Assembly: GCA_020850355.1 (NCBI GenBank)
Contig: JADZEX010000018.1
Coordinates: 1 to 64,000 of the forward strand
Length of the DNA: 64,000 nt
Source: Fimbriimonadaceae bacterium
GTDB taxonomy: Bacteria; Armatimonadota; UBA10988
Direction of reading: 5' to 3'
Shown: one piece after another, positions 1 through 64,000 of the stretch
How positions within the stretch are numbered: the first letter of the stretch is position 1
Layout: each line of letters begins with the position of its first letter
Translations under genes and position numbers: made by a program
The notes under the pieces: generated by a model
The model's database searches: none
Told to the model about the DNA's origin: nothing
The model's input: the letters and a program-made list of their open reading frames with translations, nothing else

Positions 1-54
1 CGGCGGCAGCAGCCAAGCCTGGTCCGGGTTCCACGGGCGGAAGGTGGTGCTCAT
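1..54 (-). CDS. IS1182-type transposase, N-terminal fragment (runs off left edge)
   Basis: The minus strand from 54 to 1 reads ATG then MSTTFRPWNPDQAWLLPP with no stop. This is the characteristic opening of IS1182-family DDE transposases (MSxTFRPxxPDQxxLLPPS). Only the first 18 codons lie in the window, so neither catalytic residues nor the distal end of the element can be seen. The element would extend leftwards, out of the window. Its start codon is only about 65 bases from the stop of the neighbouring oxidoreductase gene, so the element sits just downstream of that gene. The family call rests on the N-terminal signature alone. Confidence 0.7.
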   Translation of the reverse strand, partial: MSTTFRPWNPDQAWLLPP

Positions 55-119
55 GCCCGTATCGAATCAGATCGCGGCGAGTTTGTCGATCCCCTGGAGG
101 GGGAATCTTGGACAGGCTC
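55..119. other. Probable upstream end of the IS element
   Basis: These 65 bases separate the transposase start from the stop of the oxidoreductase gene. The right terminal inverted repeat and the insertion junction of the IS should lie here, but they cannot be delimited without the other end of the element. No other feature is seen. Confidence 0.3.
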
Positions 120-1397
120 CTAGAGGCGCCACGGCGCTCGCGCGGCGTGGCCCAGCAACTGGGTCGCCCCGGCGTCGTTGGCAAAGGTCTCGCGGACGGG
201 GTCCCAGTGCAAGGTCCGGCCGAGCCGCAGGGCAATCAGCCCGAGGTGGCCAAGGCTCGCCGAGCGGTGCGCCGTCTCGGCCGGCGTGATCGCCGGCCGC
301 CGCGTCAGCACCGAGTCGACGAAGTTGCGTTGGTGGTTGGAACTGACGTAGAGCGGCTGTTCGTCAGGGCCGACGCGCTCGTGCAGCAGGCTCCGCGGAT
401 TGGCGTCCTGGGCCCCGCGGGTGACCCAGATCCAGCGTCCGTCTGCGCCGATCCAGCGGGTCCCGCCGCGGATCGCGTTGCTGATGTGCAGCTCCACTCC
501 CGGATAGTGCGCCACGAAGCTGTAGGTCGTCGCCGCGTCCCAGACGCCGGTCGTTGGAAACTCCGCCTGCAGCGGCACGATCTTGCTCGGCCCGGTTTGG
601 TCCCAGCCCATGCCCCACTGCGCGATGTCGCCGTGGTGGCCGATCCAGTCCATCAACTGCCCGCCGCCGTAGGCGAGCTGCCAGCGCCAGTTCCAGTGCG
701 TCCGCTCAGCGCAGTAGGGCTGCCACTCGGCCGGACCGAGCCACAGCTCGTAGTCCAGCTCGGGCGGTGGCGGGCCGAAGGTCGACGGGCCGGCGCCGCG
801 GCCGGTGGGCAGCCCGACCTCGATCTTGACGACCTTGCCGATCCGGCCGTTGCGGACCAGTTCGGCGCCCCACCGGAAGTTGGCGACGCTGCGCTGCCAA
901 CTGCCGGTCTGCCAGATCCGGCCGTAGCGCCGCTGCGCGTCGGCCACCGCGCGGCCCTCGGCCAGGCTGTGGGTCAGCGGTTTCTCGCCGTAGACATCTT
1001 TGCCGCCGGCCAGCGCCAGCACGGCGGGGATGGCGTGCCAGTGGTCCGGCGTCGCCAACGAGATGCAGTCGATGTCGTCCCGCGCGAGGAGCTCGCGGAA
1101 GTCGCTGTAGGCGCGGCAGGTCTGCTGCTGGTACTTCTGGTCGACCCGCTGCTGGGCGGCGGCGAGGCGGTTGCGGTCGACGTCGCAGACCGCCACGACC
1201 TGGCAGTCGGGCTGGCCCAGGAAGCTGCCGAGGTTGCCGTTGCCCATCGACCCCAGGCCGATGCAGCCGAAGGTCAGCCGGTTCGACGGCGCCGGCCGGC
1301 GACCGCTCTGGGCCGCCAGCGGCAGCGCCGTCGCCAGCCCCAGACCGCTGGCCTGCGCCACAAACCGGCGTCGGGTGACCGTTGACGTCACGGACAT
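120..1397 (-). CDS. Tat-exported Gfo/Idh/MocA family oxidoreductase
   Basis: A 425-residue NAD(P)-dependent oxidoreductase expected to act on a sugar or sugar derivative outside the cytoplasm. A twin-arginine signal (TRRRFVAQA, residues 8-16, then a hydrophobic stretch) precedes the Rossmann motif GCIGLGSMG (44-52). EKP, carrying the catalytic-dyad lysine, is at 138-140. The C-terminus ends in APWRL, as usual for exported members of this family, so the nearby IS has not truncated it. The ATG at 1397 is chosen because GGAGGA lies just upstream and the Tat signal begins there; the frame stays open further upstream but overlaps gmk. The substrate cannot be told from sequence. Confidence 0.9.
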   Translation of the reverse strand: MSVTSTVTRRRFVAQASGLGLATALPLAAQSGRRPAPSNRLTFGCIGLGSMGNGNLGSFLGQPDCQVVAVCDVDRNRLAAAQQRVDQKYQQQTCRAYSDFRELLARDDIDCISLATPDHWHAIPAVLALAGGKDVYGEKPLTHSLAEGRAVADAQRRYGRIWQTGSWQRSVANFRWGAELVRNGRIGKVVKIEVGLPTGRGAGPSTFGPPPPELDYELWLGPAEWQPYCAERTHWNWRWQLAYGGGQLMDWIGHHGDIAQWGMGWDQTGPSKIVPLQAEFPTTGVWDAATTYSFVAHYPGVELHISNAIRGGTRWIGADGRWIWVTRGAQDANPRSLLHERVGPDEQPLYVSSNHQRNFVDSVLTRRPAITPAETAHRSASLGHLGLIALRLGRTLHWDPVRETFANDAGATQLLGHAARAPWRL

Positions 1398-1483
1398 GGA
1401 CTCCTCCGGGCCTCGGATTCGGGGGCCGGCCAGGGGTTCCTCCTGCAACTTGCTGGCCAGGGCCGGGGCGTAACCTGGGCGCG

Positions 1484-1512
1484 TTGCCGGTCGGCCGGGG
1501 CCGGTGTAAACT
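1484..1512 (+). promoter_or_regulatory. Sigma-70-type promoter for gmk-coaBC
   Basis: TTGCCG (1484-1489) and TAAACT (1507-1512) are separated by exactly 17 bases and lie 21 bases before the gmk ATG. Transcription would start near 1519. Confidence 0.6.
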
Positions 1513-1532
1513 AGCCTGGAAGGCGAGGAAGC

Positions 1533-2111
1533 ATGGCCGAAGCACCGCGCAGCCTGCTGTTCGTGATCTGCGGCCCCTCGGGTGTCGGCAAGACGACGCT
1601 CCTCCGCGAGCTGTTCGCCCGCGACCCGCGACTGCGGTTCTCGGTCTCGATGACCACCCGCACGCCGCGGCCGGGCGAGGTCGAGGGCGAGGACTACCAC
1701 TTCGTCGACGAGGCGGCCTTCGACCGCGCGGTGGCGGCCGGCGAGCTGTTGGAGCACGCGGTCTACAACAACCACCGCTACGGCACGCCGCGGAGCGAGG
1801 TCGAGCGGGCCCGCCGGTTGGGCCGCGACTGCGTCCTCGAGATCGACGTGCAGGGCGCCAAACAGGTCCGCGCCGCCGGCGTCGCGGCCTGCTTCATCTT
1901 CATCGCCCCCCCGGACCCGGCGGTGCTGGCCGAACGGCTGCGGCAGCGGGCCACCGAGACCCGGCAGGACTTCGAGAGCCGCCTGGCGACGGCCCAACGC
2001 GAGATGTTGGAGCGCCCCTGGTTCGAGCACTGCGTAGTCAACGACCAGCTCGAGCTGGCGGTCCACGCGCTGCAGCAGATCGTCCGCGACGAACGGCGCG
2101 GCGCGAAATGA
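1533..2111 (+). CDS. gmk: Guanylate kinase
   Basis: Phosphorylates GMP to GDP with ATP in the cytoplasm. The 192-residue length fits the family. The P-loop GPSGVGKT is at residues 14-21, followed by the GMP-binding stretch with SMTTRTPRPGE and a later EGEDYHF. The start has an AAGGCGAGGAAGC leader acting as a ribosome site. It overlaps coaBC by four bases (ATGA), so the two are translationally coupled. The common gmk-coaBC pairing is present, but rpoZ, which often sits between them, is missing here. Confidence 0.96.
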   Translation: MAEAPRSLLFVICGPSGVGKTTLLRELFARDPRLRFSVSMTTRTPRPGEVEGEDYHFVDEAAFDRAVAAGELLEHAVYNNHRYGTPRSEVERARRLGRDCVLEIDVQGAKQVRAAGVAACFIFIAPPDPAVLAERLRQRATETRQDFESRLATAQREMLERPWFEHCVVNDQLELAVHALQQIVRDERRGAK

Positions 2112-3310
2112 GCGCTCTCGAGAATCGGACCATCGTGCTGGGCGTGACCGGCGGCATCGCCGCCTACAAGGCCGCCGACCTGACCAGCAAGTTGGCCCAG
2201 GCCGGCGCCAAGGTGCGCTGTGTGCTGACCGCCCAGGCCACCGAGTTCGTCGGACCGACGACTTTCCAGGCGCTCTCGGGCAACCCTGTCTACACCGCCA
2301 CGGTCGCGCCGCCGGAGACCTACGGCATGGGCCACCTGGCCCTCGCCCGCGCCGATCTGCTGATCGTCGCGCCGGCCACCGCCAATCTGCTGGCGAAGGC
2401 CGCCCACGGTTTGGCCGACGATCTGCTGAGCACCACCCTGACCGCGGTGACCTGCCCGGTGCTGCTGGCCCCGGCGATGAACGCGGCGATGTGGGCCAAC
2501 ACGCTGGTCCAGCGCAACGTCGCCACGCTGCGGGCAGCGGGCTACCACTTCGTCGGTCCGGCGACTGGCTGGTTGGCCTGCCGCGAGGAGGGCGCCGGGC
2601 GGATGGCCGAGCCGGCCGCCATTCTGGACGCGGCCGAGGTGCTGCTCTGGCCGCAGCGCGACCTGCTCGGCCGCCGGGTGCTGGTCACCGCCGGGCCGAC
2701 CCGCGAGGCGCTCGACGCGGTGCGCTTCCTGTCGAACCCGTCGACCGGCAAGCAGGGCTACGCCATCGCCACGGCAGCGCGGCTGCGGGGCGCCGCGGTG
2801 GTGCTGGTGAGCGGCCCGACGCATCTGCCCGACCCACCGGGGGTGACCGTCGAGCGGGTCACCACGGCGGCCGCGATGCAGGCGGCGGTGCTGGCGCAGT
2901 GGCCGACCTGCGACCTGTTCGTCGGCGCCGCGGCGGTCGGCGACTACGCCCCGCTCGACCCGGCGGCCGACAAGCCGGCGAAGGTCGCTGGCGAGCTGAC
3001 CGTCCGGCTGGCCGCGACGCCGGACATCATCGCCGGCGTGGCTCGGGCGCGGCGGCCAGGGCAGGTCGTCGTCGGCTTCGCCGCCGAGACCCACGATTTG
3101 CTGGCCCATGCGCGGGCCAAGCTGGCACGTAAGGGGCTCGACCTGCTGGTCGCCAATGACGTCAGCGCGCCGGACGCCGGGTTTGCCGGAGACAGCAACC
3201 GCGTCACGATCCTCTCGGCCAACGGCGCCGCCGAGGAACTGCCTGCGCTGTCGAAGCGCGACGTGGGGCATGAGTTGCTGGCGCGGGCGGCTCGCCTGCT
3301 GGGACGTTGA
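2108..3310 (+). CDS. coaBC: Bifunctional phosphopantothenoylcysteine decarboxylase / phosphopantothenate-cysteine ligase
   Basis: Carries two consecutive steps of coenzyme A synthesis. The N-terminal CoaC half is a flavin-dependent decarboxylase: catalytic His in GHLALARA near residue 76, PAMN at 122-125, and the substrate flap with Cys158 and GRM. The C-terminal CoaB half starts near residue 189 with VLVTAGPTREALDAVRF and makes the cysteine conjugate; it carries the DKPAK lysine segment and NDVS. At 400 residues it is full length. It starts inside the gmk stop codon. A perfect parS site lies 5 bases beyond its stop. Confidence 0.96.
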   Translation: MSALENRTIVLGVTGGIAAYKAADLTSKLAQAGAKVRCVLTAQATEFVGPTTFQALSGNPVYTATVAPPETYGMGHLALARADLLIVAPATANLLAKAAHGLADDLLSTTLTAVTCPVLLAPAMNAAMWANTLVQRNVATLRAAGYHFVGPATGWLACREEGAGRMAEPAAILDAAEVLLWPQRDLLGRRVLVTAGPTREALDAVRFLSNPSTGKQGYAIATAARLRGAAVVLVSGPTHLPDPPGVTVERVTTAAAMQAAVLAQWPTCDLFVGAAAVGDYAPLDPAADKPAKVAGELTVRLAATPDIIAGVARARRPGQVVVGFAAETHDLLAHARAKLARKGLDLLVANDVSAPDAGFAGDSNRVTILSANGAAEELPALSKRDVGHELLARAARLLGR

Positions 3311-3314
3311 GCGC

Positions 3315-3330
3315 TGTTTCACGTGAAACA
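3315..3330. other. parS centromere-like site (ParB binding)
   Basis: The 16-mer TGTTTCACGTGAAACA is a perfect palindrome and matches the bacterial chromosomal parS consensus (TGTTNCACGTGAAACA) at every position. It lies between coaBC and the aldolase gene. ParB spreads from such sites to organise and segregate the origin region. No parA or parB gene is in the window. Confidence 0.85.
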
Positions 3331-3331
3331 G

Positions 3332-3351
3332 GCCGCCCGGCCGCGGGCGGC
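3332..3351 (+). terminator. GC-rich hairpin after coaBC
   Basis: GCCGCCCG (3332-3339) and CGGGCGGC (3344-3351) form a perfect 8-bp stem with a 4-base loop. No T-run follows, so it may be a weak or factor-assisted terminator for gmk-coaBC, or only a structured leader for the next gene. Confidence 0.35.
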
Positions 3352-3384
3352 GACCGCCGCCAGCGCGGTCTGAGGGAGGCCACG

Positions 3385-4299
3385 ATGCAGTACGACGGGG
3401 TCAATCCGGCGCTGTTCACGCCGCTCACCGACGATGGCGAGGCGGTCGATGTCGGGCGGCTGCGGAAGCTGCTGGCCTGGCTGCTGCCGCAGGGCATCAG
3501 CGGGCTATTCGTCTGCGGCACCACCGGCGAGGGGATCTTCCTGTCGCCGGAAGAGCGCGAGACGGTGGTTGAGGTGACCCTCAGCGAAGTCGCTGGCGCG
3601 GTGCCGGTGATGGTTCACTGTGGCGCGGTGGCGACGCGCGACAGCGTGCGGCTGGCGCGCCACGCGGCCCGCTGCGGGGCGGCTGCGGTGAGCAGCGTAC
3701 CGCCCTTCCCGCTGCCGCTGCAGACCGCCAGCGTGCTGGCACACTGGCGCCAGATCGGCGCGGCGACCGACCTGCCGCTGTGGATCTACTACATGCCGGC
3801 GATGAGCGCCTTCCACCTCGATGAAGGCCTCGTCGAACCGCTGCTGGCGCTGCCCAACCTGGTCGGGCTGAAGTTCACCGACGCCAACTTCTACGTGATG
3901 CGCAACCTGCTCGACCTCTCGGCCGGCCGGCTGCGGGTGCTCTCGGGACCCGACGAGCTGTTCCTGGCGGCTCGCGTGATGGGCGCCAGCGGCGCGATTG
4001 GCTCGACCTACAACTGGATGGCCCCGATCTTTGTCAGAATCCTGGAGGCCGTGCGGCGCGGCGACCTGGCCAGCGCCTCGCACTGGCAGGGGCGCGCCAA
4101 TGGGTTCATCCGGCTGATCCACCGCTATGAGAAGATTGCTGGACAGAAGGTGATCATGGAGTACCTCGGCGTGCCCTGCGGCCCGTCGCGGAGGCCCCTG
4201 CAACCGTTGACCCTGGCGCAGCAGAATGAGTTGTTCGCCGCCCTGGACGCCGCGGACCTGCGGGGGGCGCTGGCGGGCGGAGAGCAAGGAGCGCGGTAA
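3385..4299 (+). CDS. Dihydrodipicolinate synthase / N-acetylneuraminate lyase family aldolase
   Basis: A 304-residue class I aldolase that should form or break a C-C bond with pyruvate through a Schiff base. GTTGEG (45-50) is the carboxylate-binding loop, the YYMP tyrosine pair is at 135-136, and Lys163 in GLKFTD is the Schiff-base lysine. YYMPAMS and GLKFTD resemble N-acetylneuraminate lyases more than DapA, so a sialic-acid or 2-keto-sugar acid aldolase is favoured; this is not proven. The ATG at 3385 is chosen because GGGAGG precedes it; the open frame before it runs through parS. It is followed four bases later by a glycosidase-like gene, suggesting shared glycan breakdown. Confidence 0.85.
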   Translation: MQYDGVNPALFTPLTDDGEAVDVGRLRKLLAWLLPQGISGLFVCGTTGEGIFLSPEERETVVEVTLSEVAGAVPVMVHCGAVATRDSVRLARHAARCGAAAVSSVPPFPLPLQTASVLAHWRQIGAATDLPLWIYYMPAMSAFHLDEGLVEPLLALPNLVGLKFTDANFYVMRNLLDLSAGRLRVLSGPDELFLAARVMGASGAIGSTYNWMAPIFVRILEAVRRGDLASASHWQGRANGFIRLIHRYEKIAGQKVIMEYLGVPCGPSRRPLQPLTLAQQNELFAALDAADLRGALAGGEQGAR

Positions 4300-4303
4300 C
4301 CGC

Positions 4304-6319
4304 ATGAGCCGGAGCTTGTTCCGGGCCGGTCTCATGGCCTGCCTGTTGGTCGGCGCCGCCGTGGCGCAGCCGATCCTGCTGGTGCAGGACGAGCGCGCGG
4401 AAGGCCTTTACGAGACGTACGTCCGCACCAGCATCCTGCGCCGGGCGCTGCACCGGGCCGGCTTGGAGCACGATGTGGTGCCCGCCGACCAGCTCGGCAG
4501 CCACAGCGCGCGGAGCGCCCTGCTGGCGGTGCTGCCCTCCAATCCCAGCCTGGCCGACCCGGCCGCGGATTGGCTGCGACGCTTCAGCGACGGCAATGGC
4601 CGGCTGATCGTCTGCCCGCCGGCGCCGCCGCAGTTGGCCAGCCTGCTGGGAGTCTTCGAACCCCGTCCGCTGGCGGCCGCGCCGGACCATCTGCTGGAAG
4701 CGGTGCAGTTCGACACCTCGCTGATTCCCGGGCTGCCGGCGACCTGGCGGCAGAGCAGTTGGACCTACCAGCCCTTCGCGGCCGATCCGACGGCCCAACT
4801 GCTCGGTCGCTGGGCTGGCGCCGACCCGCTGCTGAACGCCGCGCCAGTGGTCACGGCGACGCCGCGCGGGGCGTTCCTGGGCGCGGCTCTGCTGGGCGAC
4901 GACCGCGCCGCCGAGGCGCAGCTCTTCACCGCGCTGGCGACGCACTACTTCCCGCAGCTCTGGCACACCTGCCTGCCGCGGCTGCTGCACGACGCTGGCC
5001 GCGTCGGCGATGTCACCTCGCTCGGCGCGTTGCGCGATCTGGTCGAGCGGAGCAGCGCCCCGGCCGAACGCCGGCAGGCCGCATTGGTGGCGGTCGACGA
5101 CGCCGCGCAACGGGTCGAGCGCGCGCGGCGGATCTACGAGTACGGCAAGAAGCTCTCGGCACTGCCCCCCGGCAAGGTGCCGGCCAGCACGCCGGTCGAG
5201 CGCTACCTGCCCGCCGCCCAACTGATCTGGCAGGCGCAGACCTCAGCCGAGCAGGCCTACTATCTGGGGCAGACGGCCCGCGCTGGCGAGTTCCGCGGGG
5301 TCTGGCTGCAGCAACTGGGCGACCTCAAGGCCTGGGGCTGGGAACGGGTGATCCGCGAGCTGCAACGCCTGCGGGTGCAGGCGCTGTTCGTCTGTGTCGC
5401 CAACGGCGGGTACGCCAACTACCCCAGTCGGGTCTTGCCGCATGTCACGGCCGAGGGCCAGGACCCGCTGGCCGAGGCGCTCCGCTGGTGCCGCCAGGCG
5501 GGCATCGAGTGCCATGTCTGGATGATCAACAACTACATCCGCCCGCTGACGCCGGCGACGCACCTCGCCGAGTTGCAGGCCGCCGACCGGCTGCAGCGCA
5601 CGCGCGAGGGTCGGGTGCTACCCTGGCTGCGGCCGGCGCACCCCGCCAACGTCGCCCAACAGCTCGCCGTGGCGCGCGAAGTCCTGACCCGCTACGAGGT
5701 CGATGGGCTGCATCTCGACTACATCCGCTACAGCCCCGAGGGCGACTTCAGTGAGGCCGAGCGGCGGCAGTTCGAGACCGAGACCGGTCACCGCATCGAG
5801 CAGTGGCCGGCCGACATCGAGCGCGGCGGCACCTGGCGGGTGCAGTGGGGCGACTGGAAACGCGGCCAGGTCAACGCCGTGGTCGAGGGGCTGGCGGGCG
5901 TCGTCCGCGCGGTGCGGCCGCGCTGCAAGCTGTCCGCCGCGGTCTACCCGATCTGGGACGACGCGCGCTGGGAAGTGGCCCAGGACCCCGCCTGGTGGGC
6001 GCAGCACGGCTGGGTCGACTTCCTGACGCCGATGAACTACCACACCGACGACAGCACCTTCTACCGCTTCTTGAAGGTCCAGGCCCGCGCCGCGGGCGAC
6101 CGCGTGCCGCTCTACCCGGGCCTCGCCTCGTTCCGCCACGAGTCGCCAGCCGACACGATCAGCCAGATCCGCCGCCTGCGGGCGATGGATATTCCGGGCT
6201 ATGTGCTGTTCCACCTCGACCGCCGGCTGCTCAGCGAGTGGCTGCCCGCGCTGGCCAGCGGTCTCGCGGCGCCCGATGCCTGGCTGGGGCCGGCGCCGCC
6301 GTGGCAGGCGCCGCGCTGA
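4304..6319 (+). CDS. Secreted GHL10-type glycoside hydrolase-like protein
   Basis: A 671-residue exported protein. Residues 1-21 form a signal peptide ending in AVA. The N-terminal 320 residues contain an unassigned alpha/beta region. From about residue 325 (EFRGVWLQ) begins a TIM-barrel glycoside-hydrolase-like domain of the GHL10/DUF187 kind, with the diagnostic DGLHLDYIRY near 466 and FLTPMNYHTD further on. Members of this family are thought to cut polysaccharide or peptidoglycan-like glycans, but the substrate here is unknown. The start is the ATG at 4304, which opens the signal peptide and follows AAGGAG in the upstream gene. It is coupled to the aldolase with a 4-base gap. Confidence 0.8.
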   Translation: MSRSLFRAGLMACLLVGAAVAQPILLVQDERAEGLYETYVRTSILRRALHRAGLEHDVVPADQLGSHSARSALLAVLPSNPSLADPAADWLRRFSDGNGRLIVCPPAPPQLASLLGVFEPRPLAAAPDHLLEAVQFDTSLIPGLPATWRQSSWTYQPFAADPTAQLLGRWAGADPLLNAAPVVTATPRGAFLGAALLGDDRAAEAQLFTALATHYFPQLWHTCLPRLLHDAGRVGDVTSLGALRDLVERSSAPAERRQAALVAVDDAAQRVERARRIYEYGKKLSALPPGKVPASTPVERYLPAAQLIWQAQTSAEQAYYLGQTARAGEFRGVWLQQLGDLKAWGWERVIRELQRLRVQALFVCVANGGYANYPSRVLPHVTAEGQDPLAEALRWCRQAGIECHVWMINNYIRPLTPATHLAELQAADRLQRTREGRVLPWLRPAHPANVAQQLAVAREVLTRYEVDGLHLDYIRYSPEGDFSEAERRQFETETGHRIEQWPADIERGGTWRVQWGDWKRGQVNAVVEGLAGVVRAVRPRCKLSAAVYPIWDDARWEVAQDPAWWAQHGWVDFLTPMNYHTDDSTFYRFLKVQARAAGDRVPLYPGLASFRHESPADTISQIRRLRAMDIPGYVLFHLDRRLLSEWLPALASGLAAPDAWLGPAPPWQAPR

Positions 6320-6320
6320 G

Positions 6321-7409
6321 TCAGCCGCCGGCTCCCACCACCAGTCGCCGCAGCGCGGCGGCGTAGTGCTGGTAAGCGGCCCACGACACGTCGTCGGGGA
6401 CCAGGTGGTCGAGGTCGGGGATGTACCGCCCGGCGGCCAGGGCGGGGGCGATCCGGGCCAGCTCGGCGTCGATCGCCGCCGGCCCGACCGCCAGCGCTCG
6501 TTTGTCGATCCCGCCCATCATCCCCAGCGTCGGATAGCGGGCGCGGTAGTCGTTGACATCGCAGCCCGCGGCGACTTCGAAGGGCCACAGCCAGTTGACC
6601 CCGGTCTCCAGCATCGGCGGCACGATGGCGTCGGGGTTGCCGTCGGTGTCGACCGACAGGATCGGAATGTCGTGCCGGTCCAGCGCGGCGCGGATCCGGC
6701 GATAGCAGGGCCCCATGAACTCGCGCCACATCGCCGGGGAGATCAGCGGGCCCTGGCGGCCGCACATGTCTTCCCAGACATGCACCACGTCGACGCGCAC
6801 CTCGCTGGCGACCGCATCGATCAGGTGGACGAAGAGCCCGCAGAGGTGGTCCATGATGTCGTGGACCAGGTCGGGCTGGTCGTAGAACGCCACCAGGCAT
6901 TCTTCGTCGCCCAGCAGCCAGCGCAACCCGCCGAAGATGGTCAGGTCGGGGTAGTTGCCGAGCTGCACCGGCCAGCCGCGCTGGCGCCACTCGGCGGCCC
7001 GCTCGCGCCAGGGGCCGGCCAGCCGGTCGGGATGTTGCGGGTCAAGGTGGGCGACCTTGTAGGCCTCCCAGTCGTCGCGGCCTTGCACCGGAAAGCGCAC
7101 AAACTCCGGCATCGAGACACCGTGCTTGCGGTCGCGCCGCACGATGCCCCAGGAGTCGGTCCAGACGCGGTAGGACTCGTCCTCGGAGAGCACGGTGCCG
7201 GGACAGGCCGGGCACGGCCCGCAGGCCACCGGCAAGGTACAGGGCGGCTGGTCGTGTGGGAGCAGCCGGTGGTGCGTGACGTCCGCCGGCTTGCCTTCGT
7301 CGATCCAGCGCTGCCAGGCACTGCCCCAGGGGCCCCAGAAGGTCCAGTAGGGCGCCCGGTCGACGTCCTGTCCCAGCAGGCAGCGCAGGAACCGTTCGCG
7401 GTCGGTCAC
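6321..7409 (-). CDS. Uroporphyrinogen decarboxylase-like (UroD/MtaA fold) protein
   Basis: A 362-residue member of the URO-D superfamily, which includes heme-pathway decarboxylases and corrinoid methyltransferases. The start TDRERFLRCLLGQDVDRAPYW is the typical N-terminal helix of the non-heme members. The segment ILSVDTDGN stands where methyltransferases have a zinc-binding HxC; the cysteine is replaced by Asp, so a classical zinc site is unlikely. The GTG at 7409 is chosen because it begins this conserved helix and has GGAG about 8 bases upstream; the longer open frame enters the next gene. It lies downstream of a lipoprotein gene. No heme role is implied. Confidence 0.75.
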   Translation of the reverse strand: MTDRERFLRCLLGQDVDRAPYWTFWGPWGSAWQRWIDEGKPADVTHHRLLPHDQPPCTLPVACGPCPACPGTVLSEDESYRVWTDSWGIVRRDRKHGVSMPEFVRFPVQGRDDWEAYKVAHLDPQHPDRLAGPWRERAAEWRQRGWPVQLGNYPDLTIFGGLRWLLGDEECLVAFYDQPDLVHDIMDHLCGLFVHLIDAVASEVRVDVVHVWEDMCGRQGPLISPAMWREFMGPCYRRIRAALDRHDIPILSVDTDGNPDAIVPPMLETGVNWLWPFEVAAGCDVNDYRARYPTLGMMGGIDKRALAVGPAAIDAELARIAPALAAGRYIPDLDHLVPDDVSWAAYQHYAAALRRLVVGAGG

Positions 7410-7483
7410 GGCAGTCTCCGAGGCGGCGGCGCCGCGCGGCCTGAGTTCGCCCCGCCGCCCCGGAGGCCTGCTGTGAGGTAGCG

Positions 7484-8452
7484 CTACTTCACGGTGAAGG
7501 TCACCGCCCGACCACGCGCCGCGACCCACGGCTGGCCGGTCTTCGGCGACGCAATCGTCGGCCAATCGGTGACCAGCACGGTCTGCCAGTAGCCGCCCAG
7601 GTCGCTGCTGTGGAAGCTCTCTTCGGTGACCATCAGCACCACGTCGTAGGTGCCCTTGGCCAACGACCAGATCATCGGATCATCGGGCTCCTTCTCGTAC
7701 CACAGCTCGACGTTCTGCGGCGTCGGGTTGTCGACGTCGTAGGCGTAGCTGCTGCTGCGGGTGACGGCGTAGGTGCCCTTGGTCTCGCTGCGAGTGCCGC
7801 TCTGGCCGGTCTTCCAAGTGACATGGTAGCTGCGGTTGCCAGTGACCGGCACCGCACCGCCGGTGGTGCCCTGAGCGTCGGTGACGAAGCAGCCGAGGTA
7901 GACGTAGCCGGGTACCCAGCCCGCCTTGTAGTCCTTCGAGCGCAGCACCGCGGTGTCGTTGGTGGTGGTGAAGGCCGGGTCCTCGGTCTTGTAGTTCCAC
8001 CAGCGCCCCGCCTGCAACAGCCGCTGGTTGGCGGTCATCGCGGCGTTGCTGCCCCACAGCCCACCGCCCGCGGCACCCGGTTTGCCGACCAGCTTCAGTT
8101 GGTAGCAGAAGTTCGGCTTGAGGTTGGTCCCCTCGACTTCCGCAACCAGGTAGGGCACCCCGGGCGTCGGGTCATAGCGCAGCACCAAGTGCGGACTGGC
8201 GCTGGAGCTGTAACTCGCCCGGAAGCTGGCCCCGAACAGCACGTCGCCGATGTCCTGCCAGCGTGGCTTGCTGGCGGCCCACTGATCCGCGAACGGGATC
8301 AGCGGCACGGTCACCCAGTCGGCCTCGGCCCGGAAGGGTCCGCTGTCGTTTGGCACGCCGCCTTCTGTCGTCAACAGCCCGCTCCCGCCGCCGCAACCGA
8401 CCGTCAACCACAAACCCGCACCTGCGATCCCGAATCGCCAGACTCGTCGCAT
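7484..8452 (-). CDS. Lipoprotein of unknown function
   Basis: A 322-residue protein with a basic start, hydrophobic stretch and lipobox-like LTVGC near residue 20, so it is probably lipid-anchored. The mature part is rich in Thr, Ser, Tyr and Trp, without a recognisable catalytic motif, and looks like a beta-rich extracellular domain. The ATG has GGGGAGGAG ten bases upstream. It is followed 74 bases later by the UroD-like gene on the same strand. I do not recognise the family. Confidence 0.7.
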   Translation of the reverse strand: MRRVWRFGIAGAGLWLTVGCGGGSGLLTTEGGVPNDSGPFRAEADWVTVPLIPFADQWAASKPRWQDIGDVLFGASFRASYSSSASPHLVLRYDPTPGVPYLVAEVEGTNLKPNFCYQLKLVGKPGAAGGGLWGSNAAMTANQRLLQAGRWWNYKTEDPAFTTTNDTAVLRSKDYKAGWVPGYVYLGCFVTDAQGTTGGAVPVTGNRSYHVTWKTGQSGTRSETKGTYAVTRSSSYAYDVDNPTPQNVELWYEKEPDDPMIWSLAKGTYDVVLMVTEESFHSSDLGGYWQTVLVTDWPTIASPKTGQPWVAARGRAVTFTVK

Positions 8453-8580
8453 CGCCGTCTCCTCCCCAGTGGCATCGAATGATCCCTAACGGCACGCGGG
8501 CCCTTCGTTGCAGCCGGAGCGGTACCTCCTGGCAGGAACCCGACCTGCGGACGGCAATCTGAGGCGTGGGAGCCCTCCGC

Positions 8581-10638
8581 ATGGCCGCCGGTTCGCCGCA
8601 TCGCCCGTACACTCTCTCGCCGCACGACCGCGGGTACCTGCTCGAGGACGTCTGGCCGACCATCTACTTCGGCGCCGCTCGGCTGCCGGCGATCCGGTCG
8701 CAAGTCGCGACGCAACCCTGGGCGGCCGATCTGCTGGCCACGCTGCGCGCCGAGGCCGACGCCGTGGTGGCTGGCGAGGAGCCCGTGCAGCCGATCGAGC
8801 GGATCGGCTGGCGGCACGACTTCTACTCGCCGCGGACCGGGCAGCACCTTGTCTACGACCGCACCCAGCCCGACGCGCACCGCGATCCGGGGCAGGCCGC
8901 GGCGGTCACTGGCGCGCCGCAACACCGCGCCTGGGTGCTGCTGACGCACGAGCGCACGCACCGCCTGATGCGCAGTCTGGCCGTGCTCTATGGCCTCACC
9001 GGCGACCTGCGCTACGCCTCTTGGGTCCGCGACGGCCTGCTGCGGGCGGTCGAGTTCTTCCGCCACGACGAGCTGCGCGAGGGCAACAGCCACCAGGCGC
9101 TCTACTTCCAGCCGCTCTACGACGGCCCGGCGTTGACGCAGTTCGCCTACTGCCTGCAACTGATCCGCGCGGCGCCGGTCTGGCAACCGGGTGAGATCGA
9201 GGCGGTTATTGCGGGCATCTTCGAGCGCGGCATCCCGTACCAGCAGGCCTTCCTGAAAGTGATCGGCGTCCACAACATGGCCTGCTACGTCTCGGCGGCG
9301 GTGGCCGTGGCGGGGCAGGTCTGCGGGCGACCGGAGTGGCTCGAGTTGGGCCTGCGCCACCCGCAGACCGGCCTGTTGGGTCTGCTGCGCGACGGCTTCC
9401 GCGACACCGCCGCCGGGGTCATCGACGGGCTCTGGTACGAGGGCACGATCTTCTACCACCACTACTCGATCTGCCCGCTGATCACCTTGCTGGAGCTGGC
9501 TGGCGAGCTGGGCGATCCGCTGGCCACGCACCCCGAGGTGCGCGCGCGGCTGCGCGCCGGGCTGCAGGGCCCGCTGGATCTGCTCGATCTGGACGACCGC
9601 CTGCCGACGCTCGGCGACCTGGGCGATCCGCACGTGATGCGGCTGGACACCTATCGCCACCTCTACGAGTGGGGCGCCGGCCGGCTGGATCCCGCGGCGT
9701 TCACACCGGCGCTGGCCCGCTGCGCGAGTCGTTGCGGGCGCGACGGCTGGACCGCCCTGGCTTTCGGCCCCGCCACGCTGCCGCCGGCGGCTCCGCCGCC
9801 AGCCGCGCACACGCTGCTCCCCGGCCCCGGCATTGCCGTGCTGCGCGACCGGGAGCACCAACTGACGGCGCTGTTCCGCGTCGGCCCCCACGGCGCGGGG
9901 CACGATCATCGCGACAAGCTGCAGCTCTGCCTCACAGCGCGCGGCGCGCTGATCAGCCCCGACCTCGGCACCGCCGGCTACTCGCTGAAAGCAGTCCACG
10001 GCGAGGTCTACCGGGCCACCTTCGGCCATAGCACGCTGCTGGTCAACGAGGCCGGCCAGCGCGAGGTGCGGCAAGCCAGCCTGACCACGCACTTCGAGAC
10101 CCGGCCGGCGTTGGCCGTCGGCAGCCTCCGCGACGCCTGGCCCGACGTCACCGCGACGCGGGCGGTCTGGTTCGATCCGCCCTATGTGGTGCTGCTCGAC
10201 GACCTGCAGAGCACTACCGAGCAGCGCTACGGCTGGCTCTTTCACGCCTTCGGCGAGCTGACCGTGACGGCCGGCGACGCTCCGCCAACTCTGCCGGCGC
10301 TGCCGGACAAGGCGCCCTGGAGCTGGCTCACGGCGCGGCAGCGCGGGGGCGGTGACGGGGTTGCCCGCCTGGTCTGGCAGACCACCCCGACGGTGGCGCT
10401 GCACCTGCATCTGCTGGCCGACGCGCCGGCCGAGCTGACCTGGGGCCAGACCCCTGGCCAGCCCTTCGAGCCGGCTCGTCGCACGGTGCTGCTGCGGACG
10501 GTCGGCCCACGCCGCCGAATCGCCGCGGTGCTGGAGGTCCCCGCCGCCGCCGGCACGGTGCAAGGGCTGCGGCTGGCTGGCGAGACGGTGGTCCTGAGCA
10601 CCACCAGCGGCGAGCGGCGTTACCCGCCCGGCGGCTGA
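8581..10638 (+). CDS. Heparinase II/III-like polysaccharide lyase
   Basis: A 685-residue protein with a helical alpha/alpha toroid (about 50-390), including NSHQALYFQPLYDGPALTQ and WYEGTIFYHHYS. A beta-rich heparinase II/III-type domain follows, with the hallmark GAGHDHRDKLQL near residue 437. Such lyases cleave uronic-acid polysaccharides by beta-elimination; the actual glycan is unknown. No signal peptide is obvious at the chosen start, so its location is uncertain. The ATG at 8581 is preceded by GGGAG at a good distance; a GTG at 8566 in frame has no ribosome site. It is transcribed alone, divergent from the lipoprotein and convergent with the ribbon-protein operon. Confidence 0.8.
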   Translation: MAAGSPHRPYTLSPHDRGYLLEDVWPTIYFGAARLPAIRSQVATQPWAADLLATLRAEADAVVAGEEPVQPIERIGWRHDFYSPRTGQHLVYDRTQPDAHRDPGQAAAVTGAPQHRAWVLLTHERTHRLMRSLAVLYGLTGDLRYASWVRDGLLRAVEFFRHDELREGNSHQALYFQPLYDGPALTQFAYCLQLIRAAPVWQPGEIEAVIAGIFERGIPYQQAFLKVIGVHNMACYVSAAVAVAGQVCGRPEWLELGLRHPQTGLLGLLRDGFRDTAAGVIDGLWYEGTIFYHHYSICPLITLLELAGELGDPLATHPEVRARLRAGLQGPLDLLDLDDRLPTLGDLGDPHVMRLDTYRHLYEWGAGRLDPAAFTPALARCASRCGRDGWTALAFGPATLPPAAPPPAAHTLLPGPGIAVLRDREHQLTALFRVGPHGAGHDHRDKLQLCLTARGALISPDLGTAGYSLKAVHGEVYRATFGHSTLLVNEAGQREVRQASLTTHFETRPALAVGSLRDAWPDVTATRAVWFDPPYVVLLDDLQSTTEQRYGWLFHAFGELTVTAGDAPPTLPALPDKAPWSWLTARQRGGGDGVARLVWQTTPTVALHLHLLADAPAELTWGQTPGQPFEPARRTVLLRTVGPRRRIAAVLEVPAAAGTVQGLRLAGETVVLSTTSGERRYPPGG

Positions 10639-10649
10639 CCGGCGCCGGC

Positions 10650-10955
10650 TCAACAGCGGCGGGAGGCGAAGCGGAGCAGGCGGTAGCAGAGCACACTGCC
10701 GCCCGCCGCCAGCAGCGCCAACAGCGCGGCAGCGCGGGCTTCGTGCAGCCAGATGCCGGTCGCCGCCAGCCGCCAGGCCGCCAACCCGCAGCCCAAGGTG
10801 GCCGCGCTGCCGACCACCAGGCCCATCCAGAGGAAGCTGGCCAGTAGCAGCAGGCCGCCGCCCCGCGGCGGCGCCACCGTCAACGGCACGGCTCCGCAGG
10901 CCGCGCAGCGCCAGCGGCAGAGGGGGCCTCCGCAATGCGGACAAGCTCGCCTCAT
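10650..10955 (-). CDS. Zinc-ribbon membrane protein (paralog 4)
   Basis: A 101-residue protein with a two-knuckle ribbon at the start (CPHC...CAAC, residues 5-21) and two hydrophobic segments (about 32-57 and 68-88). It overlaps the upstream gene by four bases (ATGA). It is the last gene of the long minus-strand operon and ends 12 bases from the convergent heparinase gene. The ribbon probably binds zinc on the cytoplasmic side. Function unknown. Confidence 0.7.
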   Translation of the reverse strand: MRRACPHCGGPLCRWRCAACGAVPLTVAPPRGGGLLLLASFLWMGLVVGSAATLGCGLAAWRLAATGIWLHEARAAALLALLAAGGSVLCYRLLRFASRRC

Positions 10956-11497
10956 GGCCGGCGATTCGCGGCGGCAGTGAGGCGCAGCAGGTAGGCGAAA
11001 CAGCACCAGACGAACAGATTGCCCAGACAACTGACCTGCCACGCCAGGCGTGCTGCCGAGGAAGGCAGCAGAGCGCTGGCCTGCACCAGGGTCGCCCCGA
11101 CGGCCACGCCCACCAACCACGCGCGCAACCGCCTGGCCGCCACTGCCCGGGGCAGGGGCGGTGGCTGCAGCAAGGTGCAGCCGCAAGTGTGGCAGACGCC
11201 TCGCTCGTCAACCTCGGCCGTCTGACAGACCGGGCAGCGTACGAACCGCAGGCGGTGACCGTACCAGATGCCTTGCCAACGGTGGCGCTGTCGCGCCGTG
11301 CGGAGCTGTCGCGAGGCCTGCACGCCCGCCAGCGCGGCCACCACCGCCAGGGACCAGCACTCGCCCCAACCGCACCCGGCGTCGGACACCGCGGCGAGGC
11401 AACCGCACACGCCCAGGACCGCCAGCCCAACCAGCGCGGCTGCGCTGAGCAACAAGCCGGCCGCAGAATCCGGGATGTTGTCGTGGCGGCGCGTCAT
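10952..11497 (-). CDS. Zinc-ribbon membrane protein (paralog 3)
   Basis: A 181-residue protein with two N-terminal membrane segments (about 13-60), a central ribbon with CPVC and CHTC (about 92-112), and two more membrane segments towards the C-terminus. Its layout differs from its neighbours in that the ribbon lies between two membrane hairpins. The upstream paralog ends one base before its start. No enzymatic motif is visible. Function unknown. Confidence 0.7.
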   Translation of the reverse strand: MTRRHDNIPDSAAGLLLSAAALVGLAVLGVCGCLAAVSDAGCGWGECWSLAVVAALAGVQASRQLRTARQRHRWQGIWYGHRLRFVRCPVCQTAEVDERGVCHTCGCTLLQPPPLPRAVAARRLRAWLVGVAVGATLVQASALLPSSAARLAWQVSCLGNLFVWCCFAYLLRLTAAANRRP

Positions 11498-11498
11498 C

Positions 11499-11825
11499 TC
11501 AAGCCCTCCACGGCTCCGACAGGCGGGCCGCCAGGCGCAGGAAGAGACTGGCGACGCAGAGCAACCCCACTCCCCGCATCACGTCCGCCACGCACTCGGC
11601 CGGCGCTGCGCCAAGACATGCCGCGCAGAGTCCCAACGCCATCCCGCCCAAGCCGAACAGGCCGCAGCCGAGCCCAGCCAGGATTGGGATCACCGCCAGC
11701 GCCTGCCGCCAGAGCGGCGCGGGCACGTCGATGCCAAACTGCTGCGCGCCGCACCGGCGGCAGTGTCCCGCGCAGGTTGCCGTGCCCTCACCACAGGCCG
11801 GGCAGCGTGGTGAACGCCACGTCAT
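11499..11825 (-). CDS. Zinc-ribbon membrane protein (paralog 2)
   Basis: A 108-residue protein starting with a ribbon (CPAC...CRRC, residues 8-25) followed by GAQQFGIDVP and two or three hydrophobic segments. Several extra cysteines lie in the membrane part. The GAxxFG sequence after the second knuckle is shared with the 79-residue upstream paralog, which supports common origin. Function unknown. Confidence 0.7.
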   Translation of the reverse strand: MTWRSPRCPACGEGTATCAGHCRRCGAQQFGIDVPAPLWRQALAVIPILAGLGCGLFGLGGMALGLCAACLGAAPAECVADVMRGVGLLCVASLFLRLAARLSEPWRA

Positions 11826-11853
11826 CGGCTCCTCCCTTCGGGCGTCGCAACGT

Positions 11854-12093
11854 CTACGCCGGCCGCGCCGTGGCCAGCAGGGCGGCCGCCAGTGCCAGGA
11901 TTAGGCCCAGGCTGGCGGTCAGCGCACCAATCGCCGCGGCGCCCGCCAACCGCTGGCGCAGCGCCTCGGCCAGCCGCCCGGTCCAGCGCGGTGGTCCGTC
12001 GGCGAGCCCGAACCGTACGGCACCGCAGGCCACGCAGCGCCGGGCGCCACGGCTGAGAGCCAGGCCGCAGCAGGGGCAGACGGGGGTGCTCAT
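11854..12093 (-). CDS. Zinc-ribbon membrane protein (paralog 1)
   Basis: A 79-residue protein with a CPCC...CVAC ribbon at residues 6-23, GAVRFG directly after it, and one long hydrophobic segment (about 50-76). Its ATG overlaps the stop of the Lgt-like gene (ATGA), so the two are translationally coupled. Such single-ribbon, single-hairpin proteins often act as small membrane adaptors, but nothing here defines a partner. Function unknown. Confidence 0.7.
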   Translation of the reverse strand: MSTPVCPCCGLALSRGARRCVACGAVRFGLADGPPRWTGRLAEALRQRLAGAAAIGALTASLGLILALAAALLATARPA

Positions 12094-12806
12094 GGGATGG
12101 GCCCTCCCACTGCTTCAGAGCGCCCAGCGGCCTGGATTCGTTCCCGCCGCCACCAGATCGCCGCGGCGGCCATCAGCGCCAGGCAGGCCCACTGCCCCGC
12201 CGTCGGCCAGCCGGCCCCGCCACCCTGGTCGCGGAACGCCTCGATCACCGCCCGGCCGGCGCCGTAGGTCAGCAGGTAGACCCGGAAGCGGTCCCCCTCG
12301 CGCGGCCAGGGGCGGTACAGCAACGGCAGCAGCGCCAGGCAGAGCAGCAGGCTGTAGACCTGTGTCGGATGGCGCCAGGCGCCGTGCTGCCAGATCGCCC
12401 AAGGCAAGTCGCAGGGTCGACCGAAGCAGCAGCCTTGGAGCAGGCAGCCGACCCGCCCGACCGCCTCGCCCGCGGCCAGCGCCGGCGCAAACAGGTTGCC
12501 CGTCGAGCGCCGCAGGCCGAGGTAGCGCTTGGTCAGCTCGACCGCCAGCCAGCCACCCACTATCCCGCCGAGCACCGTCCGCCCGCCGGCCCGCGGGTCC
12601 AGCAGCAGGCTCGGGTCGGTCGCCAGCAGGCCGGGTTGGACCACCAGCCAGTGCGCCAGCCGTGCTCCTAGCAGGCCGCCCCAGAGGCCCGCCAGAGCGA
12701 CCCAACCGACCCCGCGGGTGGCCATCCGCCGCTGCCGCGCCTCGCGCCAGAGCAACAGCCCGGCGACCACGTAGCCGGCCGCGGTGCAGCCTTCGCCGGC
12801 GCTCAC
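12090..12806 (-). CDS. Divergent prolipoprotein diacylglyceryl transferase (Lgt)-like membrane protein
   Basis: A 238-residue polytopic protein with the Lgt family core: GRTVLGGIVGGWLAVEL, then GRVGCLLQGCCFGRP, CDLPWAIW, and HPTQVYS. True Lgt moves diacylglycerol from phosphatidylglycerol to the lipobox cysteine. The conserved Arg of the signature is present (GR), but the usual His of the HGG motif is Leu, and the Asn and Glu after GR are replaced by Cys-containing sequence. Canonical activity is therefore doubtful. It overlaps the radical SAM gene by four bases (ATGA), which suggests the two work together on a lipid substrate. That role is inferred. Confidence 0.75.
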   Translation of the reverse strand: MSAGEGCTAAGYVVAGLLLWREARQRRMATRGVGWVALAGLWGGLLGARLAHWLVVQPGLLATDPSLLLDPRAGGRTVLGGIVGGWLAVELTKRYLGLRRSTGNLFAPALAAGEAVGRVGCLLQGCCFGRPCDLPWAIWQHGAWRHPTQVYSLLLCLALLPLLYRPWPREGDRFRVYLLTYGAGRAVIEAFRDQGGGAGWPTAGQWACLALMAAAAIWWRRERIQAAGRSEAVGGPIP

Positions 12807-14311
12807 GGCAGCCCATCCGTGCCGTCGGCAAAGAGCCAGCGCCAGCAGAACGAGAAGCGCCGCGGGTCGTCCTCAAAGGTGCCGCTGTGAACGCAACACT
12901 GCCGCAGGCGGTGCTCGTGGAAGGTGTGCGCGTCCATGAACATCTTGACGGTCACCCGCACCGTGCGCTCGGCCAGCCGCTCCAGCTCGCCGGCCCCGCG
13001 GACGCGAGCCCAGAGGCCGCCGAGCCGGTTGACCAGCCCCGGCACGCAGTCGCAAAGCTGCGCCACGTCGCGGCACAGCTCCGGCGTCGAGGACCGCAAC
13101 TGCTCCGAGAACACCCGCTGCAGCGCACCGCTGCGGACCAGCTCCACAACCGGCTCGCGCAACTGGTCGAAGGTGATGGTGTTGCCAATCAGGTGCAGCC
13201 AGCGACGCAGTTCGTCGCGCCCGACCAGCGCGGGGAGCGACTTCCAGGTGTCGTCGGCCAGCCGCACCAGGTAGCTCAGGTCGCAGCAGTCGGGGTGTGA
13301 GCAGGGCAGGGCCAGGAAGTCGTCAGCGCGGACCTGCCCGGATGTCTGCTCCTCGATCCGCCGCAAGACCCCGGTCGGCGTCAGCCGGTCGCGGGGATCG
13401 AACCCGGCCTGGCGCCCCGACCCGAAGACCGGCTGATAGGCCACCCCGGCGACATGCGGCGTGCCCAACGCCAGCCGTAAGATGGCGCCGACCTGCTGGT
13501 CGTTGATGCCCTTCGCCAGCGACGCCACCAGGGTCACGAAGACGCCGGCCTCGTCGAGCCGCTGCACGGCGCGCAGCTTCTCGGCCTGCAGCTCCTCGCC
13601 CCGCAGCGCCGCGGCGCCCGCGCCGTCGTACTGCAGGTACACCTCGACCCGCTCGCGGTGCCGGCGCAGGACGTCCAGGAGGGCGTCATCGCGCGCGATG
13701 CGGCGGCCGTTAGTGTTCAGCATCACCCGCGTCACTGGCAGGTCGCAGAGCGCTCGCAGAATGTCCGGCAGGTCACCCCGCACGGTCGGCTCGCCGCCCG
13801 ACAGCATCACGACACCGAGCCGGCCGCCCTCCCGCTGGATCGTCGCCTGCACCGTCCGCAGTATCTCGGCCCGGGTCGGCCGTTCGTCGGCGGGCACCGC
13901 ACTCCCCGGCGGCAGCGCCGTGGCGTAGCAGGTGGGACAGGCCAGGTTGCAGCGCTGCGTGATGTTGAGCACCAGCGTGCAGGTGTGCTGGCCGTGCGAG
14001 ACCGGCAGCCCGGCGGCGTAGCCGGCCGGAAACGGCGCCGTGTTGGTGGGCCGGTCGGGGGTGAAGCTGAGTGTCGGCGTGCGCCAGCCCTGCCGCGCTT
14101 CCCAGAGCGTGGCGTCCTCTTCGTAGAGCGACTCGCTCTCGCCGTGGACCGGGCACCAGCGGCGCAGCCAGATGGCCCCGTCGCGGCGGGCCAGCAGACC
14201 GTCGCACCAGACGGCGTCGGCGGCTGGCGGCGGGCCGGCGGCGAAGCAGGCCGGGCAGACCGTGCGGGTGAAGTTCTCGATCCGATAGTCGCGCGGCAGC
14301 CCAGCCCGCAT
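12803..14311 (-). CDS. Radical SAM protein of the tetraether lipid synthase (Tes/MJ0619-like) type
   Basis: A 502-residue protein with the multi-cluster layout of Tes-like radical SAM enzymes. An N-terminal ribbon is formed by CPAC and CPVHG. GLPVSHGQHTC leads into the radical SAM CxxxCxxC loop (CNLACPTC), followed by SGGEPT. A later LPCSHPDCC and a C-terminal CCVHSG...SFCW supply extra cluster ligands. Archaeal Tes joins lipid chains by C-C bonds; bacterial relatives have been linked to membrane-spanning lipids, but the family is broad, so the reaction is open. The ATG at 14311 is preferred over GTG 14314 because GAGGAG is better spaced. It is six bases after the MoeZ-like gene and overlaps the Lgt-like gene. 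Confidence 0.75.
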   Translation of the reverse strand: MRAGLPRDYRIENFTRTVCPACFAAGPPPAADAVWCDGLLARRDGAIWLRRWCPVHGESESLYEEDATLWEARQGWRTPTLSFTPDRPTNTAPFPAGYAAGLPVSHGQHTCTLVLNITQRCNLACPTCYATALPPGSAVPADERPTRAEILRTVQATIQREGGRLGVVMLSGGEPTVRGDLPDILRALCDLPVTRVMLNTNGRRIARDDALLDVLRRHRERVEVYLQYDGAGAAALRGEELQAEKLRAVQRLDEAGVFVTLVASLAKGINDQQVGAILRLALGTPHVAGVAYQPVFGSGRQAGFDPRDRLTPTGVLRRIEEQTSGQVRADDFLALPCSHPDCCDLSYLVRLADDTWKSLPALVGRDELRRWLHLIGNTITFDQLREPVVELVRSGALQRVFSEQLRSSTPELCRDVAQLCDCVPGLVNRLGGLWARVRGAGELERLAERTVRVTVKMFMDAHTFHEHRLRQCCVHSGTFEDDPRRFSFCWRWLFADGTDGLP

Positions 14312-14320
14312 CACGGCTCC

Positions 14321-15481
14321 TCAGTAACGCGGCACCTGCGGATCGATCTGCTGCGCCCAGGCCTCGATGCCGCCGGCCAGCGATTGCACCTGCTCGTAGC
14401 CGGCGGCGCGCAGCCGCTCGAGCGCCCGCATCGAGCGGACGCCGGCGTGGCAGTAAGTCACCACCAGCCGGTCGCGGGGGATCCGGTCGAGGTGTGCGGT
14501 CAGCTCGCCGAGCGGCGCCAGCAGCGCGCCGCCGATCCGGCAGAGGTCCCACTCCCAGGTCTCGCGGACGTCCACCAGGCAGCACTCGGCCCCGGCCGCC
14601 AGCTTCGCCGCCAGGTCGGCCGGGCTGATCTCCAGCGACCGCGGACTCGCCTCCGGCGCGGCCGCGCTGCCGTTGCAGAACTGGTCGTAGTCGATCAGCT
14701 CGCGGACGGTCGGCGCGTCGCCACACAGCGGGCAGGCCGGGTCGCGGTCGTAGCGGAACTCCAACACCTCGCCGGCCAGCACGTCGAAGGCCAGCATCCG
14801 GCCGACCAGCAACTCGATGTTGGCGGTGCCGGCCCGGCGCAGGATCCACTTGATCGCCTCGGCCGCCTGCCAACTGCCGACGATGCCTGGCAGGACGCCC
14901 AACACACCGGCCTCGGCGCAGGAGGGCACACTCCCCGGGGGCGGCGGCGCGGGGAAGCGGCAGCGGTAGCAGGGCCCGCCGGCGGTGGTTTCGTAGACCG
15001 TCACCTGGCCCTCGAAGCGGTAGATGCTGCCATCGACGCAAGGCCGTCCGGCGAGGTGACAGGCGTCGTTGAGCAGGTAGCGGGTCGGGAAGTTGTCGCA
15101 GCCGTTGAGCACCAGGTCGTAGGCGCCGACCAGCTCCAGGGCGTTCTCACGCCGCAGCCAGCAGTCGTGCGGCACGACGGTGACGTGCGGGTTGATCTCG
15201 GCCAGCGTGTCGACCGCGGCGGCCAGCTTCGGCCGGCCGACATCGCCCTCACGGAACAGCAGTTGGCGTTGCAGGTTGCTGGGATCGACCCGGTCGTGGT
15301 CGACCAGGCCCAGGGTGCCGACACCCGCGGCGGCGAGGTAGAGCGCGGCCGGCGCGCCCAGCCCGCCGGCCCCGACCAGCAGCACTTTCGCCGCGCCCAA
15401 CGCCGCCTGGCCGGCTGGGCCGACCTCGGGCAGCAGCAGGTGCCGGCGGTAACGCTGCGCCTGGGCGGCGGTCAGGCTCAT
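14321..15481 (-). CDS. moeZ: MoeZ-type sulfur-carrier adenylyltransferase with rhodanese domain
   Basis: A 386-residue E1-like enzyme fused to a rhodanese domain. It should adenylate a ubiquitin-like sulfur carrier (MoaD or ThiS type) and pass sulfur to it for molybdopterin, thiamine or cysteine synthesis. GAGGLG at 37-42 binds ATP, LVDHDRVDPSNLQRQ is the family signature, and CYRC (about 171) with CPLC (about 249) bind zinc. The rhodanese active site is CHAGVRS near 344. No carrier protein is encoded in the window. It overlaps the ccsA-like gene by four bases. Confidence 0.88.
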   Translation of the reverse strand: MSLTAAQAQRYRRHLLLPEVGPAGQAALGAAKVLLVGAGGLGAPAALYLAAAGVGTLGLVDHDRVDPSNLQRQLLFREGDVGRPKLAAAVDTLAEINPHVTVVPHDCWLRRENALELVGAYDLVLNGCDNFPTRYLLNDACHLAGRPCVDGSIYRFEGQVTVYETTAGGPCYRCRFPAPPPPGSVPSCAEAGVLGVLPGIVGSWQAAEAIKWILRRAGTANIELLVGRMLAFDVLAGEVLEFRYDRDPACPLCGDAPTVRELIDYDQFCNGSAAAPEASPRSLEISPADLAAKLAAGAECCLVDVRETWEWDLCRIGGALLAPLGELTAHLDRIPRDRLVVTYCHAGVRSMRALERLRAAGYEQVQSLAGGIEAWAQQIDPQVPRY

Positions 15482-16302
15482 GGGTTGGCGACTCCCGGCG
15501 GCGGCGCCGTCTCGAAGGGCAGGCGGTGGCGCGCCAGTTGGAGGTTGGCCAGCACCAGCACAAAGCCCACCACCAGGAACAGGTGCAGCCGCGTGCCCCG
15601 CCAGCGGGGCACATCGCGCACGAACAGATAGCTGGCGTAGACGCCCCAGATCATCACGCTGAGGTAGACCTTCAGGTCGGCCGGTTGGTGGAGGCTGAAC
15701 AGGAAGGCTAGGCCGACGCCGAGCCCCAGCGTGAAGAAGCAGAGCCCAAACGCGGCGGCGCGGTGGGCCACCCGCTCGGCGGTGTGCAGCGGCGGCAGCG
15801 AGGCCAGCTCGGCAACCCGCTTGCGCTTCAGCAGCCAGTCACCCCGCAGGTAGGCAGCGGCCGCACAGAAGGCGATCCCGAAACAGGCGTAGGCCAGCAG
15901 CGTTAGGGCGATGTGCCAGACGAACCACGGGTTCTCGACCATCCGCACGGTGACCCGCGGCTCGAACACCGTCAGCAACACCAGCAAGAAGACCACCGGC
16001 GCCAGAAAGGCCCCCAACGCCGGGCGTTCGGTGCGCCGTTCGAGGACCAGCAGGCCGATCACGATCAGGAGCACCAGCACAAAGGTGATGTTGGCCCACT
16101 GCCCGAAGACGACTTCACTCCCCTTGCGAGCGGTGTGCGCCAGCAGCCCGAGGCCCTGCAGCCCGGCCCCGAGCAGCAGCCCCCAGTGGGCGTAACGGGT
16201 CGACCGCGAGTCCGGCCGGAGCAGCCGTTGCGGGTAGAGCACCGCGGCCGCCAGGTAGGCTAGCAGCGCGGCGCTCTCGGCGATGTAGCAGACTGTGGTC
16301 AT
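15478..16302 (-). CDS. CcsA/HemX-type cytochrome c assembly membrane protein
   Basis: A 274-residue integral membrane protein with about eight hydrophobic segments, of the cytochrome c assembly (CcsA/HemX/CcmC) superfamily. The C-terminal LSVMIWGVYASYLFVR region fits HemX-type members. Members handle heme, and HemX proteins are thought to influence glutamyl-tRNA reductase levels. Here it is coupled to hemA by an ATGA overlap, as in many bacterial hem operons. The tryptophan-rich WWD segment of CcmC and CcmF is not obvious. The start is the ATG at 16302 inside the hemA stop; the longer frame upstream overlaps hemA. Confidence 0.8.
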   Translation of the reverse strand: MTTVCYIAESAALLAYLAAAVLYPQRLLRPDSRSTRYAHWGLLLGAGLQGLGLLAHTARKGSEVVFGQWANITFVLVLLIVIGLLVLERRTERPALGAFLAPVVFLLVLLTVFEPRVTVRMVENPWFVWHIALTLLAYACFGIAFCAAAAYLRGDWLLKRKRVAELASLPPLHTAERVAHRAAAFGLCFFTLGLGVGLAFLFSLHQPADLKVYLSVMIWGVYASYLFVRDVPRWRGTRLHLFLVVGFVLVLANLQLARHRLPFETAPPPGVANP

Positions 16303-17612
16303 CGCTCCGCCCCCTCCCCACCGAGGCCAAACAGACGCCGCACCCAGTGGGCGTGGTCCTCCCGTTGCGGCGTCGCGGCCTGCCGCCGAACCTCGGTCAA
16401 CGGGCCGTGGAGCAGCTTGTTGGAGAACGACCGCATCATCTGCCGCACCAGCTCCTGCTGCCGCTCGTCGAGCTCCGGCAGACGCCGCAGCCAGCGCTCG
16501 GTCTCGGCATCGCGCAACCCTTCGACACGCTCCCGCAGCTCGACGATCAGTTCGGTCGACCCACGCGAGTGCAACCACTCCATGAACCGCGCGGTCTCGG
16601 CGTCGACCAGCGTCTCGACCTTGCCAACTTCGCGGGCCCGCTCTTCACGATAGCGCTCGGCGACGCCCTGTAAGTCGTCAATGTCGAAGAGATAGACGTT
16701 CGGCAGGTCGGCGACCGCCGCCTCGACATCGCGCGGGACGGCGATGTCGACGATGAACAGGGGATTGCCCCGCCGCGCCGCGAGCGGTGCCCGGAGCTTC
16801 TCGACGGTCAGAATCGGATGCGGCGCCGCCGACGAGCTGACCACGATGTCGGTCTGGCTGAGCTCCGCCTCGAAGTCGTCGAAGCGCACCGCGCGGCCCT
16901 GGTAGCGGCTGGCCAGCTCCACCGCCCGCTGGTGGGTGCGGTTGGCGACGACCACCGAGGCGACGCCCTGATCGACCAGATGCGTCAGCGTCTGCTCGCT
17001 CATCTCGCCCGCGCCGACCACCAGCGCACGGCGGCCCGTCAGGTCACCGAAGACCGTCTTGGCCAGATCCACCGCGGCTGAGCTGATCGACACCGCACCA
17101 CGGTGGATGCCGGTCTCGGTGCGCGCCACTTTGCCGATGTGCAGCCCGCGCTGGAACAGCTCCTGGAGGTAGGTGCGCGCTGTGCCGGCCTCCGCGGCGG
17201 CCTGGTGGGCGGCCTTCACCTGAGCCAGGATCTGACCTTCGCCGAGCACCATGCTGTCGAGCCCGGCGGCGACCCGAAACAGGTGGCGCGCGGCCTGTTC
17301 GTCGCAATGGTGGTACAGATGCGGCCGCAGGGCGGTCGGATCGAGGTGGTGGAAAGCGGTCAGGAACCCGACCATCGCCTCGGCTCCGGCGACCGGGTCG
17401 GGCGACACCGCGTACAGCTCGGCGCGGTTGCAGGTGCTCAAGATGGCAGCCTCGGCGACCGGCTCCTGGCCCTGCAGCTCGGCCAGCGCGTCGGGCAGGC
17501 TGGCGGCGCTGAAGGCCAGCGTCTCGCGCACTTCGACCGGCGCCGTGCGGTGATTCAGCCCGGCGGCCACCAGGTGCAGGCGCTGGCCGTCGCGGTCCGC
17601 CGCGATGCTCAT
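16299..17612 (-). CDS. hemA: Glutamyl-tRNA reductase
   Basis: Reduces glutamyl-tRNA to glutamate-1-semialdehyde with NADPH, the first committed step of C5 tetrapyrrole synthesis. At 437 residues it is full length. The nucleophile is Cys61 in STCNRAELYA, the GEGQILAQVK motif lies near 125, and the NADPH-binding GAGEM follows near 194. The C-terminal dimerisation helices are complete. The ATG at 17612 has GAGGAAGC ahead of it and overlaps the Met8-like gene. Its placement between siroheme and cytochrome genes makes a dedicated heme-supply operon. Confidence 0.96.
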   Translation of the reverse strand: MSIAADRDGQRLHLVAAGLNHRTAPVEVRETLAFSAASLPDALAELQGQEPVAEAAILSTCNRAELYAVSPDPVAGAEAMVGFLTAFHHLDPTALRPHLYHHCDEQAARHLFRVAAGLDSMVLGEGQILAQVKAAHQAAAEAGTARTYLQELFQRGLHIGKVARTETGIHRGAVSISSAAVDLAKTVFGDLTGRRALVVGAGEMSEQTLTHLVDQGVASVVVANRTHQRAVELASRYQGRAVRFDDFEAELSQTDIVVSSSAAPHPILTVEKLRAPLAARRGNPLFIVDIAVPRDVEAAVADLPNVYLFDIDDLQGVAERYREERAREVGKVETLVDAETARFMEWLHSRGSTELIVELRERVEGLRDAETERWLRRLPELDERQQELVRQMMRSFSNKLLHGPLTEVRRQAATPQREDHAHWVRRLFGLGGEGAER

Positions 17613-18241
17613 GCTTCCTCCATCGCCGCCCGCGCGGCCGCCCGCGCGGCGACCGCCTCCCCGGCTGCCAGCGCGTCCCGCGCGGCCGACTGCCAGACCC
17701 GCTCGTAGGCCGCCCGGCGGGCCGCTTCGTCGGCGTAACGCGCCACAATCTCCGGCCGCAGCTCGCCCAATAGCTCGACCAGCTCCCCGACCTCCGGCGG
17801 CACCGCCGCCTCCACGGCCTGCCGCAGCTTCTTGGCCGCGAACGGGCTGGCGCCCGCGGTGCCCAGGCCGATCAGCACCGGCCCCCGCTGCACCGCCGCC
17901 AGGGCCTGACAACTGCCCGCCTCGGGCGGCGCGGCGACATTGCAGAAGATCCGCTGCGCGGCAGCCGCCGCGGCCACGGCCGCGTTGACGTCCAACCGGT
18001 TGGTGGCGGCCACCACCAGCCAGGCGGCCGCTTCGTCGCCCGGCTCCCAGCCCCGGGCCAGCCAGCTCAGCCGGCCCGCCGCGGCCCACTCCGCCAGCCG
18101 CGCGGTGACCTCCGGCGCCACCAGCAGCAGGTCGGCCGCGGCCGCCAGCAGGGCGCCGGCCTTCCGCTCGCCGACCGCTCCGCCGCCGACCAGCAAGACC
18201 CGCTTGCCCGCCAGGTCGAGGCTCACCGGCCAGCCGCTCAT
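17609..18241 (-). CDS. Precorrin-2 dehydrogenase / sirohydrochlorin ferrochelatase-like (Met8/CysG N-domain)
   Basis: A 210-residue protein matching the N-terminal dehydrogenase domain of siroheme synthase. GGGAVGERKA (19-28) is the NAD-binding motif. NRLDVN, FCNVA and GTAGASPFAAKKLRQ are family signatures. It should oxidise precorrin-2 to sirohydrochlorin and may insert iron. The methyltransferase half of CysG is absent, as is normal for stand-alone members. It overlaps both ccmF and hemA by four bases. In organisms that make heme through siroheme this gene would feed heme directly; whether that is the case here cannot be told from the window. Confidence 0.85.
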   Translation of the reverse strand: MSGWPVSLDLAGKRVLLVGGGAVGERKAGALLAAAADLLLVAPEVTARLAEWAAAGRLSWLARGWEPGDEAAAWLVVAATNRLDVNAAVAAAAAAQRIFCNVAAPPEAGSCQALAAVQRGPVLIGLGTAGASPFAAKKLRQAVEAAVPPEVGELVELLGELRPEIVARYADEAARRAAYERVWQSAARDALAAGEAVAARAAARAAMEEA

Positions 18242-20580
18242 CCGCGCGGTCGCTCCCGGCGCAGCGCCAGCCGCACCGCCAGCCGGGCCCGCCGCGCCGC
18301 GGCCAGGGCGCCGCCCAGCATCGTCAGCCAGCAGCCCAGCCAGACCACCGTCATGCCCGGCTTGATGGTGGTCTGCAGCACCGCCGTCTCCGGCCGCGCG
18401 CTGCCCACCCCGGTCAGGTGCAAGAGCATCACGCGATCCCCGGAGCCGTCCTCCTTCGGCGGCATGTCCACCACCGTGACCTGCCCGCCGCCGGGCAGCT
18501 CCGCCGGCTCGCTGGCGACCTCGCCACCGACCACCGCGAACCAGGCCGTGACCGGCGTGGTCTGGCCGCCGCGGCTGACCTGCAACCGGATGCCGACCCG
18601 GATCCGATCCGCGGTCTGTTCGTGGGCCCCCAGATCGAACCCCGCAAAGCTGATCTTGAGGTCGGCCACGCTGACCGCCCGGCCGCGCTCCAGGACCGCC
18701 TGCAACGGCGCGCTGCCGGCCTGGATCTCGCCCGGCTCGAGGTACAGGTCGTGGCTCCAGAGCTTCAGGATGGCGGGATTCCGCAGCGGCTGACCAGCGG
18801 TCCCCGGCCGCAGCAGCGCGGCGAGCTGATGCTGCTGCTCGCCGTGCCTCGCCAGCAGCCGCACCGCGGCGTTCTCGCCGACCGGCTGCAGCCCCTGGTA
18901 GGTCAGTTCGTACCCGACGAAGCGCAGCGGCTGACCGAGCGGCAGCGAGAGGATCGTCTTGGTCTCAAAGACCGAAGAGACCACGGCACCGATCACCAAC
19001 AGCATGAACCCGCAGTGCGCCAGGTGCGTCCCCAGCCGCGCCACCTCGCGCCGTCGCAGGTCGCCAAGCAGGGCCTGCAGGTTGGCCAGCACCGCGGTCG
19101 CGCAGAGTGTCAGCAGCAGCCACCAGGCCCAGGCGAGCGGCCGCGCGGTGGCCGGCAGCCACTCCGGCGTCGCCGCCCGGGCGCGCAGAAAGCCCCCCAG
19201 CACCGCCGCGCTGACGCCGCCGCAGACCCCGGCCAGCAGCAGCGACCAGCGCAGCGCCGTGAGCAGCCGCTCCTGCCGCACGCTGCGCCAGGTGGTGCTC
19301 ATGACAATCGTCAGCAGCACCGCCAGCAGCATCGCGTAGGGCGTGTGGACGCTGTTGTAGAAGCTGGGTTGCAGCGCCGTCTTCTTGAAGGGCGCGCTGA
19401 GCAGCGGCCAACTGTTGCCAACCAGCACAACCACCCCGGACCCGGCCAGCAGCACCGTCACCAGGTGCAGCAGCCGCAGCCGGCTGACCGGCTCGGCGAC
19501 GATCACCGCTCCCGGCTGCCGCCGCCCGGCGCGCCACCAGAGCAGCCCGAAGGCCAGCAGCGGGACCGTCGCGAAGACCAACAGCGCGCGGTTGAAGGCG
19601 TCAGAGAGCGCCACGAAGCTATGCACCGAGAAGTCGCTCAGGACACCGGAGCGGTTGAGGTAGCTGCCGAAGGTGACGGAGCAGCAGGCCGCCGCGGCGA
19701 GCGCCAGGTTGAGCTGCCGCGCGGCCCCGCGCCCGGCCTGCTGCAGCAGCAACCCGTGGAACAACGCGCCGGCAAACAACCAGGGCACCAGCGACGAGTT
19801 CTCGACGGGATCCCAGGCCCAGTAGCCGCCCCAGCCGAGCGTCTCGTAGGCCCAGTAGCCGCCCAGGATCAGACCGGTCCCGAGGATCGTCCAGGCCAGC
19901 AACGTCCAGCCCTGGGCGCGCCAGGTCCAGCCGTCCAGGTCTCCGCGCAACAGACCGGCCATCGCAAAGGCGTAGGGCACCCCCATGGCGCAGAAGCCGA
20001 GGAACAAGATCGGCGGGTGGATCGCCATCCACGGGTTCTGCAGCAGCGGATTGAGCCCCTGCCCTTCCGGCGGCAGCCCCCCGAACTGCGTCTGGATGAC
20101 TTTCAGCTCGAGCGCGGTGAACGCCTCGAGGTGGACCGGCGCCAACGGCGGTTGGACGATCACCAGCCCCAGCACCAGCAGTTGCAGGCAGCCCCAGACC
20201 AGCAGCACGCTGGCTTCCCACTCCCGCGAGCGCGCCACCAAGGCCGCGCCGAGCAGGCCGCCGAATAGTGCCCAGAGCACGAAGGTGCCCTCCTGGCCGG
20301 CCCAGAAGGTGCTCACCAGGTAGAGGAAGGGCAGGTCGGTGCTGGAGTGGCGGAAGATGTAGTCGAGGTCGAAGCGGTGGGTCAGGATGCCGTGCAGCAA
20401 GACCGCCGCCAGGATCTCGACCCCGCCGAGGTGCAGGTAGAAACAGCAGCGCGCCGCGCGCAGCAGCCCCGGTCGCGCCTCGCCGCGGCGGTCGGCGCGG
20501 TGCACCAGGCCGTACAGCAGCGTGGCGGTCGCCAGCAACACCGCCGCCGCGGCAGGCAAGCAGCGGGCGCTGGCGATCAT
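18238..20580 (-). CDS. ccmF: Cytochrome c heme lyase subunit CcmF
   Basis: A 780-residue polytopic protein that, with CcmE, transfers heme to apocytochrome c on the outer face of the membrane. The tryptophan-rich WWD segment GGYWAWDPVENSSLVPW lies near residues 245-265, with about 15 hydrophobic segments. The C-terminal third contains a larger hydrophilic loop followed by a last membrane span. The ATG at 20580 overlaps the ccmE stop. The thiol-handling partners CcmG and CcmH are not in this cluster. Confidence 0.95.
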   Translation of the reverse strand: MIASARCLPAAAAVLLATATLLYGLVHRADRRGEARPGLLRAARCCFYLHLGGVEILAAVLLHGILTHRFDLDYIFRHSSTDLPFLYLVSTFWAGQEGTFVLWALFGGLLGAALVARSREWEASVLLVWGCLQLLVLGLVIVQPPLAPVHLEAFTALELKVIQTQFGGLPPEGQGLNPLLQNPWMAIHPPILFLGFCAMGVPYAFAMAGLLRGDLDGWTWRAQGWTLLAWTILGTGLILGGYWAYETLGWGGYWAWDPVENSSLVPWLFAGALFHGLLLQQAGRGAARQLNLALAAAACCSVTFGSYLNRSGVLSDFSVHSFVALSDAFNRALLVFATVPLLAFGLLWWRAGRRQPGAVIVAEPVSRLRLLHLVTVLLAGSGVVVLVGNSWPLLSAPFKKTALQPSFYNSVHTPYAMLLAVLLTIVMSTTWRSVRQERLLTALRWSLLLAGVCGGVSAAVLGGFLRARAATPEWLPATARPLAWAWWLLLTLCATAVLANLQALLGDLRRREVARLGTHLAHCGFMLLVIGAVVSSVFETKTILSLPLGQPLRFVGYELTYQGLQPVGENAAVRLLARHGEQQHQLAALLRPGTAGQPLRNPAILKLWSHDLYLEPGEIQAGSAPLQAVLERGRAVSVADLKISFAGFDLGAHEQTADRIRVGIRLQVSRGGQTTPVTAWFAVVGGEVASEPAELPGGGQVTVVDMPPKEDGSGDRVMLLHLTGVGSARPETAVLQTTIKPGMTVVWLGCWLTMLGGALAAARRARLAVRLALRRERPRG

Positions 20581-20996
20581 CCGCTGCCCCCGCCGCCGGC
20601 CAGCTTCTGCTGCTCCTTCGACGGGCACTTCACCAGCAGTTGCCGGGCCTCGAAGACCCCGTTCTGGTAGACCCCAATCGAGATCACCTGGCTGGCCTGA
20701 TCGAAGTTCGACGGCTTCACGGTCCGCGCCCGCACGACCATCCGCTGCGAGCGGTCCTCGACGCCCAGGACCCCGAACTCGAAGACTCCAGCGGCGGTGT
20801 CGTAGCGTTGCGGGTACGACTTATCAATCACTCCCGGCACCTGCAGCAGTTGTCCGCTGCGCCGGGCGACCTCCGCGAAGTCGTGGCTGTAGGTGGCCAT
20901 CGAGTTCTTGAAACTGTCGAGGCCCAGCCAGCCGAGGCCGCCGATCACGACCAGGCCGACCCACCAGCGGCGCGAGCGGCGCGCTTCAGTTTGCAT
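20577..20996 (-). CDS. ccmE: Heme chaperone CcmE, cysteine type
   Basis: A 139-residue periplasmic heme chaperone with one N-terminal membrane anchor (about 11-27) and an OB-fold. The heme-binding position, usually His in a HxxxY motif, is Cys124 in LVKCPSK. That is the Cys-type CcmE known from some archaea and deltaproteobacteria, but those carry CxxxY, and here the fourth following residue is Glu, not Tyr. The C-terminus ends in a short Gly-rich tail. It overlaps ccmF by four bases and the small CcmD-like gene by 11. Confidence 0.9.
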   Translation of the reverse strand: MQTEARRSRRWWVGLVVIGGLGWLGLDSFKNSMATYSHDFAEVARRSGQLLQVPGVIDKSYPQRYDTAAGVFEFGVLGVEDRSQRMVVRARTVKPSNFDQASQVISIGVYQNGVFEARQLLVKCPSKEQQKLAGGGGSG

Positions 20997-21183
20997 CCTG
21001 CTCCTCGCCCACCCGCACCCGCTCGACCGTGACCGTCGCCCCGGCCGCCAACGGGCGGGGCGCGCGGAACTCGTCCACGGCCTGCCGCAGCCGCTGGTTG
21101 ATCACCGCCAGATAGGCGATCAGGCCCAGACTGCCGACCAACGCCACGATCCCACCGACGACCGCGCCTTCGGGCATCACCAT
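20986..21183 (-). CDS. ccmD: Small CcmD-like membrane protein
   Basis: A 65-residue protein with one hydrophobic segment (about 7-26) and a charged C-terminal tail. It sits exactly where ccmD is found, between ccmC and ccmE, with overlaps on both sides. CcmD is a short single-span protein that helps release holo-CcmE from CcmABC. Sequence conservation in CcmD is low, so the call rests mainly on size, topology and position. The start may be the ATG at 21183 or the one at 21177, which forms TGATG with the ccmC stop. Confidence 0.65.
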   Translation of the reverse strand: MVMPEGAVVGGIVALVGSLGLIAYLAVINQRLRQAVDEFRAPRPLAAGATVTVERVRVGEEQDAN

Positions 21184-21869
21184 CGCTCCCGCGCCGCCAG
21201 ACGCAGACTGGCAGCCGCCACTTGCAAGCGCATCAGCACGCCCCAGACCCCGATCAGGCCAGCGAAGTTGGCGAACATCAGCCGCCAGTGGACCGCGTCG
21301 AAGGGCGCCTGCTCGGGATGCAGGCTGGCTGGCACCGTGCGCGGAAAGACCGCCACCAGCCAGACCATCGGGGCCACTGCCAGCAGTAAGTATGCGGCGC
21401 CGAAACGCGCCCGTAACGCCTCATCTTCGCCCAGCGCCTGCCGCAGCACCAGGTAGGCCGCGTAGATCAGCAGCACGAAGAAGATGCTGGTCTGCCGCGG
21501 GTCCCAGTTCCAGGCTTTGCCCCACTGCTGCTGCGCGAAGATCATCCCGGTGAGCGTCGCCAGGACGCACAGCACCAGCCCGCTCTCGGCCGCGGCGTAA
21601 GCGGCGGCGTCGCAGATCAGGCGGCGACTGGTGAGATAGCGCACGCCGTGCCAGGCGGCCGCCATGAACGAGAGGCAGCCGCACCAGGCCAGCGGGACGT
21701 GGAAGAAGACGGCGCGGTAGCCCTCGATGTCCTGGAACCCGCGGCCGTCCGGCATCGGCACGGCGAAGCCGCAGGCGGTACAGCCCAGGAGCCAGACCCC
21801 GAGCAGCACCAGGGCAGGCAGCGGCAGCGGCCGCAGCCCGGCGGGCAACGGCGTAGGTGTAGCGTTCAT
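21177..21869 (-). CDS. ccmC: Heme handling protein CcmC
   Basis: A 230-residue protein with six hydrophobic segments, needed to load heme on CcmE. The WWD motif WGKAWNWDPRQTS is at 116-128. The flanking heme-ligand histidines are His57 in FFHVPLAW and a second one in AVHWRLM near 196. The ATG at 21869 overlaps the ccmB stop (ATGA). An open frame continues upstream but it is only a shadow of ccmB. Confidence 0.95.
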   Translation of the reverse strand: MNATPTPLPAGLRPLPLPALVLLGVWLLGCTACGFAVPMPDGRGFQDIEGYRAVFFHVPLAWCGCLSFMAAAWHGVRYLTSRRLICDAAAYAAAESGLVLCVLATLTGMIFAQQQWGKAWNWDPRQTSIFFVLLIYAAYLVLRQALGEDEALRARFGAAYLLLAVAPMVWLVAVFPRTVPASLHPEQAPFDAVHWRLMFANFAGLIGVWGVLMRLQVAAASLRLAARERW

Positions 21870-22540
21870 GCGTTCCAGACCACCTCGAAGAGCAGCAGCG
21901 CCACCGTCAGCATGATGCCGGCGAACGCTGCCAGTCCGCGGACATGATACCACCCCTGCAGACTGCCATCGAGCGCGGCCGTGGTGGCGGCCACCGCCAT
22001 CACCAGCAACGGGATCAGCAGCGGAAAGGCGACCACCGCGCCGACCGCCCCGCGCATCTGCGCCCGCGCCACCAGCGCCGAGGTGAAGGTCAGCACCGCC
22101 GCCAGCCCGATGCTGCCGGTCAGCAGCGTCGCCAGCAGCAGCGCCGGATCGCGCCAGACCACGTCCATCAGCACCTGGTAGCCCGGCACCAGGACGCCGC
22201 ACAGCGCCAGCAGCAGCAACACGTTGAAGGCGCACTTGCCGAGATAGACGGCGGTGGCGCCCGCGGCCAGGCGCAGCGTTTCGCCGGTGCGGCCGTCTTC
22301 CTCGGCCACGAAACTGCGCGCCAAGCCGCTGAGGGCCGCGAACAGCAGGACCAGCCAGAGCAGCGCCGCCTGCACCGCCGACTGCGCCTGCGGCCCGGCC
22401 GTGAAGCTGACCGCCACCAGGCAGGTCACCGCGAACTGCCCCACCGCGGTCAGCGCATAGCGCGTCCGCAGCTCCACGCGCAGGTCCTTGCGCAGGACGG
22501 CGGCCGCTTCAGCCGCCCACCCGGATGATGGTTGTGCCAT
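21866..22540 (-). CDS. ccmB: Heme exporter membrane subunit CcmB
   Basis: A 224-residue ABC-type membrane protein with six hydrophobic segments that works with CcmA to release holo-CcmE from CcmC. LRKDLRVELRTRYAL and FVAEEDGRTGETLRL match CcmB. The start is taken as ATG 22540, giving the usual length. It overlaps the end of ccmA by 32 bases and has no clear ribosome site, so translation is probably coupled to ccmA. Confidence 0.9.
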   Translation of the reverse strand: MAQPSSGWAAEAAAVLRKDLRVELRTRYALTAVGQFAVTCLVAVSFTAGPQAQSAVQAALLWLVLLFAALSGLARSFVAEEDGRTGETLRLAAGATAVYLGKCAFNVLLLLALCGVLVPGYQVLMDVVWRDPALLLATLLTGSIGLAAVLTFTSALVARAQMRGAVGAVVAFPLLIPLLVMAVAATTAALDGSLQGWYHVRGLAAFAGIMLTVALLLFEVVWNA

Positions 22541-23117
22541 AGGCCAAATCCCGTGGGTCGTTCGCCGCCAGCAGCAGGCAGCCCCGCTGGCGCTGCTCGG
22601 CCACCACCGCGGCAACCTGCTGGTGGCCCGCCTCGTCGAGGGTGATCCCCGGCTCGTCCAGCAGCAGCACCGCTGGCTGGTGCAGCATCGCCACCGCCAG
22701 CTTGACGCGTTGCACGTAGCCCGATGAGAGCTCCGCCACCGGCTGCTCCAGGCGGTCGGCCAGCCCCAGCAGCTCGACCACCGCGGCATCCCAGCGTGGC
22801 AACCCGCGGACGCGGGAGTAGAAGTCCAGGTTCTCGCGGACCGTCAGCGCGCGGTAGGGCAAGGTGTCGGGCGACAGATAGCCCAGGCTGGCACGGCGCT
22901 GCTCCGCGTCGAGCCGCTGCCCCGCGCGCTCGAGCCAGACCTCGCCGGTACTCGGCCGCAGCAGCCCGGCGATCAGCCGCAGCAGAGTCGACTTGCCGGC
23001 GCCGTTGAGCCCGGCGACGACCACCACCTCGCCCGGCTCGACGCGCAGCGACAGCCCGCTGAAGAGCACCCGGCGACCGAACCGCTGACCGACCTCGTGG
23101 AGGATCACTGAGACCAC
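22509..23117 (-). CDS. ccmA: Heme exporter ATP-binding subunit CcmA
   Basis: A 202-residue ABC ATPase. Walker A GLNGAGKST is at 36-44 and Walker B LLLDEP near 151. The signature is LSSGYVQRVKLA, which departs from LSGGQ at several positions as CcmA proteins can. The GTG start at 23117 is one base from the ald stop, so ald and the ccm genes are likely co-transcribed. Confidence 0.92.
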   Translation of the reverse strand: MVSVILHEVGQRFGRRVLFSGLSLRVEPGEVVVVAGLNGAGKSTLLRLIAGLLRPSTGEVWLERAGQRLDAEQRRASLGYLSPDTLPYRALTVRENLDFYSRVRGLPRWDAAVVELLGLADRLEQPVAELSSGYVQRVKLAVAMLHQPAVLLLDEPGITLDEAGHQQVAAVVAEQRQRGCLLLAANDPRDLAYGTTIIRVGG

Positions 23118-23118
23118 G

Positions 23119-24228
23119 TCAGAGCTGCCCCTGCGGTGCGACCCAGGGCAGGCCGTACTGCTCGGCGACCGGCTGACAGGTCAGCCTGCCGTGCGCCGTG
23201 CTGAGGCCCGCCAGCAGCTCCGGCCAGCGCGCCGCGGCGCCCGCCAGGCCGTGCTCGGCGATCGCCAAGACGTACGGCAAGGTGGCGTTGGTCAGGGCGA
23301 AGGTCGAGGTGCGCGGCACCAGGGCCGGCATGTTTGGGACGGCGTAGTGGATCACGCCATGCTCGCGGTAGACCGGCTCCGACAACGAGGTCGTGCGGGT
23401 CGTGGCGATGCAGCCGCCCTGGTCCACGGCGACATCGACGATCACCGATCCGGGGCGCATCGCAGCGACCATCGCCGCATCCATCACGACCGGCGCGCGG
23501 GCCCCTGCCACCAGCACAGCTCCAATCACCAGGTCGGCGTAGGCCGCGGCGCGGGCGATGTTGGCGCGGGTCGAGTAGATCGTGATGCAGCGCCCGTGCA
23601 TGATGTCGTCGAGGTACTTCAGCCGGGCGTGGTTGATGTCGAAGACCGTCACCTGCGCCCCGAGCCCGACGGCCAAGGTGGCGGCGTTGATGCCGACGAT
23701 GCCGCAGCCGAGGATCACCACCTCGGCCGGCGGGACTCCCGGCACGCCGCTCAGCAAGATCCCTCGACCGCCCTGGTTGGCCATCAGGTATTGCATCCCG
23801 GCCTGCACCGCGATGCGCCCAGCGACCTCGCTCATCGGCGTCAACAGGGGCAGCTCGCCGGACGGCAACTGCACCGTCTCGTAGGCCAGCGCGCAGACCC
23901 CGGAAGCGACCAGCGCCAGGGTCAGCTCGCGGGCCGAGGCGAGGTGCAGGTAGGTGAAGAGGGTCAGACCCGGCCGCAGGTACCCGAACTCTGCCGGCAG
24001 CGGCTCCTTGACTTTGCAGAGCAGCTCGGACTCGCGCCAGACCGTCGCGGCGTCGACCAGCGCGGCCCCCTGCTCGGCGTACTCGGCATCGCTGAAGTGG
24101 CTTGCCGCACCAGCCCCGCTCTCGAGCAGCACCCGATGGCCCGCCTCGGTCAGCGCGCTCGCGCCGGCCGGAGTCAGGGCCACGCGGTTCTCGCCGTCTT
24201 TGATCTCGCGCGGCACGCCGACGACCAC
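23119..24228 (-). CDS. ald: Alanine dehydrogenase
   Basis: A 369-residue NAD-dependent enzyme that converts L-alanine to pyruvate and ammonia, or the reverse. GVPREIKDGENRVALTP opens the family. The lysine in CKVKEP (about 73) and the histidine in TYLHLAS (about 94) are catalytic, and the NAD site is ILGCGIVGINAA. The GTG at 24228 follows GGAGACC. It is the first gene after a strong TTGACA promoter and heads the ccm-hem operon, an unusual neighbour for ald. Confidence 0.95.
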   Translation of the reverse strand: MVVGVPREIKDGENRVALTPAGASALTEAGHRVLLESGAGAASHFSDAEYAEQGAALVDAATVWRESELLCKVKEPLPAEFGYLRPGLTLFTYLHLASARELTLALVASGVCALAYETVQLPSGELPLLTPMSEVAGRIAVQAGMQYLMANQGGRGILLSGVPGVPPAEVVILGCGIVGINAATLAVGLGAQVTVFDINHARLKYLDDIMHGRCITIYSTRANIARAAAYADLVIGAVLVAGARAPVVMDAAMVAAMRPGSVIVDVAVDQGGCIATTRTTSLSEPVYREHGVIHYAVPNMPALVPRTSTFALTNATLPYVLAIAEHGLAGAAARWPELLAGLSTAHGRLTCQPVAEQYGLPWVAPQGQL

Positions 24229-24248
24229 AAGCGGTCTCCGTGGCGGCG

Positions 24249-24277
24249 AGTCTGCCTTTCGCCAGCGCGGCTGTCAA
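24249..24277 (-). promoter_or_regulatory. Sigma-70-type promoter for the ald-ccm-hem operon
   Basis: On the minus strand TTGACA (24277-24272) and CAGACT (24254-24249) are 17 bases apart, 20 bases before the ald GTG. The -35 is perfect and the -10 keeps the A, A and T at positions 2, 4 and 6. It is the only clear promoter found ahead of the 13.6 kb operon. Confidence 0.65.
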
Positions 24278-24367
24278 GCCACCGCCGCCGCGGCGCAACA
24301 TCCTGATCACAAGCGGATCCTGTCGCCCGGAACCGCGGGCCTCAGCCTAGGGTTGGTCACAGTGAGT

Positions 24368-24388
24368 GGACCGCCACCCTGGCGGACC
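24368..24388 (+). promoter_or_regulatory. Leader hairpin ahead of the PEP-CTERM gene
   Basis: GGACCGCCA and TGGCGGACC pair at eight of nine positions around a 3-base loop, 14 bases before the ATG at 24403. It may influence translation, or it may be chance in GC-rich DNA. Confidence 0.25.
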
Positions 24389-24402
24389 GGCGGAGCGGGC
24401 CG

Positions 24403-25368
24403 ATGAAGAAGCTATGTGCGGTGTTCGTGGTGATGGCAGCCGGCCTCGGCTGGCTGACCTGGTGGTCCAGCACGCCGGCCGAGTTGGGGCCGGCCGCCGG
24501 CTTCCGGTTCACGCACGAGGCGGCAGTCAGCGCCCTGCCGGCCTGGCCCAGCGCCGGCCCGACGAGCAGCCCGAGTGGCGCCGGCCCGGCGGCTGACAGC
24601 GTGGCGGTGATCCAGTCGACCCAGCCAGAACCTTCAACCTACTTCGTCGCGCAGGCCATCGCCCCGCCGACGTCCTTGGCCAGCGACGCCCAACCGACCG
24701 ACGGCCAGCTCGTCGCCGGCTGGGCCAGCGCCTTGTCTGGCGTCGCGCTGCGCATCCACACCCAGGCCGATCTCGGCGCCGTGCAGCCGGTCAGCCGCCC
24801 CTCGCGTTGGAGCGCCAGCAGCGCCGAGCGCGCGCCGCAGCGCCGCCAGCACGGTGCTCCGGCCGGCGCGGCCCAGCCGCGCCGCGCCCCGGCGGCGCCG
24901 CCGCGCGACGGGACTTTCGCCAGTTTCCGCGTCGCGAAGTCGCTGGTTGACCCGCCGGCGAGCCGCTGGAACGACTGGCGCGATCCGGAGAATCCGGTGG
25001 TCGCCAACGTCCGGCCCGCGCCGAGCGACGTGCAGCCCGTCGTCGAGACTCCGTCCACCAGCGAGGTCGATCCCTACGCGATGGTGCTCCGTGACCGCGT
25101 CAAGCAGGCCATCGAGCCATCCATGGAGACCAGCCTCGAACAGGCCCAGGACCCGGCCTGGGAGGGCGGCACAGGTGGCTTTGAGCCGCTCGAGGTGGCC
25201 GACGCGGACGCCGAGCAGAATGCCAGCGGGGCCGCCGCGCCGCAGCTCTTCCGGCAGCCCGGCGTGACGCGCTCGATCCCGGGGGTGCCCGAGCCGAGTT
25301 CGACGCTGCTGCTGCTGAGCGGCACCCTCGGCCTGTGCGGCTACCGCCGCCGCCGCGCCCGGGCTTAG
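24403..25368 (+). CDS. PEP-CTERM sorted exported protein
   Basis: A 321-residue protein with an N-terminal signal (MKKLCAVFVVMAAGLGW) and a C-terminal PEP-CTERM tripartite tail: VPEPSS, a hydrophobic stretch (LLLLSGTLGLCGY), then RRRRARA. Such tails are recognised by exosortase and occur in organisms that make exopolysaccharide. The middle is low in structure, rich in Ala, Pro, Ser and Gln, with no known domain. Neither an exosortase nor exopolysaccharide genes are in the window. The stop overlaps the convergent MBL gene by four bases. Confidence 0.8.
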   Translation: MKKLCAVFVVMAAGLGWLTWWSSTPAELGPAAGFRFTHEAAVSALPAWPSAGPTSSPSGAGPAADSVAVIQSTQPEPSTYFVAQAIAPPTSLASDAQPTDGQLVAGWASALSGVALRIHTQADLGAVQPVSRPSRWSASSAERAPQRRQHGAPAGAAQPRRAPAAPPRDGTFASFRVAKSLVDPPASRWNDWRDPENPVVANVRPAPSDVQPVVETPSTSEVDPYAMVLRDRVKQAIEPSMETSLEQAQDPAWEGGTGGFEPLEVADADAEQNASGAAAPQLFRQPGVTRSIPGVPEPSSTLLLLSGTLGLCGYRRRRARA

Positions 25369-26297
25369 TCTTCGCCCGGCCGGTCGTCGGGGCCGCTGTC
25401 GGCGGTGATCCGCGGCAACCGCTCCAGCGGCCGGCCGGCCGCGATCACCGGGACCAGCCGCTCGCGCCACAGCAACACCACGTCGCGGCCATAGCCGCAC
25501 TGTCGCGTCGCCTGCCGAATCGCGTTGACGGCTTCGCGGAAGCGGTAACGGCCCGAGATGTGGAACAGCACCAGCCGCCGGACGTCGGCCTCCTTGGCCG
25601 CGCGCACCGCCTCGGCGACGGTGGCGTGAGTCGGCCGGCCGCGATCCGCGGCATCCAGGAAGGTGGCCTCCAAGCAGGCCACTTCGGCGTCGCGCAGCTC
25701 GGCGGGACTCGGGGTCAGGCCGTCGCCGCCGTAGACCAGCAGCGGGTGGTCGAAGCTCTCGGTGACCGCGTCGCGGCCCTCGCGGGCGACCAGCTCGCGG
25801 ATCGCCGCGGCGCTCTCGCCCCGCAACTCGGCCCGCAGCCGGCGACGGGCCTCCACCACGCGGTACCCCAGACTCGGCTGACCGGCGATGTGGCGCGTCG
25901 CGAACGGCACCACGCTGCGCTGGTGTTCCAGCTCCCAACGCTCGCCGGGCAGCAGCGGTCGCCACTCCAGATCGACTCCCGCCGGCTGCACGGTGCGGGC
26001 CAGATGCTCCTGCATCAGCCGCACCAGTACGTCGCCCGCGGGATAGGCGATGGACAGCGGCTGCGCGTTGTCACCCATCCCGTTGTGGCGGATGTTCAGC
26101 AGGCCGGGCAGACCGCCGACGTGGTCCAGGTGGCCGTGCGACAGCAGCACCCAGCGCACGGCGAAGACGCTGTTCTGCAGCCGTAAGGCCACGCCCTCGC
26201 CAGCGTCGCAGAGCAGCCGGAAGGGGCGGTACCAGAGCCAGGTGCTGTAGAGCGCCTGCGAATGACCGGCCAGCAGCTCCAGGTCGAGAGCCGCCAT
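25365..26297 (-). CDS. Metallo-beta-lactamase fold hydrolase, RNase Z-like
   Basis: A 310-residue protein with the zinc-binding motif SHGHLDHVGG (HGHLDH at 54-59) and a later VYGGDGLTPSP, followed by an ATFLDA segment and LFHISGRY. The order resembles RNase Z (tRNA 3'-processing) and arylsulfatase-type members. It may be an RNase Z, but the N-terminal region is divergent, so the substrate is uncertain. It is translated one base after the beta-lactamase-like gene. Confidence 0.7.
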   Translation of the reverse strand: MAALDLELLAGHSQALYSTWLWYRPFRLLCDAGEGVALRLQNSVFAVRWVLLSHGHLDHVGGLPGLLNIRHNGMGDNAQPLSIAYPAGDVLVRLMQEHLARTVQPAGVDLEWRPLLPGERWELEHQRSVVPFATRHIAGQPSLGYRVVEARRRLRAELRGESAAAIRELVAREGRDAVTESFDHPLLVYGGDGLTPSPAELRDAEVACLEATFLDAADRGRPTHATVAEAVRAAKEADVRRLVLFHISGRYRFREAVNAIRQATRQCGYGRDVVLLWRERLVPVIAAGRPLERLPRITADSGPDDRPGED

Positions 26298-26298
26298 G

Positions 26299-27330
26299 TC
26301 AGGCCGCGCCGGCCAGCAGCGCGGCCTGGTGGACCCAGCCGGGACGGAAGTCGTAGAGCCGGCGATTGGCGCGCGTCGGATGCACCCGATTGGTCAGCAG
26401 TGCCAGCACCATCTGCCGCTGCGGCGAGACCCACACCAAGGTGCCCGTGAAGCCGTCGTGGCCGAACGCCGTGGCGTCGCCGGCGTCGTACTGCAGCCGC
26501 TTCCAGCCCAGCCAGAAGCTCTCCGCGGCGATGTCGTCGCGCACCCGGAAGGCCTCGTCGAGGGCCGCCGGCGTGGCCAGACGGCGCTCCAGCACGGCCT
26601 GCGCCAGCCGACCCACACCGGCCACCGTGCCGAACAGCCCGGCATGGCCCGCTACCCCATCGGCCGCCCAGGCGTTCTCGTCGTGGACCTCCCCGCGGAT
26701 CAGCCGGCCGCGGAACTCGCACTGCTCGGTGGCCACACAGCGCTGCGGGTCGGGCGGACGGTAGAGCAACTCGCCGCCGAGCCCCAACGGCGCGGCGATC
26801 CGGCGCTCGAACCAGGTGTCCTGTCGTTCGCCGGTGATCGCTTCGAGCAGGAACCCGAGCGTCAGGAAGCCGATGTCGCTGTAGACCACCGCCGTCCCCG
26901 GCGGCCGCCGCAGCGGTGTTGCCAAGACCCGCGCCCGGACCTGCTCCCGCGTCTGGCAGGTGCGGTAATACTGCACAAACGGCGCGAAGCCCGCGCTGTG
27001 GGTCAGCAGGTGCCGCGCCGTGATGCTGGCCCTGCCGTGCTCGGCCAGCTCCGGCAGCCAGCGCGCCGCCGGCTGGTCCAAGTCGAGGCCGCCGTCACCG
27101 AGCAGCGTCAGCAGGCAGGAGGTGGTGCCCACCGCCTTGCTGACGCTGGCCAGGTCGAACCACTGCTCCGGCCCCAACGGCTCCGGCCGCGGCAGCAGCG
27201 TGGCGTGGCCGTGGCAGGTGTGCAGCAGCACCTCGCCCCGCACCGCCAGCCAGACCGCCGCGCCGGGCGCGCAGCCGGTGTCCAGGTCGCGGCACAGATC
27301 GGTCCACCAGGTCTGCCACCAGGCGCTCAT
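26299..27330 (-). CDS. Serine beta-lactamase-fold hydrolase (class C / esterase type)
   Basis: A 343-residue protein of the beta-lactamase/transpeptidase-like superfamily. The SxxK motif is S62-V-S-K65, the YxN-like motif is Y150-S-D, and the KTG-like triad is HDG in GHDGFTG. With Asp in the second motif and His in the third, it is more like an esterase or D-amino-acid peptidase than a true beta-lactamase. No signal peptide is seen. The ATG at 27330 is chosen because the family core begins soon after; it lies 35 bases downstream of the oxidoreductase gene. Confidence 0.8.
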   Translation of the reverse strand: MSAWWQTWWTDLCRDLDTGCAPGAAVWLAVRGEVLLHTCHGHATLLPRPEPLGPEQWFDLASVSKAVGTTSCLLTLLGDGGLDLDQPAARWLPELAEHGRASITARHLLTHSAGFAPFVQYYRTCQTREQVRARVLATPLRRPPGTAVVYSDIGFLTLGFLLEAITGERQDTWFERRIAAPLGLGGELLYRPPDPQRCVATEQCEFRGRLIRGEVHDENAWAADGVAGHAGLFGTVAGVGRLAQAVLERRLATPAALDEAFRVRDDIAAESFWLGWKRLQYDAGDATAFGHDGFTGTLVWVSPQRQMVLALLTNRVHPTRANRRLYDFRPGWVHQAALLAGAA

Positions 27331-27365
27331 CGGTGTTGCTCTTTCGACAGCGGCGCGGCGGGCCG

Positions 27366-28430
27366 TCAGATCTCGACTTCGCGCCCCGCCTCGGCCGAGC
27401 GGTAGATGCCGTCCAGAATGCGCAGACAGTCCAGCGCTTCTTCGCCCGGCACGGGCACCGGGCCGTCGTCCAGGATGCACTTCAGGAACAGCTCCACCTC
27501 TTTGTGGTGCGACTTGACCTGCGTGTAGCTGGTCGGCACCACCTCCAGAAGCTGCATCGAGCTCTCGGTATAGAGCCGCGGCGGGTGCACGGTGACGCCG
27601 CCCAGGTCGCCCAACAGGGTGCTGTTGTAGAGGTCGCTGGGCAGGTTCGCCGCAAAGCTCGACTCGACCATCACGGTGGCGCCGTTCTCGAACCGCACCA
27701 GCGCCGTGGCGAAGTCCTCAACCGTGAAGCGGGTGTGGTCCCACTGCCCCATCAGCCCCAACACGTCGGGCCGGTGGCCGAACTTGGTGTAGGTCGCCCC
27801 CGAGACCGCCACCGGCTTCGGGTAGCCCATCAGGTAGAGCGTGGTGTCCAGCACATGGACGCCGATATCGATCAGCGGCCCGCCGCCCTGCTTCGCCTTG
27901 TCGATGAAGACACCCCACCCGGGGATCCCGCGGCGGCGCAGCGCCTGGGCGCGGGCCCAGTAGATCTCGCCGACGCGGCCTTCGTCGATCAGCTTCTTGA
28001 CGGCCTGCGTCTCGCCGTCGAAACGGCGGTTGAGGCCGCACATCAGCTTCCGCCCGTTGGCAGCCGCCGCGGCGACCATCGCCTCGCCGTGGGCCACGGT
28101 GTCGGCCAGCGGCTTCTCGACCAGCACGTGCTTCTTGGCCTGGAGCGCCGCGATGGTCGGCTCGTGGTGGTAGAGGTTCGGGGTGCAGACGCTGACGACG
28201 TCGATGTCGTCACGCTCCAATAGCTTGGTGTAGTCGGTGTAGACGTGCTTCACGCCGAACTTCTCGGCGGCGCCGCGGGCGACCTCGCCACTGACGTCGG
28301 CGACGGCCACGAGCTCGCACAGGTCGGGCACCGCGGCGTAACCCGGCAGGTGCGCCGCCTGGGCGATCCCGCCGCTGCCGATCACCCCGACACCCAGCTT
28401 GCTGCTCTTCTTCTTACCCTTCGCCGGCAT
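27366..28430 (-). CDS. Gfo/Idh/MocA family oxidoreductase
   Basis: A 354-residue cytoplasmic NAD(P)-dependent dehydrogenase, with a Lys-rich start and the Rossmann motif GVIGSGGIAQAAH. EKP sits in LVEKPLAD. The C-terminal domain has IDIGVHVLDTTLYLMG, where the catalytic His lies. The ATG at 28430 follows CAGGAGAG. It overlaps the end of the antiporter gene by 17 bases. A sugar or inositol substrate is likely but undetermined. Confidence 0.88.
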   Translation of the reverse strand: MPAKGKKKSSKLGVGVIGSGGIAQAAHLPGYAAVPDLCELVAVADVSGEVARGAAEKFGVKHVYTDYTKLLERDDIDVVSVCTPNLYHHEPTIAALQAKKHVLVEKPLADTVAHGEAMVAAAAANGRKLMCGLNRRFDGETQAVKKLIDEGRVGEIYWARAQALRRRGIPGWGVFIDKAKQGGGPLIDIGVHVLDTTLYLMGYPKPVAVSGATYTKFGHRPDVLGLMGQWDHTRFTVEDFATALVRFENGATVMVESSFAANLPSDLYNSTLLGDLGGVTVHPPRLYTESSMQLLEVVPTSYTQVKSHHKEVELFLKCILDDGPVPVPGEEALDCLRILDGIYRSAEAGREVEI

Positions 28431-29856
28431 CTTGCTCTCCTGCTGCGGCAACTCCCGACCTGCTCCGGCGCGCGTCACCGCGGCGCAGCGTCCAGGCCAG
28501 GATCGGCGGCGTCAGCATCGTCGTGACGATCACCATGATCACCACCGCCGCGTTGGCATTGTCGCCGATCACGCGCTCGCCGCCAAGGGTCAACGAGCGG
28601 CCGATGCTGGCGAAGATCAGCCCGACCTCGCCCCGCGGAATCATGCCGACCCCGACCGACAGCCGGTCGAGGCCGCGCCCCAGGACCGCCAGGCCGCAGG
28701 CCTGTTTGCCAACCACCGCGGCGGCCGTCAGCACCACCGCAAACCCGAGCACCGCCGGGTTGGCGAAAGTCCGCAGGTCCACCGACATGCCCATCTGCAC
28801 GAAGAACAGCGGCACCAGGATCGCCGCCACCGGCTCGACCAGTTCCTCGAGCCGGTGCGGCACGCCCTGCTGCCGGAAATCCTCGAAGTGAACCTCGTCG
28901 AGCAGCAAGCCCGCGGCGAAGGCGCCGACGATCGGTGCCAGGCCAACCACGCCCGCCAGGCCCGCCAGCAAGAAGCAGATGGCGAACGCGGTCACCACCA
29001 GCAACCCGTCACCCAGCAGCCGCGAAGCGATCCGGAAGACGCGCGGCGCCATCCAGCGGCCCAGCAGCACCGCCACCACCAGGAAGCCGACCGCCAGCCC
29101 GCAGATCCGGGCGATGCCCCATGCCGTCAGCGGCTCACCGCCACCCTCGGCGCCGATCATGCCGGCGACCACCGCCAGGATCACCAGGCCCATCACATCG
29201 TCGATCACCGCCGCGCCCAGGACGATCCGCGACTCGTCCTGGTTCAACCGGCCCAGCTCCTGCAACACCCGCGCCGTGATGCCAACCGAGGTGGCGCACA
29301 GCGTGGCGCCGATGAAGACATGGATCAGCGGGTGATGCGGCCCGCCCGGCAGCAACTGCTGCGACACGAAGAAGCCCAGCACGAAGGGACAGACCACCCC
29401 GACGGTGGCCACCAGCAACGACGACGGTCCGACCCGCAGCATTGCACCGATGTCGCTTTCGAGGCCGACCGTAAAGAGCAGCAGCACGACCCCGACCCGG
29501 GCCAGAATGTCGAGCGGCCCACCGTGCGCCAGGACGTCCTGCACCAGACCGCCCCAGGCTGCGAGCAGGCCGCCCTGGGCGACCGCGCTGGCGGGGGTGT
29601 GTCCCCAGAGCAGCAACGCATTGCCGCCGAGCACCCCGCCGATCAGCTCGCCGAGCACCGCCGGCTGGCCGCCCCGCAGGAACAGCGCCCCGCTGAGCTT
29701 GGCGATCACCAAGACCACCGCCAGCTCCAGCAGGACCGGCGCCACGGGGTCGCTGTAGCTGCCCTCGCCACCCGGTTCGGCGCCCCAGGCCACCGCGGCC
29801 GTCAGCAGCACGGTTGCCAGGAGCAGCCCGCGGCTCACACTCTGCGGGATTCGCAC
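28414..29856 (-). CDS. CPA2-type cation/proton antiporter
   Basis: A 480-residue membrane protein with an N-terminal signal-like segment and about 12 further spans. GAAVIDDVMGLVIL carries the acidic pair of the CPA2 ion path. LLLDEVHF and the preceding LAPIVGAFAAG match Kef/NapA-type sodium or potassium/proton antiporters. It has no C-terminal RCK domain. The GTG at 29856 follows AGGAGAGG. It lies 16 bases from the SDR gene. Confidence 0.85.
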   Translation of the reverse strand: MRIPQSVSRGLLLATVLLTAAVAWGAEPGGEGSYSDPVAPVLLELAVVLVIAKLSGALFLRGGQPAVLGELIGGVLGGNALLLWGHTPASAVAQGGLLAAWGGLVQDVLAHGGPLDILARVGVVLLLFTVGLESDIGAMLRVGPSSLLVATVGVVCPFVLGFFVSQQLLPGGPHHPLIHVFIGATLCATSVGITARVLQELGRLNQDESRIVLGAAVIDDVMGLVILAVVAGMIGAEGGGEPLTAWGIARICGLAVGFLVVAVLLGRWMAPRVFRIASRLLGDGLLVVTAFAICFLLAGLAGVVGLAPIVGAFAAGLLLDEVHFEDFRQQGVPHRLEELVEPVAAILVPLFFVQMGMSVDLRTFANPAVLGFAVVLTAAAVVGKQACGLAVLGRGLDRLSVGVGMIPRGEVGLIFASIGRSLTLGGERVIGDNANAAVVIMVIVTTMLTPPILAWTLRRGDARRSRSGVAAAGEQDAGEG

Positions 29857-29872
29857 GACGTCGCCTCTCCTC

Positions 29873-30667
29873 TCACCCTTCCGGCGCTGGCGGAATCTGT
29901 TGCGCCGTCAGCCCGCCGTCGATCACCAACAACTGGCCCGTGACGTACCGTCCGGCCGCGCCGGCCAGGTAGACCGCCGCCTCGCCGACCTCATCGATCT
30001 GGCCGATCCGGCGCAGCGGTGCAGCCTGCTCGTAGTGCGCCCGCGCCGCCGGGCGCTGCGCCAGCCAACTGGTCAGCGGCGTGTCGATCAGCCCCGGCGC
30101 CAGCGCGTTGACGGTGAAGCCGAGCGGCCCCAGATCGATCGCCAGAGCCCGCGTCATCGCCGCGATGGCACCCTTGCTGGCGTCGTAGGCGACGCTGCCG
30201 CCCTCGCTCTGCAGGGCGTTGGCGCTGGCCATCAAGATCACCCGGCCGCCCTGCTCGTCGCGCTGGCGGCAGGCCTGCACGAAGGCCTGGGTGGTCAGGA
30301 ACTGCCCCCGGACATTCAGCGCAAAGGTCTGGTCGAAGCGTGCGGCGGTCATCTCCAGGAAGTCGGTGTCGAAGAAGCTGCCGGCGTTGCAGACCAGGAT
30401 GTCGACCTGCGGGAACCGCGCGAAGGTCGCCGCGACGACGGCCGCGTTGTCCGCCGGCTGGCTCATGTCGCCCGCGACGAACTCCGCTGCCACGTCGTAG
30501 CCACGCAGCTCGGCCAGCAGCGGCGGCACCGGGTCGGGGCGGCGGCCGTTCAGCATCACGTCGCAGCCCGCCCGCGCCAGGGCCCGGGCGAGGCCCCAGC
30601 CGAGGCCGTAGGTGGAGCCGGTGATCAGCGCCGCGCGGCCGCGCAAGTCGAAGGACGGGTGACTCAT
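29873..30667 (-). CDS. Short-chain dehydrogenase/reductase
   Basis: A 264-residue SDR oxidoreductase with nucleotide-binding GSTYGLGWG (17-25), NAG at 94-96, and the catalytic Tyr161-x-x-x-Lys165 with the Ser in LMASAN. The fold is complete. The ATG at 30667 overlaps the amidohydrolase stop (ATGA), so it probably acts on a product of that enzyme. Its substrate is unknown. Confidence 0.88.
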   Translation of the reverse strand: MSHPSFDLRGRAALITGSTYGLGWGLARALARAGCDVMLNGRRPDPVPPLLAELRGYDVAAEFVAGDMSQPADNAAVVAATFARFPQVDILVCNAGSFFDTDFLEMTAARFDQTFALNVRGQFLTTQAFVQACRQRDEQGGRVILMASANALQSEGGSVAYDASKGAIAAMTRALAIDLGPLGFTVNALAPGLIDTPLTSWLAQRPAARAHYEQAAPLRRIGQIDEVGEAAVYLAGAAGRYVTGQLLVIDGGLTAQQIPPAPEG

Positions 30668-31641
30668 GCCGCGCTCCCACCCAGCCAGGCCAGCGGGTTG
30701 TGAACGGTCAGGGCCGCCTGCAAGTCGGTCGGCAGCGCCGCCAGCGCGGCGGCTTCGCGGGCCATGCTGCTGCGCAAGTCGTACCGCTCGACGCGGCCTT
30801 CGCCCGCGGCGGTCTGGGCCACGAAGCTGAAGTAGGGCGCGTCGCTGCCCCACAGCAGCTTCGCCGGATAGCGCTCGGCATAGGCCCGCAGCACGGCGCC
30901 GCAGTCGTGGTAGTCGACCGGCAGCCGGCGCTCCGGCGGGGCGGTGATCGGCGAGTCCTCCGCCGCCAGGTCGCAGTGAATGCAGAACGCCGAGACATCG
31001 GACCAGCAGTTCGGCAGGCTCGCCAGCCGGTCCAGCAGCACGGCATCCAGGCGCAGCGTGTGGGCAACATTGAACCGCAGTTGCGGCCACTGTGCGGCCA
31101 CTTCCAAGATGTCGGCGGCCTGTGACCAGACGTCCGCGGCGTGGATCGAGCTGTGGATCAGCAGCGGCCAGTCGCGGTCGGCGGCCAGCTCCAGGAACCC
31201 GCTGCCGGGTAGCGCCGTGACCGGCGACTGGATGATGGTGCCCTGCATCTTCAGACCGGCGATGGGATACCGCGCAGCCAACGCGGTGATCCCCGCGATC
31301 TGCTCGGCGGCCTGCCGCGCCGGGTCGATCATCGCCAGCACCCGCACCCGCGGGGCGAGGTCGGGGAACAGGTCGTAGACCTCTGCCAGCAGCCGGTGAT
31401 TCTCGAACTCGTAGGGGTACCGCGACCAGGGCACCGCGCACGGCGTGATCCGCCCCACCTGCAGGCCCGCCGGGTCGAGCGCGTAGTGGCTGACCATCGG
31501 AAAGACCACCACCCGGTCGATCCGCGCGGCGTCCAGATCGCGCAGCAGGTCGACCAACTGCTGGGCATAGGGGAAAGCCCCGGTCAACCAGTGCAGGTGC
31601 TCGACGCCGACATGCGTGTGGCAATCCCAGCGGAGGCTCAT
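30664..31641 (-). CDS. Amidohydrolase family 2 protein
   Basis: A 325-residue metal-dependent TIM-barrel hydrolase. DCHTHVG (residues 6-12) supplies the first metal ligands, LIHSSIH a further His, and LWGSDAPY the catalytic Asp. The family includes aromatic acid decarboxylases and lactone hydrolases. It overlaps the MlrC-like gene by four bases at its start, and the SDR gene at its end. Confidence 0.82.
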   Translation of the reverse strand: MSLRWDCHTHVGVEHLHWLTGAFPYAQQLVDLLRDLDAARIDRVVVFPMVSHYALDPAGLQVGRITPCAVPWSRYPYEFENHRLLAEVYDLFPDLAPRVRVLAMIDPARQAAEQIAGITALAARYPIAGLKMQGTIIQSPVTALPGSGFLELAADRDWPLLIHSSIHAADVWSQAADILEVAAQWPQLRFNVAHTLRLDAVLLDRLASLPNCWSDVSAFCIHCDLAAEDSPITAPPERRLPVDYHDCGAVLRAYAERYPAKLLWGSDAPYFSFVAQTAAGEGRVERYDLRSSMAREAAALAALPTDLQAALTVHNPLAWLGGSAA

Positions 31642-33116
31642 GCGGCACCGCCCGGCAGCGGCCAGGTGGCCTGTTCATCCAGCCGCCAGAGCGGCCGGCG
31701 GGCGTGCTGGTAGGTGAACCGCCGGTAGTCGGCCGGGGTGACGCCCGGAGTGTCGACATCGATCATCGCGGTGGCAATCGGCTGGTAGGCTGCGCGGTGC
31801 GCCAGGGCGCCCTTGCAGACCAGGATCCGCTGCCGCGTCGGCTCCAGGCCGACCGCCCGGAGCTGTTCCAGGTTCCAACTCGGCATCCGCCGGCTGGTCA
31901 GCACCAGATGCCCGATGTCGCACGCCAGTACAGCGGTCGTGCCCTGGTCGTCGACCAGCCCGTCACGCATCGGGCCACGGTTCCGGAAGACGCCGTCCGT
32001 GAGCGCCTTGACCCGCCCGGTCAGCGCCACCGGCGCGCCGTGCAAGGTGTCGCGGCGGCCACCGACCGGCAGGTCGAGGCTCCGTCCCACCCCGGCCCGG
32101 ACGCAGGCTTCGACCGCCTGCGGGTCGGCCAGCAGCAGCACCGCCTCGCGGGCGCGCTGGGCGATCAGCTCCTGCAACAGGAAGGTCCCGTCCCCTGGCG
32201 TGCCGCCGCCGACGTTGTCACCGATGTCGGCCAGCACCACCGGCCCGCTCGGCGCGGCGAGGGCCTGCGCGACCGCCTCGGCGGGCGTCGGCAGATCCAA
32301 CCAGAAGCGCGGCCGGCGCTCCCAGGCGGCCGCCGCGATGGCATCGGCCGCTTCCTGCGCCGCCGCCCGCGACCCGTTGGCCACCGCCACCGTCGCCAGC
32401 CCGAGGTGCGGCAGGTCGGCGTAGGCGAACCCGAAGGCCACCGAGGTGCTCAACAGCGCCCGCTCGGCACGCTCCTGGTCGGCCACCGCCAGCACCTCGG
32501 CGGCCGGCCCGCTGGCGGTCAGCATCGTCATGATGTGCGGCATCAGCGGCGGCTTGGCGATCGCGCAGACCGGCCGCACGGCGCCGCTGAGAGTGCGCTC
32601 CATCAGCCGCGCCGCCTCGACCCCACGCGCTCGGAGATCGACGTGCGGGTAGGTCCGGTAGCCGATCAGCGCGTCGGCCAGCGCGGCCATCCGCGGGTGC
32701 AGGTTGGCGTGCAGGTCGAAGGTGGCGATCAGCGGGATGCCCCCGATCACCTCGCGTACGGCCGCCAGAATCTGGGCATCGGCGTCGGGCACGCCCTCGG
32801 CGACCATCGCGCCGTGCAGCGACAGCAACACGCCATCGTAAGGGCCGCGGGCCCGCAGGCCGTCGAGCAGGTCGCCCAGCACGCGCTCGAAGCAGTCCCG
32901 CGTCAGCGGACCGAGCGGCCAGGTCCAGGCCACCGACACCGGCACGGACTCGAAAGAGCCGGTCAGAAACCCGGCCACCTCGCTGTCGGTGTCGGCCATC
33001 ACGGCCGGGATCTCCTCGCCCCGCAAGAGCCGCGTCGTCTGGTAGTCCTCGTACTGCGTCAGCAACGGGTTGAAGGTGTTGCTTTCGTGAAACAGTCCCG
33101 CCAACGCCACGCGCAT
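31638..33116 (-). CDS. M81 family (MlrC-like) metallopeptidase
   Basis: A 492-residue protein of the family of MlrC, the microcystin-linear-peptide hydrolase. It starts with GLFHESNTFNP, has ATFDLHANL with metal-ligand Asp and His, and IGDNVGGGTPGDGTFLL later. Many members act on small non-peptide amides rather than toxins. It is the first gene of its operon, with a strong promoter about 20 bases ahead of the start. Confidence 0.88.
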   Translation of the reverse strand: MRVALAGLFHESNTFNPLLTQYEDYQTTRLLRGEEIPAVMADTDSEVAGFLTGSFESVPVSVAWTWPLGPLTRDCFERVLGDLLDGLRARGPYDGVLLSLHGAMVAEGVPDADAQILAAVREVIGGIPLIATFDLHANLHPRMAALADALIGYRTYPHVDLRARGVEAARLMERTLSGAVRPVCAIAKPPLMPHIMTMLTASGPAAEVLAVADQERAERALLSTSVAFGFAYADLPHLGLATVAVANGSRAAAQEAADAIAAAAWERRPRFWLDLPTPAEAVAQALAAPSGPVVLADIGDNVGGGTPGDGTFLLQELIAQRAREAVLLLADPQAVEACVRAGVGRSLDLPVGGRRDTLHGAPVALTGRVKALTDGVFRNRGPMRDGLVDDQGTTAVLACDIGHLVLTSRRMPSWNLEQLRAVGLEPTRQRILVCKGALAHRAAYQPIATAMIDVDTPGVTPADYRRFTYQHARRPLWRLDEQATWPLPGGAA

Positions 33117-33133
33117 CGCATCGCTCCGCGGCG

Positions 33134-33162
33134 ATTATCAAAGCCGCTTCGAGCCGCGTCAA
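33134..33162 (-). promoter_or_regulatory. Sigma-70-type promoter for the MlrC-like operon
   Basis: On the minus strand TTGACG (33162-33157) and GATAAT (33139-33134) are 17 bases apart. Both hexamers match the consensus at five of six positions. The leader would be about 10 bases. Confidence 0.75.
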
Positions 33163-33222
33163 CCCCGCTCCGGCCAGGGTCGCAGGCGCTGGGGTCAGGA
33201 TGAGTGCCGGGCGGGGTCGACC

Positions 33223-34782
33223 TCAGGCGTCGTGGCCGGGCTCGTCGGTTGGCACGGTCAGCCACCGGGCCAGCAGGAAGATCAGCGCCATCAGCGCGTA
33301 GCCGGCGGCCCACGGCCCGGCCGGGCCGAGCTTCAGGACGGTGTCGCCCGGCAGGTACTGGTAGCCGTGCATCAGCCCGGTCAACGACAGCAGCGCCGCC
33401 AGGCCGCACCACAAGGCCGCCAGGCCGAAACGCCGTTCGATCACCCCGACCGTCGCCGCGGCGAGGCAGGTGGCGGTGAAGATGAAGCCCTGCTCGAGCG
33501 CAAAGGCACCGCTGGCGAACAAGCCCTCGCGTTGTAAGGCCAGCTCGATGGCCTGCCCGAGCGGCCGGTCGACCCCAAAGCCGGCGGCGCGCAGGCTGCA
33601 CTTCATGACAAACGCGGCGTAGGCCCCCAGGCCCGGCAGCAGGCCGACCACCACCGCCGGCGCGTGGTGCCGCGGGGTCGCTGCGAAGGCCTGCGCGGTC
33701 ATCACGAGGCCGATCCAGACCACAATCACCATGCCCGCGTCGATGGGGACCGCCCAGGCGAGGTAGGAGAGCGTGCCGGTCAAGATCAGCAGGGTCAGCA
33801 CCAGACCGGTCAGCACGCTGTAGCCGGCCCGTGCGCCGAGGGCTTTCCACCCGGGGTGACCGATGTAGATGGTGGTCGGGAAGCAGGACCCGCAGACGGC
33901 CGCGCTGAGCGTGCCCAGGCCATTGACCGCCAGCGCTGGCGCGGTCGGGTAGAGGTCACCGGCGGCCTCGGCCGATTCGATGTTCTGCAGTGAGCCGAGG
34001 ACGTTGAAAAGGCCCATCGGCAGAATCACCGAGCAGTAGGTGGCGGCCTGCGACCAGTCGATGGCGAAGGCCTGCGGCAGGCAGAACTGCGGCAGGCTCA
34101 GCCCGACCGCGGCCGGGGCGGCCTGGTCGCGCAGCAGCCCGGTGGCCCAGGCCAGCGCCGTGCCCAGCAGCACGGCCACCAGCCCGCCGGGCAGCCCGCC
34201 CCGGAACCGCACCCGGCCAAAGTAGGTCAGCAGCACCACCGCCAGGGTGGCCAGGCCGACAATCGGCCGCGCGAAGGTCTGCAGCAGGAAACCGAGCGCG
34301 ATGAAGGTGAGGGCAATCCCGGCGAGGGTCGACAGCAACGCGGCCCGGGGCGTGGCGCGGCGGACGCGTTCGGCGTAGAGCGCGCCGGTCAGCTCCAGCA
34401 CGCCGGAGCCGACGCAGGCAAACAACCCCGCTCGCCAGGCGGCTTCGACGGGATTCGGATCGCCCGCGGCCTGCGCCGCCAGCTTCGCCGGCAGCATCAC
34501 CAGAAAGACGTAGGCCACCACCGAGGGGGTGTTGATGCCGTACGGCAGCGCGCAGACATCGGTGCGGCCCGTCGCCCGGGCCAACTGCATCGCCTGCCGC
34601 GCGTAGTAGAGGTTGCCGACCAGCAGCGAGACCGCCACCCCGGGCATCACGCGCTGGTAAATCAGCTCGTTGGGGAACCCCAGCACGCCGCGGCAGAGCG
34701 TGTCGATCAGCAGGATCTGCACCAGGTTGTCGAGCGCCAGGCCGAAGAACCCGTCCAGGTCACCGCGCACGAACCACCGCAT
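33223..34782 (-). CDS. Xanthine/uracil-type (NCS2/AzgA-like) permease
   Basis: A 519-residue membrane protein with about 13 hydrophobic segments. PYGINTPSVVAYVF and NVLGSLQNIESAEAAGD match the nucleobase transporter superfamily. The exact solute is unknown; purines are likely. The ATG at 34782 is chosen over an in-frame TTG at 34794 because GGAGG lies directly upstream. It follows the ceramidase-like gene by 37 bases and ends the operon. Confidence 0.8.
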   Translation of the reverse strand: MRWFVRGDLDGFFGLALDNLVQILLIDTLCRGVLGFPNELIYQRVMPGVAVSLLVGNLYYARQAMQLARATGRTDVCALPYGINTPSVVAYVFLVMLPAKLAAQAAGDPNPVEAAWRAGLFACVGSGVLELTGALYAERVRRATPRAALLSTLAGIALTFIALGFLLQTFARPIVGLATLAVVLLTYFGRVRFRGGLPGGLVAVLLGTALAWATGLLRDQAAPAAVGLSLPQFCLPQAFAIDWSQAATYCSVILPMGLFNVLGSLQNIESAEAAGDLYPTAPALAVNGLGTLSAAVCGSCFPTTIYIGHPGWKALGARAGYSVLTGLVLTLLILTGTLSYLAWAVPIDAGMVIVVWIGLVMTAQAFAATPRHHAPAVVVGLLPGLGAYAAFVMKCSLRAAGFGVDRPLGQAIELALQREGLFASGAFALEQGFIFTATCLAAATVGVIERRFGLAALWCGLAALLSLTGLMHGYQYLPGDTVLKLGPAGPWAAGYALMALIFLLARWLTVPTDEPGHDA

Positions 34783-34819
34783 GGCTGCCTCCAAGCGGGT
34801 CGCTTCGCGCGCGGCGCGG

Positions 34820-36010
34820 CTAACCCTCCACCGCCGCCAGCGCCGACTGCACGGCCGCGTTCAGCCGGGGCGCCGTATCGGGGCCCAGCGACATCGTGCG
34901 CTCGTAGGCGTACCGCTCCAGCTCGAAGTCGTCGCGCCGCAGCAGGTAGCCGATCTCGTCGCCGGCCAGGCTGATCACGAAGCGGTGCCGGCGGCCCATC
35001 ATGCGCTTCCAGCGGCGCACCAGCGCCGGCTGCGGCTCGCCGGGAATCGCCAGGAAGGTGGCCGGCCCGAGGCCCCAGGCGCTGACCCGGGTGAGGTGCT
35101 CCTCGCTGGAGTCGAACCCCCCGCGGAGCAGGCCTTGGGCGACCGCGGCGCGCAGTTGCGGACTGACCAGCGGCAGCGTCACCTCGCGGGTCGCCACCGC
35201 CAGGTCGGCGTGGTCGACAATCTCCTCAGCGGCCAGCAGCGCGGCGACGGCTTCGTCGGCGACCGCCTGGCCGATCCGGGCGGCCTCGCCGAGCGACTCG
35301 CTGGCCGCCGCCGGGGTCACCATCGCGCCGAGCGCGCCGTTCACGAAGATCGCCGGGCCGCCGAAGGTCTCTTCGACCCGCAGCCGCAGCGCGTGTGCGA
35401 AGTCGGAGCTGATCACGGTGCTGCGGTTGGTCAGCACCTCGGGGTGGCAGCCCCAGTTGATCAACGTCGCCACCCCCCGGCCGCCGACGGTGGCGACGTG
35501 CAGCGCGGCGACGTCCGGGTCGAGGCTCTCGGGGTCGCGCACATTGACTGCCGTGCGCGGCGGCTGGCTGATGCGGGCCAAGGTCAAGAGCGCCGGCTGC
35601 AGCGCCCCGAGGGCTAGCTTGACCGCCGCCGCCGCCCCATCGAGCAGCGTCGCCATGACCTCTGCGGCGACCCCGGAGGTCGCCCCGTCGGGCCCCCAGA
35701 GGCCCAGCGTGTCGGGCCCCGAGTGGGTATGTGTGGCGCAGACCAGCAGGTGCCCCGGCCGCAGGCCGACGCGCGACGCGACCTGATCGGCATCGACGCG
35801 CAGCAGGCCGAGGCAGTCGACGCTCACCAGCGCGACGGTCTGGCGCCCACAGCGCAGCGCCAGGGCGCGCGCCCAGAGCGGGTCGGCGACGCTGCCGGCG
35901 CGGCGGTTACGGCCGAAGCCGGCCAGCCAGCAACCCGGGTCCGGCGTCACCTCGACGGCCGCGGCCCCGGCCTGCAACGAGTGGTGCCGGGTGGCACCGG
36001 GTTCGCCCAT
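34820..36010 (-). CDS. Neutral/alkaline ceramidase-like hydrolase
   Basis: A 396-residue protein with the N-terminal domain of neutral/alkaline ceramidases: VSVDCLG, CATHTHSGPD (THTHSGP at 93-99), and NWGCHPEVL with the zinc-ligand His. The C-terminal immunoglobulin-like domain of true ceramidases is missing and no signal peptide is seen, so it may cut a different amide. Its ATG overlaps the stop of the upstream membrane protein by one base (TAATG), linking it to the membrane cassette. Confidence 0.78.
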   Translation of the reverse strand: MGEPGATRHHSLQAGAAAVEVTPDPGCWLAGFGRNRRAGSVADPLWARALALRCGRQTVALVSVDCLGLLRVDADQVASRVGLRPGHLLVCATHTHSGPDTLGLWGPDGATSGVAAEVMATLLDGAAAAVKLALGALQPALLTLARISQPPRTAVNVRDPESLDPDVAALHVATVGGRGVATLINWGCHPEVLTNRSTVISSDFAHALRLRVEETFGGPAIFVNGALGAMVTPAAASESLGEAARIGQAVADEAVAALLAAEEIVDHADLAVATREVTLPLVSPQLRAAVAQGLLRGGFDSSEEHLTRVSAWGLGPATFLAIPGEPQPALVRRWKRMMGRRHRFVISLAGDEIGYLLRRDDFELERYAYERTMSLGPDTAPRLNAAVQSALAAVEG

Positions 36011-36648
36011 TACTTGAACAACAGCCCGGGCACATCGAGCAGGAACTGAATGCGGTCGATCAGCAGCGAGAAGCGCCCCATCACGGTGCTGCCGAAAATG
36101 GCGCCGAAGGCGATCATCAGCAGCCAGCGCCCGAGCTGCGCGGTGCCGGCGACGGCCTTGTGGCCGTGGCGGAACGAGAAGAAGAAGTAGGCCATCACCG
36201 AGACCAGGGTGACTACGAAGACCAGGTTGCTGAAGACCTGGCCCCAGCTCACCGCAGCCGACGGCCAGAGCGGCACGAACGACGAGGTGACCTGCGGGAA
36301 GACCTGCGTGCTGAACCCGCGGAAGACCTGCCCGGCGCCCAGGCCGAACAACACGCTGATCAGGAAGCGGCTGAGCCAGGCATACTTCGGGAAGAAAACC
36401 GAGTAGAACAGCAGCGCCAGCAGCGGGGCAAAGACCCAGTACCACTGCCCCTCGCGGAGCGGCTGGTACCAGTTCGGTCCCAGGGCATCGTTCCAGGTCA
36501 CGACCACCCCGTAACCGGCGGCGATGCCGATGAAGAGGTGCTCGAAGAAGCGGTAGAGGGCGTTCTCCTTGAAGACCACCGAGAGGATCGCGATGGTCGC
36601 CAGGGCGCCCGTCAGGGTGACCAGCAACTCGACGGTGCGGAGTTCCAT
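36010..36648 (-). CDS. Conserved membrane protein of the DUF6754 cassette
   Basis: A 212-residue protein with about six hydrophobic segments and a conserved-looking YRFFEHLFIGIAAGYG near residue 40. No enzyme motif. The ATG at 36648 follows AGGAGGGC; the longer frame enters the upstream gene. It lies one base after the 292-residue protein. Function unknown; probably part of a membrane complex with its neighbours. Confidence 0.7.
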   Translation of the reverse strand: MELRTVELLVTLTGALATIAILSVVFKENALYRFFEHLFIGIAAGYGVVVTWNDALGPNWYQPLREGQWYWVFAPLLALLFYSVFFPKYAWLSRFLISVLFGLGAGQVFRGFSTQVFPQVTSSFVPLWPSAAVSWGQVFSNLVFVVTLVSVMAYFFFSFRHGHKAVAGTAQLGRWLLMIAFGAIFGSTVMGRFSLLIDRIQFLLDVPGLLFK

Positions 36649-36649
36649 G

Positions 36650-37528
36650 TCAGCCCTCCTCGCCCGCGACTGGCGGCGGTGCCGCGCCGACGCGTTTCTC
36701 GGCCCACACCGCCAGGTTGCCGATGACAATCAGGAACATCACCAGCAGGTGCCCCAGCGACTGCGACCCCATCCGCTGCAGCCCCTTGCCGCGCGGGTTG
36801 CCGAACTCGTCCTTGAACTCGGTCAACTGCTCAAACTGCGCCGCGCCGCCGAGCCCGACCAGCAACCCCTTGATCTGACCCGACTGCAGGTAGGGGTAGC
36901 GCTCCGGACCCATCACCGCGGTGCAGGCTTGGGCCAGCGTGATGTCACCCGAGCAGAACTGGATGTACATGTCGAGCAGCCCGCTGCCCGCGACGTTGTA
37001 CAGCATGCCGACGTCCTTCAAGGTCCGGACGCCCTGCATCAGCGTGAGCTGCGCCACCGGCGTGCCGTTGATGTCTTCCTTGATGGTCCCCGGCAGGTCG
37101 GTCATCATGGCCAGCAGAGTCTTGTCGTAGTTCGGCTTGTAGCCCCAGTTGATCCAGTCGCGGCCGTACTCTTTCTGATGTTTGGCGGCCAGCTTGAAGG
37201 CCACCTGCTGCCCCAGCTTGGCGCCCTGCTGGGCGAACGAGACGATCGCGAACGGGCGGTTCTGGCGCATCAGGTAGTCCATCACCGTGGTCGTCAGCGG
37301 CTCGCACTCGCCCTTCGTGCCGGCCTCCCAGTCGCAGGTGATCACCACCAGCTTGCCAGGCGGCAGCTCGTCGATGGTCGTCTTGAGCTTCTTGGTCGCC
37401 GGCAACGGGACCATCTTGAGGGGCAGCGGGACCTTCAGCGGGACCGCCAGACAGAGCAACGTCAAGGCGGCGATCACCCGCCGGTCGATCTGCCGCAGCC
37501 GCACCAGGAAACGGAGCAGGGAGTCCAT
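36650..37528 (-). CDS. Two-span membrane protein with an outer domain (DUF6754 cassette)
   Basis: A 292-residue protein with hydrophobic segments near residues 18-37 and 261-280 enclosing a hydrophilic domain of about 220 residues. That domain has CDWEAGTKGECEP and WGYKPNYDKTLLAM, with no known catalytic motif. The cysteine pair could form a disulfide if the domain is outside. ATG 37528 is preferred to GTG 37534, since GGGAG is well placed for it. Function unknown. Confidence 0.68.
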   Translation of the reverse strand: MDSLLRFLVRLRQIDRRVIAALTLLCLAVPLKVPLPLKMVPLPATKKLKTTIDELPPGKLVVITCDWEAGTKGECEPLTTTVMDYLMRQNRPFAIVSFAQQGAKLGQQVAFKLAAKHQKEYGRDWINWGYKPNYDKTLLAMMTDLPGTIKEDINGTPVAQLTLMQGVRTLKDVGMLYNVAGSGLLDMYIQFCSGDITLAQACTAVMGPERYPYLQSGQIKGLLVGLGGAAQFEQLTEFKDEFGNPRGKGLQRMGSQSLGHLLVMFLIVIGNLAVWAEKRVGAAPPPVAGEEG

Positions 37529-37530
37529 CG

Positions 37531-38379
37531 TCACATCTCCCGGAAGTAGCTGCCCTGTTCCAGGCTCAGCCAGACCCGCAGCGAAAGCGCGAAGCCACCG
37601 ACCGCCGAGCCGAACAGAATGCCCCGGGCCGCCGCCGTGTTGGGGACGGTCAGCAGCCAGTTCTGGATGTTCTCGATGCGCAGCAGCGCCAGCGCATGGT
37701 CTTCGGGGATCCAGGCGGTCAGGGCCTGCCCGGCGGGCACCTGGCCGAGCATCACCAAGAAGGCGACCACCGTCATCAGGCCGGCCTCGACCGTGCGGAT
37801 GCGGAAGGCACGGTAGGCGGCCGTCACGATGAAGAAGCCGAGCAGCGCGAAGGTGGTGGCATCGAGGGAGTTGAGGAGCCCGCGGAAGAGCACCTCAAAC
37901 ACCCCCGTCGCGAACGACACGCGGGTCGCGCCGTCCTCAACCGGCTGCGCCAGCAGCCCGAACACCAGCATCCCGAGGAAGCCCAGGAAGAAGGCCACGG
38001 AGTTGATGGCCCCGCCACCCCCGCGGGCCAGCCGCCGGCCGTGGACCATCACCAGATTGATGATCCCGAGGCCGATACTGAAGCCGCTGAGGACCAGCAG
38101 GAAGTTGCCGAGGGGCTGCACGTAGCCCTGCACCGGGTCCCAGCGCTCGGGACAGAAGAAGTCGAGGCTGTAGAACAGCCCGGCCAAGAAGGTGCAGACC
38201 ACGGTCAGCCGGCGCCGCGCCGCCGAGTTGAGCTTCTGGAGCACCGCCAGCACGCCGCAGAAGGCGAGGATGCTGGCCAGCACCGCGAGCCAGAACCAGA
38301 CGCCAGTCAGGGGGCAGAAGAGGTGCTCGGAGAACCACGTCTGGAACAGTCCGGTGACGACTTGCGGTTGATCGCCCAT
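37531..38379 (-). CDS. Polytopic membrane protein (DUF6754 cassette)
   Basis: A 282-residue protein with seven or eight hydrophobic segments and short loops. A motif FYSLDFFCPERWDPVQGYVQPL lies near residue 70. The ATG at 38379 follows GGAGGGG and shares a base with the upstream stop (TGATG). Function unknown. It may form the membrane core of the cassette. Confidence 0.68.
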   Translation of the reverse strand: MGDQPQVVTGLFQTWFSEHLFCPLTGVWFWLAVLASILAFCGVLAVLQKLNSAARRRLTVVCTFLAGLFYSLDFFCPERWDPVQGYVQPLGNFLLVLSGFSIGLGIINLVMVHGRRLARGGGGAINSVAFFLGFLGMLVFGLLAQPVEDGATRVSFATGVFEVLFRGLLNSLDATTFALLGFFIVTAAYRAFRIRTVEAGLMTVVAFLVMLGQVPAGQALTAWIPEDHALALLRIENIQNWLLTVPNTAAARGILFGSAVGGFALSLRVWLSLEQGSYFREM

Positions 38380-39158
38380 CAGGCCCCTCCCGGCTTCAAG
38401 AACTGGGCCAGCAGATTGGCTTCCTCGCCCTGCACCAAGGTCAGCAGCAGACCGAGCACAATCAGGACCAGCAGCGTCAGCTTGACGTAGTCCTGACCCA
38501 CCAGACTGCCGGTCAGCACCGGCTCCCGGCTGAGCAGCGCGGTGGTGGCGTAGTACTCTTCGCCGAGAATGGTGTAGTCGCAAGTCGCCAGGAAGAAGGG
38601 GATCTGGTTGCTGTCGGGGGTGGCCGCGATCTGCACCGCGCCGACGGCCTGGCCGTTCTCGGCCATCACCAGCGACTCGGCGGCGAAGGTGCCGAAGAAG
38701 AAGTTGGCGCCGACCTGCTCGCGGTGCATCAGCCCAACCACGCCCGCCGCGTAGGCGAACTGGGCGTCGGAGAGGAACCGGATGTCCTGGGCGTTGAAGG
38801 CCTCCTCGGCGCCGACGGCGACATGGGCCTCGCGCTGCACCTCTTCGATCACCGGGATCAGCATCGCGCTGACGGTGGGCACAATGACTCGCGTCCGGAA
38901 GCGTGCCGCGAGCTGGGTGACGTGCCCAATCACGCTGACGGCCTGCAAGGTGGTGATGTCGACCCCGCCGAGGCCGATGCTGAAGAGCACCGGCCGGCCG
39001 AGCTCGACGGCGCGGCCGACGACCTCCTCGATGGCGTCGATCCCCGGCAGGCGGCGGATGAACAGCTCCCGGCCCCGTTTGGCGCGCTGGATGTTGAGGA
39101 TCACCAGCAGCGCCAACAGCGGCAGCAGGATCCGGGCGGCGGCATTGGCCGTTTCCAT
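38379..39158 (-). CDS. DUF6754-like protein
   Basis: A 259-residue protein with one N-terminal (about 8-25) and one C-terminal (about 225-245) hydrophobic segment and a soluble middle of some 190 residues. The central GLGGVDITTLQAVSVIGH and MHREQVGANFFFGTF match my recollection of the DUF6754 family, which has no known function. It is coupled at both ends to its neighbours by TGATG overlaps. The family name is a moderate-confidence call. Confidence 0.65.
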   Translation of the reverse strand: METANAAARILLPLLALLVILNIQRAKRGRELFIRRLPGIDAIEEVVGRAVELGRPVLFSIGLGGVDITTLQAVSVIGHVTQLAARFRTRVIVPTVSAMLIPVIEEVQREAHVAVGAEEAFNAQDIRFLSDAQFAYAAGVVGLMHREQVGANFFFGTFAAESLVMAENGQAVGAVQIAATPDSNQIPFFLATCDYTILGEEYYATTALLSREPVLTGSLVGQDYVKLTLLVLIVLGLLLTLVQGEEANLLAQFLKPGGA

Positions 39159-39427
39159 CAGGCGGCCCTATCCTCTCTGGCGAGTGCTTCGAGGCGGTCC
39201 AGGAAGGCCTCGAACAATACTGGATCTTGAAGCATTGCGGCCAGCTCCTGACAACGCTGCAGCCCTAGCAACGGCGCGATCAGCGGCGTCCCGGCGAGCA
39301 CGGCGTGGGCGGCGATGTTGCGCACCGGGCGGTGCAACTCGAGCGCGAAGACCGTCGGCACGACCAGCCCGCGTTCGGCGACCCATTGCGCCGCGCTCTC
39401 CAAGGGGGCTGGCAGGACGGTGGTCAC
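39158..39427 (-). CDS. Small soluble protein of unknown function
   Basis: An 89-residue protein rich in Leu and Ala, with no membrane segment or known motif; mostly helical by eye. It begins at a GTG that overlaps the upstream stop (GTGA), and its own stop overlaps the DUF6754-like start. I do not recognise it. Confidence 0.55.
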   Translation of the reverse strand: MTTVLPAPLESAAQWVAERGLVVPTVFALELHRPVRNIAAHAVLAGTPLIAPLLGLQRCQELAAMLQDPVLFEAFLDRLEALAREDRAA

Positions 39428-39894
39428 GGGGCCACCTCCGGCCAGGTGCGGCGGGCGGTGGCGTGCTGCGCAACCAGCGTCCGAACCTGCTCGGCGTGGT
39501 GGCCCCAGAGCAGCAGCAGCCCCCGCGGCAGGACCCGCGACGGGCGGCCCTCACGGCTCAAGAACAGCCCGTCGGGTCGCTCCCAGACCGAGGCGACCTG
39601 TTCCCAGGTGAGTTCGCGTCGGCCGCCCCAGCCGTCGCGCCGGGCGCCTGTGGCGGTCAGGCGATAGACCGCGGGGAGCAGGAAATCGCCCGCGGCCAGG
39701 AGCACCGCCGCGGCGGCGATCAGGGTGTAGAGTGGGTGGCCGAAGGCCAGTTGGACGGCGACGCTGACAAGGCCGCCGTAGAGCACGGTGCCGACCACCG
39801 CCAGGGGTCTGCGGCGTGCCGGATGGACCACCCATTCCAGCAGCACCGGCTCCGCAGGCAGCGCAGTGGCAGTGTCAGTCGGATCGCGCTCCAC
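39424..39894 (-). CDS. Membrane protein with possible bacterial PH-like domain
   Basis: A 156-residue protein with two hydrophobic segments (about 31-73) followed by a short basic/beta region, GRRELTWEQVASVWERPDG, that resembles membrane-anchored bacterial PH-like domains. It starts at GTG 39894, right behind a strong promoter, and is the first gene of the minus-strand membrane cassette. The PH-like call is tentative. Confidence 0.55.
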   Translation of the reverse strand: MERDPTDTATALPAEPVLLEWVVHPARRRPLAVVGTVLYGGLVSVAVQLAFGHPLYTLIAAAAVLLAAGDFLLPAVYRLTATGARRDGWGGRRELTWEQVASVWERPDGLFLSREGRPSRVLPRGLLLLWGHHAEQVRTLVAQHATARRTWPEVAP

Positions 39895-39922
39895 CAGACC
39901 AGAGCACCTCGTCGGCGGCCGG

Positions 39923-39952
39923 ATTGTACCGCGTCGGCGGCGCCGCTGTCAA
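39923..39952 (-). promoter_or_regulatory. Sigma-70-type promoter for the DUF6754 cassette
   Basis: On the minus strand TTGACA (39952-39947) and TACAAT (39928-39923) are 18 bases apart. It is the best promoter in the window: -35 perfect, -10 five of six. It would drive the eight genes from 39894 to 33223. Confidence 0.78.
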
Positions 39953-40000
39953 ACCGGAGTGCGGCGTGGGCGGTGGCGGTTGTCCGCCCGCCGGACGCGC

Positions 40001-40029
40001 TTGACGCGTCCCCTGCCGGGCGCCACACT
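40001..40029 (+). promoter_or_regulatory. Sigma-70-type promoter for the plus-strand run starting at 40067
   Basis: TTGACG (40001-40006) and CACACT (40024-40029), spacer 17 bases. It points away from the promoter at 39923-39952 and lies 37 bases before the first ATG. Confidence 0.5.
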
Positions 40030-40066
40030 GGCGGCATGGTAGGCCGCTTACCGAGGATGTGCTGCG

Positions 40067-40405
40067 ATGATTGAAAAACGCCCGCCCGCGGTGCTGCTGG
40101 CGGCAGCCTGGCAGGTGCTGCTGGGCGTGACCTGGCTGGTGCAGGCCTTCCGGCTGGACAGCCCGATCTTTCTAATCGCCCTCTGCATTTGGGCGATCTA
40201 CCACCTGGCCACGGCGGTCGGCCTCTACCAGTTGCAGGAGTGGGCGCGCCGCCGGGCGGTGCAGATGGCGGTCTTCGACATTCTCGGCGTGCTGCAGGGC
40301 CTGCTGGCCTATCCCTCGCCGTTCGGCGCGCTGGTCACGCTGGGCATGCCGATCTACACGCTGACCGTGCTCAACGACCCCGCGCTGAAGCAGCGCTTCT
40401 CGTGA
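40067..40405 (+). CDS. Small membrane protein of unknown function
   Basis: A 112-residue protein with about three or four hydrophobic segments (about 10-30, 34-56, 66-88, 88-103) and a short charged C-terminus. It has a GAGGA ribosome site. No known domain. It is followed after 132 bases by the secreted metallopeptidase. Confidence 0.6.
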   Translation: MIEKRPPAVLLAAAWQVLLGVTWLVQAFRLDSPIFLIALCIWAIYHLATAVGLYQLQEWARRRAVQMAVFDILGVLQGLLAYPSPFGALVTLGMPIYTLTVLNDPALKQRFS

Positions 40406-40537
40406 GCCAGCGCCGCCAGCGGGCGTAACGCGGCCGTCAGGCGGCGTTCAGAGCTTCGTAGGCCGTGGGCAGCAACGCCGCGCCGGGGGCCGGCGTACCG
40501 CATGTGTGGCGGGCGATTCCGCCGCGGGAGGTGTCCG

Positions 40538-42475
40538 ATGGGGTCGCTCGTGTCTAGTCTGCGCCGCCTGGTCGGGGCGGTCGGGGTGCTGGTCCTGACG
40601 CTCGGACCGGCCCACGCCGTGCTGCCACCGCTGGTCGATCACACCTTCGACGACGGCGAGCGGAAGGTCGAGCTGAAGGTCCCGGCGAGCTGGACCGTGC
40701 AGGCGGCCGGCAACGGGCTGCAGGCCTGGAAGGACCCCGCGACCGACCTCTTCGGCGCGGCGGTGCTGAGCTTCCACGAGTATGACAAAGCCCCCACCCC
40801 GGACGCCTTCCTGGACGGCGCGCTGGCGACCTTGGCCAAGCAGTACAGCAACTGGAAGGTGATCGCCCGGGTGAAGCCCAAGGACCGCCCGCGGGTGCGC
40901 CTGGCGACCGTCGGGTTCAGCCTGTTCGGGTTCCCCTGCCGCGGCTATGTGATGGCCGTGATCGGCCAGGAGACCGGCACGCTGGGCTTCTGCTACGCCG
41001 AGACGGTGGCCGCGCGGCAGCAGCGGCTGGACGAGCTGGTGCAGTTGCTGGTGGCCGGCAGCTACGGCGCCTACCCGGTCCGCGGCGAGGCCGACAGCGA
41101 AGGCGCCCAGGCGCAACAGCAGGCGATCGAAAAGCTCTACGGCGGTGCCAGCAAGGACTTCCAGGAGCTGTGGGACGAGTTGGGCAAGGACAAGTCCCTC
41201 GATGCCGACTTCCTGGGCCAGGCTGGCACCGATCAGCCGGCGCTGCGCAACCTCAAGAACTTCCTGGCGCAGTACCTGCCGAGCCGGCCGCGCGAACGCG
41301 TCAAGGACCTCAAGGTCTACTGCGTGCCGACCACGATCTTCAACGCCCAGGCGCTCGGCCGCAACGAGTCCGGGCCAGGCTTCGTGGTCTTCTACACCGG
41401 CCTGACGCGGCCGTTCCGGTTCCTCGCTCAGCACTACTGCCATCTGCGCGCCAAGGGCCTCCCGCCGGCGCAGCTCAGCGAGCCGTTGGTCAGTTACAGC
41501 GAACGGCTGGCCGAGGCCGTCTTGAAGCAGACGGCGCTGCCGCCGCCCGGCGCGGTGAATCTCGCCAACGACGCCGAGTTGGCGCGTTACGAGAAGACCT
41601 TCTACTCGATGATCGGCCTGGTGATGGCCCACGAGATGGCGCACTACTACTCGCGCCACGGCGAGTCCGGGCAAGATCCCAGCGACCCGTTCAGCGTACA
41701 GCAGCGCGAGATCGACGCCGACGCCGCGGCCATCGCCAACATCCAGAGCGTGGCCGATGGCACGACCGACGTCTGGGAAGGCGGCGTGATCCACGCCTTC
41801 GGCTTCCTGGCGACCGTCGACAACGTCGCCAAGAAGCTCAGCGGCGAGAAGCGGACCGAGCCGGAGTACACCCGCTCGCATCCGCTGGGCACCACCCGGT
41901 TGAAGTTGGCGACCGCCAAGCTGGGCGTCGACGATTACCAGATGCGCAACGACCCCTGGACGCAGAGCAAGATCCTCGAGACCAGCGACTCCGGGGTGGT
42001 GGTGGTCGGCGGCACTGGGGCGAAGGCTGGCGCGGCGGGCACCTTCAAGCATCCGCAGTCGGGGGTGGTCTTCACCTTCCCCGAAGGGTGGGCCGGGCAG
42101 TACGACCCCGACAGCAATGTCCTGACCATCCGCTCCCAGGGCGGCGACAACTTCCCGCTGGCGCTGTATAGCTGCGGCGGCGAGTACTCCTCGCCGAAGG
42201 CGGTGACGCAGGAGATCCTGGGCGAGCTCAAGAAGAGCGCGCAGGGCTTCCAAATCACCCAGGATGCGCCCTTCGACAGCGGCAATGCCAACCTGAAGGT
42301 CCACCTGACGATCGCCAACGGCAAGTTCCCGGCCGGCGACCTGGCGGCGGTGGTGCTCGGCATCCGCTCACCGAAGCTGTACCACGGCGTGCTGCTGATG
42401 ACTCCGCCGAAGCGCCTGCAGCAAGACCTCGCGGCGTTCGACAAGCTGATCACGAGCATGCAGTTCGGCAACTGA
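40538..42475 (+). CDS. Secreted HExxH (M48-like) metallopeptidase
   Basis: A 645-residue exported protein. Residues 1-27 are a signal peptide. The catalytic zinc motif is HEMAH (HExxH) in VMAHEMAHYYSRH, followed by a later QREIDADAAAIAN whose acidic residue could be the third ligand, as in M48 peptidases. The C-terminal third, after SHPLGTTRL, is a separate beta-rich domain with no clear family. The ATG at 40538 follows GGGAGG. Substrate and target are unknown. It is 15 bases ahead of the next gene. Confidence 0.78.
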   Translation: MGSLVSSLRRLVGAVGVLVLTLGPAHAVLPPLVDHTFDDGERKVELKVPASWTVQAAGNGLQAWKDPATDLFGAAVLSFHEYDKAPTPDAFLDGALATLAKQYSNWKVIARVKPKDRPRVRLATVGFSLFGFPCRGYVMAVIGQETGTLGFCYAETVAARQQRLDELVQLLVAGSYGAYPVRGEADSEGAQAQQQAIEKLYGGASKDFQELWDELGKDKSLDADFLGQAGTDQPALRNLKNFLAQYLPSRPRERVKDLKVYCVPTTIFNAQALGRNESGPGFVVFYTGLTRPFRFLAQHYCHLRAKGLPPAQLSEPLVSYSERLAEAVLKQTALPPPGAVNLANDAELARYEKTFYSMIGLVMAHEMAHYYSRHGESGQDPSDPFSVQQREIDADAAAIANIQSVADGTTDVWEGGVIHAFGFLATVDNVAKKLSGEKRTEPEYTRSHPLGTTRLKLATAKLGVDDYQMRNDPWTQSKILETSDSGVVVVGGTGAKAGAAGTFKHPQSGVVFTFPEGWAGQYDPDSNVLTIRSQGGDNFPLALYSCGGEYSSPKAVTQEILGELKKSAQGFQITQDAPFDSGNANLKVHLTIANGKFPAGDLAAVVLGIRSPKLYHGVLLMTPPKRLQQDLAAFDKLITSMQFGN

Positions 42476-42490
42476 CGGGACGGTGGCGGG

Positions 42491-44530
42491 ATGCGGTGGC
42501 TGGCCATCCTGGCGGTGTGGATGCCCCTCGCCACGGCGGCGGTCGAGGCGCCTCCGGAACGTGAGGTGGCGGCGCTGTTCCCGAAACCCGGGGCCAGCGT
42601 CGCCGCCAGCCTGCCGGCGGACCTGGCCGGCGACGGGCGGCCGCGCCTGGCAGTGGTCTGGCGGACGCCGCTCCCCGGCACCTGGCGACTCGGCCTGCTG
42701 GAGCCCGTCGCGGGTGGCCGCTGGCGGCTCGAAGGCGGCCAGGTGAAGACCTTGCCGATCAGCTCGCTGGGCGACCTCGCGGCTCGCGACTTGACCGGGG
42801 ACGGCCGACCCGAGCTGCTGGTGCGCGGCGAGTTGGAGGGTTCGGCCGGCGTCTTCCTGCTGTTCGGCTGGCGTGACGGCCGGCTGGCGACGCTGCTGGA
42901 GCTGCCCACAGTTTGGCCCGGCGCGCAGCTCGAAGTGGCCGACATCGACGGCGACCGCCGGGCGGACCTGATCTTGCAGACCGCCGACCCGACCGTCTGG
43001 GACGCCGCCGCCGGGATCCTCGACTACGCCTGCCAGCCGTTCATTTTCACCGGTCAACGCTTCGAGCCGTGGCTCTGGGCGGCGCCGACGGGACCCGCCG
43101 GCGAGCTGCTGGCGAAGTCGCGCCGGCTGGCTGACGGACACCTTTGGACGGCCGCCGAGGCCGCCTCCGAGCAGGCCCTGGCGCTCGACCCGAACCCCGC
43201 CACACGGGCCGAGCAGTGGCGCATCGCGGCGCTCGCCGAGCGCTTCCGGGAGCAGTACGAAGGTCGCGACCAGAACGCCTCGGAGCCGGGCGAACAGGTC
43301 GGCAACGCGGTCTGCGCGCTACTGGCCGGCGAGCACGCCGCCGCCGTCCGGCACCTCTTGCCGTTCGGCGACCCAAACGCGCTGCCGCCCGGCTGGGAGC
43401 CGCCCTGGAGCTACGCCCGCAAGGTTCTCGAAGCCGCCCTGGCGGCTCAGCCGAAGCTGCTGGAAGACCGTTGGGTACAGTTCCTGCGGGGTGTCGCGCT
43501 GCTCGCCTGCGGGCAACAGAGCGAGGCGCGGCTGGCCTTCTTGCGGGCCCGCAGCAACTGGCCGCAGCCAGGCGAGCTGGCTCGCTGGGCCGTCGTCGGC
43601 CGGCGCGGCGCGGGGCTCTACTTCCTGGGGCCCGACAGCCTGCTGCGCTGCGTCGAGGTCGGGCCCGATGGCCGGCCGCGCTTCCCGGTGCAGACTTTCG
43701 ACCAGCTCGGCCCCTTGCGCTCGGTCGCCGCGACCCCGACGGCGGCGGCCTTTGCGCTGGTGCCTGAAGCGGGCGACCGGGTGCTCTGGCAGAGCCCCGA
43801 CGGCAGCCTGCGCCCACTGCTGCAGGGGCCGTTCCTGAACCTCACCGCGACGGCTGTCTCGCCCGACGGGCAGTTCCTGGCGGTCGACTCGGGCACCGCC
43901 GCGATCCGGCAGTTGCACCTCGTCGAGATCGCCAACGCCCGCCGCCTGGCCACAATCACTTACGCCGGCGGCTTCGCCTGGGCGCCCGACAGCAAGGGCC
44001 TGGTGGTGGAGGTGCAGCGCCCGGTCGAGCCGCCGCTGCCCTGGGAAGACGGCGGCACGCGCGACCTGCGGCTGATCGGCCTGGCCGGTCAGGAGCTCGG
44101 CCGGCTGGCCGACGGCGATGCCAGCAGCGTCTGGGCGGTCGAGGGCTGGGACGACGCGGGACGGCTGCGCGTCGTGCGGACCCTCTTCAAGCGCCAGCCC
44201 GGCTCGCTCGACGCCCGCATCAGCGCCGTGCAGCGCCGCCTGCTGGACCCGCGCACCGGCCAGAGCAGCCTGCTCGCCGGACCGGCCCCGGCCGAGTCCG
44301 ATGCGCAGCTCCTGGCGCGTCTGTTGAGTGTACCGGTGGATCGGGTCGAGTTGCCGGAGAACCTGGCGCATCCGTTTCTGCTGCCGTTCCGCCGCACCGT
44401 CACCCGCGGCGCCGAGCTGTGGCTGCTCTGCCGCGACTACGGGAGCAGCCCCTTCCGGGTCGGCCTTTGCCCGCCGCTGACCGAACCGCTGGTGGCCAGT
44501 TGGGGCGCCCAGCCGGGGGATGCCCCGTGA
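42491..44530 (+). CDS. Exported FG-GAP / propeller repeat protein
   Basis: A 679-residue protein with an N-terminal signal peptide. Three FG-GAP-like repeats follow: LAGDGRPRLAVVW, LTGDGRPELLVRG and IDGDRRADLILQT, with calcium-type Asp clusters. A helical, TPR-like region spans about 210-360, then a WD40-like blade region, with AVSPDGQFLAVDSG. These parts usually bind ligands or scaffold rather than catalyse. The stop overlaps the next GTG start (GTGA). Confidence 0.7.
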   Translation: MRWLAILAVWMPLATAAVEAPPEREVAALFPKPGASVAASLPADLAGDGRPRLAVVWRTPLPGTWRLGLLEPVAGGRWRLEGGQVKTLPISSLGDLAARDLTGDGRPELLVRGELEGSAGVFLLFGWRDGRLATLLELPTVWPGAQLEVADIDGDRRADLILQTADPTVWDAAAGILDYACQPFIFTGQRFEPWLWAAPTGPAGELLAKSRRLADGHLWTAAEAASEQALALDPNPATRAEQWRIAALAERFREQYEGRDQNASEPGEQVGNAVCALLAGEHAAAVRHLLPFGDPNALPPGWEPPWSYARKVLEAALAAQPKLLEDRWVQFLRGVALLACGQQSEARLAFLRARSNWPQPGELARWAVVGRRGAGLYFLGPDSLLRCVEVGPDGRPRFPVQTFDQLGPLRSVAATPTAAAFALVPEAGDRVLWQSPDGSLRPLLQGPFLNLTATAVSPDGQFLAVDSGTAAIRQLHLVEIANARRLATITYAGGFAWAPDSKGLVVEVQRPVEPPLPWEDGGTRDLRLIGLAGQELGRLADGDASSVWAVEGWDDAGRLRVVRTLFKRQPGSLDARISAVQRRLLDPRTGQSSLLAGPAPAESDAQLLARLLSVPVDRVELPENLAHPFLLPFRRTVTRGAELWLLCRDYGSSPFRVGLCPPLTEPLVASWGAQPGDAP

Positions 44531-45120
44531 GCCCCGCGGCGGCCGCCGCCCGGCTCTGGGAGCAGGCGCAGCCGGCGCTGGCGGCCGGCGACCCACTGGC
44601 CCTGCGCGGCGCCGTCGCCGCCGGGCTGGGCCTGCTGGGGTTGCTGCTGGCCCCGGACGAACCCGCCCTGGGCCTCTTGCAGCGCCTCCTGAGCGACCTC
44701 GCGGCGCGTGAGGAAAGCCCCGAACGGGCTGCCGCGGTGACCACGCTGGTGGTCGTGCGGCAGGCGCTGCCGGACGAGGAGACCCAACAGGTCGCGGCGG
44801 GGATCTTCCGCGAAGGCGAGGAAGACGGCGCCCTGCCGCGGCCGGTGGCCCGCCTGGTCGCCGCCGCGCGGCTGCTGCTGCTGCTGGCCGGCTGGTGCGA
44901 CGAACCGCGGCAGTGCGCCGCGGCGATCGGCCGCGCCGAGGCGGCGGCCCGCGGTTGTCGCGATGAACAGACCGCCGACGCCGCGCTGAGCCGGGCGCTC
45001 GACCTGCTGGCGGCCGTCCTCGGCGCCGGGCCGGCGGTGGGGGCGGTCGACCTGGGCCGCGGACTGCGCCGCCTCACCGACCTCGTCGCGACGCTCGCCG
45101 CCACGCCGCCAACGCCTTGA
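44527..45120 (+). CDS. Helical protein of unknown function
   Basis: A 197-residue, Ala/Leu-rich, all-helical protein by eye, without signal peptide or known motif. The GTG at 44527 is chosen because it overlaps the upstream TGA and fits translational coupling; a longer frame would be a shadow. The C-terminus overlaps the convergent transglutaminase gene by 47 bases. Confidence 0.55.
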   Translation: MSPAAAAARLWEQAQPALAAGDPLALRGAVAAGLGLLGLLLAPDEPALGLLQRLLSDLAAREESPERAAAVTTLVVVRQALPDEETQQVAAGIFREGEEDGALPRPVARLVAAARLLLLLAGWCDEPRQCAAAIGRAEAAARGCRDEQTADAALSRALDLLAAVLGAGPAVGAVDLGRGLRRLTDLVATLAATPPTP

Positions 45121-47101
45121 GCGCCTGGCGGGCCGTGGCGCACTGCGGCGCGGTCCAGGGCCGCCCGCTCCACCGGCCCCAGGTGATCTGGTCGACCAGT
45201 GGCAGCAGCAGCTCCGCCGGGACGCCCGCCTCGCGGACCAGCCGGCGGGCCCAGGCCAGCTCGGTCTCATGCCCGGCCCGCGGCCCTTGGCGCGCCAGCA
45301 GGCGCTGCAGCCGCTCCCAGACGCGGTGGGCGCGGCGGTCGCCGTAACGCCGGTACCGCGGCCGGCGCGCCAGGCGCCACAGCAGCAGCAGCGCCGGGCC
45401 GAGCAGCAGCAGCGCCGGCAACACCCAGCCCGGCACCTCGCGCCACAGCTCGGCGATTCGTCCGTAGAGTCGCGCCAGGGCGCTGATCTCCTCGCTGGCG
45501 CGGTCGGTGGCGTCGAACGGCTGCCAGCCTTGACCTTCGATCCAGGCCTCGGCCCAGGCGTGGGCGTGTTTCTGACGGACCACCCAGGTGGTGCCGTCCG
45601 CCGCCAGCTCGCCGCTCGTGTAGCCCTCGACCACCCGAGTCGGCAGCCCGGCGGCGCGCCCCAGCACCGCCAGCGCGGCGGCGAAGTGGCGGCACCAGCC
45701 GGCGGGCATCTCAAACAGGAAGTAGTCCACCGCGTCGACCTCGGCCGGCACCGGGTCGGGCCGCAGGGTGTACAGCTTGTGGTCGCCCAGCCAGTTCAGC
45801 AGGGCGTTCATGCGGGCCTGGTCGCTGCCCCGTCCGGCGACCCGCCGGGCCAGCTCAGGCACCCGCGCGGGCAGACTCGGCGGCAGCTCCAGGTACCAGT
45901 CGCGGCGCTCCGCTCGCAATGGCGTCGGCCGCCAGGTCGGGTCGTCCGGTTCGCTGGCCCAGAGTCGGTAACCAGTCTGCGGACGGAGCGTGTCCCAGTT
46001 GAAGACCACCCCCTGCTGGCTGAGGTAGAGCCCTTGCGAATCGACCTCCACCGCCTGCAGACAGGGCACGCTGAAGATCACCTGGCTCGGCTGCGCCAGC
46101 AGCACCTCATAGGTGATCTGGCGGTCGGCCGCTGGCAGCGGGCCCGCGGTGAGGCGGTAGCGGCCGGCCGTATCGCGCCGCAAGAGGCGCTGCGGCGCCC
46201 GCCGCCGGAACCAGCTCCGGCCGTCGTAGACGCTGAACACGGTCTGGCGCCACAGCGGCGCCCGCCCGCCGCGCCAGCGCAGCACCTCCTCCTCGCCCCG
46301 CGCCGCCGACCGGCCGACGATGTCGAGACTCCGCGGCAGGCGGCCGTCTTGGGTCGTCACCTGCTCGAACCAGTCCGCGGCCCGGGCGATCAGGCTGCTG
46401 CGCGTGGCGTCGACCAACCCGCCGCGCAGGCCGGCCGCGCTGAGTGCCACGCTCAGCAGCAAAGCCCCGAGCGCGACCCCCACACCGAGCCCGCCCAGGC
46501 TGCGCAGCTCCAGCAGCACCGGCTCGCCTGGCGGCTCGGCGACCACCAGGTCGGCCCGCCCGACGAGGCGGCGCTGGCGGTAGTGCAACAAGATGAAGAG
46601 CGCGCCAGCGGTGTAGGGGATCAGCCAGCCGACCACCCGCCGGTCGGGTTCCAGCAGCGACAGCAGGATGAACTGCGCCAGACTGAAGCCGGTGGTCAGC
46701 AGCACGTCGAAATCGCTCACCACGGTGAGGGCGCGGAACGCCGCGATCCAGGCGATGCCGCGCACCAGGTAGACCACCAACTGGCCGTCGATGCCACGGC
46801 TGAGCAGCCATTGCAGCGAGAAGATCTGGCTCCAGCCGGCGGCATCGCTGGCGTACAGCAGGGCCGTGCTGGCGAGCGCCGCCAGCGTCACGCCGGTGTT
46901 GAGGACGACCCGCGAGTAGGGTCGGCCGCTCAGCCAGCGCGCGAAGCCGAGGCCGCCGACGGTCAGCAGCACAGCCGCGGGCGCCGCGCTGGCGAGCCCC
47001 CCGAGCTGCCGCCAGCCGCAGCCGAGCGGCGCCGTGGCGACCAGCAGGACCGCCCAGTAGAGCGCCGGATCCGGACGGCGGCCGAGCGCTTCGCGGTTCA
47101 T
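45074..47101 (-). CDS. Transglutaminase-like membrane protein (TgpA-type)
   Basis: A 675-residue protein with about six N-terminal membrane segments, a large outer part with a transglutaminase-like domain, a further span near 545-565, and a cytoplasmic tail. The triad is the Cys of GWCRHFAAALAVLGRAAG, the His of HAHAWAEAW, and the Asp of FDATD. Such proteins are often encoded with MoxR and DUF58 genes, as here. It overlaps the DUF58 stop by four bases. The C-terminus overlaps the convergent gene by 47 bases. Confidence 0.85.
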   Translation of the reverse strand: MNREALGRRPDPALYWAVLLVATAPLGCGWRQLGGLASAAPAAVLLTVGGLGFARWLSGRPYSRVVLNTGVTLAALASTALLYASDAAGWSQIFSLQWLLSRGIDGQLVVYLVRGIAWIAAFRALTVVSDFDVLLTTGFSLAQFILLSLLEPDRRVVGWLIPYTAGALFILLHYRQRRLVGRADLVVAEPPGEPVLLELRSLGGLGVGVALGALLLSVALSAAGLRGGLVDATRSSLIARAADWFEQVTTQDGRLPRSLDIVGRSAARGEEEVLRWRGGRAPLWRQTVFSVYDGRSWFRRRAPQRLLRRDTAGRYRLTAGPLPAADRQITYEVLLAQPSQVIFSVPCLQAVEVDSQGLYLSQQGVVFNWDTLRPQTGYRLWASEPDDPTWRPTPLRAERRDWYLELPPSLPARVPELARRVAGRGSDQARMNALLNWLGDHKLYTLRPDPVPAEVDAVDYFLFEMPAGWCRHFAAALAVLGRAAGLPTRVVEGYTSGELAADGTTWVVRQKHAHAWAEAWIEGQGWQPFDATDRASEEISALARLYGRIAELWREVPGWVLPALLLLGPALLLLWRLARRPRYRRYGDRRAHRVWERLQRLLARQGPRAGHETELAWARRLVREAGVPAELLLPLVDQITWGRWSGRPWTAPQCATARQALKALAAWRRASRRGR

Positions 47102-48300
47102 CGCCGGCCTTTCCCGTGGTACCGCAGCAGTGCCCCGAGGTCGTCGCCCGGACGCACCGCCACGACGCCCACCGCACTGCCCGCCAGGGTCCGCGCCAGT
47201 TCCGCCGGCGCGCTGCCCGGCGGGGTCACCAGCACCACCAGGGCCTCCAGCCGACCGGCCCCGCGGTGCCGCCCGAGCCAGGCCGCCAACGGCCCGTCGC
47301 CAGCGGCGGTGACGACCACCAGCAGTCGCTCATCGACCAGCTCGGGCTGCCCTTCCAGCAGGTCGACCAGCGCCACGGTCCCGGCTCCGTCGGCTTGGGC
47401 GAGGGTGTCGAGCAACGGCCAACTGGACTGCCCGGGTGCCAGCACTTCCTGGAGCGGACCCTGGTCGTGCGCCAGCAGGCGGCTGCGGAACCCGAGCTGC
47501 TGCAGTCGCAGCAGCACCGACGCCGCGGCGCTGAGGCAGGTCTCCAGCGAGCCCTGCGGCCCGCTGCCCCAGTGCGTCGTGGCCGCCAGATCGAGCGCCA
47601 CCGTGGCGGTCTGGGCCGCCGGGCGGTCGTACTCGCGGATCTGCAGCCGGGTCGTCCGCGCGGTGGCTTTCCAGTCGAGGTGGCGCAGGTCATCGCCGGG
47701 GGCGTAGTCGCGCAGGCCCCGGAAGTCGAGCCCCTGGCTGGCGCGGGCCGCCTGGGTGGCCTGCCCGCCCCAGGCCCCATCGCCGTAGAAGTGCGGCAGG
47801 GGCACCGCGCGCGGGTGGACCAGCACTTCGCGGACACTGCGGTCGAGCACGCGGGTCAGCTCAAACAGGCCCAGCGGGTCGCTGGCGGTGGCGGTTAGCG
47901 GTCCCAGCCGCGCGCGGCCACGTTGCGCCAGCAGCCGGGGCGGGGTCACCGCCAAGGTCTGGCCGCCGGCCAGCCGGCGCACCAGCACCTGCCGACGGAT
48001 GCTCGGCTGGCGGCCGTGGTTGACCTGGTCGACCAGCTCCAGATTGGCCTTCGCCCAGGCGCCCAGATTGCGAAGGGTGTAGTCCAACGGCCAGGCGTCG
48101 CCCGCGGTCAACCGCGCCGGCAACGCGGCCCGGCGGGCTCGCAGGCCAATCGCACCGAGTTGGGCCTGCACCCGGGAGACCAGCCAGAGGCTCGCCGTCA
48201 GCCCGAAGATGGCGTACAGCGCCGGCCGGTCGTTGGCCGCGGCGACGACGTAGAAGCAGAGGCTGCTGAGGGCCAGGTACCAGGTCTTGCGCTTGCGCAC
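47098..48300 (-). CDS. DUF58 protein
   Basis: A 400-residue protein with two N-terminal hydrophobic segments and the DUF58 signature GLDFRGLRDYAPGDDLRHLDWK, followed by a vWA-like fold with a modified metal site. The GTG at 48300 begins the family's usual N-terminus. The MoxR stop lies nine bases upstream. DUF58 proteins work with MoxR ATPases in assembly of envelope or metal-containing complexes. Confidence 0.85.
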   Translation of the reverse strand: MRKRKTWYLALSSLCFYVVAAANDRPALYAIFGLTASLWLVSRVQAQLGAIGLRARRAALPARLTAGDAWPLDYTLRNLGAWAKANLELVDQVNHGRQPSIRRQVLVRRLAGGQTLAVTPPRLLAQRGRARLGPLTATASDPLGLFELTRVLDRSVREVLVHPRAVPLPHFYGDGAWGGQATQAARASQGLDFRGLRDYAPGDDLRHLDWKATARTTRLQIREYDRPAAQTATVALDLAATTHWGSGPQGSLETCLSAAASVLLRLQQLGFRSRLLAHDQGPLQEVLAPGQSSWPLLDTLAQADGAGTVALVDLLEGQPELVDERLLVVVTAAGDGPLAAWLGRHRGAGRLEALVVLVTPPGSAPAELARTLAGSAVGVVAVRPGDDLGALLRYHGKGRR

Positions 48301-48308
48301 AGCGGTTC

Positions 48309-49241
48309 TCAGGGCGCCGGGCGCCGCGCCAGCAGGTCGCGGATCACGGTCTCCCCGCTGCGGCCATCGCGCCAGGCCGACGGGTCCAGCAGCAGGCGAT
48401 GCCCCAACACGCTCGGCGCCAGCTCGGCCACGTCGTCCGGCCGGATGAAGTCGCGGCCGTCGATCAGCGCCGCCGCCCGCGCCGCCGAGGCCAGCGCCAG
48501 GGCCGCCCGCGGGGAGGCTCCCAGCCGCACCTCGGGCTGCCCGCGGGTCGCTTCGACGAGGTCCAGCAGCCACTCGCCGACTGGGTCCGGAAGGCGCACG
48601 GTGCGCACCTGTGCCTGCGCCTCGACGAACTCGGCCGCGCAGGTGACCGGCTGCACCGCGACGCTCGGATCGTCGTCCGGGGCGCGCTCCAGCAGCCGCC
48701 GTTCGTGGCTGCGACCGGGGTAGCCGAGCCGCAGCCGCATCATAAACCGGTCGAGCTGCGCCTCGGGCAACGGGTAGACGCCCTCCATTTCGACCGGGTT
48801 CTGGGTCGCCACCACCAGGAACGGCCGCGGCAGCGGGTAGCGCTCGCCATCGACCGTGACGGTCTCCTCGGCCATGCTCTCCAGCAGCGCCGACTGCGTC
48901 TTCGGCGAGGCCCGGTTGATCTCGTCGGCCAGCAGGACGTTGGCGAAGATCGGCCCGCGCCGGAAGCGGAACTCGCTGCGCTGCTGGTCGAACAGCGTCA
49001 CCCCGGTGACATCGGCCGGCAGCAGGTCGGGCGTGAACTGCACCCGCTTGAACTCGCCGCCCAGGCTGCGCGCCAGCGCCTTCGCGAGCATCGTCTTGCC
49101 GACCCCGGGGACATCCTCCAGCAGCACATGACCGGCCGCCAGCATCGCCACCAGGGTTTGGCGCACGACTTCGGTCTTGCCGTAGATCACCTCGTCTACG
49201 CGCGCGATCACCTGGCTGGCCAGGAGCGGAACGTCGATCAT
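48309..49241 (-). CDS. MoxR family AAA+ ATPase
   Basis: A 310-residue AAA+ ATPase. Walker A is PGVGKT (45-50), Walker B LLADEINR (about 101-108), sensor 1 ATQNP, and sensor 2 in the LGASPRA region. It probably acts as a chaperone for the DUF58 and transglutaminase proteins downstream. The ATG at 49241 follows GGAAGG; an in-frame ATG at 49265 lacks a ribosome site. Confidence 0.92.
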   Translation of the reverse strand: MIDVPLLASQVIARVDEVIYGKTEVVRQTLVAMLAAGHVLLEDVPGVGKTMLAKALARSLGGEFKRVQFTPDLLPADVTGVTLFDQQRSEFRFRRGPIFANVLLADEINRASPKTQSALLESMAEETVTVDGERYPLPRPFLVVATQNPVEMEGVYPLPEAQLDRFMMRLRLGYPGRSHERRLLERAPDDDPSVAVQPVTCAAEFVEAQAQVRTVRLPDPVGEWLLDLVEATRGQPEVRLGASPRAALALASAARAAALIDGRDFIRPDDVAELAPSVLGHRLLLDPSAWRDGRSGETVIRDLLARRPAP

Positions 49242-49263
49242 CGCAGCCGCCTTCCGTGCTGCC

Positions 49264-49293
49264 ATACTGTGACCCGCCGGGCCGCGCTGCCAA
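49264..49293 (-). promoter_or_regulatory. Possible promoter for moxR-DUF58-transglutaminase
   Basis: On the minus strand TTGGCA (49293-49288) and CAGTAT (49269-49264), spacer 18 bases. The -35 is five of six, the -10 only three of six. Confidence 0.4.
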
Positions 49294-49345
49294 CGGCGGG
49301 CCGAGTCCTGGGGCGCGCCGCGACAGCGCGGCCGGCCGGCGAGCG

Positions 49346-49374
49346 TTGCCACCTCCCGGCAGCGGTGCTATACT
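49346..49374 (+). promoter_or_regulatory. Sigma-70-type promoter for the DUF177-rpmF-fab operon
   Basis: TTGCCA (49346-49351) and TATACT (49369-49374), spacer 17 bases, with a start expected near 49381. The -10 is five of six. It lies back to back with the moxR promoter. Confidence 0.75.
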
Positions 49375-49399
49375 GCCAAGGTTGTTTCGCCGGGAGACC

Positions 49400-49930
49400 G
49401 TGCCGGTGTACCTGCTGGTCGAAGAGGCGATGAGCCGTCCGGAAGCCTCCTGGACCGCCGCCTTCGACGAGCTGGTCGACCTGGAAGGCGATGGCTCCTG
49501 GGGTGGACGCGCGCATGGTGAGTTGCAGGTGCTGCTGGCGGGAGCCCATCTCCGCCTGGCCGGCGACCTCACCGCGGCGGTGCCACGCGAGTGTGATCTG
49601 TGCCTCGGTTGGTTCCTCGAGCCACTGCTGTTGCGGATCGAGGAGTTGGTGATCATCGGCGAGGGCGGCCTGGAGGCCACCTTCGACGACGATGCCGAGG
49701 TTTGGAGGGTCGGACCGGAAGGCCGGGTGAGCGTTACCGAGATCGTGCGGCAAGCGATGCTGTTGGAGTTGCCGACGCGCGCGGTATGTGAAGCCGCCTG
49801 TCCGGCGCGCGAGCAGCACCTGACCGTGTTGACGACAGCGTCGGCGGTTGATCCGAGATTGGCCGTGCTGCGCAATCTGCTTCAAGCGGAGGTCGAGGAC
49901 GATGGCAGTCCCGAAGAGGAAAGTCAGTAA
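49400..49930 (+). CDS. DUF177 (YceD-like) protein
   Basis: A 176-residue protein of the YceD/DUF177 family, which normally precedes rpmF and is linked to 23S rRNA or ribosome maturation. CDLC and a later CEAAC may bind zinc. GTG 49400 is given, but GTG 49406 is equally possible since GGGAG spacing suits it better. It overlaps rpmF by 29 bases. Confidence 0.85.
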   Translation: MPVYLLVEEAMSRPEASWTAAFDELVDLEGDGSWGGRAHGELQVLLAGAHLRLAGDLTAAVPRECDLCLGWFLEPLLLRIEELVIIGEGGLEATFDDDAEVWRVGPEGRVSVTEIVRQAMLLELPTRAVCEAACPAREQHLTVLTTASAVDPRLAVLRNLLQAEVEDDGSPEEESQ

Positions 49931-50093
49931 GGCGCGACATCGGAAGCGCCACGCGCATTGGAAGGCCGGCGTGGTGCACACGGTGCGCTGCAAGCAGTGC
50001 AGCCGGCAGCACCAGCCGCACGCGGCGTGCCCGTACTGCGGCTACTACAAGGGTCGTGAAGTGACCACGCCGTGGGTCAAGACCGACGACTGA
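49902..50093 (+). CDS. rpmF: 50S ribosomal protein L32
   Basis: A 63-residue protein starting MAVPKRKVSKARHRKRHAHW. It carries the zinc-binding four-cysteine form, with Cys30, 33, 43 and 46 (CKQC and CPYC), so it is the zinc-containing version. The ATG is inside the end of the DUF177 gene, with GGAGG ahead. Confidence 0.96.
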   Translation: MAVPKRKVSKARHRKRHAHWKAGVVHTVRCKQCSRQHQPHAACPYCGYYKGREVTTPWVKTDD

Positions 50094-50118
50094 GCGCAGC
50101 CGGACCGCGGAGGGTCTG

Positions 50119-51126
50119 ATGCGGATCGCGGTCGACGCGATGGGCGGGGACCACGCGCCACGGGAAATCGTCGCCGGTTGCCTGGCCGCGGCGAGCGCCT
50201 ACCCCGACACCCAACTGCTGTTGGTCGGCGACGCGCCGGCGCTCACGGCCTTGTTGCCGCGTCCGGCGCCGGCCAACCTCGCGGTGGTGCCGGCTGACGG
50301 CGTGATCGAGATGCACGACGACCCGGCGCGGAGCATCCGGCAGAAGCCGGACAGCTCGCTGGTGCGGGCGATGCAACTGGTCGCCGCGGGCGAGGCGGAC
50401 GGCTATTTCAGCGCCGGCAACACCGGCGCCGTGACGGCCGCCGCGACGCTTCGTCTGGGGCGCATTCCGGGCGTTGCCCGGCCGGGCATCGCCACCCTCT
50501 TGCCGGTCCGCTGCGGCCACACCATCGTCTGCGATGTCGGCGCCTGCGTCGACAGCAAGGCCGAGTGGATCGTGCAGTTCGCGATCATGGCCAGCCTTTA
50601 CGCCAGCGAGGTCGAGCACCTGCCGCAACCGCGGGTTGGGCTGCTGAGCATCGGCGAAGAGGCCAGCAAGGGCGACAAGCAGACCAAGCAGGCGCACGAA
50701 ATGCTGTTGGAGGCCGGCCTCAACTTCGTTGGCAATGTCGACGGCAAGGACTGCTTCCGCCACGCCGCCGACGTCATCGCCTGCGACGGGTTCGCCGGCA
50801 ACCTGCTGCTCAAAGTCGCCGAGGGCGCCGCGGAGTTCTTCGTCGACCTGACCCGCGACGCCTTCACCAGCAGCCTGCTGGCAAAGCTGGGCGCGCTGCT
50901 GGTGCGGCCGGCCCTGCGGGGCATGAAGCGGCGGATCGACTACAGCGAGTACGGCGGGGCGTTCCTGCTGGGGGTCAAGGGGCTGGTCGTGATTGGCCAC
51001 GGCCGCAGCAATGCGAAAGCCGTGCAGAACGCGCTGCGCCGCACCCGTGAGGGGATCGAGCAGCGCCTGGTGGCCCGGCTCTCCGAACGGTTCGCGGCGG
51101 TGGCGCCGGCGGCTGCGGGAGCCTGA
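50119..51126 (+). CDS. plsX: Acyl-ACP:phosphate acyltransferase
   Basis: Makes acyl-phosphate from acyl-ACP for phospholipid synthesis. The 335-residue length fits. MRIAVDAMGGDHAPREIV opens the family, and SAGNTGAV and GFAGNLLLKVAEG are its signatures. GGAGGG precedes the ATG. It sits between rpmF and fabH as in the common bacterial rpmF-plsX-fabHDG cluster. Confidence 0.96.
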   Translation: MRIAVDAMGGDHAPREIVAGCLAAASAYPDTQLLLVGDAPALTALLPRPAPANLAVVPADGVIEMHDDPARSIRQKPDSSLVRAMQLVAAGEADGYFSAGNTGAVTAAATLRLGRIPGVARPGIATLLPVRCGHTIVCDVGACVDSKAEWIVQFAIMASLYASEVEHLPQPRVGLLSIGEEASKGDKQTKQAHEMLLEAGLNFVGNVDGKDCFRHAADVIACDGFAGNLLLKVAEGAAEFFVDLTRDAFTSSLLAKLGALLVRPALRGMKRRIDYSEYGGAFLLGVKGLVVIGHGRSNAKAVQNALRRTREGIEQRLVARLSERFAAVAPAAAGA

Positions 51127-51142
51127 CGGCGGTGGCGCAACG

Positions 51143-52111
51143 ATGACCAAACCACGGCCGGTCGGGATCGCGGGCAGCGGCTTCGCCGTGCCGCCGCGGC
51201 GCCTGACCAACGACGAGTTGGCGCACCGCGTCGACACCAGCGACGAGTGGATCCGCAGCCGCACCGGGATCGCCGCCCGGCATGTCCTCAGCGACGGCCT
51301 GGAGACCAGTGACCTGGCCGCCCAGGCGGCCACCGCCGCCTTGGACCAGGCCGGGCTCGCGGCCGCCGCCGTCGACGCAGTGATCGTCGCGACGGTGTCG
51401 GCCGACATGCCTTTCCCAAACGCCGCCAACCTGGTGCAGGCCAAGCTCGGCATCCCGCCGGTGCCCTGTTTCGATCTTGGCACCGCCTGCGCCGGCTACA
51501 TCTACGGCCTCTCGATGGCCGCGCTGCTGATTCAGGCCGAGCGCGCCGAGACCGTGCTGCTGGTCGGGGCCGATGCCCTCAGCAAGCTGCTCGACTGGGA
51601 CGACCGCAGCACCTGCGTGCTGTTTGGCGATGGCGCCGGCGCGACGGTCTTGCGGCCCTGCGAGGCGGGCTACGGCCTGCTGGGCTGGAACCTCGGCGCC
51701 GACGGCACGGGCGGTGAATACCTCAAGGTAGCCCCCCGCGCCGACGCCCCCGGCGGGCCGCGGTACCTCCAGATGGCCGGCCGCGAGGTCTTCAAGTTTG
51801 CCGTGCGGATTCAGCCGCGGACCTGCCAGGCCGCCCTCGACGAGGCCGGGATCACCGCCGAGCAGGTCGACTGGCTGATTCCCCACCAGGCCAACATCCG
51901 GATCATCGACGCCGCGGCGCGCGGGTTGGGGATTCCGATGGACAAGGTCTACGTCAACGTCGACCGCTACGGCAACACCTCGGCGGCGTCGATCCCCCTG
52001 GCTTTGGCCGAGGCGGCCGGGCAGGGGCTGTTCAAGCGCGGCGACAACCTGCTGCTGGTCGGCTTCGGGGCTGGCCTGTCGTGGGGCGCCGCGGTGGTGA
52101 GGTGGCCTTAG
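51143..52111 (+). CDS. fabH: 3-oxoacyl-ACP synthase III
   Basis: Starts fatty acid synthesis by condensing an acyl-CoA with malonyl-ACP. The triad is Cys116 in TACAGYIYGL, His in PHQANIR (about 248) and Asn in GNTSAAS (about 278). The 322-residue length is normal. ATG 51143 is used; the frame upstream overlaps plsX. Confidence 0.95.
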   Translation: MTKPRPVGIAGSGFAVPPRRLTNDELAHRVDTSDEWIRSRTGIAARHVLSDGLETSDLAAQAATAALDQAGLAAAAVDAVIVATVSADMPFPNAANLVQAKLGIPPVPCFDLGTACAGYIYGLSMAALLIQAERAETVLLVGADALSKLLDWDDRSTCVLFGDGAGATVLRPCEAGYGLLGWNLGADGTGGEYLKVAPRADAPGGPRYLQMAGREVFKFAVRIQPRTCQAALDEAGITAEQVDWLIPHQANIRIIDAAARGLGIPMDKVYVNVDRYGNTSAASIPLALAEAAGQGLFKRGDNLLLVGFGAGLSWGAAVVRWP

Positions 52112-53038
52112 GTGATCGCCCTCCTGTTTCCCGGTCAGGGCTCGCAGACTGCCGGCATGGGCGCCGACCTGGCGGCGCAGCTGCCGGCCGTGCGCGAGCT
52201 CTTCGACGAAGCTGACGCGGTGCTCGGTCGGCCGCTCAGCCGGCTCTGCTGGGACGGTCCCGACGACGCCCTGAAACCGACCGAGATCGCCCAGCCAGCG
52301 CTCTACACGGTCGGCTACGCGGCCTGGCTGGCGAGTCGCGACCGCCTCGGGCAGCCGGCGCTGCTGGCGGGGCACAGCCTCGGCGAGTACACCGCCCTGG
52401 CGGTCGCTGGGGTCTTCGACTTCGCCACTGGCCTGCGCCTGGTGCGGCGCCGCGGCGAGCTGATGCGCGACGCCGCAGCGGCCACCGCGGGCGCGATGGC
52501 GGCGATTCTGAAGCTGTCCGACGAGCAGGTTGGCGCCCTCTGTGAGGCGGCCGACGGGGTGGTCGTGCCGGCCAATCTCAACTCGCCGGGCCAGGTCGTC
52601 GTCTCCGGTGAGGAGGCCGCTGTCGAGGCCGTGATCGTCGCGGCCAAGGCGGCCGGCGGACGCGGGGTGCGGTTGCCGGTCAGCGGGCCGTTCCACTCGC
52701 CGCTGATGGCCCCAGCGGCGGCGGCGCTGGCCGCGGAGCTGGCGCAGGTCGAGTTCCATGACGCCACCGTGCCAGTGGTTCAGAATGTCACTGCGACGGC
52801 CACCACCGCGGCCGCCACGCTGCGGGCCAATCTGGCGTGGCAGGTCACCGGCAGCGTCCGCTGGACGGCGACCGTGGCGGCCCTGCAAGCCGCCGGGGTG
52901 ACGCAGGCCGTCGAGTTGGGACCGGGCAATGTGCTGGCCGGGCTGGTCGGCCGGAGCGCCCCCGGGCTGGCGGTCCGCAGCGTCGGCGACTGCGCCGGGG
53001 TGGCGGCGCTGGACGAGTTTCTGCGAGGTGCGCGGTGA
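52112..53038 (+). CDS. fabD: Malonyl-CoA:ACP transacylase
   Basis: Moves malonyl from CoA to ACP. The nucleophile is Ser89 in GHSLGEY and the catalytic His is in GPFHSPLM near 198. FPGQGSQ is at the start. The GTG start directly follows the fabH stop with no spacer, so it is translationally coupled. 308 residues, full length. Confidence 0.95.
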   Translation: MIALLFPGQGSQTAGMGADLAAQLPAVRELFDEADAVLGRPLSRLCWDGPDDALKPTEIAQPALYTVGYAAWLASRDRLGQPALLAGHSLGEYTALAVAGVFDFATGLRLVRRRGELMRDAAAATAGAMAAILKLSDEQVGALCEAADGVVVPANLNSPGQVVVSGEEAAVEAVIVAAKAAGGRGVRLPVSGPFHSPLMAPAAAALAAELAQVEFHDATVPVVQNVTATATTAAATLRANLAWQVTGSVRWTATVAALQAAGVTQAVELGPGNVLAGLVGRSAPGLAVRSVGDCAGVAALDEFLRGAR

Positions 53039-53781
53039 GTGAACTGGCAGGTCAGGTGGCCTTGGTGACCGGCGCCGGCCGCGGGATCGGCAAGGCCATC
53101 GCCGCGGCGCTGGCGCAGGCCGGGGCGCAGGTGGTGGTGAACAACGTCTCGCCCGAGCGCAACGCGGCGGTGGTCGCCGAGTTGGTGGCCGGCGGGGGCG
53201 GCGCGGTGGGGCAGGTCGGCGACGTTTCCGACCCGGCCATCGCCGAGGCTTGCGTCAAACTCGCGATGAGCACCTGGGGCCGGCTCGACATCGTCGTGAA
53301 CAACGCCGGCGTGACCCGCGACGGGCTGATCGCCCGGCTCAGCGATCAGCAGTGGCAGGAAGTGCTGCAGGTCAACCTGACGGGCGCCTTCAATGTGCTG
53401 CGCGCGGCGACCCGGCCGATGATGAAACAACGGCGTGGGCGGATCATCAACATCAGCAGCGTGGTCGGCCGGCTGGGGAACGCCGGGCAGGCCAACTACG
53501 CGGCCAGCAAGGCGGGGCTGCTGGGCCTGACCAAGGCGGCGGCCCGCGAGCTGGCGGGGCGCAACATTACGGTCAACGCGATCGCGCCGGGGTTCATCGA
53601 CGAAGGGATGACCGAGAGCCTCGGGGAGGACTTGCGCGGGGTGCTGCGCAATCAGATCCCATTGGGTCGCTTCGGGACGTCGGCCGACGTCGCGGCGGCG
53701 GTGCTGTTTCTGGCCGGGCCGGCCGGGGGCTACCTGACAGGGCAGACCCTCAGTGTCGACGGCGGCATGACCATGGTCTAG
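53035..53781 (+). CDS. fabG: 3-oxoacyl-ACP reductase
   Basis: A 248-residue SDR that reduces 3-oxoacyl-ACP with NADPH. TGAGRGIGKAI is the nucleotide site, NNAG the structural motif, and SSVVG with YAASK the catalytic Ser-Tyr-Lys. The GTG at 53035 overlaps the fabD stop (GTGA). Confidence 0.94.
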   Translation: MSELAGQVALVTGAGRGIGKAIAAALAQAGAQVVVNNVSPERNAAVVAELVAGGGGAVGQVGDVSDPAIAEACVKLAMSTWGRLDIVVNNAGVTRDGLIARLSDQQWQEVLQVNLTGAFNVLRAATRPMMKQRRGRIINISSVVGRLGNAGQANYAASKAGLLGLTKAAARELAGRNITVNAIAPGFIDEGMTESLGEDLRGVLRNQIPLGRFGTSADVAAAVLFLAGPAGGYLTGQTLSVDGGMTMV

Positions 53782-53796
53782 TGAGGAGAGCGCAAC

Positions 53797-54033
53797 GTGT
53801 CTGTTTCCGTATTCGACCGGATCAAGGACATCATCGTCGAGCAACTCGACGTCAAGCCCGAGGAAGTGACGCCGGATGCGCGCTTCATCGACGACCTGGG
53901 GGCTGACTCCCTGGACGTGGTCGAGCTGATCATGCGCATCGAAGAGGAGCTCGATATCGAGATTCCCGACGAGGAAGCCGAGAAGCTGCACTCGGTCGCC
54001 GACGCCGTGGCCTATGTCGAAGCGCGGCAGTAA
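53797..54033 (+). CDS. acpP: Acyl carrier protein
   Basis: A 78-residue acidic four-helix protein. The phosphopantetheine attachment site is Ser38 in DLGADSLD. It starts at a GTG behind GAGGAGAG, 15 bases after fabG. Confidence 0.96.
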
Positions 54034-54065
54034 GGTAGTTGTCACCGCCGCCGCCTCCGCCGTCG

Positions 54066-54166
54066 GCGACCGGCTGGTCGCTGGCGGCGGAGCGTTGTTG
54101 CGGGGCGCCGGCCCGTTGGGCCGGCCGCCGCGACCGGCCCGCCACGGCAGCGTGAGGGCGCTGCCG
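54066..54166 (+). promoter_or_regulatory. Three consecutive hairpins between acpP and fabF
   Basis: Stems: GCGACC/GGTCGC at 54066-54081 with a 4-base loop; GCCGGCCC/GGGCCGGC at 54107-54125 with a 3-base loop; and CGGCAGCG/CGCTGCCG at 54145-54166 with a 6-base loop. All are perfect. They occupy most of the 150-base gap before fabF and may attenuate or process the transcript so that acpP is made in excess. No T-run follows. Confidence 0.45.
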
Positions 54167-54183
54167 GCAGGGAGTCCGCGCCG

Positions 54184-55425
54184 ATGAGCCTGCGACGTGT
54201 CGTGATCACCGGCATGGGGATGCTCTCGCCGTTGGGGCATAGCCTGGCCGAGTCCTGGGCCGCTGGGGCCGCCGGTCGCAGCGGGACGGGGCCGCTGACC
54301 CGCTTCGATCCCGGCGACCTGCACAGCAGTGTGGCCGCCGAGCTGAAACAGTGGGACGCCGAGGCGCACTTCGAGCGGAAGTACCTGCGGCGGACCGACC
54401 CCTTCATCCAGTACGCCCTGGTCGCCGCCCGCGAGGCGGTGGCCCAGTCGGGGCTGCAGATCGACGACTCGAACCGCGAGCGCGTCGGCACCGTCTTCGG
54501 CTCCGGCATCGGCGGACTACAGGCTTGGGACGACAACTACAAACTACTGCGCGAACGTGGCCCGAATCGCGTCTCGCCGTTCCTGATACCGATGCTGATC
54601 GGGAACATGGCGGCCGGCATGGTGGCCATCGAGTTTGGCGCCCAGGGACCGTCGAAGTCGGTCCAGACGGCCTGCGCCACCTCGGCCCACTCCGCCGGCG
54701 ATGCCCTCCGGCTGATCCAGTGGGGCGAGGCCGACGTGATGCTGACCGGCGGCGCCGAGGCGCCGATCACGCCGCTGGCCTGCGCCGGGTTCGCCAGCAT
54801 GAAGGCCCTGACGACGCGCAACCACGATCCCGAGCACGCCAGCCGGCCGTTCGACGCCGGCCGCGATGGCTTCGTGATGGGCGAAGGGGCCGGCGCGCTG
54901 GTGCTCGAAGAGCTGGAGCACGCCCGCGCCCGCGGCGCCCGGATCTTCGCCGAGCTGGTCGGCTATGGGCAGAGCACCGATGCGTACCACATGGCGGCCC
55001 CGTTGCCCTGCGGCTCCGGCGCCGCGCGGGCGATGCAGTTGTCGCTGACCGAGGCCGGGCTGACGACGGCCGACGTCGACTACATCAACGCCCACGCCAC
55101 TTCGACCCACGCCGGCGACATCGCCGAGGTCCATGCCGTGCAGCAGCTCTACCCCGACGGCAACCTGCCGCCGGTCAGCGCGACCAAGTCGATGACCGGC
55201 CACATGCTCGGCGCCGCCGGCGCGGTCGAGCTGATTTTCTGCATCCAGTCGATCAACGAGGGGCTGCTGCTGCCGACCATCAACTACACCGACCCCGATC
55301 CCGAGTGCTTGCTCGATTGCGTCCCCAACCAGGCCCGCGCCGCGCAGGTGGACGTGGCCATCTGCAACAGCTTCGGCTTTGGCGGGCACAACTGCAGCCT
55401 GGTCGTGCGCCGCTACGAGGGCTGA
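54184..55425 (+). CDS. fabF: 3-oxoacyl-ACP synthase II
   Basis: Elongates acyl-ACP. The catalytic triad is Cys164 in TACATSAHS, His in NAHATSTHAGD (about 302) and His in TGHMLGAAGAVE (about 339). 413 residues, full length. GGCAGGGAG is the ribosome site. It is the last gene of the fab operon. Confidence 0.96.
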   Translation: MSLRRVVITGMGMLSPLGHSLAESWAAGAAGRSGTGPLTRFDPGDLHSSVAAELKQWDAEAHFERKYLRRTDPFIQYALVAAREAVAQSGLQIDDSNRERVGTVFGSGIGGLQAWDDNYKLLRERGPNRVSPFLIPMLIGNMAAGMVAIEFGAQGPSKSVQTACATSAHSAGDALRLIQWGEADVMLTGGAEAPITPLACAGFASMKALTTRNHDPEHASRPFDAGRDGFVMGEGAGALVLEELEHARARGARIFAELVGYGQSTDAYHMAAPLPCGSGAARAMQLSLTEAGLTTADVDYINAHATSTHAGDIAEVHAVQQLYPDGNLPPVSATKSMTGHMLGAAGAVELIFCIQSINEGLLLPTINYTDPDPECLLDCVPNQARAAQVDVAICNSFGFGGHNCSLVVRRYEG

Positions 55426-55440
55426 GGGCGCGACGCGCCC
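55426..55440 (+). terminator. Short GC hairpin after fabF
   Basis: GGGCGC and GCGCCC form a perfect 6-bp stem with a 3-base loop directly after the fabF stop. There is no T-run. It may end the fab operon. Confidence 0.4.
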
Positions 55441-55448
55441 GGCGGGCC

Positions 55449-55464
55449 CGTTTCACGTGAAACA
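55449..55464. other. parS site, copy 1 of the tandem repeat
   Basis: CGTTTCACGTGAAACA matches the parS consensus at 15 of 16 positions. Only the first base differs. The 14-base core GTTTCACGTGAAAC is a perfect palindrome. Confidence 0.8.
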
Positions 55465-55502
55465 CGGGAGGTCCTGCGACGCGGTCGCCGAACCAGTGGG
55501 CC

Positions 55503-55518
55503 CGTTTCACGTGAAACA
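55503..55518. other. parS site, copy 2 of the tandem repeat
   Basis: Identical to copy 1: CGTTTCACGTGAAACA, centred 54 bases further on. With the site at 3315 this makes three parS sites in 52 kb. Confidence 0.8.
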
Positions 55519-55568
55519 CGGGAGGTCCTGCGACGCGGTCGCCGAACCGGCGGGCTGGAGTTGTGCCG

Positions 55569-56600
55569 GTGATCACCTCGCGCGAACGGGTACGGCGGAC
55601 GTTGAACCATCAGGCGGTGGATCGCGCCCCGCGCGATCTCTGGGCGCGGCCCGGGGTCTATGTACGGCGGAGCGAGGAGGACCGGCGGCTGCTGGAGGAG
55701 TTCCCGACCGACTTCGCTGGGCCGCGTTACCACTATGGCCGCGCCGCGCGGGCCAGCGGGTCGTCGCAGGAAGTCGGCGAGTGGACCGATGCCTGGGGCT
55801 GCCGCTGGCGGGTGCTCGAGTTCGGCTCGATTGGTGAGGTGGTCGCGCCGCCGTTGGCCGATTGGGCCAGCCTGGCACACTACCAGCCGCCCTGGGAACT
55901 GCTCCACGAGGCCGACCTCAGCGAGGTCAACCGCAGCGTCGGCGAGACCGACAAGTACGTCAAGGTCGGCACCGAGACCCGGCCGTTCGAGCGGCTGCAG
56001 TTCCTGCGGGGCAGCGAGCAGTTGTTCTACGACCTCGCCTACGGCGACGCCCACCTGCACCGCTGCCTGGCGATGTGCCACGACTTCTTCTGCCAGGAAA
56101 TGGAGCTGTGGGCCCGCACCGACGTCGATGGGGTCTGCTTCATGGACGACTGGGGCACTCAGACGGCGCTGCTGATCTCGCCCGAGATGTGGCGCGCGGT
56201 GTTCAAGCCGCTCTACGGCGACTACTGCCAGATACTGCGGTCCGCCGGGAAGGACGTCTGGTTCCACAGCGACGGGCACATCGCCGCGGTTTACCGCGAC
56301 CTGATCGAGATCGGCGTGACCGCCCAGAACTCGCAGCTCTTCTGCATGGACCTCGAAGACCTGGCCGCGCGCTTCAACGGCCAGGTCACCTTCTGGGGCG
56401 AGATCTGCCGCCAAAACCTGCTGCCCTTCGGCACCCCCGAGCAGTGCCGTGCCGGCGTGCGGCGCGTGCGCCGGGCGATGGACCGCGGTCAGGGCGGGGT
56501 GATTGCGCAGTTCGAGTGGGGCACCTTCGATCCGTACGAGAATGCCTGGGCGATCTACGACGAGTGGGCCAAGCCGCTGGCGGACCTGGCCGCCGACTGA
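55569..56600 (+). CDS. Uroporphyrinogen decarboxylase-like protein, second copy
   Basis: A 343-residue URO-D superfamily protein starting ITSRERVRRTLNHQAVDRAPRD. FHSDGHIAAVYRDLIEIGV stands at the position of the HxC zinc motif of corrinoid methyltransferases, with Asp for Cys. A real heme or methyl-transfer role is unproven. GTG 55569 is preferred over GTG 55563 because GGAG lies eight bases ahead. It starts a five-gene run to 59377. Confidence 0.72.
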   Translation: MITSRERVRRTLNHQAVDRAPRDLWARPGVYVRRSEEDRRLLEEFPTDFAGPRYHYGRAARASGSSQEVGEWTDAWGCRWRVLEFGSIGEVVAPPLADWASLAHYQPPWELLHEADLSEVNRSVGETDKYVKVGTETRPFERLQFLRGSEQLFYDLAYGDAHLHRCLAMCHDFFCQEMELWARTDVDGVCFMDDWGTQTALLISPEMWRAVFKPLYGDYCQILRSAGKDVWFHSDGHIAAVYRDLIEIGVTAQNSQLFCMDLEDLAARFNGQVTFWGEICRQNLLPFGTPEQCRAGVRRVRRAMDRGQGGVIAQFEWGTFDPYENAWAIYDEWAKPLADLAAD

Positions 56601-56645
56601 AGGACCGGCCCCCGCGCCGGCGAAGCGGGCCGTGGAGGCAGCGCA

Positions 56646-57134
56646 ATGGGTTTCTCACCAACCGACTCGTTTCTACAGTGCCGGCAGTTGCTCGGCGGCT
56701 TCTCCGCCGGTCTCGACCCGGCCCTGGTCAACGACCGGCCGGCCGGGCTGGGCAACACCCTGCATTGGCAGCTCGGCCACGTGATCCACACCGCCGAGGC
56801 GCTGATCCTCGGTCTCAGCGGTGCGCCGCTGTCGTTGCCGGCGGGCTTTGGCGAGTGGTTCGGCCGAGGCACGTCGACCGCCGACTACACCGCGGCCACG
56901 CCGGACTGGGCGGGCCTGCTGGCGGTGCTGCAGAGCTCCACGGCGCACCTCGCCACGGTCTTGCCGACGCTGCCGGCGAAGCAGGCGCTGGTCCAGCCCT
57001 TCGCTCTGCCGGGCACCGGTCTGGACGCCCGCACCGTCGGTGCGGTGACGGTCGTGGCGACCTGGCACGAGGGGTTGCACTTCGGCCAGATGCGGGCCTT
57101 CCCGGCGCTGCTGGCGGCGCGTGGCGGATCGTGA
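56646..57134 (+). CDS. DinB-like protein, first of a tandem pair
   Basis: A 162-residue four-helix protein with LHWQLGHVIH near residue 40 and a WHEGLHFGQM segment near 138; these are the metal-ligand His positions of the DinB/YfiT fold. The fold includes thiol-dependent hydrolases and transferases; the reaction is unknown. GGAGG precedes the ATG. Confidence 0.78.
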   Translation: MGFSPTDSFLQCRQLLGGFSAGLDPALVNDRPAGLGNTLHWQLGHVIHTAEALILGLSGAPLSLPAGFGEWFGRGTSTADYTAATPDWAGLLAVLQSSTAHLATVLPTLPAKQALVQPFALPGTGLDARTVGAVTVVATWHEGLHFGQMRAFPALLAARGGS

Positions 57135-57607
57135 TCCCCCGCTTCACCCACCACTGGCCGATGGTCCGCCGGATCCTGGCGGGGGTCGTCGCCGAGCTGG
57201 AGCCTGGCCTGGTCGATGCGATTCCGCCTGGCTGCCGCAACAGCCTGCGGTGGCAACTGGGGCACGTGGTCTGGAGCAGCCAGTGGTTGCTGCTGTTCCT
57301 GGCAGGCGAGGCGACCCCGCAGACCGCCGACTGGGACCGCTGGTTCGGCTTCCACACAGCGCCGGGCGACTTCACCGTGGACACGCCGACCTGGACCACG
57401 CTGCTGACGACGCTCGACGACGCCACGCCGCGGCTGACCCGTTGGTTGGAGCAGTGCGACCCGAGTGCCCCACTGGCGCACCCGATGGTCGCCGTCGAAA
57501 TGCTGGTGGAGGTCCGCACCGTCGGGGATGCCGCGCACTTCGCCGCCGGCCACGAGAGCTACCACCTGGGTCAGATCAACGTCTACCGCCGCATCCTGGG
57601 AGCCTGA
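57131..57607 (+). CDS. DinB-like protein, second of a tandem pair
   Basis: A 158-residue relative of the preceding gene with RWQLGHVVW and a C-terminal GHESYHLGQI, again the DinB metal site. The GTG start overlaps the upstream stop (GTGA). The pair may come from a duplication, but they have diverged, especially in the middle. Confidence 0.78.
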   Translation: MIPRFTHHWPMVRRILAGVVAELEPGLVDAIPPGCRNSLRWQLGHVVWSSQWLLLFLAGEATPQTADWDRWFGFHTAPGDFTVDTPTWTTLLTTLDDATPRLTRWLEQCDPSAPLAHPMVAVEMLVEVRTVGDAAHFAAGHESYHLGQINVYRRILGA

Positions 57608-57613
57608 GAGACC

Positions 57614-58372
57614 ATGCCGTACCCCGATCCCTGGCCGGCCGGACAGCGCGGCGCCGTCTCGCTCACTTTCGATGACGGGACGCCCGACCAGCTCCGTGAC
57701 GGCGTGCCCCGCCTCGACGCGCGCGGCTTGCAGGGCACCTTCTACCTGCCCACCGGCGGCGACTGGCAGCAGCGCCTGGCACCCTGGGCGACCGCCCTGG
57801 CGACCGGTCACGAGCTGGGCAACCACAGCGTGGGGCACACCTGCAGCGAGAACTTCGCCAACGATCCGCAGCCGCGCGGGCTGGAGTCGTTGACCCTGGC
57901 CGACCTCGAAGCCGACCTGCTGGAGTGCGAACGCCGCCTGACGGCGCTGTTTGGCCCGCTCCCAGCGCACTCGTTCGCCTACCCGTGCTATCAGACCGAC
58001 GTCGGTCGCGGCGCTGGGCGGCAGAGCTACGTGCCGCTGGTGGCCCGCCACTTTGTCGCCGGCCGCGGCGGCGGGGAGGCGGGGTTTCACAACCACCCTT
58101 ACCATGTCGATCTGCATTGCGTCGCTGGGCTGACCTGCCAGCAGCTCAGCGGCGCCGAGATGATTGGCCTCTGCGAGCGAGCCGCGCGCCAGGGGCGCTG
58201 GGCGGTGTTGGTGTTCCACGGCCTGCAGGTCGGCCGGCTGGGCACCGCGCTGAACGAGTTTGAGGAGCTGTTGGACTACCTGGCTGACCAGCGCGCGCGC
58301 CTCTGGTGCGCGCCGTTGGCGACCGTCGCCGGGCACCTGCGGGAGCAACGCGCGGCGGTGGGATTGACTTAG
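57614..58372 (+). CDS. Polysaccharide deacetylase (NodB-like)
   Basis: A 252-residue carbohydrate esterase family 4-type protein. The TFDDGT motif has the catalytic and metal Asp pair at 20-21, and HSVGH (His71 and His75) binds zinc. FAYPC follows near 122. No signal peptide, so it may act on cytoplasmic substrates. It lies six bases after the second DinB-like gene. Confidence 0.85.
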   Translation: MPYPDPWPAGQRGAVSLTFDDGTPDQLRDGVPRLDARGLQGTFYLPTGGDWQQRLAPWATALATGHELGNHSVGHTCSENFANDPQPRGLESLTLADLEADLLECERRLTALFGPLPAHSFAYPCYQTDVGRGAGRQSYVPLVARHFVAGRGGGEAGFHNHPYHVDLHCVAGLTCQQLSGAEMIGLCERAARQGRWAVLVFHGLQVGRLGTALNEFEELLDYLADQRARLWCAPLATVAGHLREQRAAVGLT

Positions 58373-58381
58373 GAGACGACG

Positions 58382-59377
58382 ATGCAGCAGGCACGCGTGG
58401 CGCAGGTGGGCATCGGCGGCTACGGCGCCAGCATTCGCGGGGCGCTGGTGGCGGCCGAGAACGTGGCCTACCAGGCCGTCTGCGACCTGGATCAGGCGCT
58501 CTGCGAGCAGGTCGCCGCCGAGACCGGGGCGGCCGTGCGCAGCTTCGACGAGATCCTGGCCGATCCAGCCATCCAGGCCGTGGCGGTGGTCTTGCCGAAC
58601 CACCTGCATCGGCCTTACGTCGAGCGGATCGCCGCGGCCGGCAAGCATGTCTTCTGCGAGAAGCCGATCGCCAACCACACCGCCGACGGCGCCGCGATGA
58701 TCCAGGCCTGCCGCGAGGCGGGCGTGATCCTGATGATCGGCCACAACTACCGCCGCGAGGCTACCTTCCGGCAGGCCCGGGAGTGGCTCGAAGCGGCCGC
58801 GATCGGCACGCTGATCGATGCCCAGGGGGAGTCCTCCCATGCCGGCGGGCTGCAGATCAACCCGGCCACCTGGCGCTTCGACCCGACACTCTGCCCGGCC
58901 CTGCCGCTGATCCAGCTCGGCGTCCACGTGATCGACTTCCTGAACCACTGCCTCGGCCGTCCGGTCGAGGTCAGCGGCCTGCAACGCCATCGCGTGATAC
59001 CGGGCAACAACGTCGACGCCACGGTGAGCTGCATCGCCTACGAGAGCGGCGTGTTGGCGACCGTCGCCAGCCACTACTGCACACCCGGCCGGACCGAGGT
59101 GCTCTTCTCAGGTCTCGGTGGCCGGGTTCAGGTGAACGGCGGCAAGGCCTCGCTGCACACCAAAGCGGGCGTCACCGCGCCGGAAATCGCCCGGCTCGAC
59201 AGCCGGCTCGAAGAGTGCCGCGAGTTCGCCGCCGCGGTGCTGGGCCAGACCACCGTCGAGACACCCGGCGAGGCCGGCCTGTGGGCCCTGGCGGTCTGCG
59301 AGGCGGCCACGCTCTCGCAGCGGGAGCGGCGGACCGTGGCGTTGGCCGAACTGCCGGGGATGGCGGTCGTCGCCTGA
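58382..59377 (+). CDS. Gfo/Idh/MocA family oxidoreductase
   Basis: A 331-residue cytoplasmic NAD(P)-dependent dehydrogenase with GIGGYG at 10-15 and the EKP motif in CEKPIAN near 100. The catalytic His is in LGVHVIDFLNHCLG. A TAGGAGACG leader precedes the ATG. It ends at a hairpin shared with the convergent sulfatase gene. Confidence 0.88.
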   Translation: MQQARVAQVGIGGYGASIRGALVAAENVAYQAVCDLDQALCEQVAAETGAAVRSFDEILADPAIQAVAVVLPNHLHRPYVERIAAAGKHVFCEKPIANHTADGAAMIQACREAGVILMIGHNYRREATFRQAREWLEAAAIGTLIDAQGESSHAGGLQINPATWRFDPTLCPALPLIQLGVHVIDFLNHCLGRPVEVSGLQRHRVIPGNNVDATVSCIAYESGVLATVASHYCTPGRTEVLFSGLGGRVQVNGGKASLHTKAGVTAPEIARLDSRLEECREFAAAVLGQTTVETPGEAGLWALAVCEAATLSQRERRTVALAELPGMAVVA

Positions 59378-59396
59378 CCGGCCTGGCCGTCAGGCG
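59371..59396. terminator. Bidirectional hairpin between convergent genes
   Basis: CGCCTGAC (59371-59378) and GTCAGGCG (59389-59396) are an 8-bp perfect inverted repeat around a 10-base loop. It covers the stop codons of both the oxidoreductase and the sulfatase. No T-run. Confidence 0.5.
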
Positions 59397-60703
59397 TCCG
59401 GCGCCGGCGGGGCCTTGACGACGCGCGCCGCCAGCGCCGCGGCGCGCTCGCGCAGTCGGGCGACCACCGCCGGTTGCTCCGCTGCCAGGTTGCGCTGCTC
59501 CTGCGGGTCGGTGTGCAGGTCGTAGAGCAGTGGCAGGTCACCGGCCGGGAGGTCCTTGTCCGGTGGCAGCAGGTGCAGCTTCCAGCGCTCGTCGCGGACC
59601 GCTTTGAGGCGCAGGCCGTGGTGGTAGCCCAGGACGTCGGGCCGGGCCGGCGCCGCGCCATGCAGGAGCAGACCACTGAGGTCGACTCCGTCGAGTTCGC
59701 GCTGCGGCAACGCCGTACCGGTCAGCGCGCAACAGGTGGGCAGCAGGTCGAGCGTCGACGCCGGCACCTCGCTGCTGCCGCCCGCAGCGATCCGGCCGGG
59801 CCAGCGGGCAATCGTCGGGACCCGCACCCCACCCTCCCAGGTGGTGCCCTTGCGCCCGCGGTAGGGCTTGTTCGACCCGACGATGGCGCCGTTGTCGCTG
59901 CTGAAGACGACCAGCGTCTGCTCGTCGAGGCCAGTCTCCCGCAGGCAAGCCAGCACCTGGCCGACGCTCCAGTCCAGTTCCTCGACCACGTCGCCATAGA
60001 GCCCGCCGGCCGATTTGCCGCGGAAGTCGGCCGAGGCGTGCAGCGGCTGGTGCGGCATGGCGTGGGCCAGGTACAGGAAGAACGGCTCGTCACGCCGCGC
60101 GCGTAGGAAGTCGCAGGCGGCGGCGGTGTAGCGGCGGGTGAGCTGCGTCTGGTCGGGCCGCGTCTCGAGGACCGTGTCGTCCTGGTACAGCGGCAACGGC
60201 GGGTCGCCGCGTTTGGCGACGTCCATGTCGTTGGAGTAGGGGATCCCCAGCCAGTGCTCAAAGCCGTGGCGCAGCGGCAGGAACGGGGCGCGGTGGCCGA
60301 GGTGCCACTTGCCGATCATCTGGGTGCGGTAACCGGCCCCGCGCAGCAGGTCGGCGAGGGTCACCTCGTCGGCCCGCAGGCCGTTGGTGGCCTGTGGGAA
60401 CATCACCTCGACGAACCCGCTGCGAAGCTGGTAGCGACCGGTCAGCAGCCCGTAGCGCGAGGCCGAGCAGACCGGGCAGACGCTGTAGAAGCTCCGCAGC
60501 CGGAGCCCCTCGGCGGCCATCTGGTCGAGGTGGGGAGTACGGTTGGTCGGCGATCCGAAGCAAGCGAGGTCGCCGCTGCCGAGGTCGTCGCAGTAGATCA
60601 CGACGAGGTTCGGCCGGCGCGGCGCAGGCTGACTCGGCAGGCGCGCCGCGGTCGACAGAAGGGTCGCTCCGGCGGCGCGCAGGAAGGTCCGGCGGGTGGT
60701 CAT
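59390..60703 (-). CDS. Tat-exported sulfatase, CxAxR type
   Basis: A 437-residue sulfatase-family hydrolase. The Tat signal TRRTFLRAAG is at the start. Metal ligands DD are at 39-40. The formylglycine site is Cys79-Ser-Ala-Ser-Arg83, that is, Ala where most aerobic sulfatases have Pro. Later GKWHLGH and SDNGA are conserved. It should act on a sulfated glycan outside the cytoplasm. ATG 60703 is chosen because the Tat signal begins there. Confidence 0.88.
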   Translation of the reverse strand: MTTRRTFLRAAGATLLSTAARLPSQPAPRRPNLVVIYCDDLGSGDLACFGSPTNRTPHLDQMAAEGLRLRSFYSVCPVCSASRYGLLTGRYQLRSGFVEVMFPQATNGLRADEVTLADLLRGAGYRTQMIGKWHLGHRAPFLPLRHGFEHWLGIPYSNDMDVAKRGDPPLPLYQDDTVLETRPDQTQLTRRYTAAACDFLRARRDEPFFLYLAHAMPHQPLHASADFRGKSAGGLYGDVVEELDWSVGQVLACLRETGLDEQTLVVFSSDNGAIVGSNKPYRGRKGTTWEGGVRVPTIARWPGRIAAGGSSEVPASTLDLLPTCCALTGTALPQRELDGVDLSGLLLHGAAPARPDVLGYHHGLRLKAVRDERWKLHLLPPDKDLPAGDLPLLYDLHTDPQEQRNLAAEQPAVVARLRERAAALAARVVKAPPAPDA

Positions 60704-60759
60704 CGGTTGCTCCCGCGCGGTGCTTTGGCCGCCGCACCGCGGCTCCCTGCTCGCCGCTG

Positions 60760-60788
60760 TTGCAGCCTGGGCGCGCTCGTGGCACACT
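60760..60788 (+). promoter_or_regulatory. Possible promoter for cstA
   Basis: TTGCAG (60760-60765) and CACACT (60783-60788), spacer 17 bases. The -10 is identical to that before the gene at 40067. The hexamers match the consensus at four and three of six. Confidence 0.4.
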
Positions 60789-60825
60789 CTCGGGTGGCCG
60801 CCCCGGCGACCTCAGGAGTGCGCGC

Positions 60826-62586
60826 GTGTCTGGCATCTTGCTGGTGGTGGTCCTCTCGGCGGTGATTCTGGCCGTCGCCTACCGCACCTACGGGCGGCTC
60901 TTGGCGCGTCTGCTGCGGCTCGACCCGCAGGCCGTCACCCCGGCGGTCGAGCTCCGCGACGAGGTCGACTACCTGCCGATCGAGCCAAAGTTCCTGCTCG
61001 GCCAGCACTTCTCCGCAATCGCCGCCGCCGGGCCGATCGTCGGGCCGATTCTGGCCGGCGTGATGTTCGGCTGGGGGCCGGCCTTGATCTGGATCCTGGT
61101 CGGCTGCGTCTTCATCGGCGGGGTGCATGACCTGACCGCCCTGGTGGCCTCGGTGCGGCACCGCGCCTGCTCCATCGCCGAGGTCGTCAAGGAGCACATG
61201 ACCCACCGCTCCTACCTGCTGTTCCTGGCCTTCGTCTGGATCGCCCTGGTCTACATCATCGTCGCCTTCACCGACATCACGGCGGCCTCGTTCGTCGGGG
61301 CGCAGGTGCTCGACAACGGCCAGCGCGTCACCGGCGGCGGGATCGCCACCTCGTCGCTGCTCTACCTGGCGCTGCCCATTGTGATGGGGTTGCTGCTGCG
61401 CTACACCAAGCTCAGCCTGAACGCCGCGACCTGGATCTTCCTGCCGCTGGTCGGCGTCGCCATCTGGGTCGGGCAGTACCTCCCGTTCGACGTCACCAGC
61501 CTGATCCAGGGCCTGCGGCCAGGCCTCGACCCGCGGGCCGCCGAGGAGTTGGCGCACAAGGCCTGGGACGTCGGGTTGCTGGGCTATTGCTTCGTCGCCG
61601 CGGTGGTCCCGATGTGGTTGTTGCTGCAGCCCCGCGGGCATCTCGGCGGGTACTTCCTGTACGTCGCCCTGGGCGGCAGCGCGCTGGGGCTGGTCTTCGG
61701 CGGGCAGCAGATCGCCTACCCGGCGTTCACCGGTTGGGAGACCCCGAAGGGCGACAGCCTCTTCCCGATGCTCTTCATCACCATCGCCTGCGGTGCCTGC
61801 TCGGGCTTCCACAGCATCATCGCCTCGGGGACGACCTCCAAACAACTGCGTCTGGAGACCGACGCCAAACCGATTGCCTACGGCGCGATGCTGCTGGAGG
61901 GACTGGTGGCGGTGGTCTCGCTGTCTTGCGTGATGATCCTGGCCCAGGGCGACAAGCTGCTGACCGACCCGAAGCCGAACTTCATCTACGCGCGCGGCAT
62001 CGGGAGTTTCCTGGAAGTACTCGGCATCCCGGCGGCGCTCGGCGTGTCGTTCGCCCTGATGGCCTTCACGACATTTGTCTACGACACGCTTGATGTCTGC
62101 ACGCGGTTGGGACGTTACATCATCGAGGAGCTGCTGCACCTGCGCAGCAAGGCCGGCCGGGTGCTCTGCACCGCGCTGACCGCCGGGGCGCCCCTGCTGT
62201 TCGTGACGCGCACCACGCTCGACCCGAAAGGCAACGCGATCCCGGTCTGGAAGACCTTCTGGGCGCTGTTCGGGGCCAGCAACCAGTTGCTGGCGGCGTT
62301 GACCCTGCTGGGCGTGACCGTCTGGCTGTGGCGCACGCGGCGCGAGCGGTGGGTCTGGCTGGTGACCGGTGTGCCGACGGTGCTGATGTATTGCATGAGC
62401 GTCTGGGCGCTGGTCGCGATGATCGGCAAGGAGTTCGCCGGCGGGCTGACCAGCAACCCGGTGCCCTGGGTGGCGGTGGTGCTGGTGGCGCTGGCGGCGC
62501 TGATGCTGGTCGAAGCGGTGCTGATCTTCGTCGGTGACGGCGGCCGCGGCCGTCCCACCGGCGACGAGCTGGCCGTGCCGGCCTGA
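60826..62586 (+). CDS. cstA: CstA-type carbon starvation / peptide or pyruvate transporter
   Basis: A 586-residue polytopic protein with about 15 spans. FLLGQHFSAIAAAGPIVGP and GGVHDLTALVASVRH match CstA, as does a later GFHSIIASGTTSKQL. CstA proteins carry peptides or pyruvate when carbon is short. GTG 60826 is used because AGGAG is well placed; the frame upstream would overlap the sulfatase. Confidence 0.92.
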   Translation: MSGILLVVVLSAVILAVAYRTYGRLLARLLRLDPQAVTPAVELRDEVDYLPIEPKFLLGQHFSAIAAAGPIVGPILAGVMFGWGPALIWILVGCVFIGGVHDLTALVASVRHRACSIAEVVKEHMTHRSYLLFLAFVWIALVYIIVAFTDITAASFVGAQVLDNGQRVTGGGIATSSLLYLALPIVMGLLLRYTKLSLNAATWIFLPLVGVAIWVGQYLPFDVTSLIQGLRPGLDPRAAEELAHKAWDVGLLGYCFVAAVVPMWLLLQPRGHLGGYFLYVALGGSALGLVFGGQQIAYPAFTGWETPKGDSLFPMLFITIACGACSGFHSIIASGTTSKQLRLETDAKPIAYGAMLLEGLVAVVSLSCVMILAQGDKLLTDPKPNFIYARGIGSFLEVLGIPAALGVSFALMAFTTFVYDTLDVCTRLGRYIIEELLHLRSKAGRVLCTALTAGAPLLFVTRTTLDPKGNAIPVWKTFWALFGASNQLLAALTLLGVTVWLWRTRRERWVWLVTGVPTVLMYCMSVWALVAMIGKEFAGGLTSNPVPWVAVVLVALAALMLVEAVLIFVGDGGRGRPTGDELAVPA

Positions 62587-62592
62587 CAGCCC

Positions 62593-62621
62593 TTGCGGCC
62601 AGGCCGGGCGGCGGCTAGAAT
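62593..62621 (+). promoter_or_regulatory. Sigma-70-type promoter for the right-edge lipoprotein
   Basis: TTGCGG (62593-62598) and TAGAAT (62616-62621), spacer 17 bases. The -10 is five of six. The start lies 14 bases further at ATG 62635. Confidence 0.65.
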
Positions 62622-62634
62622 CGGAGCGGGGACG

Positions 62635-64000
62635 ATGATGCTGAAGCGTCTGCTGAAGATGGTCCTGGGCCTGTCGCTGCTGGCGCTGCTGAGCGCCTGC
62701 GGGGAGGGCGTCGCCGGGTCGCAGCGCGAGACCCGTAACGAGCAGAGCATCAGCGACAACACTCAACTCGCCGACGGCTCGCGCGGCGAGACCGGCAAGG
62801 CCGCCCAGCAGGACACCACGCCCCGGCTGCCGCTGCTGCGCGACCTGCAGATCCGCGGTGAGACGGCCTACGCCCTGCTGCCCGAGGCGCTCGCGCTGGT
62901 CAGCCTGGCCGACCCGGCGAAGCCCGTGCTGGTCAGCCGCCAAGTGGTCGCCAAGACGCCGCGGCGGCTGGTCTTGGACGGTCCCCACGCGTTCATCGCC
63001 TGCGACGCCGGGGGTCTGCAGGTGGTCGCCGTCGGGCAGCCCCTGAAGCTCAGCGTGGTCGGCACCTACGCCCCACAGGCCGGCAGCGTCAGCGCCGTGG
63101 CCGTGCGCAACGGCCTGGCCGTGGTGCTGATCCCAGGCACCGGCGCCGCTGTGCTGGACGTCAGCGACCCGGCCCAGCCGCAGGAGCTGAAGGTGGTGCC
63201 GCTGAAGGGTACCCTCAGCGATGTCGCCATCGGCGATGACCGGGCGCTGGTGCTGGGCACCGAGCTGAGCCTGATCAGTCTCAGCAAGCCGAAGGAAGCG
63301 GCGGTCGTCGGGACCTGGTCGCTGAAAGAAGCGCTTTGGGCGCTGGCCCCGCGCGACGGCTTCACCGCGCTGCTCGGCGCCGGGGGCCTGCGGCTGCTCA
63401 ACCTGACGGTCCCCGAACGCCCGCAGCGCACCGCCGAGTTGACGCTGGCCGCCTTGGATAGCGCCCTGACGCCCGCACCCGTCGAGACGGCCGCCGCCGG
63501 ACACGCCTCGGGGGCCGCGCTGATCAATGTCGAGGAAGCCCCCGCCAAGGAGCCGGCCTCCGCCGCCAGCGCCGACGCGGCAGCCGCCCCCGGCACCAGC
63601 GCCAGCCCGGCCACTGCGGCCACCCCTGGGGCGGCCCAGCCAGCGGCCGCCGCCGACCCGGCCAAGGCGGCGACGCCGGCCGAAGCACCGTTCGCACCGC
63701 GGCTGGTGGCGGCCGGCGAGCGGCTCTTCGTGTTGCGCAGCGAGACGCTGGACGCCGTGCTGGTGGTCGACACCAAGCAACTCCGGCCGGCCTGGCGGCT
63801 GAGCGGGGCCCCTCAGCCGCGCTGCCTGGCGGTGGCCGGCGACTTGCTGGCCGTCGGCCAGTTCGACGGCGAGCTGAGCCTTTGGCGGCTCGGCGCCGAG
63901 GCCCCCACGCGGCTCGGCAGCCTGGCCCTGGCGAACCAGGAGCCGGCCAATCCACCCGCCGCCGCGACCCCCGCCCCGCCCGCGCCGAAGGAGTCCGTCG
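62635..64000 (+). CDS. Lipoprotein with LVIVD-like propeller repeats (runs off right edge)
   Basis: An open frame of 455 codons with no stop in the window. The signal and lipobox are LALLSAC with Cys22. LVIVD-like repeats follow, such as LVSLADPAKPVLVS and VLDVSDPAQPQELK, consistent with a beta-propeller. A long Ala/Pro/Ser/Thr-rich low-complexity linker lies at about residues 280-345, then more propeller-like sequence. Start may be 62635 or 62638 (ATG ATG). GGAGCGGGG is the ribosome site. Function unknown; likely a surface binding protein. Confidence 0.75.
   Translation, partial: MMLKRLLKMVLGLSLLALLSACGEGVAGSQRETRNEQSISDNTQLADGSRGETGKAAQQDTTPRLPLLRDLQIRGETAYALLPEALALVSLADPAKPVLVSRQVVAKTPRRLVLDGPHAFIACDAGGLQVVAVGQPLKLSVVGTYAPQAGSVSAVAVRNGLAVVLIPGTGAAVLDVSDPAQPQELKVVPLKGTLSDVAIGDDRALVLGTELSLISLSKPKEAAVVGTWSLKEALWALAPRDGFTALLGAGGLRLLNLTVPERPQRTAELTLAALDSALTPAPVETAAAGHASGAALINVEEAPAKEPASAASADAAAAPGTSASPATAATPGAAQPAAAADPAKAATPAEAPFAPRLVAAGERLFVLRSETLDAVLVVDTKQLRPAWRLSGAPQPRCLAVAGDLLAVGQFDGELSLWRLGAEAPTRLGSLALANQEPANPPAAATPAPPAPKESV

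Follow-up and report, generated by a model that had tools for sequence, protein, structure and literature searches.

Gene organization of the locus

The window, i.e. the whole stretch of 64,000 nucleotides that was analysed, carries on its minus strand a radical SAM gene related to tetraether lipid synthase (Tes) and TrsS, together with a gene for a divergent paralogue of Lgt. Both genes and the overlap of the stop of the first with the start of the second had been pointed out in an earlier sequence-only reading of this DNA. We find both open reading frames (Table 1) as well as the overlap, which consists of the 4 bp GTGA (junction sequence CTGCCGTGAGC). The ATG of the radical SAM gene is preceded by GAGGAG, and a GTG at position 14314 represents a possible alternative start.

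Table 1. Genes of the radical SAM/Lgt locus, with positions in the window.
Feature	Position	Strand	Remarks
TM/Zn-ribbon protein, 181 aa	10952-11497	-	Cys inside TM helices; candidate operon member
Zn-ribbon + two-TM protein, 108 aa	11499-11825	-	Cys inside TM helix
Zn-ribbon + one-TM protein, 79 aa	11854-12093	-	start overlaps Lgt stop
Divergent Lgt paralogue	12090-12806	-	238 aa, GTG start
Tes/TrsS-like radical SAM protein	12803-14311	-	502 aa from ATG 14311
MoeB/ThiF-rhodanese protein	14321-15481	-	directly upstream of radical SAM gene, same strand

The real unit extends beyond the radical SAM/Lgt pair. The Lgt stop overlaps the start of the 79-aa gene by ATGA (12090-12093), and this gene, whose product matched no NCBIfam family, probably belongs to the operon. 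The 108-aa protein is a candidate counterpart, by pattern and not by homology, of a small membrane protein with a cysteine in its last TM helix (“TM-Cys protein”) that is found in related loci.

On the upstream side the MoeB/ThiF-rhodanese protein was considered as a sulfur donor. This idea was dropped, as the gene is not conserved beside the cassettes of relatives, and it is not counted as a component of the system. Further upstream on the same strand (16299-21500) lie genes that read as HemA glutamyl-tRNA reductase and as CcsB- and CcmF/CcmC-like cytochrome c biogenesis proteins.

Conservation of the radical SAM/Lgt pair

Scanning a single genome of each species yielded 234 relatives, and the best 80 of the 234 were fetched. 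These 80 come from Armatimonadota, Eremiobacterota and Actinomycetota, other phyla being under-sampled. An Lgt-like open reading frame occurs within a few kb of the radical SAM gene in 74 out of the 80 fetched loci, and several of the others are short contigs. The order of the two genes varies, with Lgt being located downstream in the window's group and in Microbacterium, and upstream in Eremiobacterota and most Actinomycetota.

We further compared 151 genomes of the phylum to which the window belongs, and about 31 of them encode a Tes-like protein. Three groups can be distinguished by identity to the window protein (A, 50-60%; B, 32-36%; C, 31-35%), group C having the highest Tes and TrsS scores, and each of the groups includes members with a linked Lgt. 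Twenty-five out of the 31 genomes with the radical SAM gene contain a second Lgt compared to 9 out of 120 others (Fisher 1e-15). The pairwise distances of Lgt and radical SAM proteins are correlated (Mantel r 0.79, n=44 loci), with shared host descent contributing to this value. These results support a functional coupling of the radical SAM enzyme and the Lgt paralogue that is conserved in at least three phyla. The conservation across genomes, which the sequence-only reading had named as a check, is thereby borne out, and the pair is not confined to one genome.

The radical SAM enzyme is a relative of Tes

The radical SAM protein matched the Pfam families Radical_SAM (E 2.2e-18) and Zn_ribbon_HMPTM (4e-10). 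In NCBIfam it reached 227 bits for TrsS, a radical SAM (seleno)protein (NF045646, equivalog cut-off 490 bits), and 195 bits for Tes (GDGT-MAS, cut-off 450 bits). The Tes scores of its relatives range from 142 to 291 bits, and TrsS scored higher than Tes in every member scanned. The closest solved structure by sequence is Tes (7tol, E 2.2e-41), which is also the sole whole-length relative in the PDB. A profile of the family matched Tes of Methanocaldococcus jannaschii over the whole length (310 bits, approximately 23% identity); this protein, MJ0619, with its sequence taken from the PDB alignment, served as the only archaeal Tes reference.

Foldseek was used to compare the window protein, as modelled by AF2 (pLDDT 83.5, pTM 0.88), to known structures. 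Except for the low confidence of residues 377-440, the model corresponds to 7TOM over the whole length including the C-terminal lipid/auxiliary-cluster domain (E 2.8e-32, TM 0.75/0.76). The structures ranked after 7TOM and 7TOL, among them the peptide maturases SkfB and SuiB, fit the core only (TM 0.36).

The motifs reported from the sequence alone were all recovered, namely CNLACPTC of the radical SAM core, LPCSHPDCC and the C-terminal cysteines (RQCCVH...FC), and a rubredoxin-like CPAC...CPVH is also present. C20, C23, C54 and H57 of the rubredoxin-like site (CX2C...CX2H) are invariant in the alignment, as are C122, C126 and C129 of the radical SAM motif (CX3CX2C). The window enzyme shares with Tes (MJ0619; 7TOL, 7TOM) both of these sites and the C-terminal CC..H..C, in addition to the whole-length homology and the fold. 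It differs from Tes by the extra LPCSHPxC, by its bacterial origin and by its pairing with Lgt and small TM proteins. The N-terminal auxiliary [4Fe4S] cluster of Tes is bound by three cysteines and a His. The cysteines of this cluster (C73/C77/C80, within NGCPYDCGLC) are missing in the window protein, in groups A and B, and in the Eremiobacterota and Actinomycetota members; they are kept only in group C. According to the alignment Met439 of Tes is replaced by Lys and Tyr459 by Ser in the window protein. Both residues are fully conserved in 1000 archaeal Tes homologues, and M439A was nonetheless active (PMC9433317).

Because the scores remain below the cut-offs and the protein lacks Met439, Tyr459 and the cysteines of the N-terminal cluster, the window enzyme is not Tes itself but a related protein that shares the Tes architecture. 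Its earlier assignment to the tetraether lipid synthase group therefore holds for fold and architecture, and does not hold for membership in Tes proper.

In the tree the window's group joins the Eremiobacterota and Actinomycetota sequences (100/100) and group B is separate. Group C is found with Tes, TrsS-like and other sequences (99/99), on long branches and with an uncertain root. The phylogeny, which had likewise been suggested as a check, places the radical SAM protein apart from the TrsS-like clades and in no clade of known non-lipid enzymes. The window enzyme belongs to the same radical SAM subfamily as TrsS, which is its top NCBIfam score, whereas the TrsS-like relatives belong to a different clade, have a methyltransferase neighbour and have no Lgt nearby in the loci examined.

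Several of the TrsS-like genes of Actinomycetota at loci L159-L163 and L181 adjoin methyltransferase, mercury-transport-like, CcdA or disulfide-oxidoreductase genes, and a search of these loci found no Lgt near the TrsS-like gene.

The established bacterial membrane-spanning lipid synthase is Mss, which couples acyl chains and was modelled as resembling Tes (PMC13274423). Any likeness to the window enzyme is drawn from this published description.

The Lgt paralogue

The Lgt-like protein matched Pfam LGT over most of its length (E 2.6e-32) and stayed under the NCBIfam cut-offs for lgt (TIGR00544, 59 vs. 118.9 bits; NF000778, 85 vs. 334 bits). Its signature is GRVGCLLQGCCFG in place of GRLGNFINGELWG. 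Aligned to E. coli Lgt (5AZB/5AZC), it keeps the equivalents of R143, R239, Y235 and E243 as well as RHPxQxY, and differs by the replacement of E151 and N146 by Cys and of H103 by Leu. N146 and E151 are both Cys in Armatimonadota and Eremiobacterota; the Actinomycetota form is GRxGCxLTExPG. The previous statement that key Lgt residues are lacking is thus correct for E151, N146 and H103, but not for R143, R239, Y235 and E243.

In E. coli Lgt the mutants R143A/E/K and E151A/Q and every H103 mutant tested were inactive, and the role proposed for R143 and R239 is activation of the phosphatidylglycerol C3-O bond (PMC4728403). The genome of the window also encodes a canonical Lgt on another contig (G000:C6:70962-71699, locus L143), which has a Phe at the position of the essential His103. 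Since the canonical Lgt of the same host does without H103 as well, the loss of this residue is not telling, and only the loss of E151 is. From the kept and replaced residues we infer that the donor site is at least partly preserved and the acceptor side altered. As E151 is absent and its loss inactivates the E. coli enzyme, the paralogue may not transfer diacylglycerol at all. All partner Lgts group together in the Lgt tree, in a single clade that is separate from the canonical Lgts (100/99).

Two families of small membrane proteins

The TM-Cys protein is a small TM protein, either Pro-rich or of the Zn-ribbon type, whose last TM helix has a near-invariant cysteine close to its end. Out of 94 candidates (74 loci), 85 contain a cysteine within their last 38 residues; the Cys frequency of 0.85% per residue outside this region would lead one to expect about 28%. 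Twenty-two Actinomycetota sequences with a mean identity of 33% have only G62, G76 and C78 invariant, and another 16 sequences end with GLGxGLMIGWALxSxxSAGxCTGxNPxxY. A profile of this latter form finds the TM-Cys protein beside the radical SAM gene in 11 out of 11 host genomes tested. Searched against 247 genomes, it matched in G152 and G210, both times directly beside the radical SAM gene, and it gave one marginal match (G185, E 8e-4) among about 240 genomes without the radical SAM gene.

Tandem copies occur in the group C loci L116 and L142 and on the Mycobacterium avium plasmid pS2b, which is typed as mobilizable (PLSDB). The cassette on pS2b (L179, NZ_CP076860.1, 5117-8437) comprises the radical SAM gene, the Lgt gene and two TM-Cys genes in tandem; the RefSeq names in M. 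avium are “prolipoprotein diacylglyceryl transferase family protein”, “hypothetical protein” and “radical SAM protein”. In group A, including the window, 13 out of 16 open reading frames show a corresponding feature, namely a Zn-ribbon protein with a cysteine within a TM helix, which is a pattern and not homology. The possibility that the tandem Zn-ribbon/TM genes are chance neighbours was dropped for Actinomycetota and group C because the C-terminal cysteine is conserved there; for group A the case remains one of pattern.

The second family, the two-Cys protein, was detected by an iterative search and comprises membrane proteins of 85-105 aa located beside the radical SAM gene in 62 out of the 80 fetched loci and in many Armatimonadota loci. 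When 22 sequences from three phyla were aligned, two cysteines and one glycine proved invariant, and a second alignment gave the same picture. A larger alignment lists only the second cysteine as invariant, which we ascribe to a misalignment by one residue. The protein has no Pfam or NCBIfam family, and Foldseek returned no solved fold alike (best E 1.3; model pLDDT 72, pTM 0.45).

Among the 151 genomes the two-Cys protein is present in 18 out of 23 with a group A or B radical SAM protein compared to 3 out of 128 others (Fisher 4e-16), and G143, one of these three, has an enzyme fragment where a contig ends. In 247 Actinomycetota genomes the two-Cys protein is present in 4 out of 5 with a close radical SAM relative, and 1 out of 242 others gave a weak match. 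The protein is missing from some genomes that possess the pair (G015, G029, G043) and from most mycobacteria sampled. In the genome of the window its gene is unlinked to the pair (G000:C60:14084-14317; L149, local coordinates approximately 6076-6318). There it follows an open reading frame for a TAT/lipoprotein-like Rieske-type protein and modABC-like genes, as read from the sequence.

Proposed function and alternative readings

The cassette, with the radical SAM/Lgt pair as its core, consists of the Tes-fold radical SAM enzyme, the Lgt paralogue, the TM-Cys protein and, usually, the two-Cys protein; this composition and the co-occurrence of the genes are shown by the genomes compared. We tentatively propose that it is a dedicated cassette for the modification of membrane lipids or lipoproteins, in which the Lgt paralogue lipidates the TM-Cys protein and the radical SAM enzyme acts on an acyl chain. 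This is a possible reading, albeit one that we still regard as somewhat doubtful. The diacylglyceryl group transferred by the Lgt paralogue would go to the TM cysteine of this small protein in place of a lipobox cysteine. The cytosolic radical SAM enzyme would take a hydrogen from an unactivated carbon of the acyl chain and then cross-link or otherwise modify the chain, either after or before the diacylglyceryl transfer. The two-Cys protein might use its cysteines for docking or reducing the radical SAM enzyme. A positive-inside reading of both small proteins suggests that the latter cysteines face the cytosol, the compartment of the radical SAM enzyme, and that the cysteine of the TM-Cys protein is in the outer half of its helix, at the level to which the active site of Lgt opens.

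The kept equivalents of R143 and R239, which are essential in E. coli (PMC4728403), are consistent with such a lipidation. So are the fold of Tes, an enzyme that binds lipid tails (PMC9433317), and the ICMT/PEMT-like methyltransferase of the group C cassettes. Several points argue against it. The radical SAM enzyme is cytosolic and the active site of Lgt faces outward, so that the two would act on opposite sides of the membrane. The absence of Met439, Tyr459 and the N-terminal cluster cysteines and the top rank of TrsS among the named families would also speak against a Tes-like role, and the candidate TM-Cys protein of the window's group A is assigned by pattern alone.

Extended to a whole pathway, the lipidation scheme would lead to a cross-linked lipid-protein element of the membrane: in Armatimonadota, Eremiobacterota and some Actinomycetota including mycobacteria, the Lgt paralogue would lipidate an intramembrane cysteine of a dedicated small TM protein, and the Tes-fold enzyme would form a C-C or C-S link on the acyl chain. 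An undescribed pathway of precisely this kind we consider somewhat unlikely. A lipid-protein product is at least as likely as a free lipid, because two families of small membrane proteins belong to the unit.

The radical SAM enzyme could instead be a peptide maturase that forms a thioether or C-C cross-link at the cysteine of the TM-Cys protein, with the Lgt paralogue lipidating or anchoring the product in a RiPP-like manner. The dedicated and sometimes tandem short proteins with a C-terminal Cys motif adjoining the enzyme would fit this, as would the RiPP maturases SkfB and SuiB in the second tier of fold matches. We judge it unlikely, as the whole-length match is Tes and the peptide maturases reach less than half its TM score, as a conserved cysteine inside a TM helix is unlike known RiPP cores, and as the Pfam scan found no SPASM or RRE domain.

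In the model that follows the sequence-only reading, the radical SAM enzyme would couple the tails of free phospholipids to membrane-spanning or related lipids, with the Lgt-like protein remodelling the head group of phosphatidylglycerol. It can draw on the fold and C-terminal domain of Tes, on the kept arginines that activate phosphatidylglycerol, and on the unproven proposal of bacterial Tes homologues for brGDGT synthesis (PMC8941075, PMC11868695). It is rather improbable in our opinion, given that residues fully conserved in archaeal Tes are missing (PMC9433317), that the established bacterial enzyme is Mss, and that the dedicated small TM proteins with an invariant cysteine are left unexplained. 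The broader idea of a lipid modification agrees with the coupling of a Tes-family radical SAM enzyme to Lgt, with the Tes fold and with an ICMT/PEMT-like gene in some cassettes. Nothing points to ether or membrane-spanning lipids specifically, and that the pair makes membrane-spanning lipids is possible but unsupported.

In a non-lipid role the radical SAM enzyme would, like TrsS, carry out sulfur, selenium or metal chemistry, and the Lgt and small proteins would form a membrane module for handling or anchoring partners that contain Cys. Such a role would agree with the higher TrsS scores, the methyltransferase, CcdA and disulfide-oxidoreductase neighbours of TrsS-like relatives and the abundance of Cys and Zn-ribbon proteins in the cassettes, but is quite improbable in view of a TrsS score of less than half the cut-off, the separate clades and the constant link to an Lgt paralogue that is absent beside the TrsS-like members examined.

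Each of the enzyme families is already known, and bacterial homologues of Tes have been noted before (PMC8941075, PMC11868695). A description of the cassette or of its small proteins was not found in the open-access literature, and there is a real chance that the cassette represents a new pathway. Bacterial Tes relatives are numerous and without proven function, and they are used to infer the makers of membrane-spanning lipids, on which climate proxies are based. For one large branch of these relatives the cassette provides a consistent set of partners, i.e. an Lgt paralogue and two new protein families. As this set is found in culturable hosts, which include Microbacterium, Nocardioides, Knoellia and Nocardia, the question of function is directly testable. 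A Tes-like match in a genome should not be taken as evidence of tetraether-type lipids.

Further genes in related cassettes

In group C cassettes an ICMT/PEMT-like membrane methyltransferase gene lies between the radical SAM and Lgt genes. Such a gene is located beside the radical SAM gene at loci L114-L118 and L142. It is likewise beside the radical SAM gene in two group A relatives that belong to the family of the window and are without the two-Cys protein (L011, 4935-5549; L121, 3573-4184). In a relative from Abditibacteriaceae (L004, 7596-9427, identical to L120) an open reading frame for an AAA/SMC-like ATPase and a second open reading frame lie between radical SAM and Lgt; judging by their sequences, the two look like an inserted defence-type module.

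Follow-up and report, generated by a model that had tools for sequence, protein, structure and literature searches.

A conserved DUF6754 membrane gene cassette and its co-occurring GlmL/MutL-type ATPase and barrel-sandwich protein in Armatimonadota and other bacteria

We analyzed the first 64,000 nts of contig JADZEX010000018.1 from a Fimbriimonadaceae bacterium (hereafter the window). On its minus strand, at 36010-39894, six tightly coupled open reading frames (ORFs), named g1 to g6, form a cassette whose core order is largely kept elsewhere, and whose DUF6754 gene co-occurs with genes for an ASKHA ATPase of the GlmL/MutL type and a barrel-sandwich (BSH) protein, both found on other contigs of the same genome. 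Our best explanation, which is tentative, is that the six genes supply the membrane portion of a two-sided complex of eight components, so far undescribed, that is activated by the ATPase.

Organization and conservation of the cassette

All six ORFs proposed in the first-pass annotation were recovered, overlapping or 1-2 nts apart (Table 1). There is a 4-nt overlap between g1 and g2, TGATG forms the junctions of both g2/g3 and g3/g4, and gaps of 1-2 nts separate g4 from g5 and g5 from g6. The next gene (34820-36010), which has no match at any of the 39 Armatimonadota cassette loci, is also overlapped by g6 (TAATG), and the transcript may run on past g6 into it. The site ahead of g1 had been called the strongest promoter of the window; this is true for the sigma70 consensus, as it is the best of three sigma70-like sites scoring ≥9 in 64 kb. 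Between 33 and 43 kb, two sigma70-like sites were observed versus 0.4 expected.

Table 1. Coordinates and features of the cassette genes and the putative promoter
Feature	Position	Strand	Description
g1	39424-39894	-	156 aa; membrane hairpin and soluble domain, weakly PH-like; W97, R124 and G125 nearly invariant
g2	39158-39427	-	89-aa soluble protein; no database family
g3	38379-39158	-	259 aa; DUF6754; TM helix, Rossmann-like domain (putatively cytosolic), TM helix
g4	37531-38379	-	282 aa; polytopic membrane protein, ~7 hydrophobic segments; no Pfam family
g5	36650-37528	-	292 aa; TM helix, Rossmann-like domain (putatively extracytoplasmic), TM helix; no Pfam family
g6	36010-36648	-	212 aa; polytopic membrane protein, several hydrophobic segments; no Pfam family
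sigma70-like promoter, TTGACA-18-TACAAT	39923-39952	-	11/12 consensus positions; consensus match only

A survey of gene neighborhoods found the cassette unscattered, with the g3-g4-g5-g6 order intact in 36 of the 39 Armatimonadota loci and in 74 of the 80 named loci, where three of the six exceptions are cut by a contig end. Homologs of g1 numbered 39 in the 80 named loci, and in other phyla g2 either adjoins g1 or stands near the ATPase gene; g1 and g2 are a looser module than g3-g6. DUF6754 is present in 252 of 291 Armatimonadota genomes (~87%) and in 96 of 98 genomes (98%) from the phylum of a Cloacimonadota locus, and because of this retention it probably serves something basic. Beyond these two little-studied phyla, the cassette occurs in many more. 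Carriage of the cassette by viruses was rejected, as IMG/VR gave no confirmed DUF6754 relative. Judged from sequence, the earlier proposal of a multi-subunit membrane complex with no assigned role is well supported as far as a conserved functional unit is concerned. Its reading as six genes was incomplete, having missed the ATPase and BSH partners on other contigs.

Protein families and predicted structures

The DUF6754-like protein with two membrane helices turned out to be an unambiguous member of that family (g3; PF20539, 293.4 bits against a Pfam gathering cut-off of 27), whose Pfam entry describes a domain of unknown function without a surrounding complex or partners. None of g1, g2, g4, g5 and g6 has a Pfam or NCBIfam family above cut-off, and homologs of g1, g4, g5 and g6 show no consistent Pfam family. 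These last three are membrane proteins, as had been expected, g5 having two hydrophobic segments (see Table 1 for the others). The membrane hairpin of g1 was confirmed, and its PH-like character is weakly suggested by bPH_6, which was matched by two of 33 g1 homologs (best E 0.0016) and not by the g1 protein of the window itself. Conserved positions include a loop in g4 (SAAYRAFRxRSxEA) and four residues of g6 (T18, N29, Y154 and G173) that are invariant across 49 sequences.

Searches of the PDB with single sequences gave no match for g3, g5 or the ATPase, and profile searches gave none for g3 and g6 and only implausible ones for g4 and g5 (E ≥0.66). No known transporter or secretion system was matched in the family and structure searches. 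Homology between g3 and g5 and between g4 and g6 was rejected (hhalign probabilities of 2.5% and 1.8%, respectively). A defence role found no support either, as none of the eight proteins matched the anti-phage families of PADLOC.

AlphaFold2 predicts a membrane-anchored Rossmann-like domain for both g3 (mean pLDDT 94.4) and g5 (mean pLDDT 95.3), and the two domains probably face opposite sides of the membrane. Eight residues of g3 (G62, Q133, G156, E161, Q176, Q185, D194 and E201) are invariant or nearly so, and most of them sit where strands end and helices begin in the predicted model. Foldseek returned no match reaching E 0.001 for either model, and no fold family stands out among those listed. 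In the fold search with g3, the RCK domain of MthK was among the top matches (Z 9.9, rmsd 2.8, 115 residues aligned). RCK/TrkA-type regulatory domains of ion channels likewise tie a Rossmann-like domain to a membrane protein; in contrast to them, g3 has two TM helices of its own and no PDB sequence match, and other Rossmann families score equally.

The MthK likeness favors a sensor or signalling complex, a rival that we regard as rather unlikely. Here, g3 would bind a nucleotide or another cytosolic ligand and signal via g4/g6 to the extracytoplasmic side, where the g5 domain or FN3-like and propeller-like extensions would receive the signal, the ATPase acting as a switch instead of a motor. 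The presence of lineage-variable extensions, as often seen in sensor domains, points the same way; they include FN3-like regions below the Pfam cut-off and a weakly matching, sugar-enzyme-like insertion in one g4 homolog (L086). However, transhydrogenase, CODH epsilon and GmhA lie within 1 Z unit of the RCK match, and no effector, kinase or regulator gene recurs beside the cassette. Sugar-handling Rossmann folds (GmhA, MurG) are also among the g3 matches and, together with the polytopic g4/g6, the domains putatively on both faces and the coupled ATPase, they speak for a biosynthetic or secretion apparatus for lipid, polymer or protein, with the complex as a membrane enzyme or channel. We consider such an apparatus unlikely: its core parts have no Pfam family above cut-off and no PDB-sequence or PADLOC match, and polymer or secretion genes do not recur beside the cassette.

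The ATPase and BSH partners

Besides g1-g6, the ATPase and BSH families are the only ones that recur near the cassette in more than 10 loci. There are 19 loci with the ATPase gene within the cassette or close to it and 20 with the BSH gene, and in one locus with the same gene order as the window (L050), the ATPase gene begins 2 nts past g6. Divergent homologs of the two are fused as single ORFs (L190-L193), and the paralogous ATPase-BSH loci (L190-L197) have no recognizable shared neighbor. Other recurrent neighbors, which we take from their sequences to be RecO, GlmU, Prs, glycine cleavage and shikimate genes, look lineage-specific.

The survey of co-occurrence revealed that the ATPase and BSH tend to vanish together with DUF6754 in Armatimonadota. 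Among the 291 genomes, 253 contain the ATPase and 264 the BSH protein; 235 have all three families and 20 have none (Fisher p 5e-17 for DUF6754-ATPase and 9e-15 for DUF6754-BSH, uncorrected for phylogeny). Nine genomes that lack all three are at least 90% complete according to the tables and belong to three families (f3, f10 and f17). The cassette and ATPase/BSH loci are unlinked in several Armatimonadota (~2.7 Mb apart in the single contig of G021), and therefore linkage alone does not explain their joint loss. The presence lists include 14 genomes with the ATPase and without DUF6754 and 13 with the reverse. Many of these genomes are fragmented, but one that is 94% complete (G078) has DUF6754 without the ATPase or BSH. 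Of 24 genomes of named loci, a sample whose choice was aimed at 22 with labels other than Armatimonadota, 23 have the ATPase and 21 the BSH protein.

The ATPase of this genome matches PF13941 (MutL) with 414 bits and carries the stretches DCGSTTTK and DIGGATTD, which we take to resemble ASKHA phosphate loops. One homolog of the BSH protein (L150) scores 22.7 bits for a biotin/lipoyl carrier domain versus a Pfam cut-off of 22.1; the copy in this genome has no Pfam family, and no MKM-type (modifiable-lysine) motif was spotted by eye. GlmL/MutL (PF13941, NF040745), which assists the adenosylcobalamin-dependent glutamate mutase, has the whole PF13941 domain in common with the partner ATPase. In contrast to it, the latter is ~590-625 aa long versus 450 profile positions, is paired with a barrel-sandwich protein, and occurs in genomes that mostly lack the mutases tested.

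It is improbable, in our view, that the ATPase reactivates a B12 enzyme or another radical enzyme in the conventional way and is tied to the cassette indirectly, via shared ancestry or lifestyle. The PF13941 score and the 220 bits of the L150 homolog against the NCBIfam GlmL model speak for this role, but the latter score is below the equivalog cut-off of 475, and the ATPase gene is near the cassette in the loci mentioned above. Furthermore, glutamate mutase E was found in only two of the 291 Armatimonadota genomes (both matches weak) and methylmalonyl-CoA mutase in 43, versus 253 for the ATPase, so that neither of these two mutases, which the test covered, is supported as its client in this phylum. 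In the genome under study (95% complete), neither the glutamate mutase large subunit (PF06368) nor methylmalonyl-CoA mutase was found.

A possible ATPase-activated two-sided complex

In the two-sided complex that we tentatively prefer, g4 and g6 would form the membrane core, and g1 and g2 would be accessory. The Rossmann-like domain of g3 would be cytosolic, its invariant polar residues being placed at the sheet edge where ligands usually bind, and that of g5 would lie on the outer face. The ATPase and its BSH adaptor would act on the g3 domain from the cytosol and, by analogy with other ASKHA activases, ATP use would serve to activate the membrane complex, to reset it or to gate it. The complex might then relay a ligand, an ion or a conformational signal across the membrane. 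As no known transporter resembles g4 or g6, this relay role is a guess.

Literature searches on DUF6754, PF20539, PF13941 and GlmL/MutL/glutamate mutase, judged at the level of listings, returned no description of such a system. Despite wide retention, only one of the four core families is matched by Pfam, and that one is a DUF. The joint loss of DUF6754 and the GlmL-like ATPase provides a testable list of partners. It also suggests that the label "methylaspartate mutase accessory protein GlmL" is misleading in these phyla. With still more reserve, we propose that these genes may represent a new kind of ATP-driven machine, in which an activase-type ASKHA ATPase and a BSH adaptor power a membrane complex that has Rossmann-fold domains on either side. 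Such a machine would be near-universal in two phyla and occur in about a dozen more, and the annotation of its ATPase as a glutamate mutase helper would be the reason why it has been overlooked.

The DUF6754 cassette and its gene order

The six adjacent minus-strand genes that the first-pass annotation described as a coupled cassette (g1 to g6 in transcription order) overlap by 1-4 nt or are separated by gaps of 1-2 nt. The promoter that it considered the strongest in the window, TTGACA-18-TACAAT, agrees with 11/12 consensus positions and is the best sigma70-like match in 64 kb. Its DUF6754-like member, g3, matches DUF6754 in Pfam (PF20539; E 1.6e-87, 293 bits). None of the other five proteins scored above the cut-off of any Pfam family, none of the six above an NCBIfam cut-off, and searches of PHROGs and PADLOC gave no match.

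Gene order was scored with the six proteins and profiles built from them. In keeping with the multi-subunit membrane complex suggested by the first-pass annotation, the order g3-g4-g5-g6 was kept in 36/39 same-phylum loci and 74 of the 80 named loci listed; among the six exceptions in the latter, L095, L103, and L110 stop at a contig edge past g5, and L094, L129, and L136 do not. The full g1-g6 order, ignoring intervening genes, was found in 27 and 32 of these loci, respectively; therefore, g3-g6 make up the core, to which g1-g2 are more loosely attached as a module. In some genomes (L108, L114, L120, and L140), the core is present in two or three tandem copies. Several variants were also observed: a DUF6754 protein with a zinc-ribbon-like N-terminal stretch and no g4-g6 found nearby, N-terminal extensions of ~750-900 aa that mostly lack a Pfam match, and second DUF6754 loci with a large g4 insertion past the first TM helix (weakly matching sugar phosphorylase/mannosidase models in the L086 copy).

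As queries, the window neighbours had no matches in the 39 phylum loci, and the genes flanking the cassette are not conserved. For this reason the downstream gene, which overlaps the g6 stop via TAATG, was probably added to the operon locally; it weakly resembles neutral/alkaline ceramidase (E 2.3e-5, under the Pfam cut-off). Upstream, a protein of 657 aa that contains HEMAHY, a stretch of M48 type, falls just under the Pfam M48 cut-off (19.6 vs. 20.3 bits).

DUF6754 is present in 252/291 Armatimonadota genomes versus 0/14 control genomes, and in 96/98 genomes from the same phylum as locus L113, whose title gives Cloacimonadota. Among named genome contigs, a scan yielded at least 80 loci and 488 confirmed stretches. 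Submitter labels among the listed loci, mostly MAGs whose individual labels may be wrong, include Armatimonadota, Cloacimonadota, Poribacteria, Zixiibacteriota, WOR-3, Stahlbacteria, Fermentibacteria, Coatesbacteria, Edwardsbacteria, Eisenbacteria, Mcinerneyibacteriota, Planctomycetota, Bdellovibrionales, Dadabacteria, and Bacillota such as Symbiobacterium. IMG/VR held no confirmed relative.

A companion ATPase and barrel-sandwich protein

Clustering of 1906 genes from 119 loci for recurrent companions revealed, besides g1-g6, only two clusters exceeding 10 loci: a GlmL/MutL-type ASKHA ATPase (19 loci; PF13941 MutL, 419 bits for the L150 copy) and a protein, BSH, weakly resembling biotin/lipoyl and RnfC barrel-sandwich domains (20 loci). 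Both genes lie between g2 and g3 in a Fermentibacteria locus (L130), and in a genome of the window's own order (G213) the ATPase starts 2 nt past the g6 stop codon. The window's genome assembly (6.67 Mb, 117 contigs) encodes both on other contigs; its ATPase gene (L170) is preceded by genes interpreted as encoding the C-terminus of BamA and a Skp/OmpH-like protein. Among 24 genomes picked from named loci that carry either a non-Armatimonadota label or no label for the phylum, 23 have the ATPase (G313 only a 33% identical relative) and 21 have BSH. Divergent homologues of the two form a single open frame of ~970-1070 aa outside the cassette in four loci.

Coordinates of the features discussed (L, locus; G000, the window's own genome; C, contig)
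Feature	Location	Identity to L150 copy
Cassette g1-g6	window 36010-39894 (-)	
Promoter	window 39952-39923	
Downstream neighbour	window 34820-36010 (-)	
Upstream neighbour	window 40067-40405	
Upstream neighbour, M48-type stretch	window 40502-42475 (+)	
Own-genome ATPase	G000:C28:17082-18857	60%
Own-genome BSH	G000:C62:1439-2542	47%
ATPase-BSH single frame	L190:1824-4961	
ATPase-BSH single frame	L191:4237-7155	
ATPase-BSH single frame	L192:7211-10234	
ATPase-BSH single frame	L193:7196-10408	
DUF6754, zinc-ribbon-like	L083:7753-8793 (-)	
DUF6754, extended	L169:546-4046	
DUF6754, extended	L115:12958-16065	
DUF6754, extended	L157:3433-6477	
Second DUF6754 locus	L060:8746-10488	
Second DUF6754 locus	L086:6272-7882	
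Second DUF6754 locus	L088:7352-9643	

At thresholds of E 1e-80 or better (ATPase) and 1e-20 or better (BSH), the two were present in 253/291 and 264/291 Armatimonadota genomes. DUF6754, ATPase, and BSH co-occur in 235 of the 291 and are all missing in 20. Fisher tests ignoring phylogeny and assembly gaps, which can by themselves yield such joint absence, gave p values of 5e-17 (DUF6754-ATPase), 9e-15 (DUF6754-BSH), and 3e-20 (ATPase-BSH). Nine of the triple-absent genomes, distributed across families f3, f10, and f17, have a listed completeness of 91-99% and little contamination (G001, G002, G003, G046, G048, G049, G051, G133, and G134). Discordant genomes comprise 14 with the ATPase but without DUF6754 and 13 with the reverse. 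The loci are unlinked in several phylum members (e.g., ~2.7 Mb apart in single-contig G021), and therefore joint loss is not merely one deletion.

Glutamate mutase is the namesake of the ATPase family. A role as its helper was not supported: the large subunit (PF06368) was found in 2/291 genomes, both weakly and neither being the window's, while Haloferax in the control set gave a match. Methylmalonyl-CoA (MM-CoA) mutase, present in 43/291 genomes and missing from the window's, was likewise not supported as a client. Against GlmL (NF040745), the L150 homologue scored 220 bits, below the cut-off of 475. Judged from this survey of PF06368 and MM-CoA mutase, the ATPase here is probably not a helper of either mutase.

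Predicted folds and a putative client complex

AlphaFold2 models of g3 and g5 were confident (mean pLDDT 94.4 and 95.3), and both are predicted to carry a Rossmann-like domain between two TM helices. By VIA-align, four matches of g3 are tied: transhydrogenase (9l76_A; Z 10.4, rmsd 3.2, 137 aligned), CODH epsilon (9c0r_C; 10.2, 2.9, 133), GmhA (2x3y_C; 10.2, 4.2, 157), and MthK RCK (4ei2_B; 9.9, 2.8, 115). The g5 model matches 1kjn_A (Z 9.0, rmsd 4.0, 139 aligned) and CODH epsilon (9c0q_C; 8.9, 3.0, 138). Foldseek with both models found no match at E 0.001, and profile comparison detected no g3-g5 homology.

Positive charge follows TM1 in g3; the part preceding TM1 reads as a signal peptide plus an FN3-like region in L130, and L113 gives an fn3 match under the cut-off. 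In g5, a conserved DRR stands ahead of TM1. From these flanking charges and pre-TM1 regions, we infer that the g3 domain is cytosolic and the g5 domain outside. Many of the invariant or nearly invariant polar residues of g3, including Q133, E161, Q176, Q185, D194, and E201, are modelled where strands end or helices begin, along the edge at which Rossmann folds usually bind their ligand; D223 and K226 are close to the start of TM2. The main rival reading is that the DUF6754 complex is a ligand sensor.

Other ASKHA activases, such as those of glutamate mutase, diol dehydratase, and hydroxyacyl-CoA dehydratase, spend ATP on activating or resetting the enzyme that is their client. The DUF6754 complex is the only consistent companion found here for the ATPase and BSH. 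The most economical reading is that it is their client. The open-access literature searched, which excludes most subscription papers, contained no paper naming DUF6754, PF20539, or PF13941. As no known system combining g1-g6, the ATPase, and BSH surfaced in any search made here, we consider the system new, with a putative function. Co-occurrence links the ATPase and BSH to DUF6754, and we propose that both would act on the putatively cytosolic g3 domain, with an activating, resetting, or gating effect on relay or transport across the membrane.

What the first reader, a model, noticed from the sequence alone, without database searches (positions are those of the whole stretch)
55444..55548. Two parS sites inside a perfect tandem repeat next to fabF
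A 51-base unit is duplicated exactly with a 54-base period, and each copy holds CGTTTCACGTGAAACA, a near-perfect parS. A tandem parS pair of this sort would be a strong ParB nucleation point. The identity of the flanks shows a recent or maintained duplication.
Basis: partly seen in the sequence, partly recalled or inferred. Interest (0 to 1): 0.7.

Follow-up and report, generated by a model that had tools for sequence, protein, structure and literature searches.

The report
Genome crowded with chromosome-segregation (parS) sites
The duplicated DNA word beside fabF is a real pair of parS sites, the DNA handles bacteria use to pull copied chromosomes apart, but it is one small outlier of about 155 such sites massed around this uncultured bacterium's replication origin, more than in any other genome checked here.

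Summary
A 51-bp unit is repeated at a 54-bp period (55444-55494, 55498-55548), and each copy holds CGTTTCACGTGAAACA. The sites are very probably true parS: the genome has one ParB (N, HTH and C domains) beside ParA, parS-type specificity residues, and an SMC-like ATPase motif.

The 6.67-Mb genome has 156 exact GTTTCACGTGAAAC cores (reversed-pattern control 0). Of these, 95 lie on two contigs (270 kb) starting at dnaA-dnaN-recF and rpmH-yidC-parAB, so they flank oriC. They form clusters of up to 6, often 45-60 bp apart, one cluster every ~5 kb, almost all between genes and favouring convergent gaps. Flanks are mostly unrelated, so most are not copies; the fabF repeat is one of few true tandem duplications.

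Relatives do not share this. Same-family genomes have 0-1, and 289 of 290 others in the phylum (Armatimonadota) have at most 13. One, in another family, has 89 with a different outer base pair, suggesting independent expansion. Streptomycetaceae reach 121. I call it an extreme variant of a known kind: ParABS with many parS.

The parts
55444..55494 (.). copy 1 of the 51-bp tandem unit
   Evidence: exact identity at period 54 over 51 bases
55498..55548 (.). copy 2 of the 51-bp tandem unit
   Evidence: exact identity at period 54 over 51 bases
55449..55464 (.). parS site CGTTTCACGTGAAACA (perfect 14-bp core)
55503..55518 (.). parS site CGTTTCACGTGAAACA (perfect 14-bp core)
3315..3330 (.). third parS site of the window, perfect TGTTTCACGTGAAACA, 4 bases after the stop of the upstream CoaBC-like reading frame (gene name from reading, not scanned)
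54184..55425 (+). fabF, upstream neighbour; parS starts 24 bp after its stop
   Evidence: TIGR03150 fabF E 1.3e-176
55563..56600 (+). URO-D-like gene, downstream neighbour
   Evidence: PF01208 E 2.1e-9

Best explanation
The two 16-mers are ParB-binding parS sites, an origin-distal member of a very large parS field (about 153-156 exact sites, about 75 clusters) in an Armatimonadota genome. Proposed working: the single ParB loads as a CTP clamp at each parS, slides into flanking DNA, and the closely spaced clusters around oriC together make one broad ParB-coated origin domain, roughly 270 kb or more, that ParA moves and that loads SMC. The field grew mainly by independent appearance and retention of short palindromes in gaps where they disturb little (after stop codons, between convergent genes), with occasional local tandem duplication, as at fabF. 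Shown: sequences, positions, ParA/ParB, origin flanking, intergenic and convergent bias, absence in relatives. Inferred: ParB binding, spreading, SMC loading, selective advantage.
For: 156 exact 14-mers, reversed control 0. One ParB with N, HTH and C domains, beside ParA. By my reading of the alignment to Caulobacter ParB (6T1F), the four specificity positions are R-T-K-G; R173 and G201 define parS specificity (PMC7383237). 95 of 156 sites lie on the two contigs starting at dnaA-dnaN-recF and rpmH-yidD-yidC-jag-parAB, binomial p about 1e-89. Cluster size falls from 2.6 there to 1.2 elsewhere, p 3e-8. Only 5 of 125 sites lie in coding DNA although about 92% is coding. Convergent gaps occupied 17/21 against 29/145 others. 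Near-misses are rare: 9 one-mismatch and 1 two-mismatch sites against 129 exact in the same sequence. SMC-type ATP-site motif at C19:105744.
Against: No binding data. The genome is a 117-contig metagenome assembly; only the order of the two origin contigs is inferred. About 60 sites lie elsewhere, some inside genes. No field of this size has been studied, and one parS suffices in several species (PMC7333895), so the benefit is unknown.
Confidence: 0.85

Rival explanations
1. Noc-like use: the sites are nucleoid-occlusion sites bound by a Noc-type ParB paralogue that blocks division over the nucleoid, rather than centromere sites.
For: Many dispersed clustered sites resemble how Noc sites are used (own knowledge). 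The best NCBIfam profile is TIGR04285 nucleoid_noc, 235.6 bits.
Against: The Noc score is far below its cut-off of 315 bits. There is only one ParB_N protein, it sits beside ParA near rpmH-yidC-jag, and it keeps the parS-type R173 and G201. The sites have parS bases, not NBS bases, and peak at oriC.
Confidence: 0.05
2. The palindromes act in transcription, as hairpin terminators or transcription-factor sites, and their likeness to parS is secondary.
For: They sit after stop codons (median 23 bp; closer to the stop than to the next start in 19 of 25 co-directional gaps) and favour convergent gaps.
Against: No T-run follows the palindromes, no terminator-like pattern near fabF, and RNA folding of the gap is ordinary, z -1.06. 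The sequence itself is fixed, with no compensated variants, which a hairpin would not need. Divergent, promoter-bearing gaps are not favoured (9/52), against a regulator. Origin concentration is unexplained.
Confidence: 0.05
3. A neutral short repeat that spreads by copying (REP- or MITE-like), with no centromere role.
For: A few clusters are clear tandem copies: the fabF pair and C46:8849-9146. C46 and C59 share a 127-bp end holding three sites.
Against: Beyond the 16-18 bp palindrome the flanks are unrelated in most neighbours, so no larger unit moved. Decayed copies are rare. Position is tied to oriC and to gaps. The core is exactly that of parS.
Confidence: 0.05

Closest known systems
Multiple origin-proximal parS of Streptomyces (11-65 per chromosome in 20 closed genomes, maximum S. 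albidoflavus J1074; PMC8743542)
   Same: Same GTTTCACGTGAAAC core, clusters of 2-5 sites 20-60 bp apart, massed around oriC; my count of 62 in S. albidoflavus NRRL B-1271 agrees with the published figure.
   Different: 156 here against at most 121 in 394 Streptomycetaceae; unrelated phylum. A preference for convergent gaps was not something I found described for Streptomyces.
Chthonomonadaceae bacterium SKYG99 (Armatimonadota, another family; G098/G291)
   Same: 89 sites, in arrays often 58 bp apart.
   Different: Outer base pair C...G (24 of 30) instead of T...A (105 of 149), and no core in the ~9 kb fetched around rpmH; suggests separate origin.
Canonical ParABS (Caulobacter, Bacillus, Thermus)
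   Same: ParA and ParB genes near oriC; ParB aligns end to end with 1VZ0, 6T1F and 6SDK.
   Different: Usually one to a few parS within about 10 kb; here more than 150 over hundreds of kb.
Noc-NBS nucleoid occlusion
   Same: ParB-fold protein with many sites.
   Different: Site sequence and specificity residues are parS-type; single ParB beside ParA.

Membership tests
chromosomal ParABS centromere (parS) | 16-bp palindrome of the TGTTTCACGTGAAACA type | tested here: met
chromosomal ParABS centromere (parS) | ParB with N (CTPase), HTH and C domains, and the GERRxRAA motif | tested here: met
   PF02195, PF17762, PF23552; GERRWRAA read from the sequence; CTPase activity itself not tested
chromosomal ParABS centromere (parS) | ParA gene adjacent to parB | tested here: met
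   C96:4022-4828 and 4828-5727
chromosomal ParABS centromere (parS) | parS-type specificity residues R173 and G201 | tested here: met
   GKSRAAVVNT and LTEGHGR, read against Caulobacter ParB with residues from PMC7383237
chromosomal ParABS centromere (parS) | sites concentrated near oriC | tested here: met
   95 of 156 on the two origin-flanking contigs, 4% of the genome
chromosomal ParABS centromere (parS) | ParB binds the sites and they drive segregation | not testable with these tools
   needs ChIP or in-vitro binding
Noc-NBS | NBS bases and Q173-K179-K184-R201 residues | tested here: not met
   residues R-T-K-G, parS bases
intrinsic terminator | stem-loop followed by a T-run | tested here: not met

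The most novel reading that the evidence does not exclude
A natural diffuse bacterial centromere: more than 150 parS sites turn several hundred kilobases around oriC into one continuous ParB and SMC-loading domain, a state reached separately in two Armatimonadota families and in Streptomyces, with new sites accepted mainly at gene 3' ends and between convergent genes.
Probability: 0.35. Interest if true: 0.7.

Novelty: new variant of a known kind. Interest (0 to 1): 0.5.

Why it matters
Why parS number varies from one to dozens, and how new sites arise, is stated as an open question (PMC7333895, PMC5815017). A lineage with about 155 sites whose same-family relatives have 0-2 gives a natural before-and-after case: unrelated flanks argue for repeated origin of the word rather than copying, the position rules (gaps, after stops, convergent pairs) show what constrains it, and the decline away from oriC gives a natural counterpart to the ~500-kb zone found by inserting extra parS in Caulobacter.

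Tried and rejected
Helical phasing of site spacing: periods near 10.5-11 give only p 0.02-0.1 with several periods tried, not claimed. Undercount in relatives because of variant motifs: GTTNCACGTGNAAC gives 161 here, 90 in G098 and 1-2 in same-family genomes. Terminator, regulator, Noc and mobile-repeat readings: see rivals. GC skew of the four main contigs was too weak to order them.

Full report
Observation. The 51-bp tandem identity at period 54 is exact (55444-55494 and 55498-55548) and each copy carries CGTTTCACGTGAAACA. The window has a third, perfect site at 3315. Shuffled controls give 0.07 such matches per window. The repeat fills a 137-bp gap between fabF and a URO-D-like gene.

Genome-wide. 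The genome (G000, 6.67 Mb, 117 contigs, 95% complete) has 156 exact GTTTCACGTGAAAC cores and 166 with at most one mismatch; the reversed pattern gives none. I placed 149 of them in fetched sequence. Three may be counted twice, because contigs C46 and C59 share a 127-bp end that includes three sites. Contig C96 holds 55 (178 kb), C46 40 (92 kb), C22 22 (206 kb), C19 (the window's contig) 8 (213 kb); the rest are scattered ones and twos.

Origin. C46 starts with dnaA, dnaN and recF; C96 starts with rpmH (short motif only), yidD, yidC, jag, then parA and parB. These are the usual two sides of oriC (own knowledge of bacterial origin gene order), so oriC lies in or beside the gap between the two contig starts. 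These two contigs are 4% of the genome and hold 95 of 156 sites (binomial p about 6e-90; sites within clusters are not independent, and 37 of about 75 clusters lie there). Mean cluster size is 2.6 there, 1.8 on C22 and 1.2 elsewhere.

Placement. Of gaps of 40 bp or more on C96, C46 and C22, convergent ones hold a cluster in 17 of 21, co-directional in 20 of 93, divergent in 9 of 52 (Fisher p 5e-7 for convergent against either). The bias weakens but persists for gaps of 150 bp or more (p 0.009). Occupied gaps are longer partly because they hold the cluster, so length matching is imperfect. In co-directional gaps sites start a median 23 bp after the upstream stop; the fabF pair starts 24 bp after. 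A likely reason is that ParB near promoters represses them, as seen at parS3/parS4 in Pseudomonas aeruginosa (PMC5521831); that link is inference.

Origin of the copies. The conserved word is CTGTTTCACGTGAAACAG; beyond it flanks show no consensus. Neighbouring sites mostly share no flank identity, typically 0.25-0.55; exceptions include the fabF pair (0.9) and C46:8849-9146 (mostly 0.7-0.9). One-mismatch forms are few and two-mismatch forms almost absent. This fits many independent births and strong retention, with local duplication as a minor route. The fabF repeat is therefore informative as a duplication but not typical.

The protein. One ParB_N protein with HTH and C-terminal domains, GERRWRAA motif, closest solved relatives Thermus Spo0J 1VZ0 and Caulobacter ParB 6T1F. 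At the four residues that separate parS from NBS binding it reads R, T, K, G, the parS class; K at 184 occurs in about 28% of ParBs (PMC7383237). An SMC-type nucleotide-site motif lies on the window's own contig; it was not family-scanned.

Comparison. In 291 genomes of the phylum, exact-core counts are 156 here, 89 in G098, 13, 10 and 8 in a few, and 0-6 otherwise; same-family G001, G002 and G003 have 0, 1 and 0. With a looser pattern they have 2, 1 and 2, and both of G001's lie by its parB. G098 gives the same count as the genome of locus L113, a Chthonomonadaceae bacterium (89), which is how I name the phylum Armatimonadota; my own genome's record was not named. G098's sites have outer pair C...G while those here have T...A, so the two fields probably grew separately. 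Among 50 genomes chosen for having parS triplets, Streptomyces reach 69; in 394 Streptomycetaceae the maximum is 121. Published Streptomyces counts are 11-65 (PMC8743542), Myxococcus 22 (PMC3899335 abstract), and most bacteria fewer than 5. So 156 is the highest of about 735 genomes sampled here, but large fields are not unique.

Mechanism. Most likely the sites load ParB clamps that spread and merge into a broad origin domain moved by ParA and loading SMC (inference from the known system, PMC7333895). In Caulobacter extra parS are tolerated in about 500 kb around the native cluster (PMC5815017); the field here has a similar scale as far as contigs show. Why so many sites help is unknown; polyploidy, a large or filamentous cell, or a distributed ParB load are possibilities without evidence here.

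Verdict. Observation confirmed, parS identity very probable, special role of this pair not supported. The real finding is the genome's parS field.

Noticed in passing
G640 (Streptomycetaceae): A 7.5-Mb genome with 121 exact parS cores, about twice the published Streptomyces maximum; others at 62-69.
   Followed up: no
G098 = genome of L113 (L216, L248, L275): 89 parS in a Chthonomonadaceae genome, with 58-bp tandem arrays and outer base pair C...G.
   Followed up: partly
G000 C46:91839-91965 and C59:38256-38382: Identical 127-bp contig ends holding three parS: a parS cluster breaks the assembly or reflects strain variation.
   Followed up: partly
G001 C167:4005 and 5990 (L211): Same-family relative carries TGTTGCACGTGCAACA and TGTTGCACGTGAAACA beside parB, a drifted parS word; the same G/C variants recur among one-mismatch sites of G000.
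   Followed up: no
L119, L138, L153 (Bacilli, Ruminococcus, Clostridiales MAGs): Small genomes with dense tandem parS arrays (8-12 sites) found by the triplet scan.
   Followed up: no
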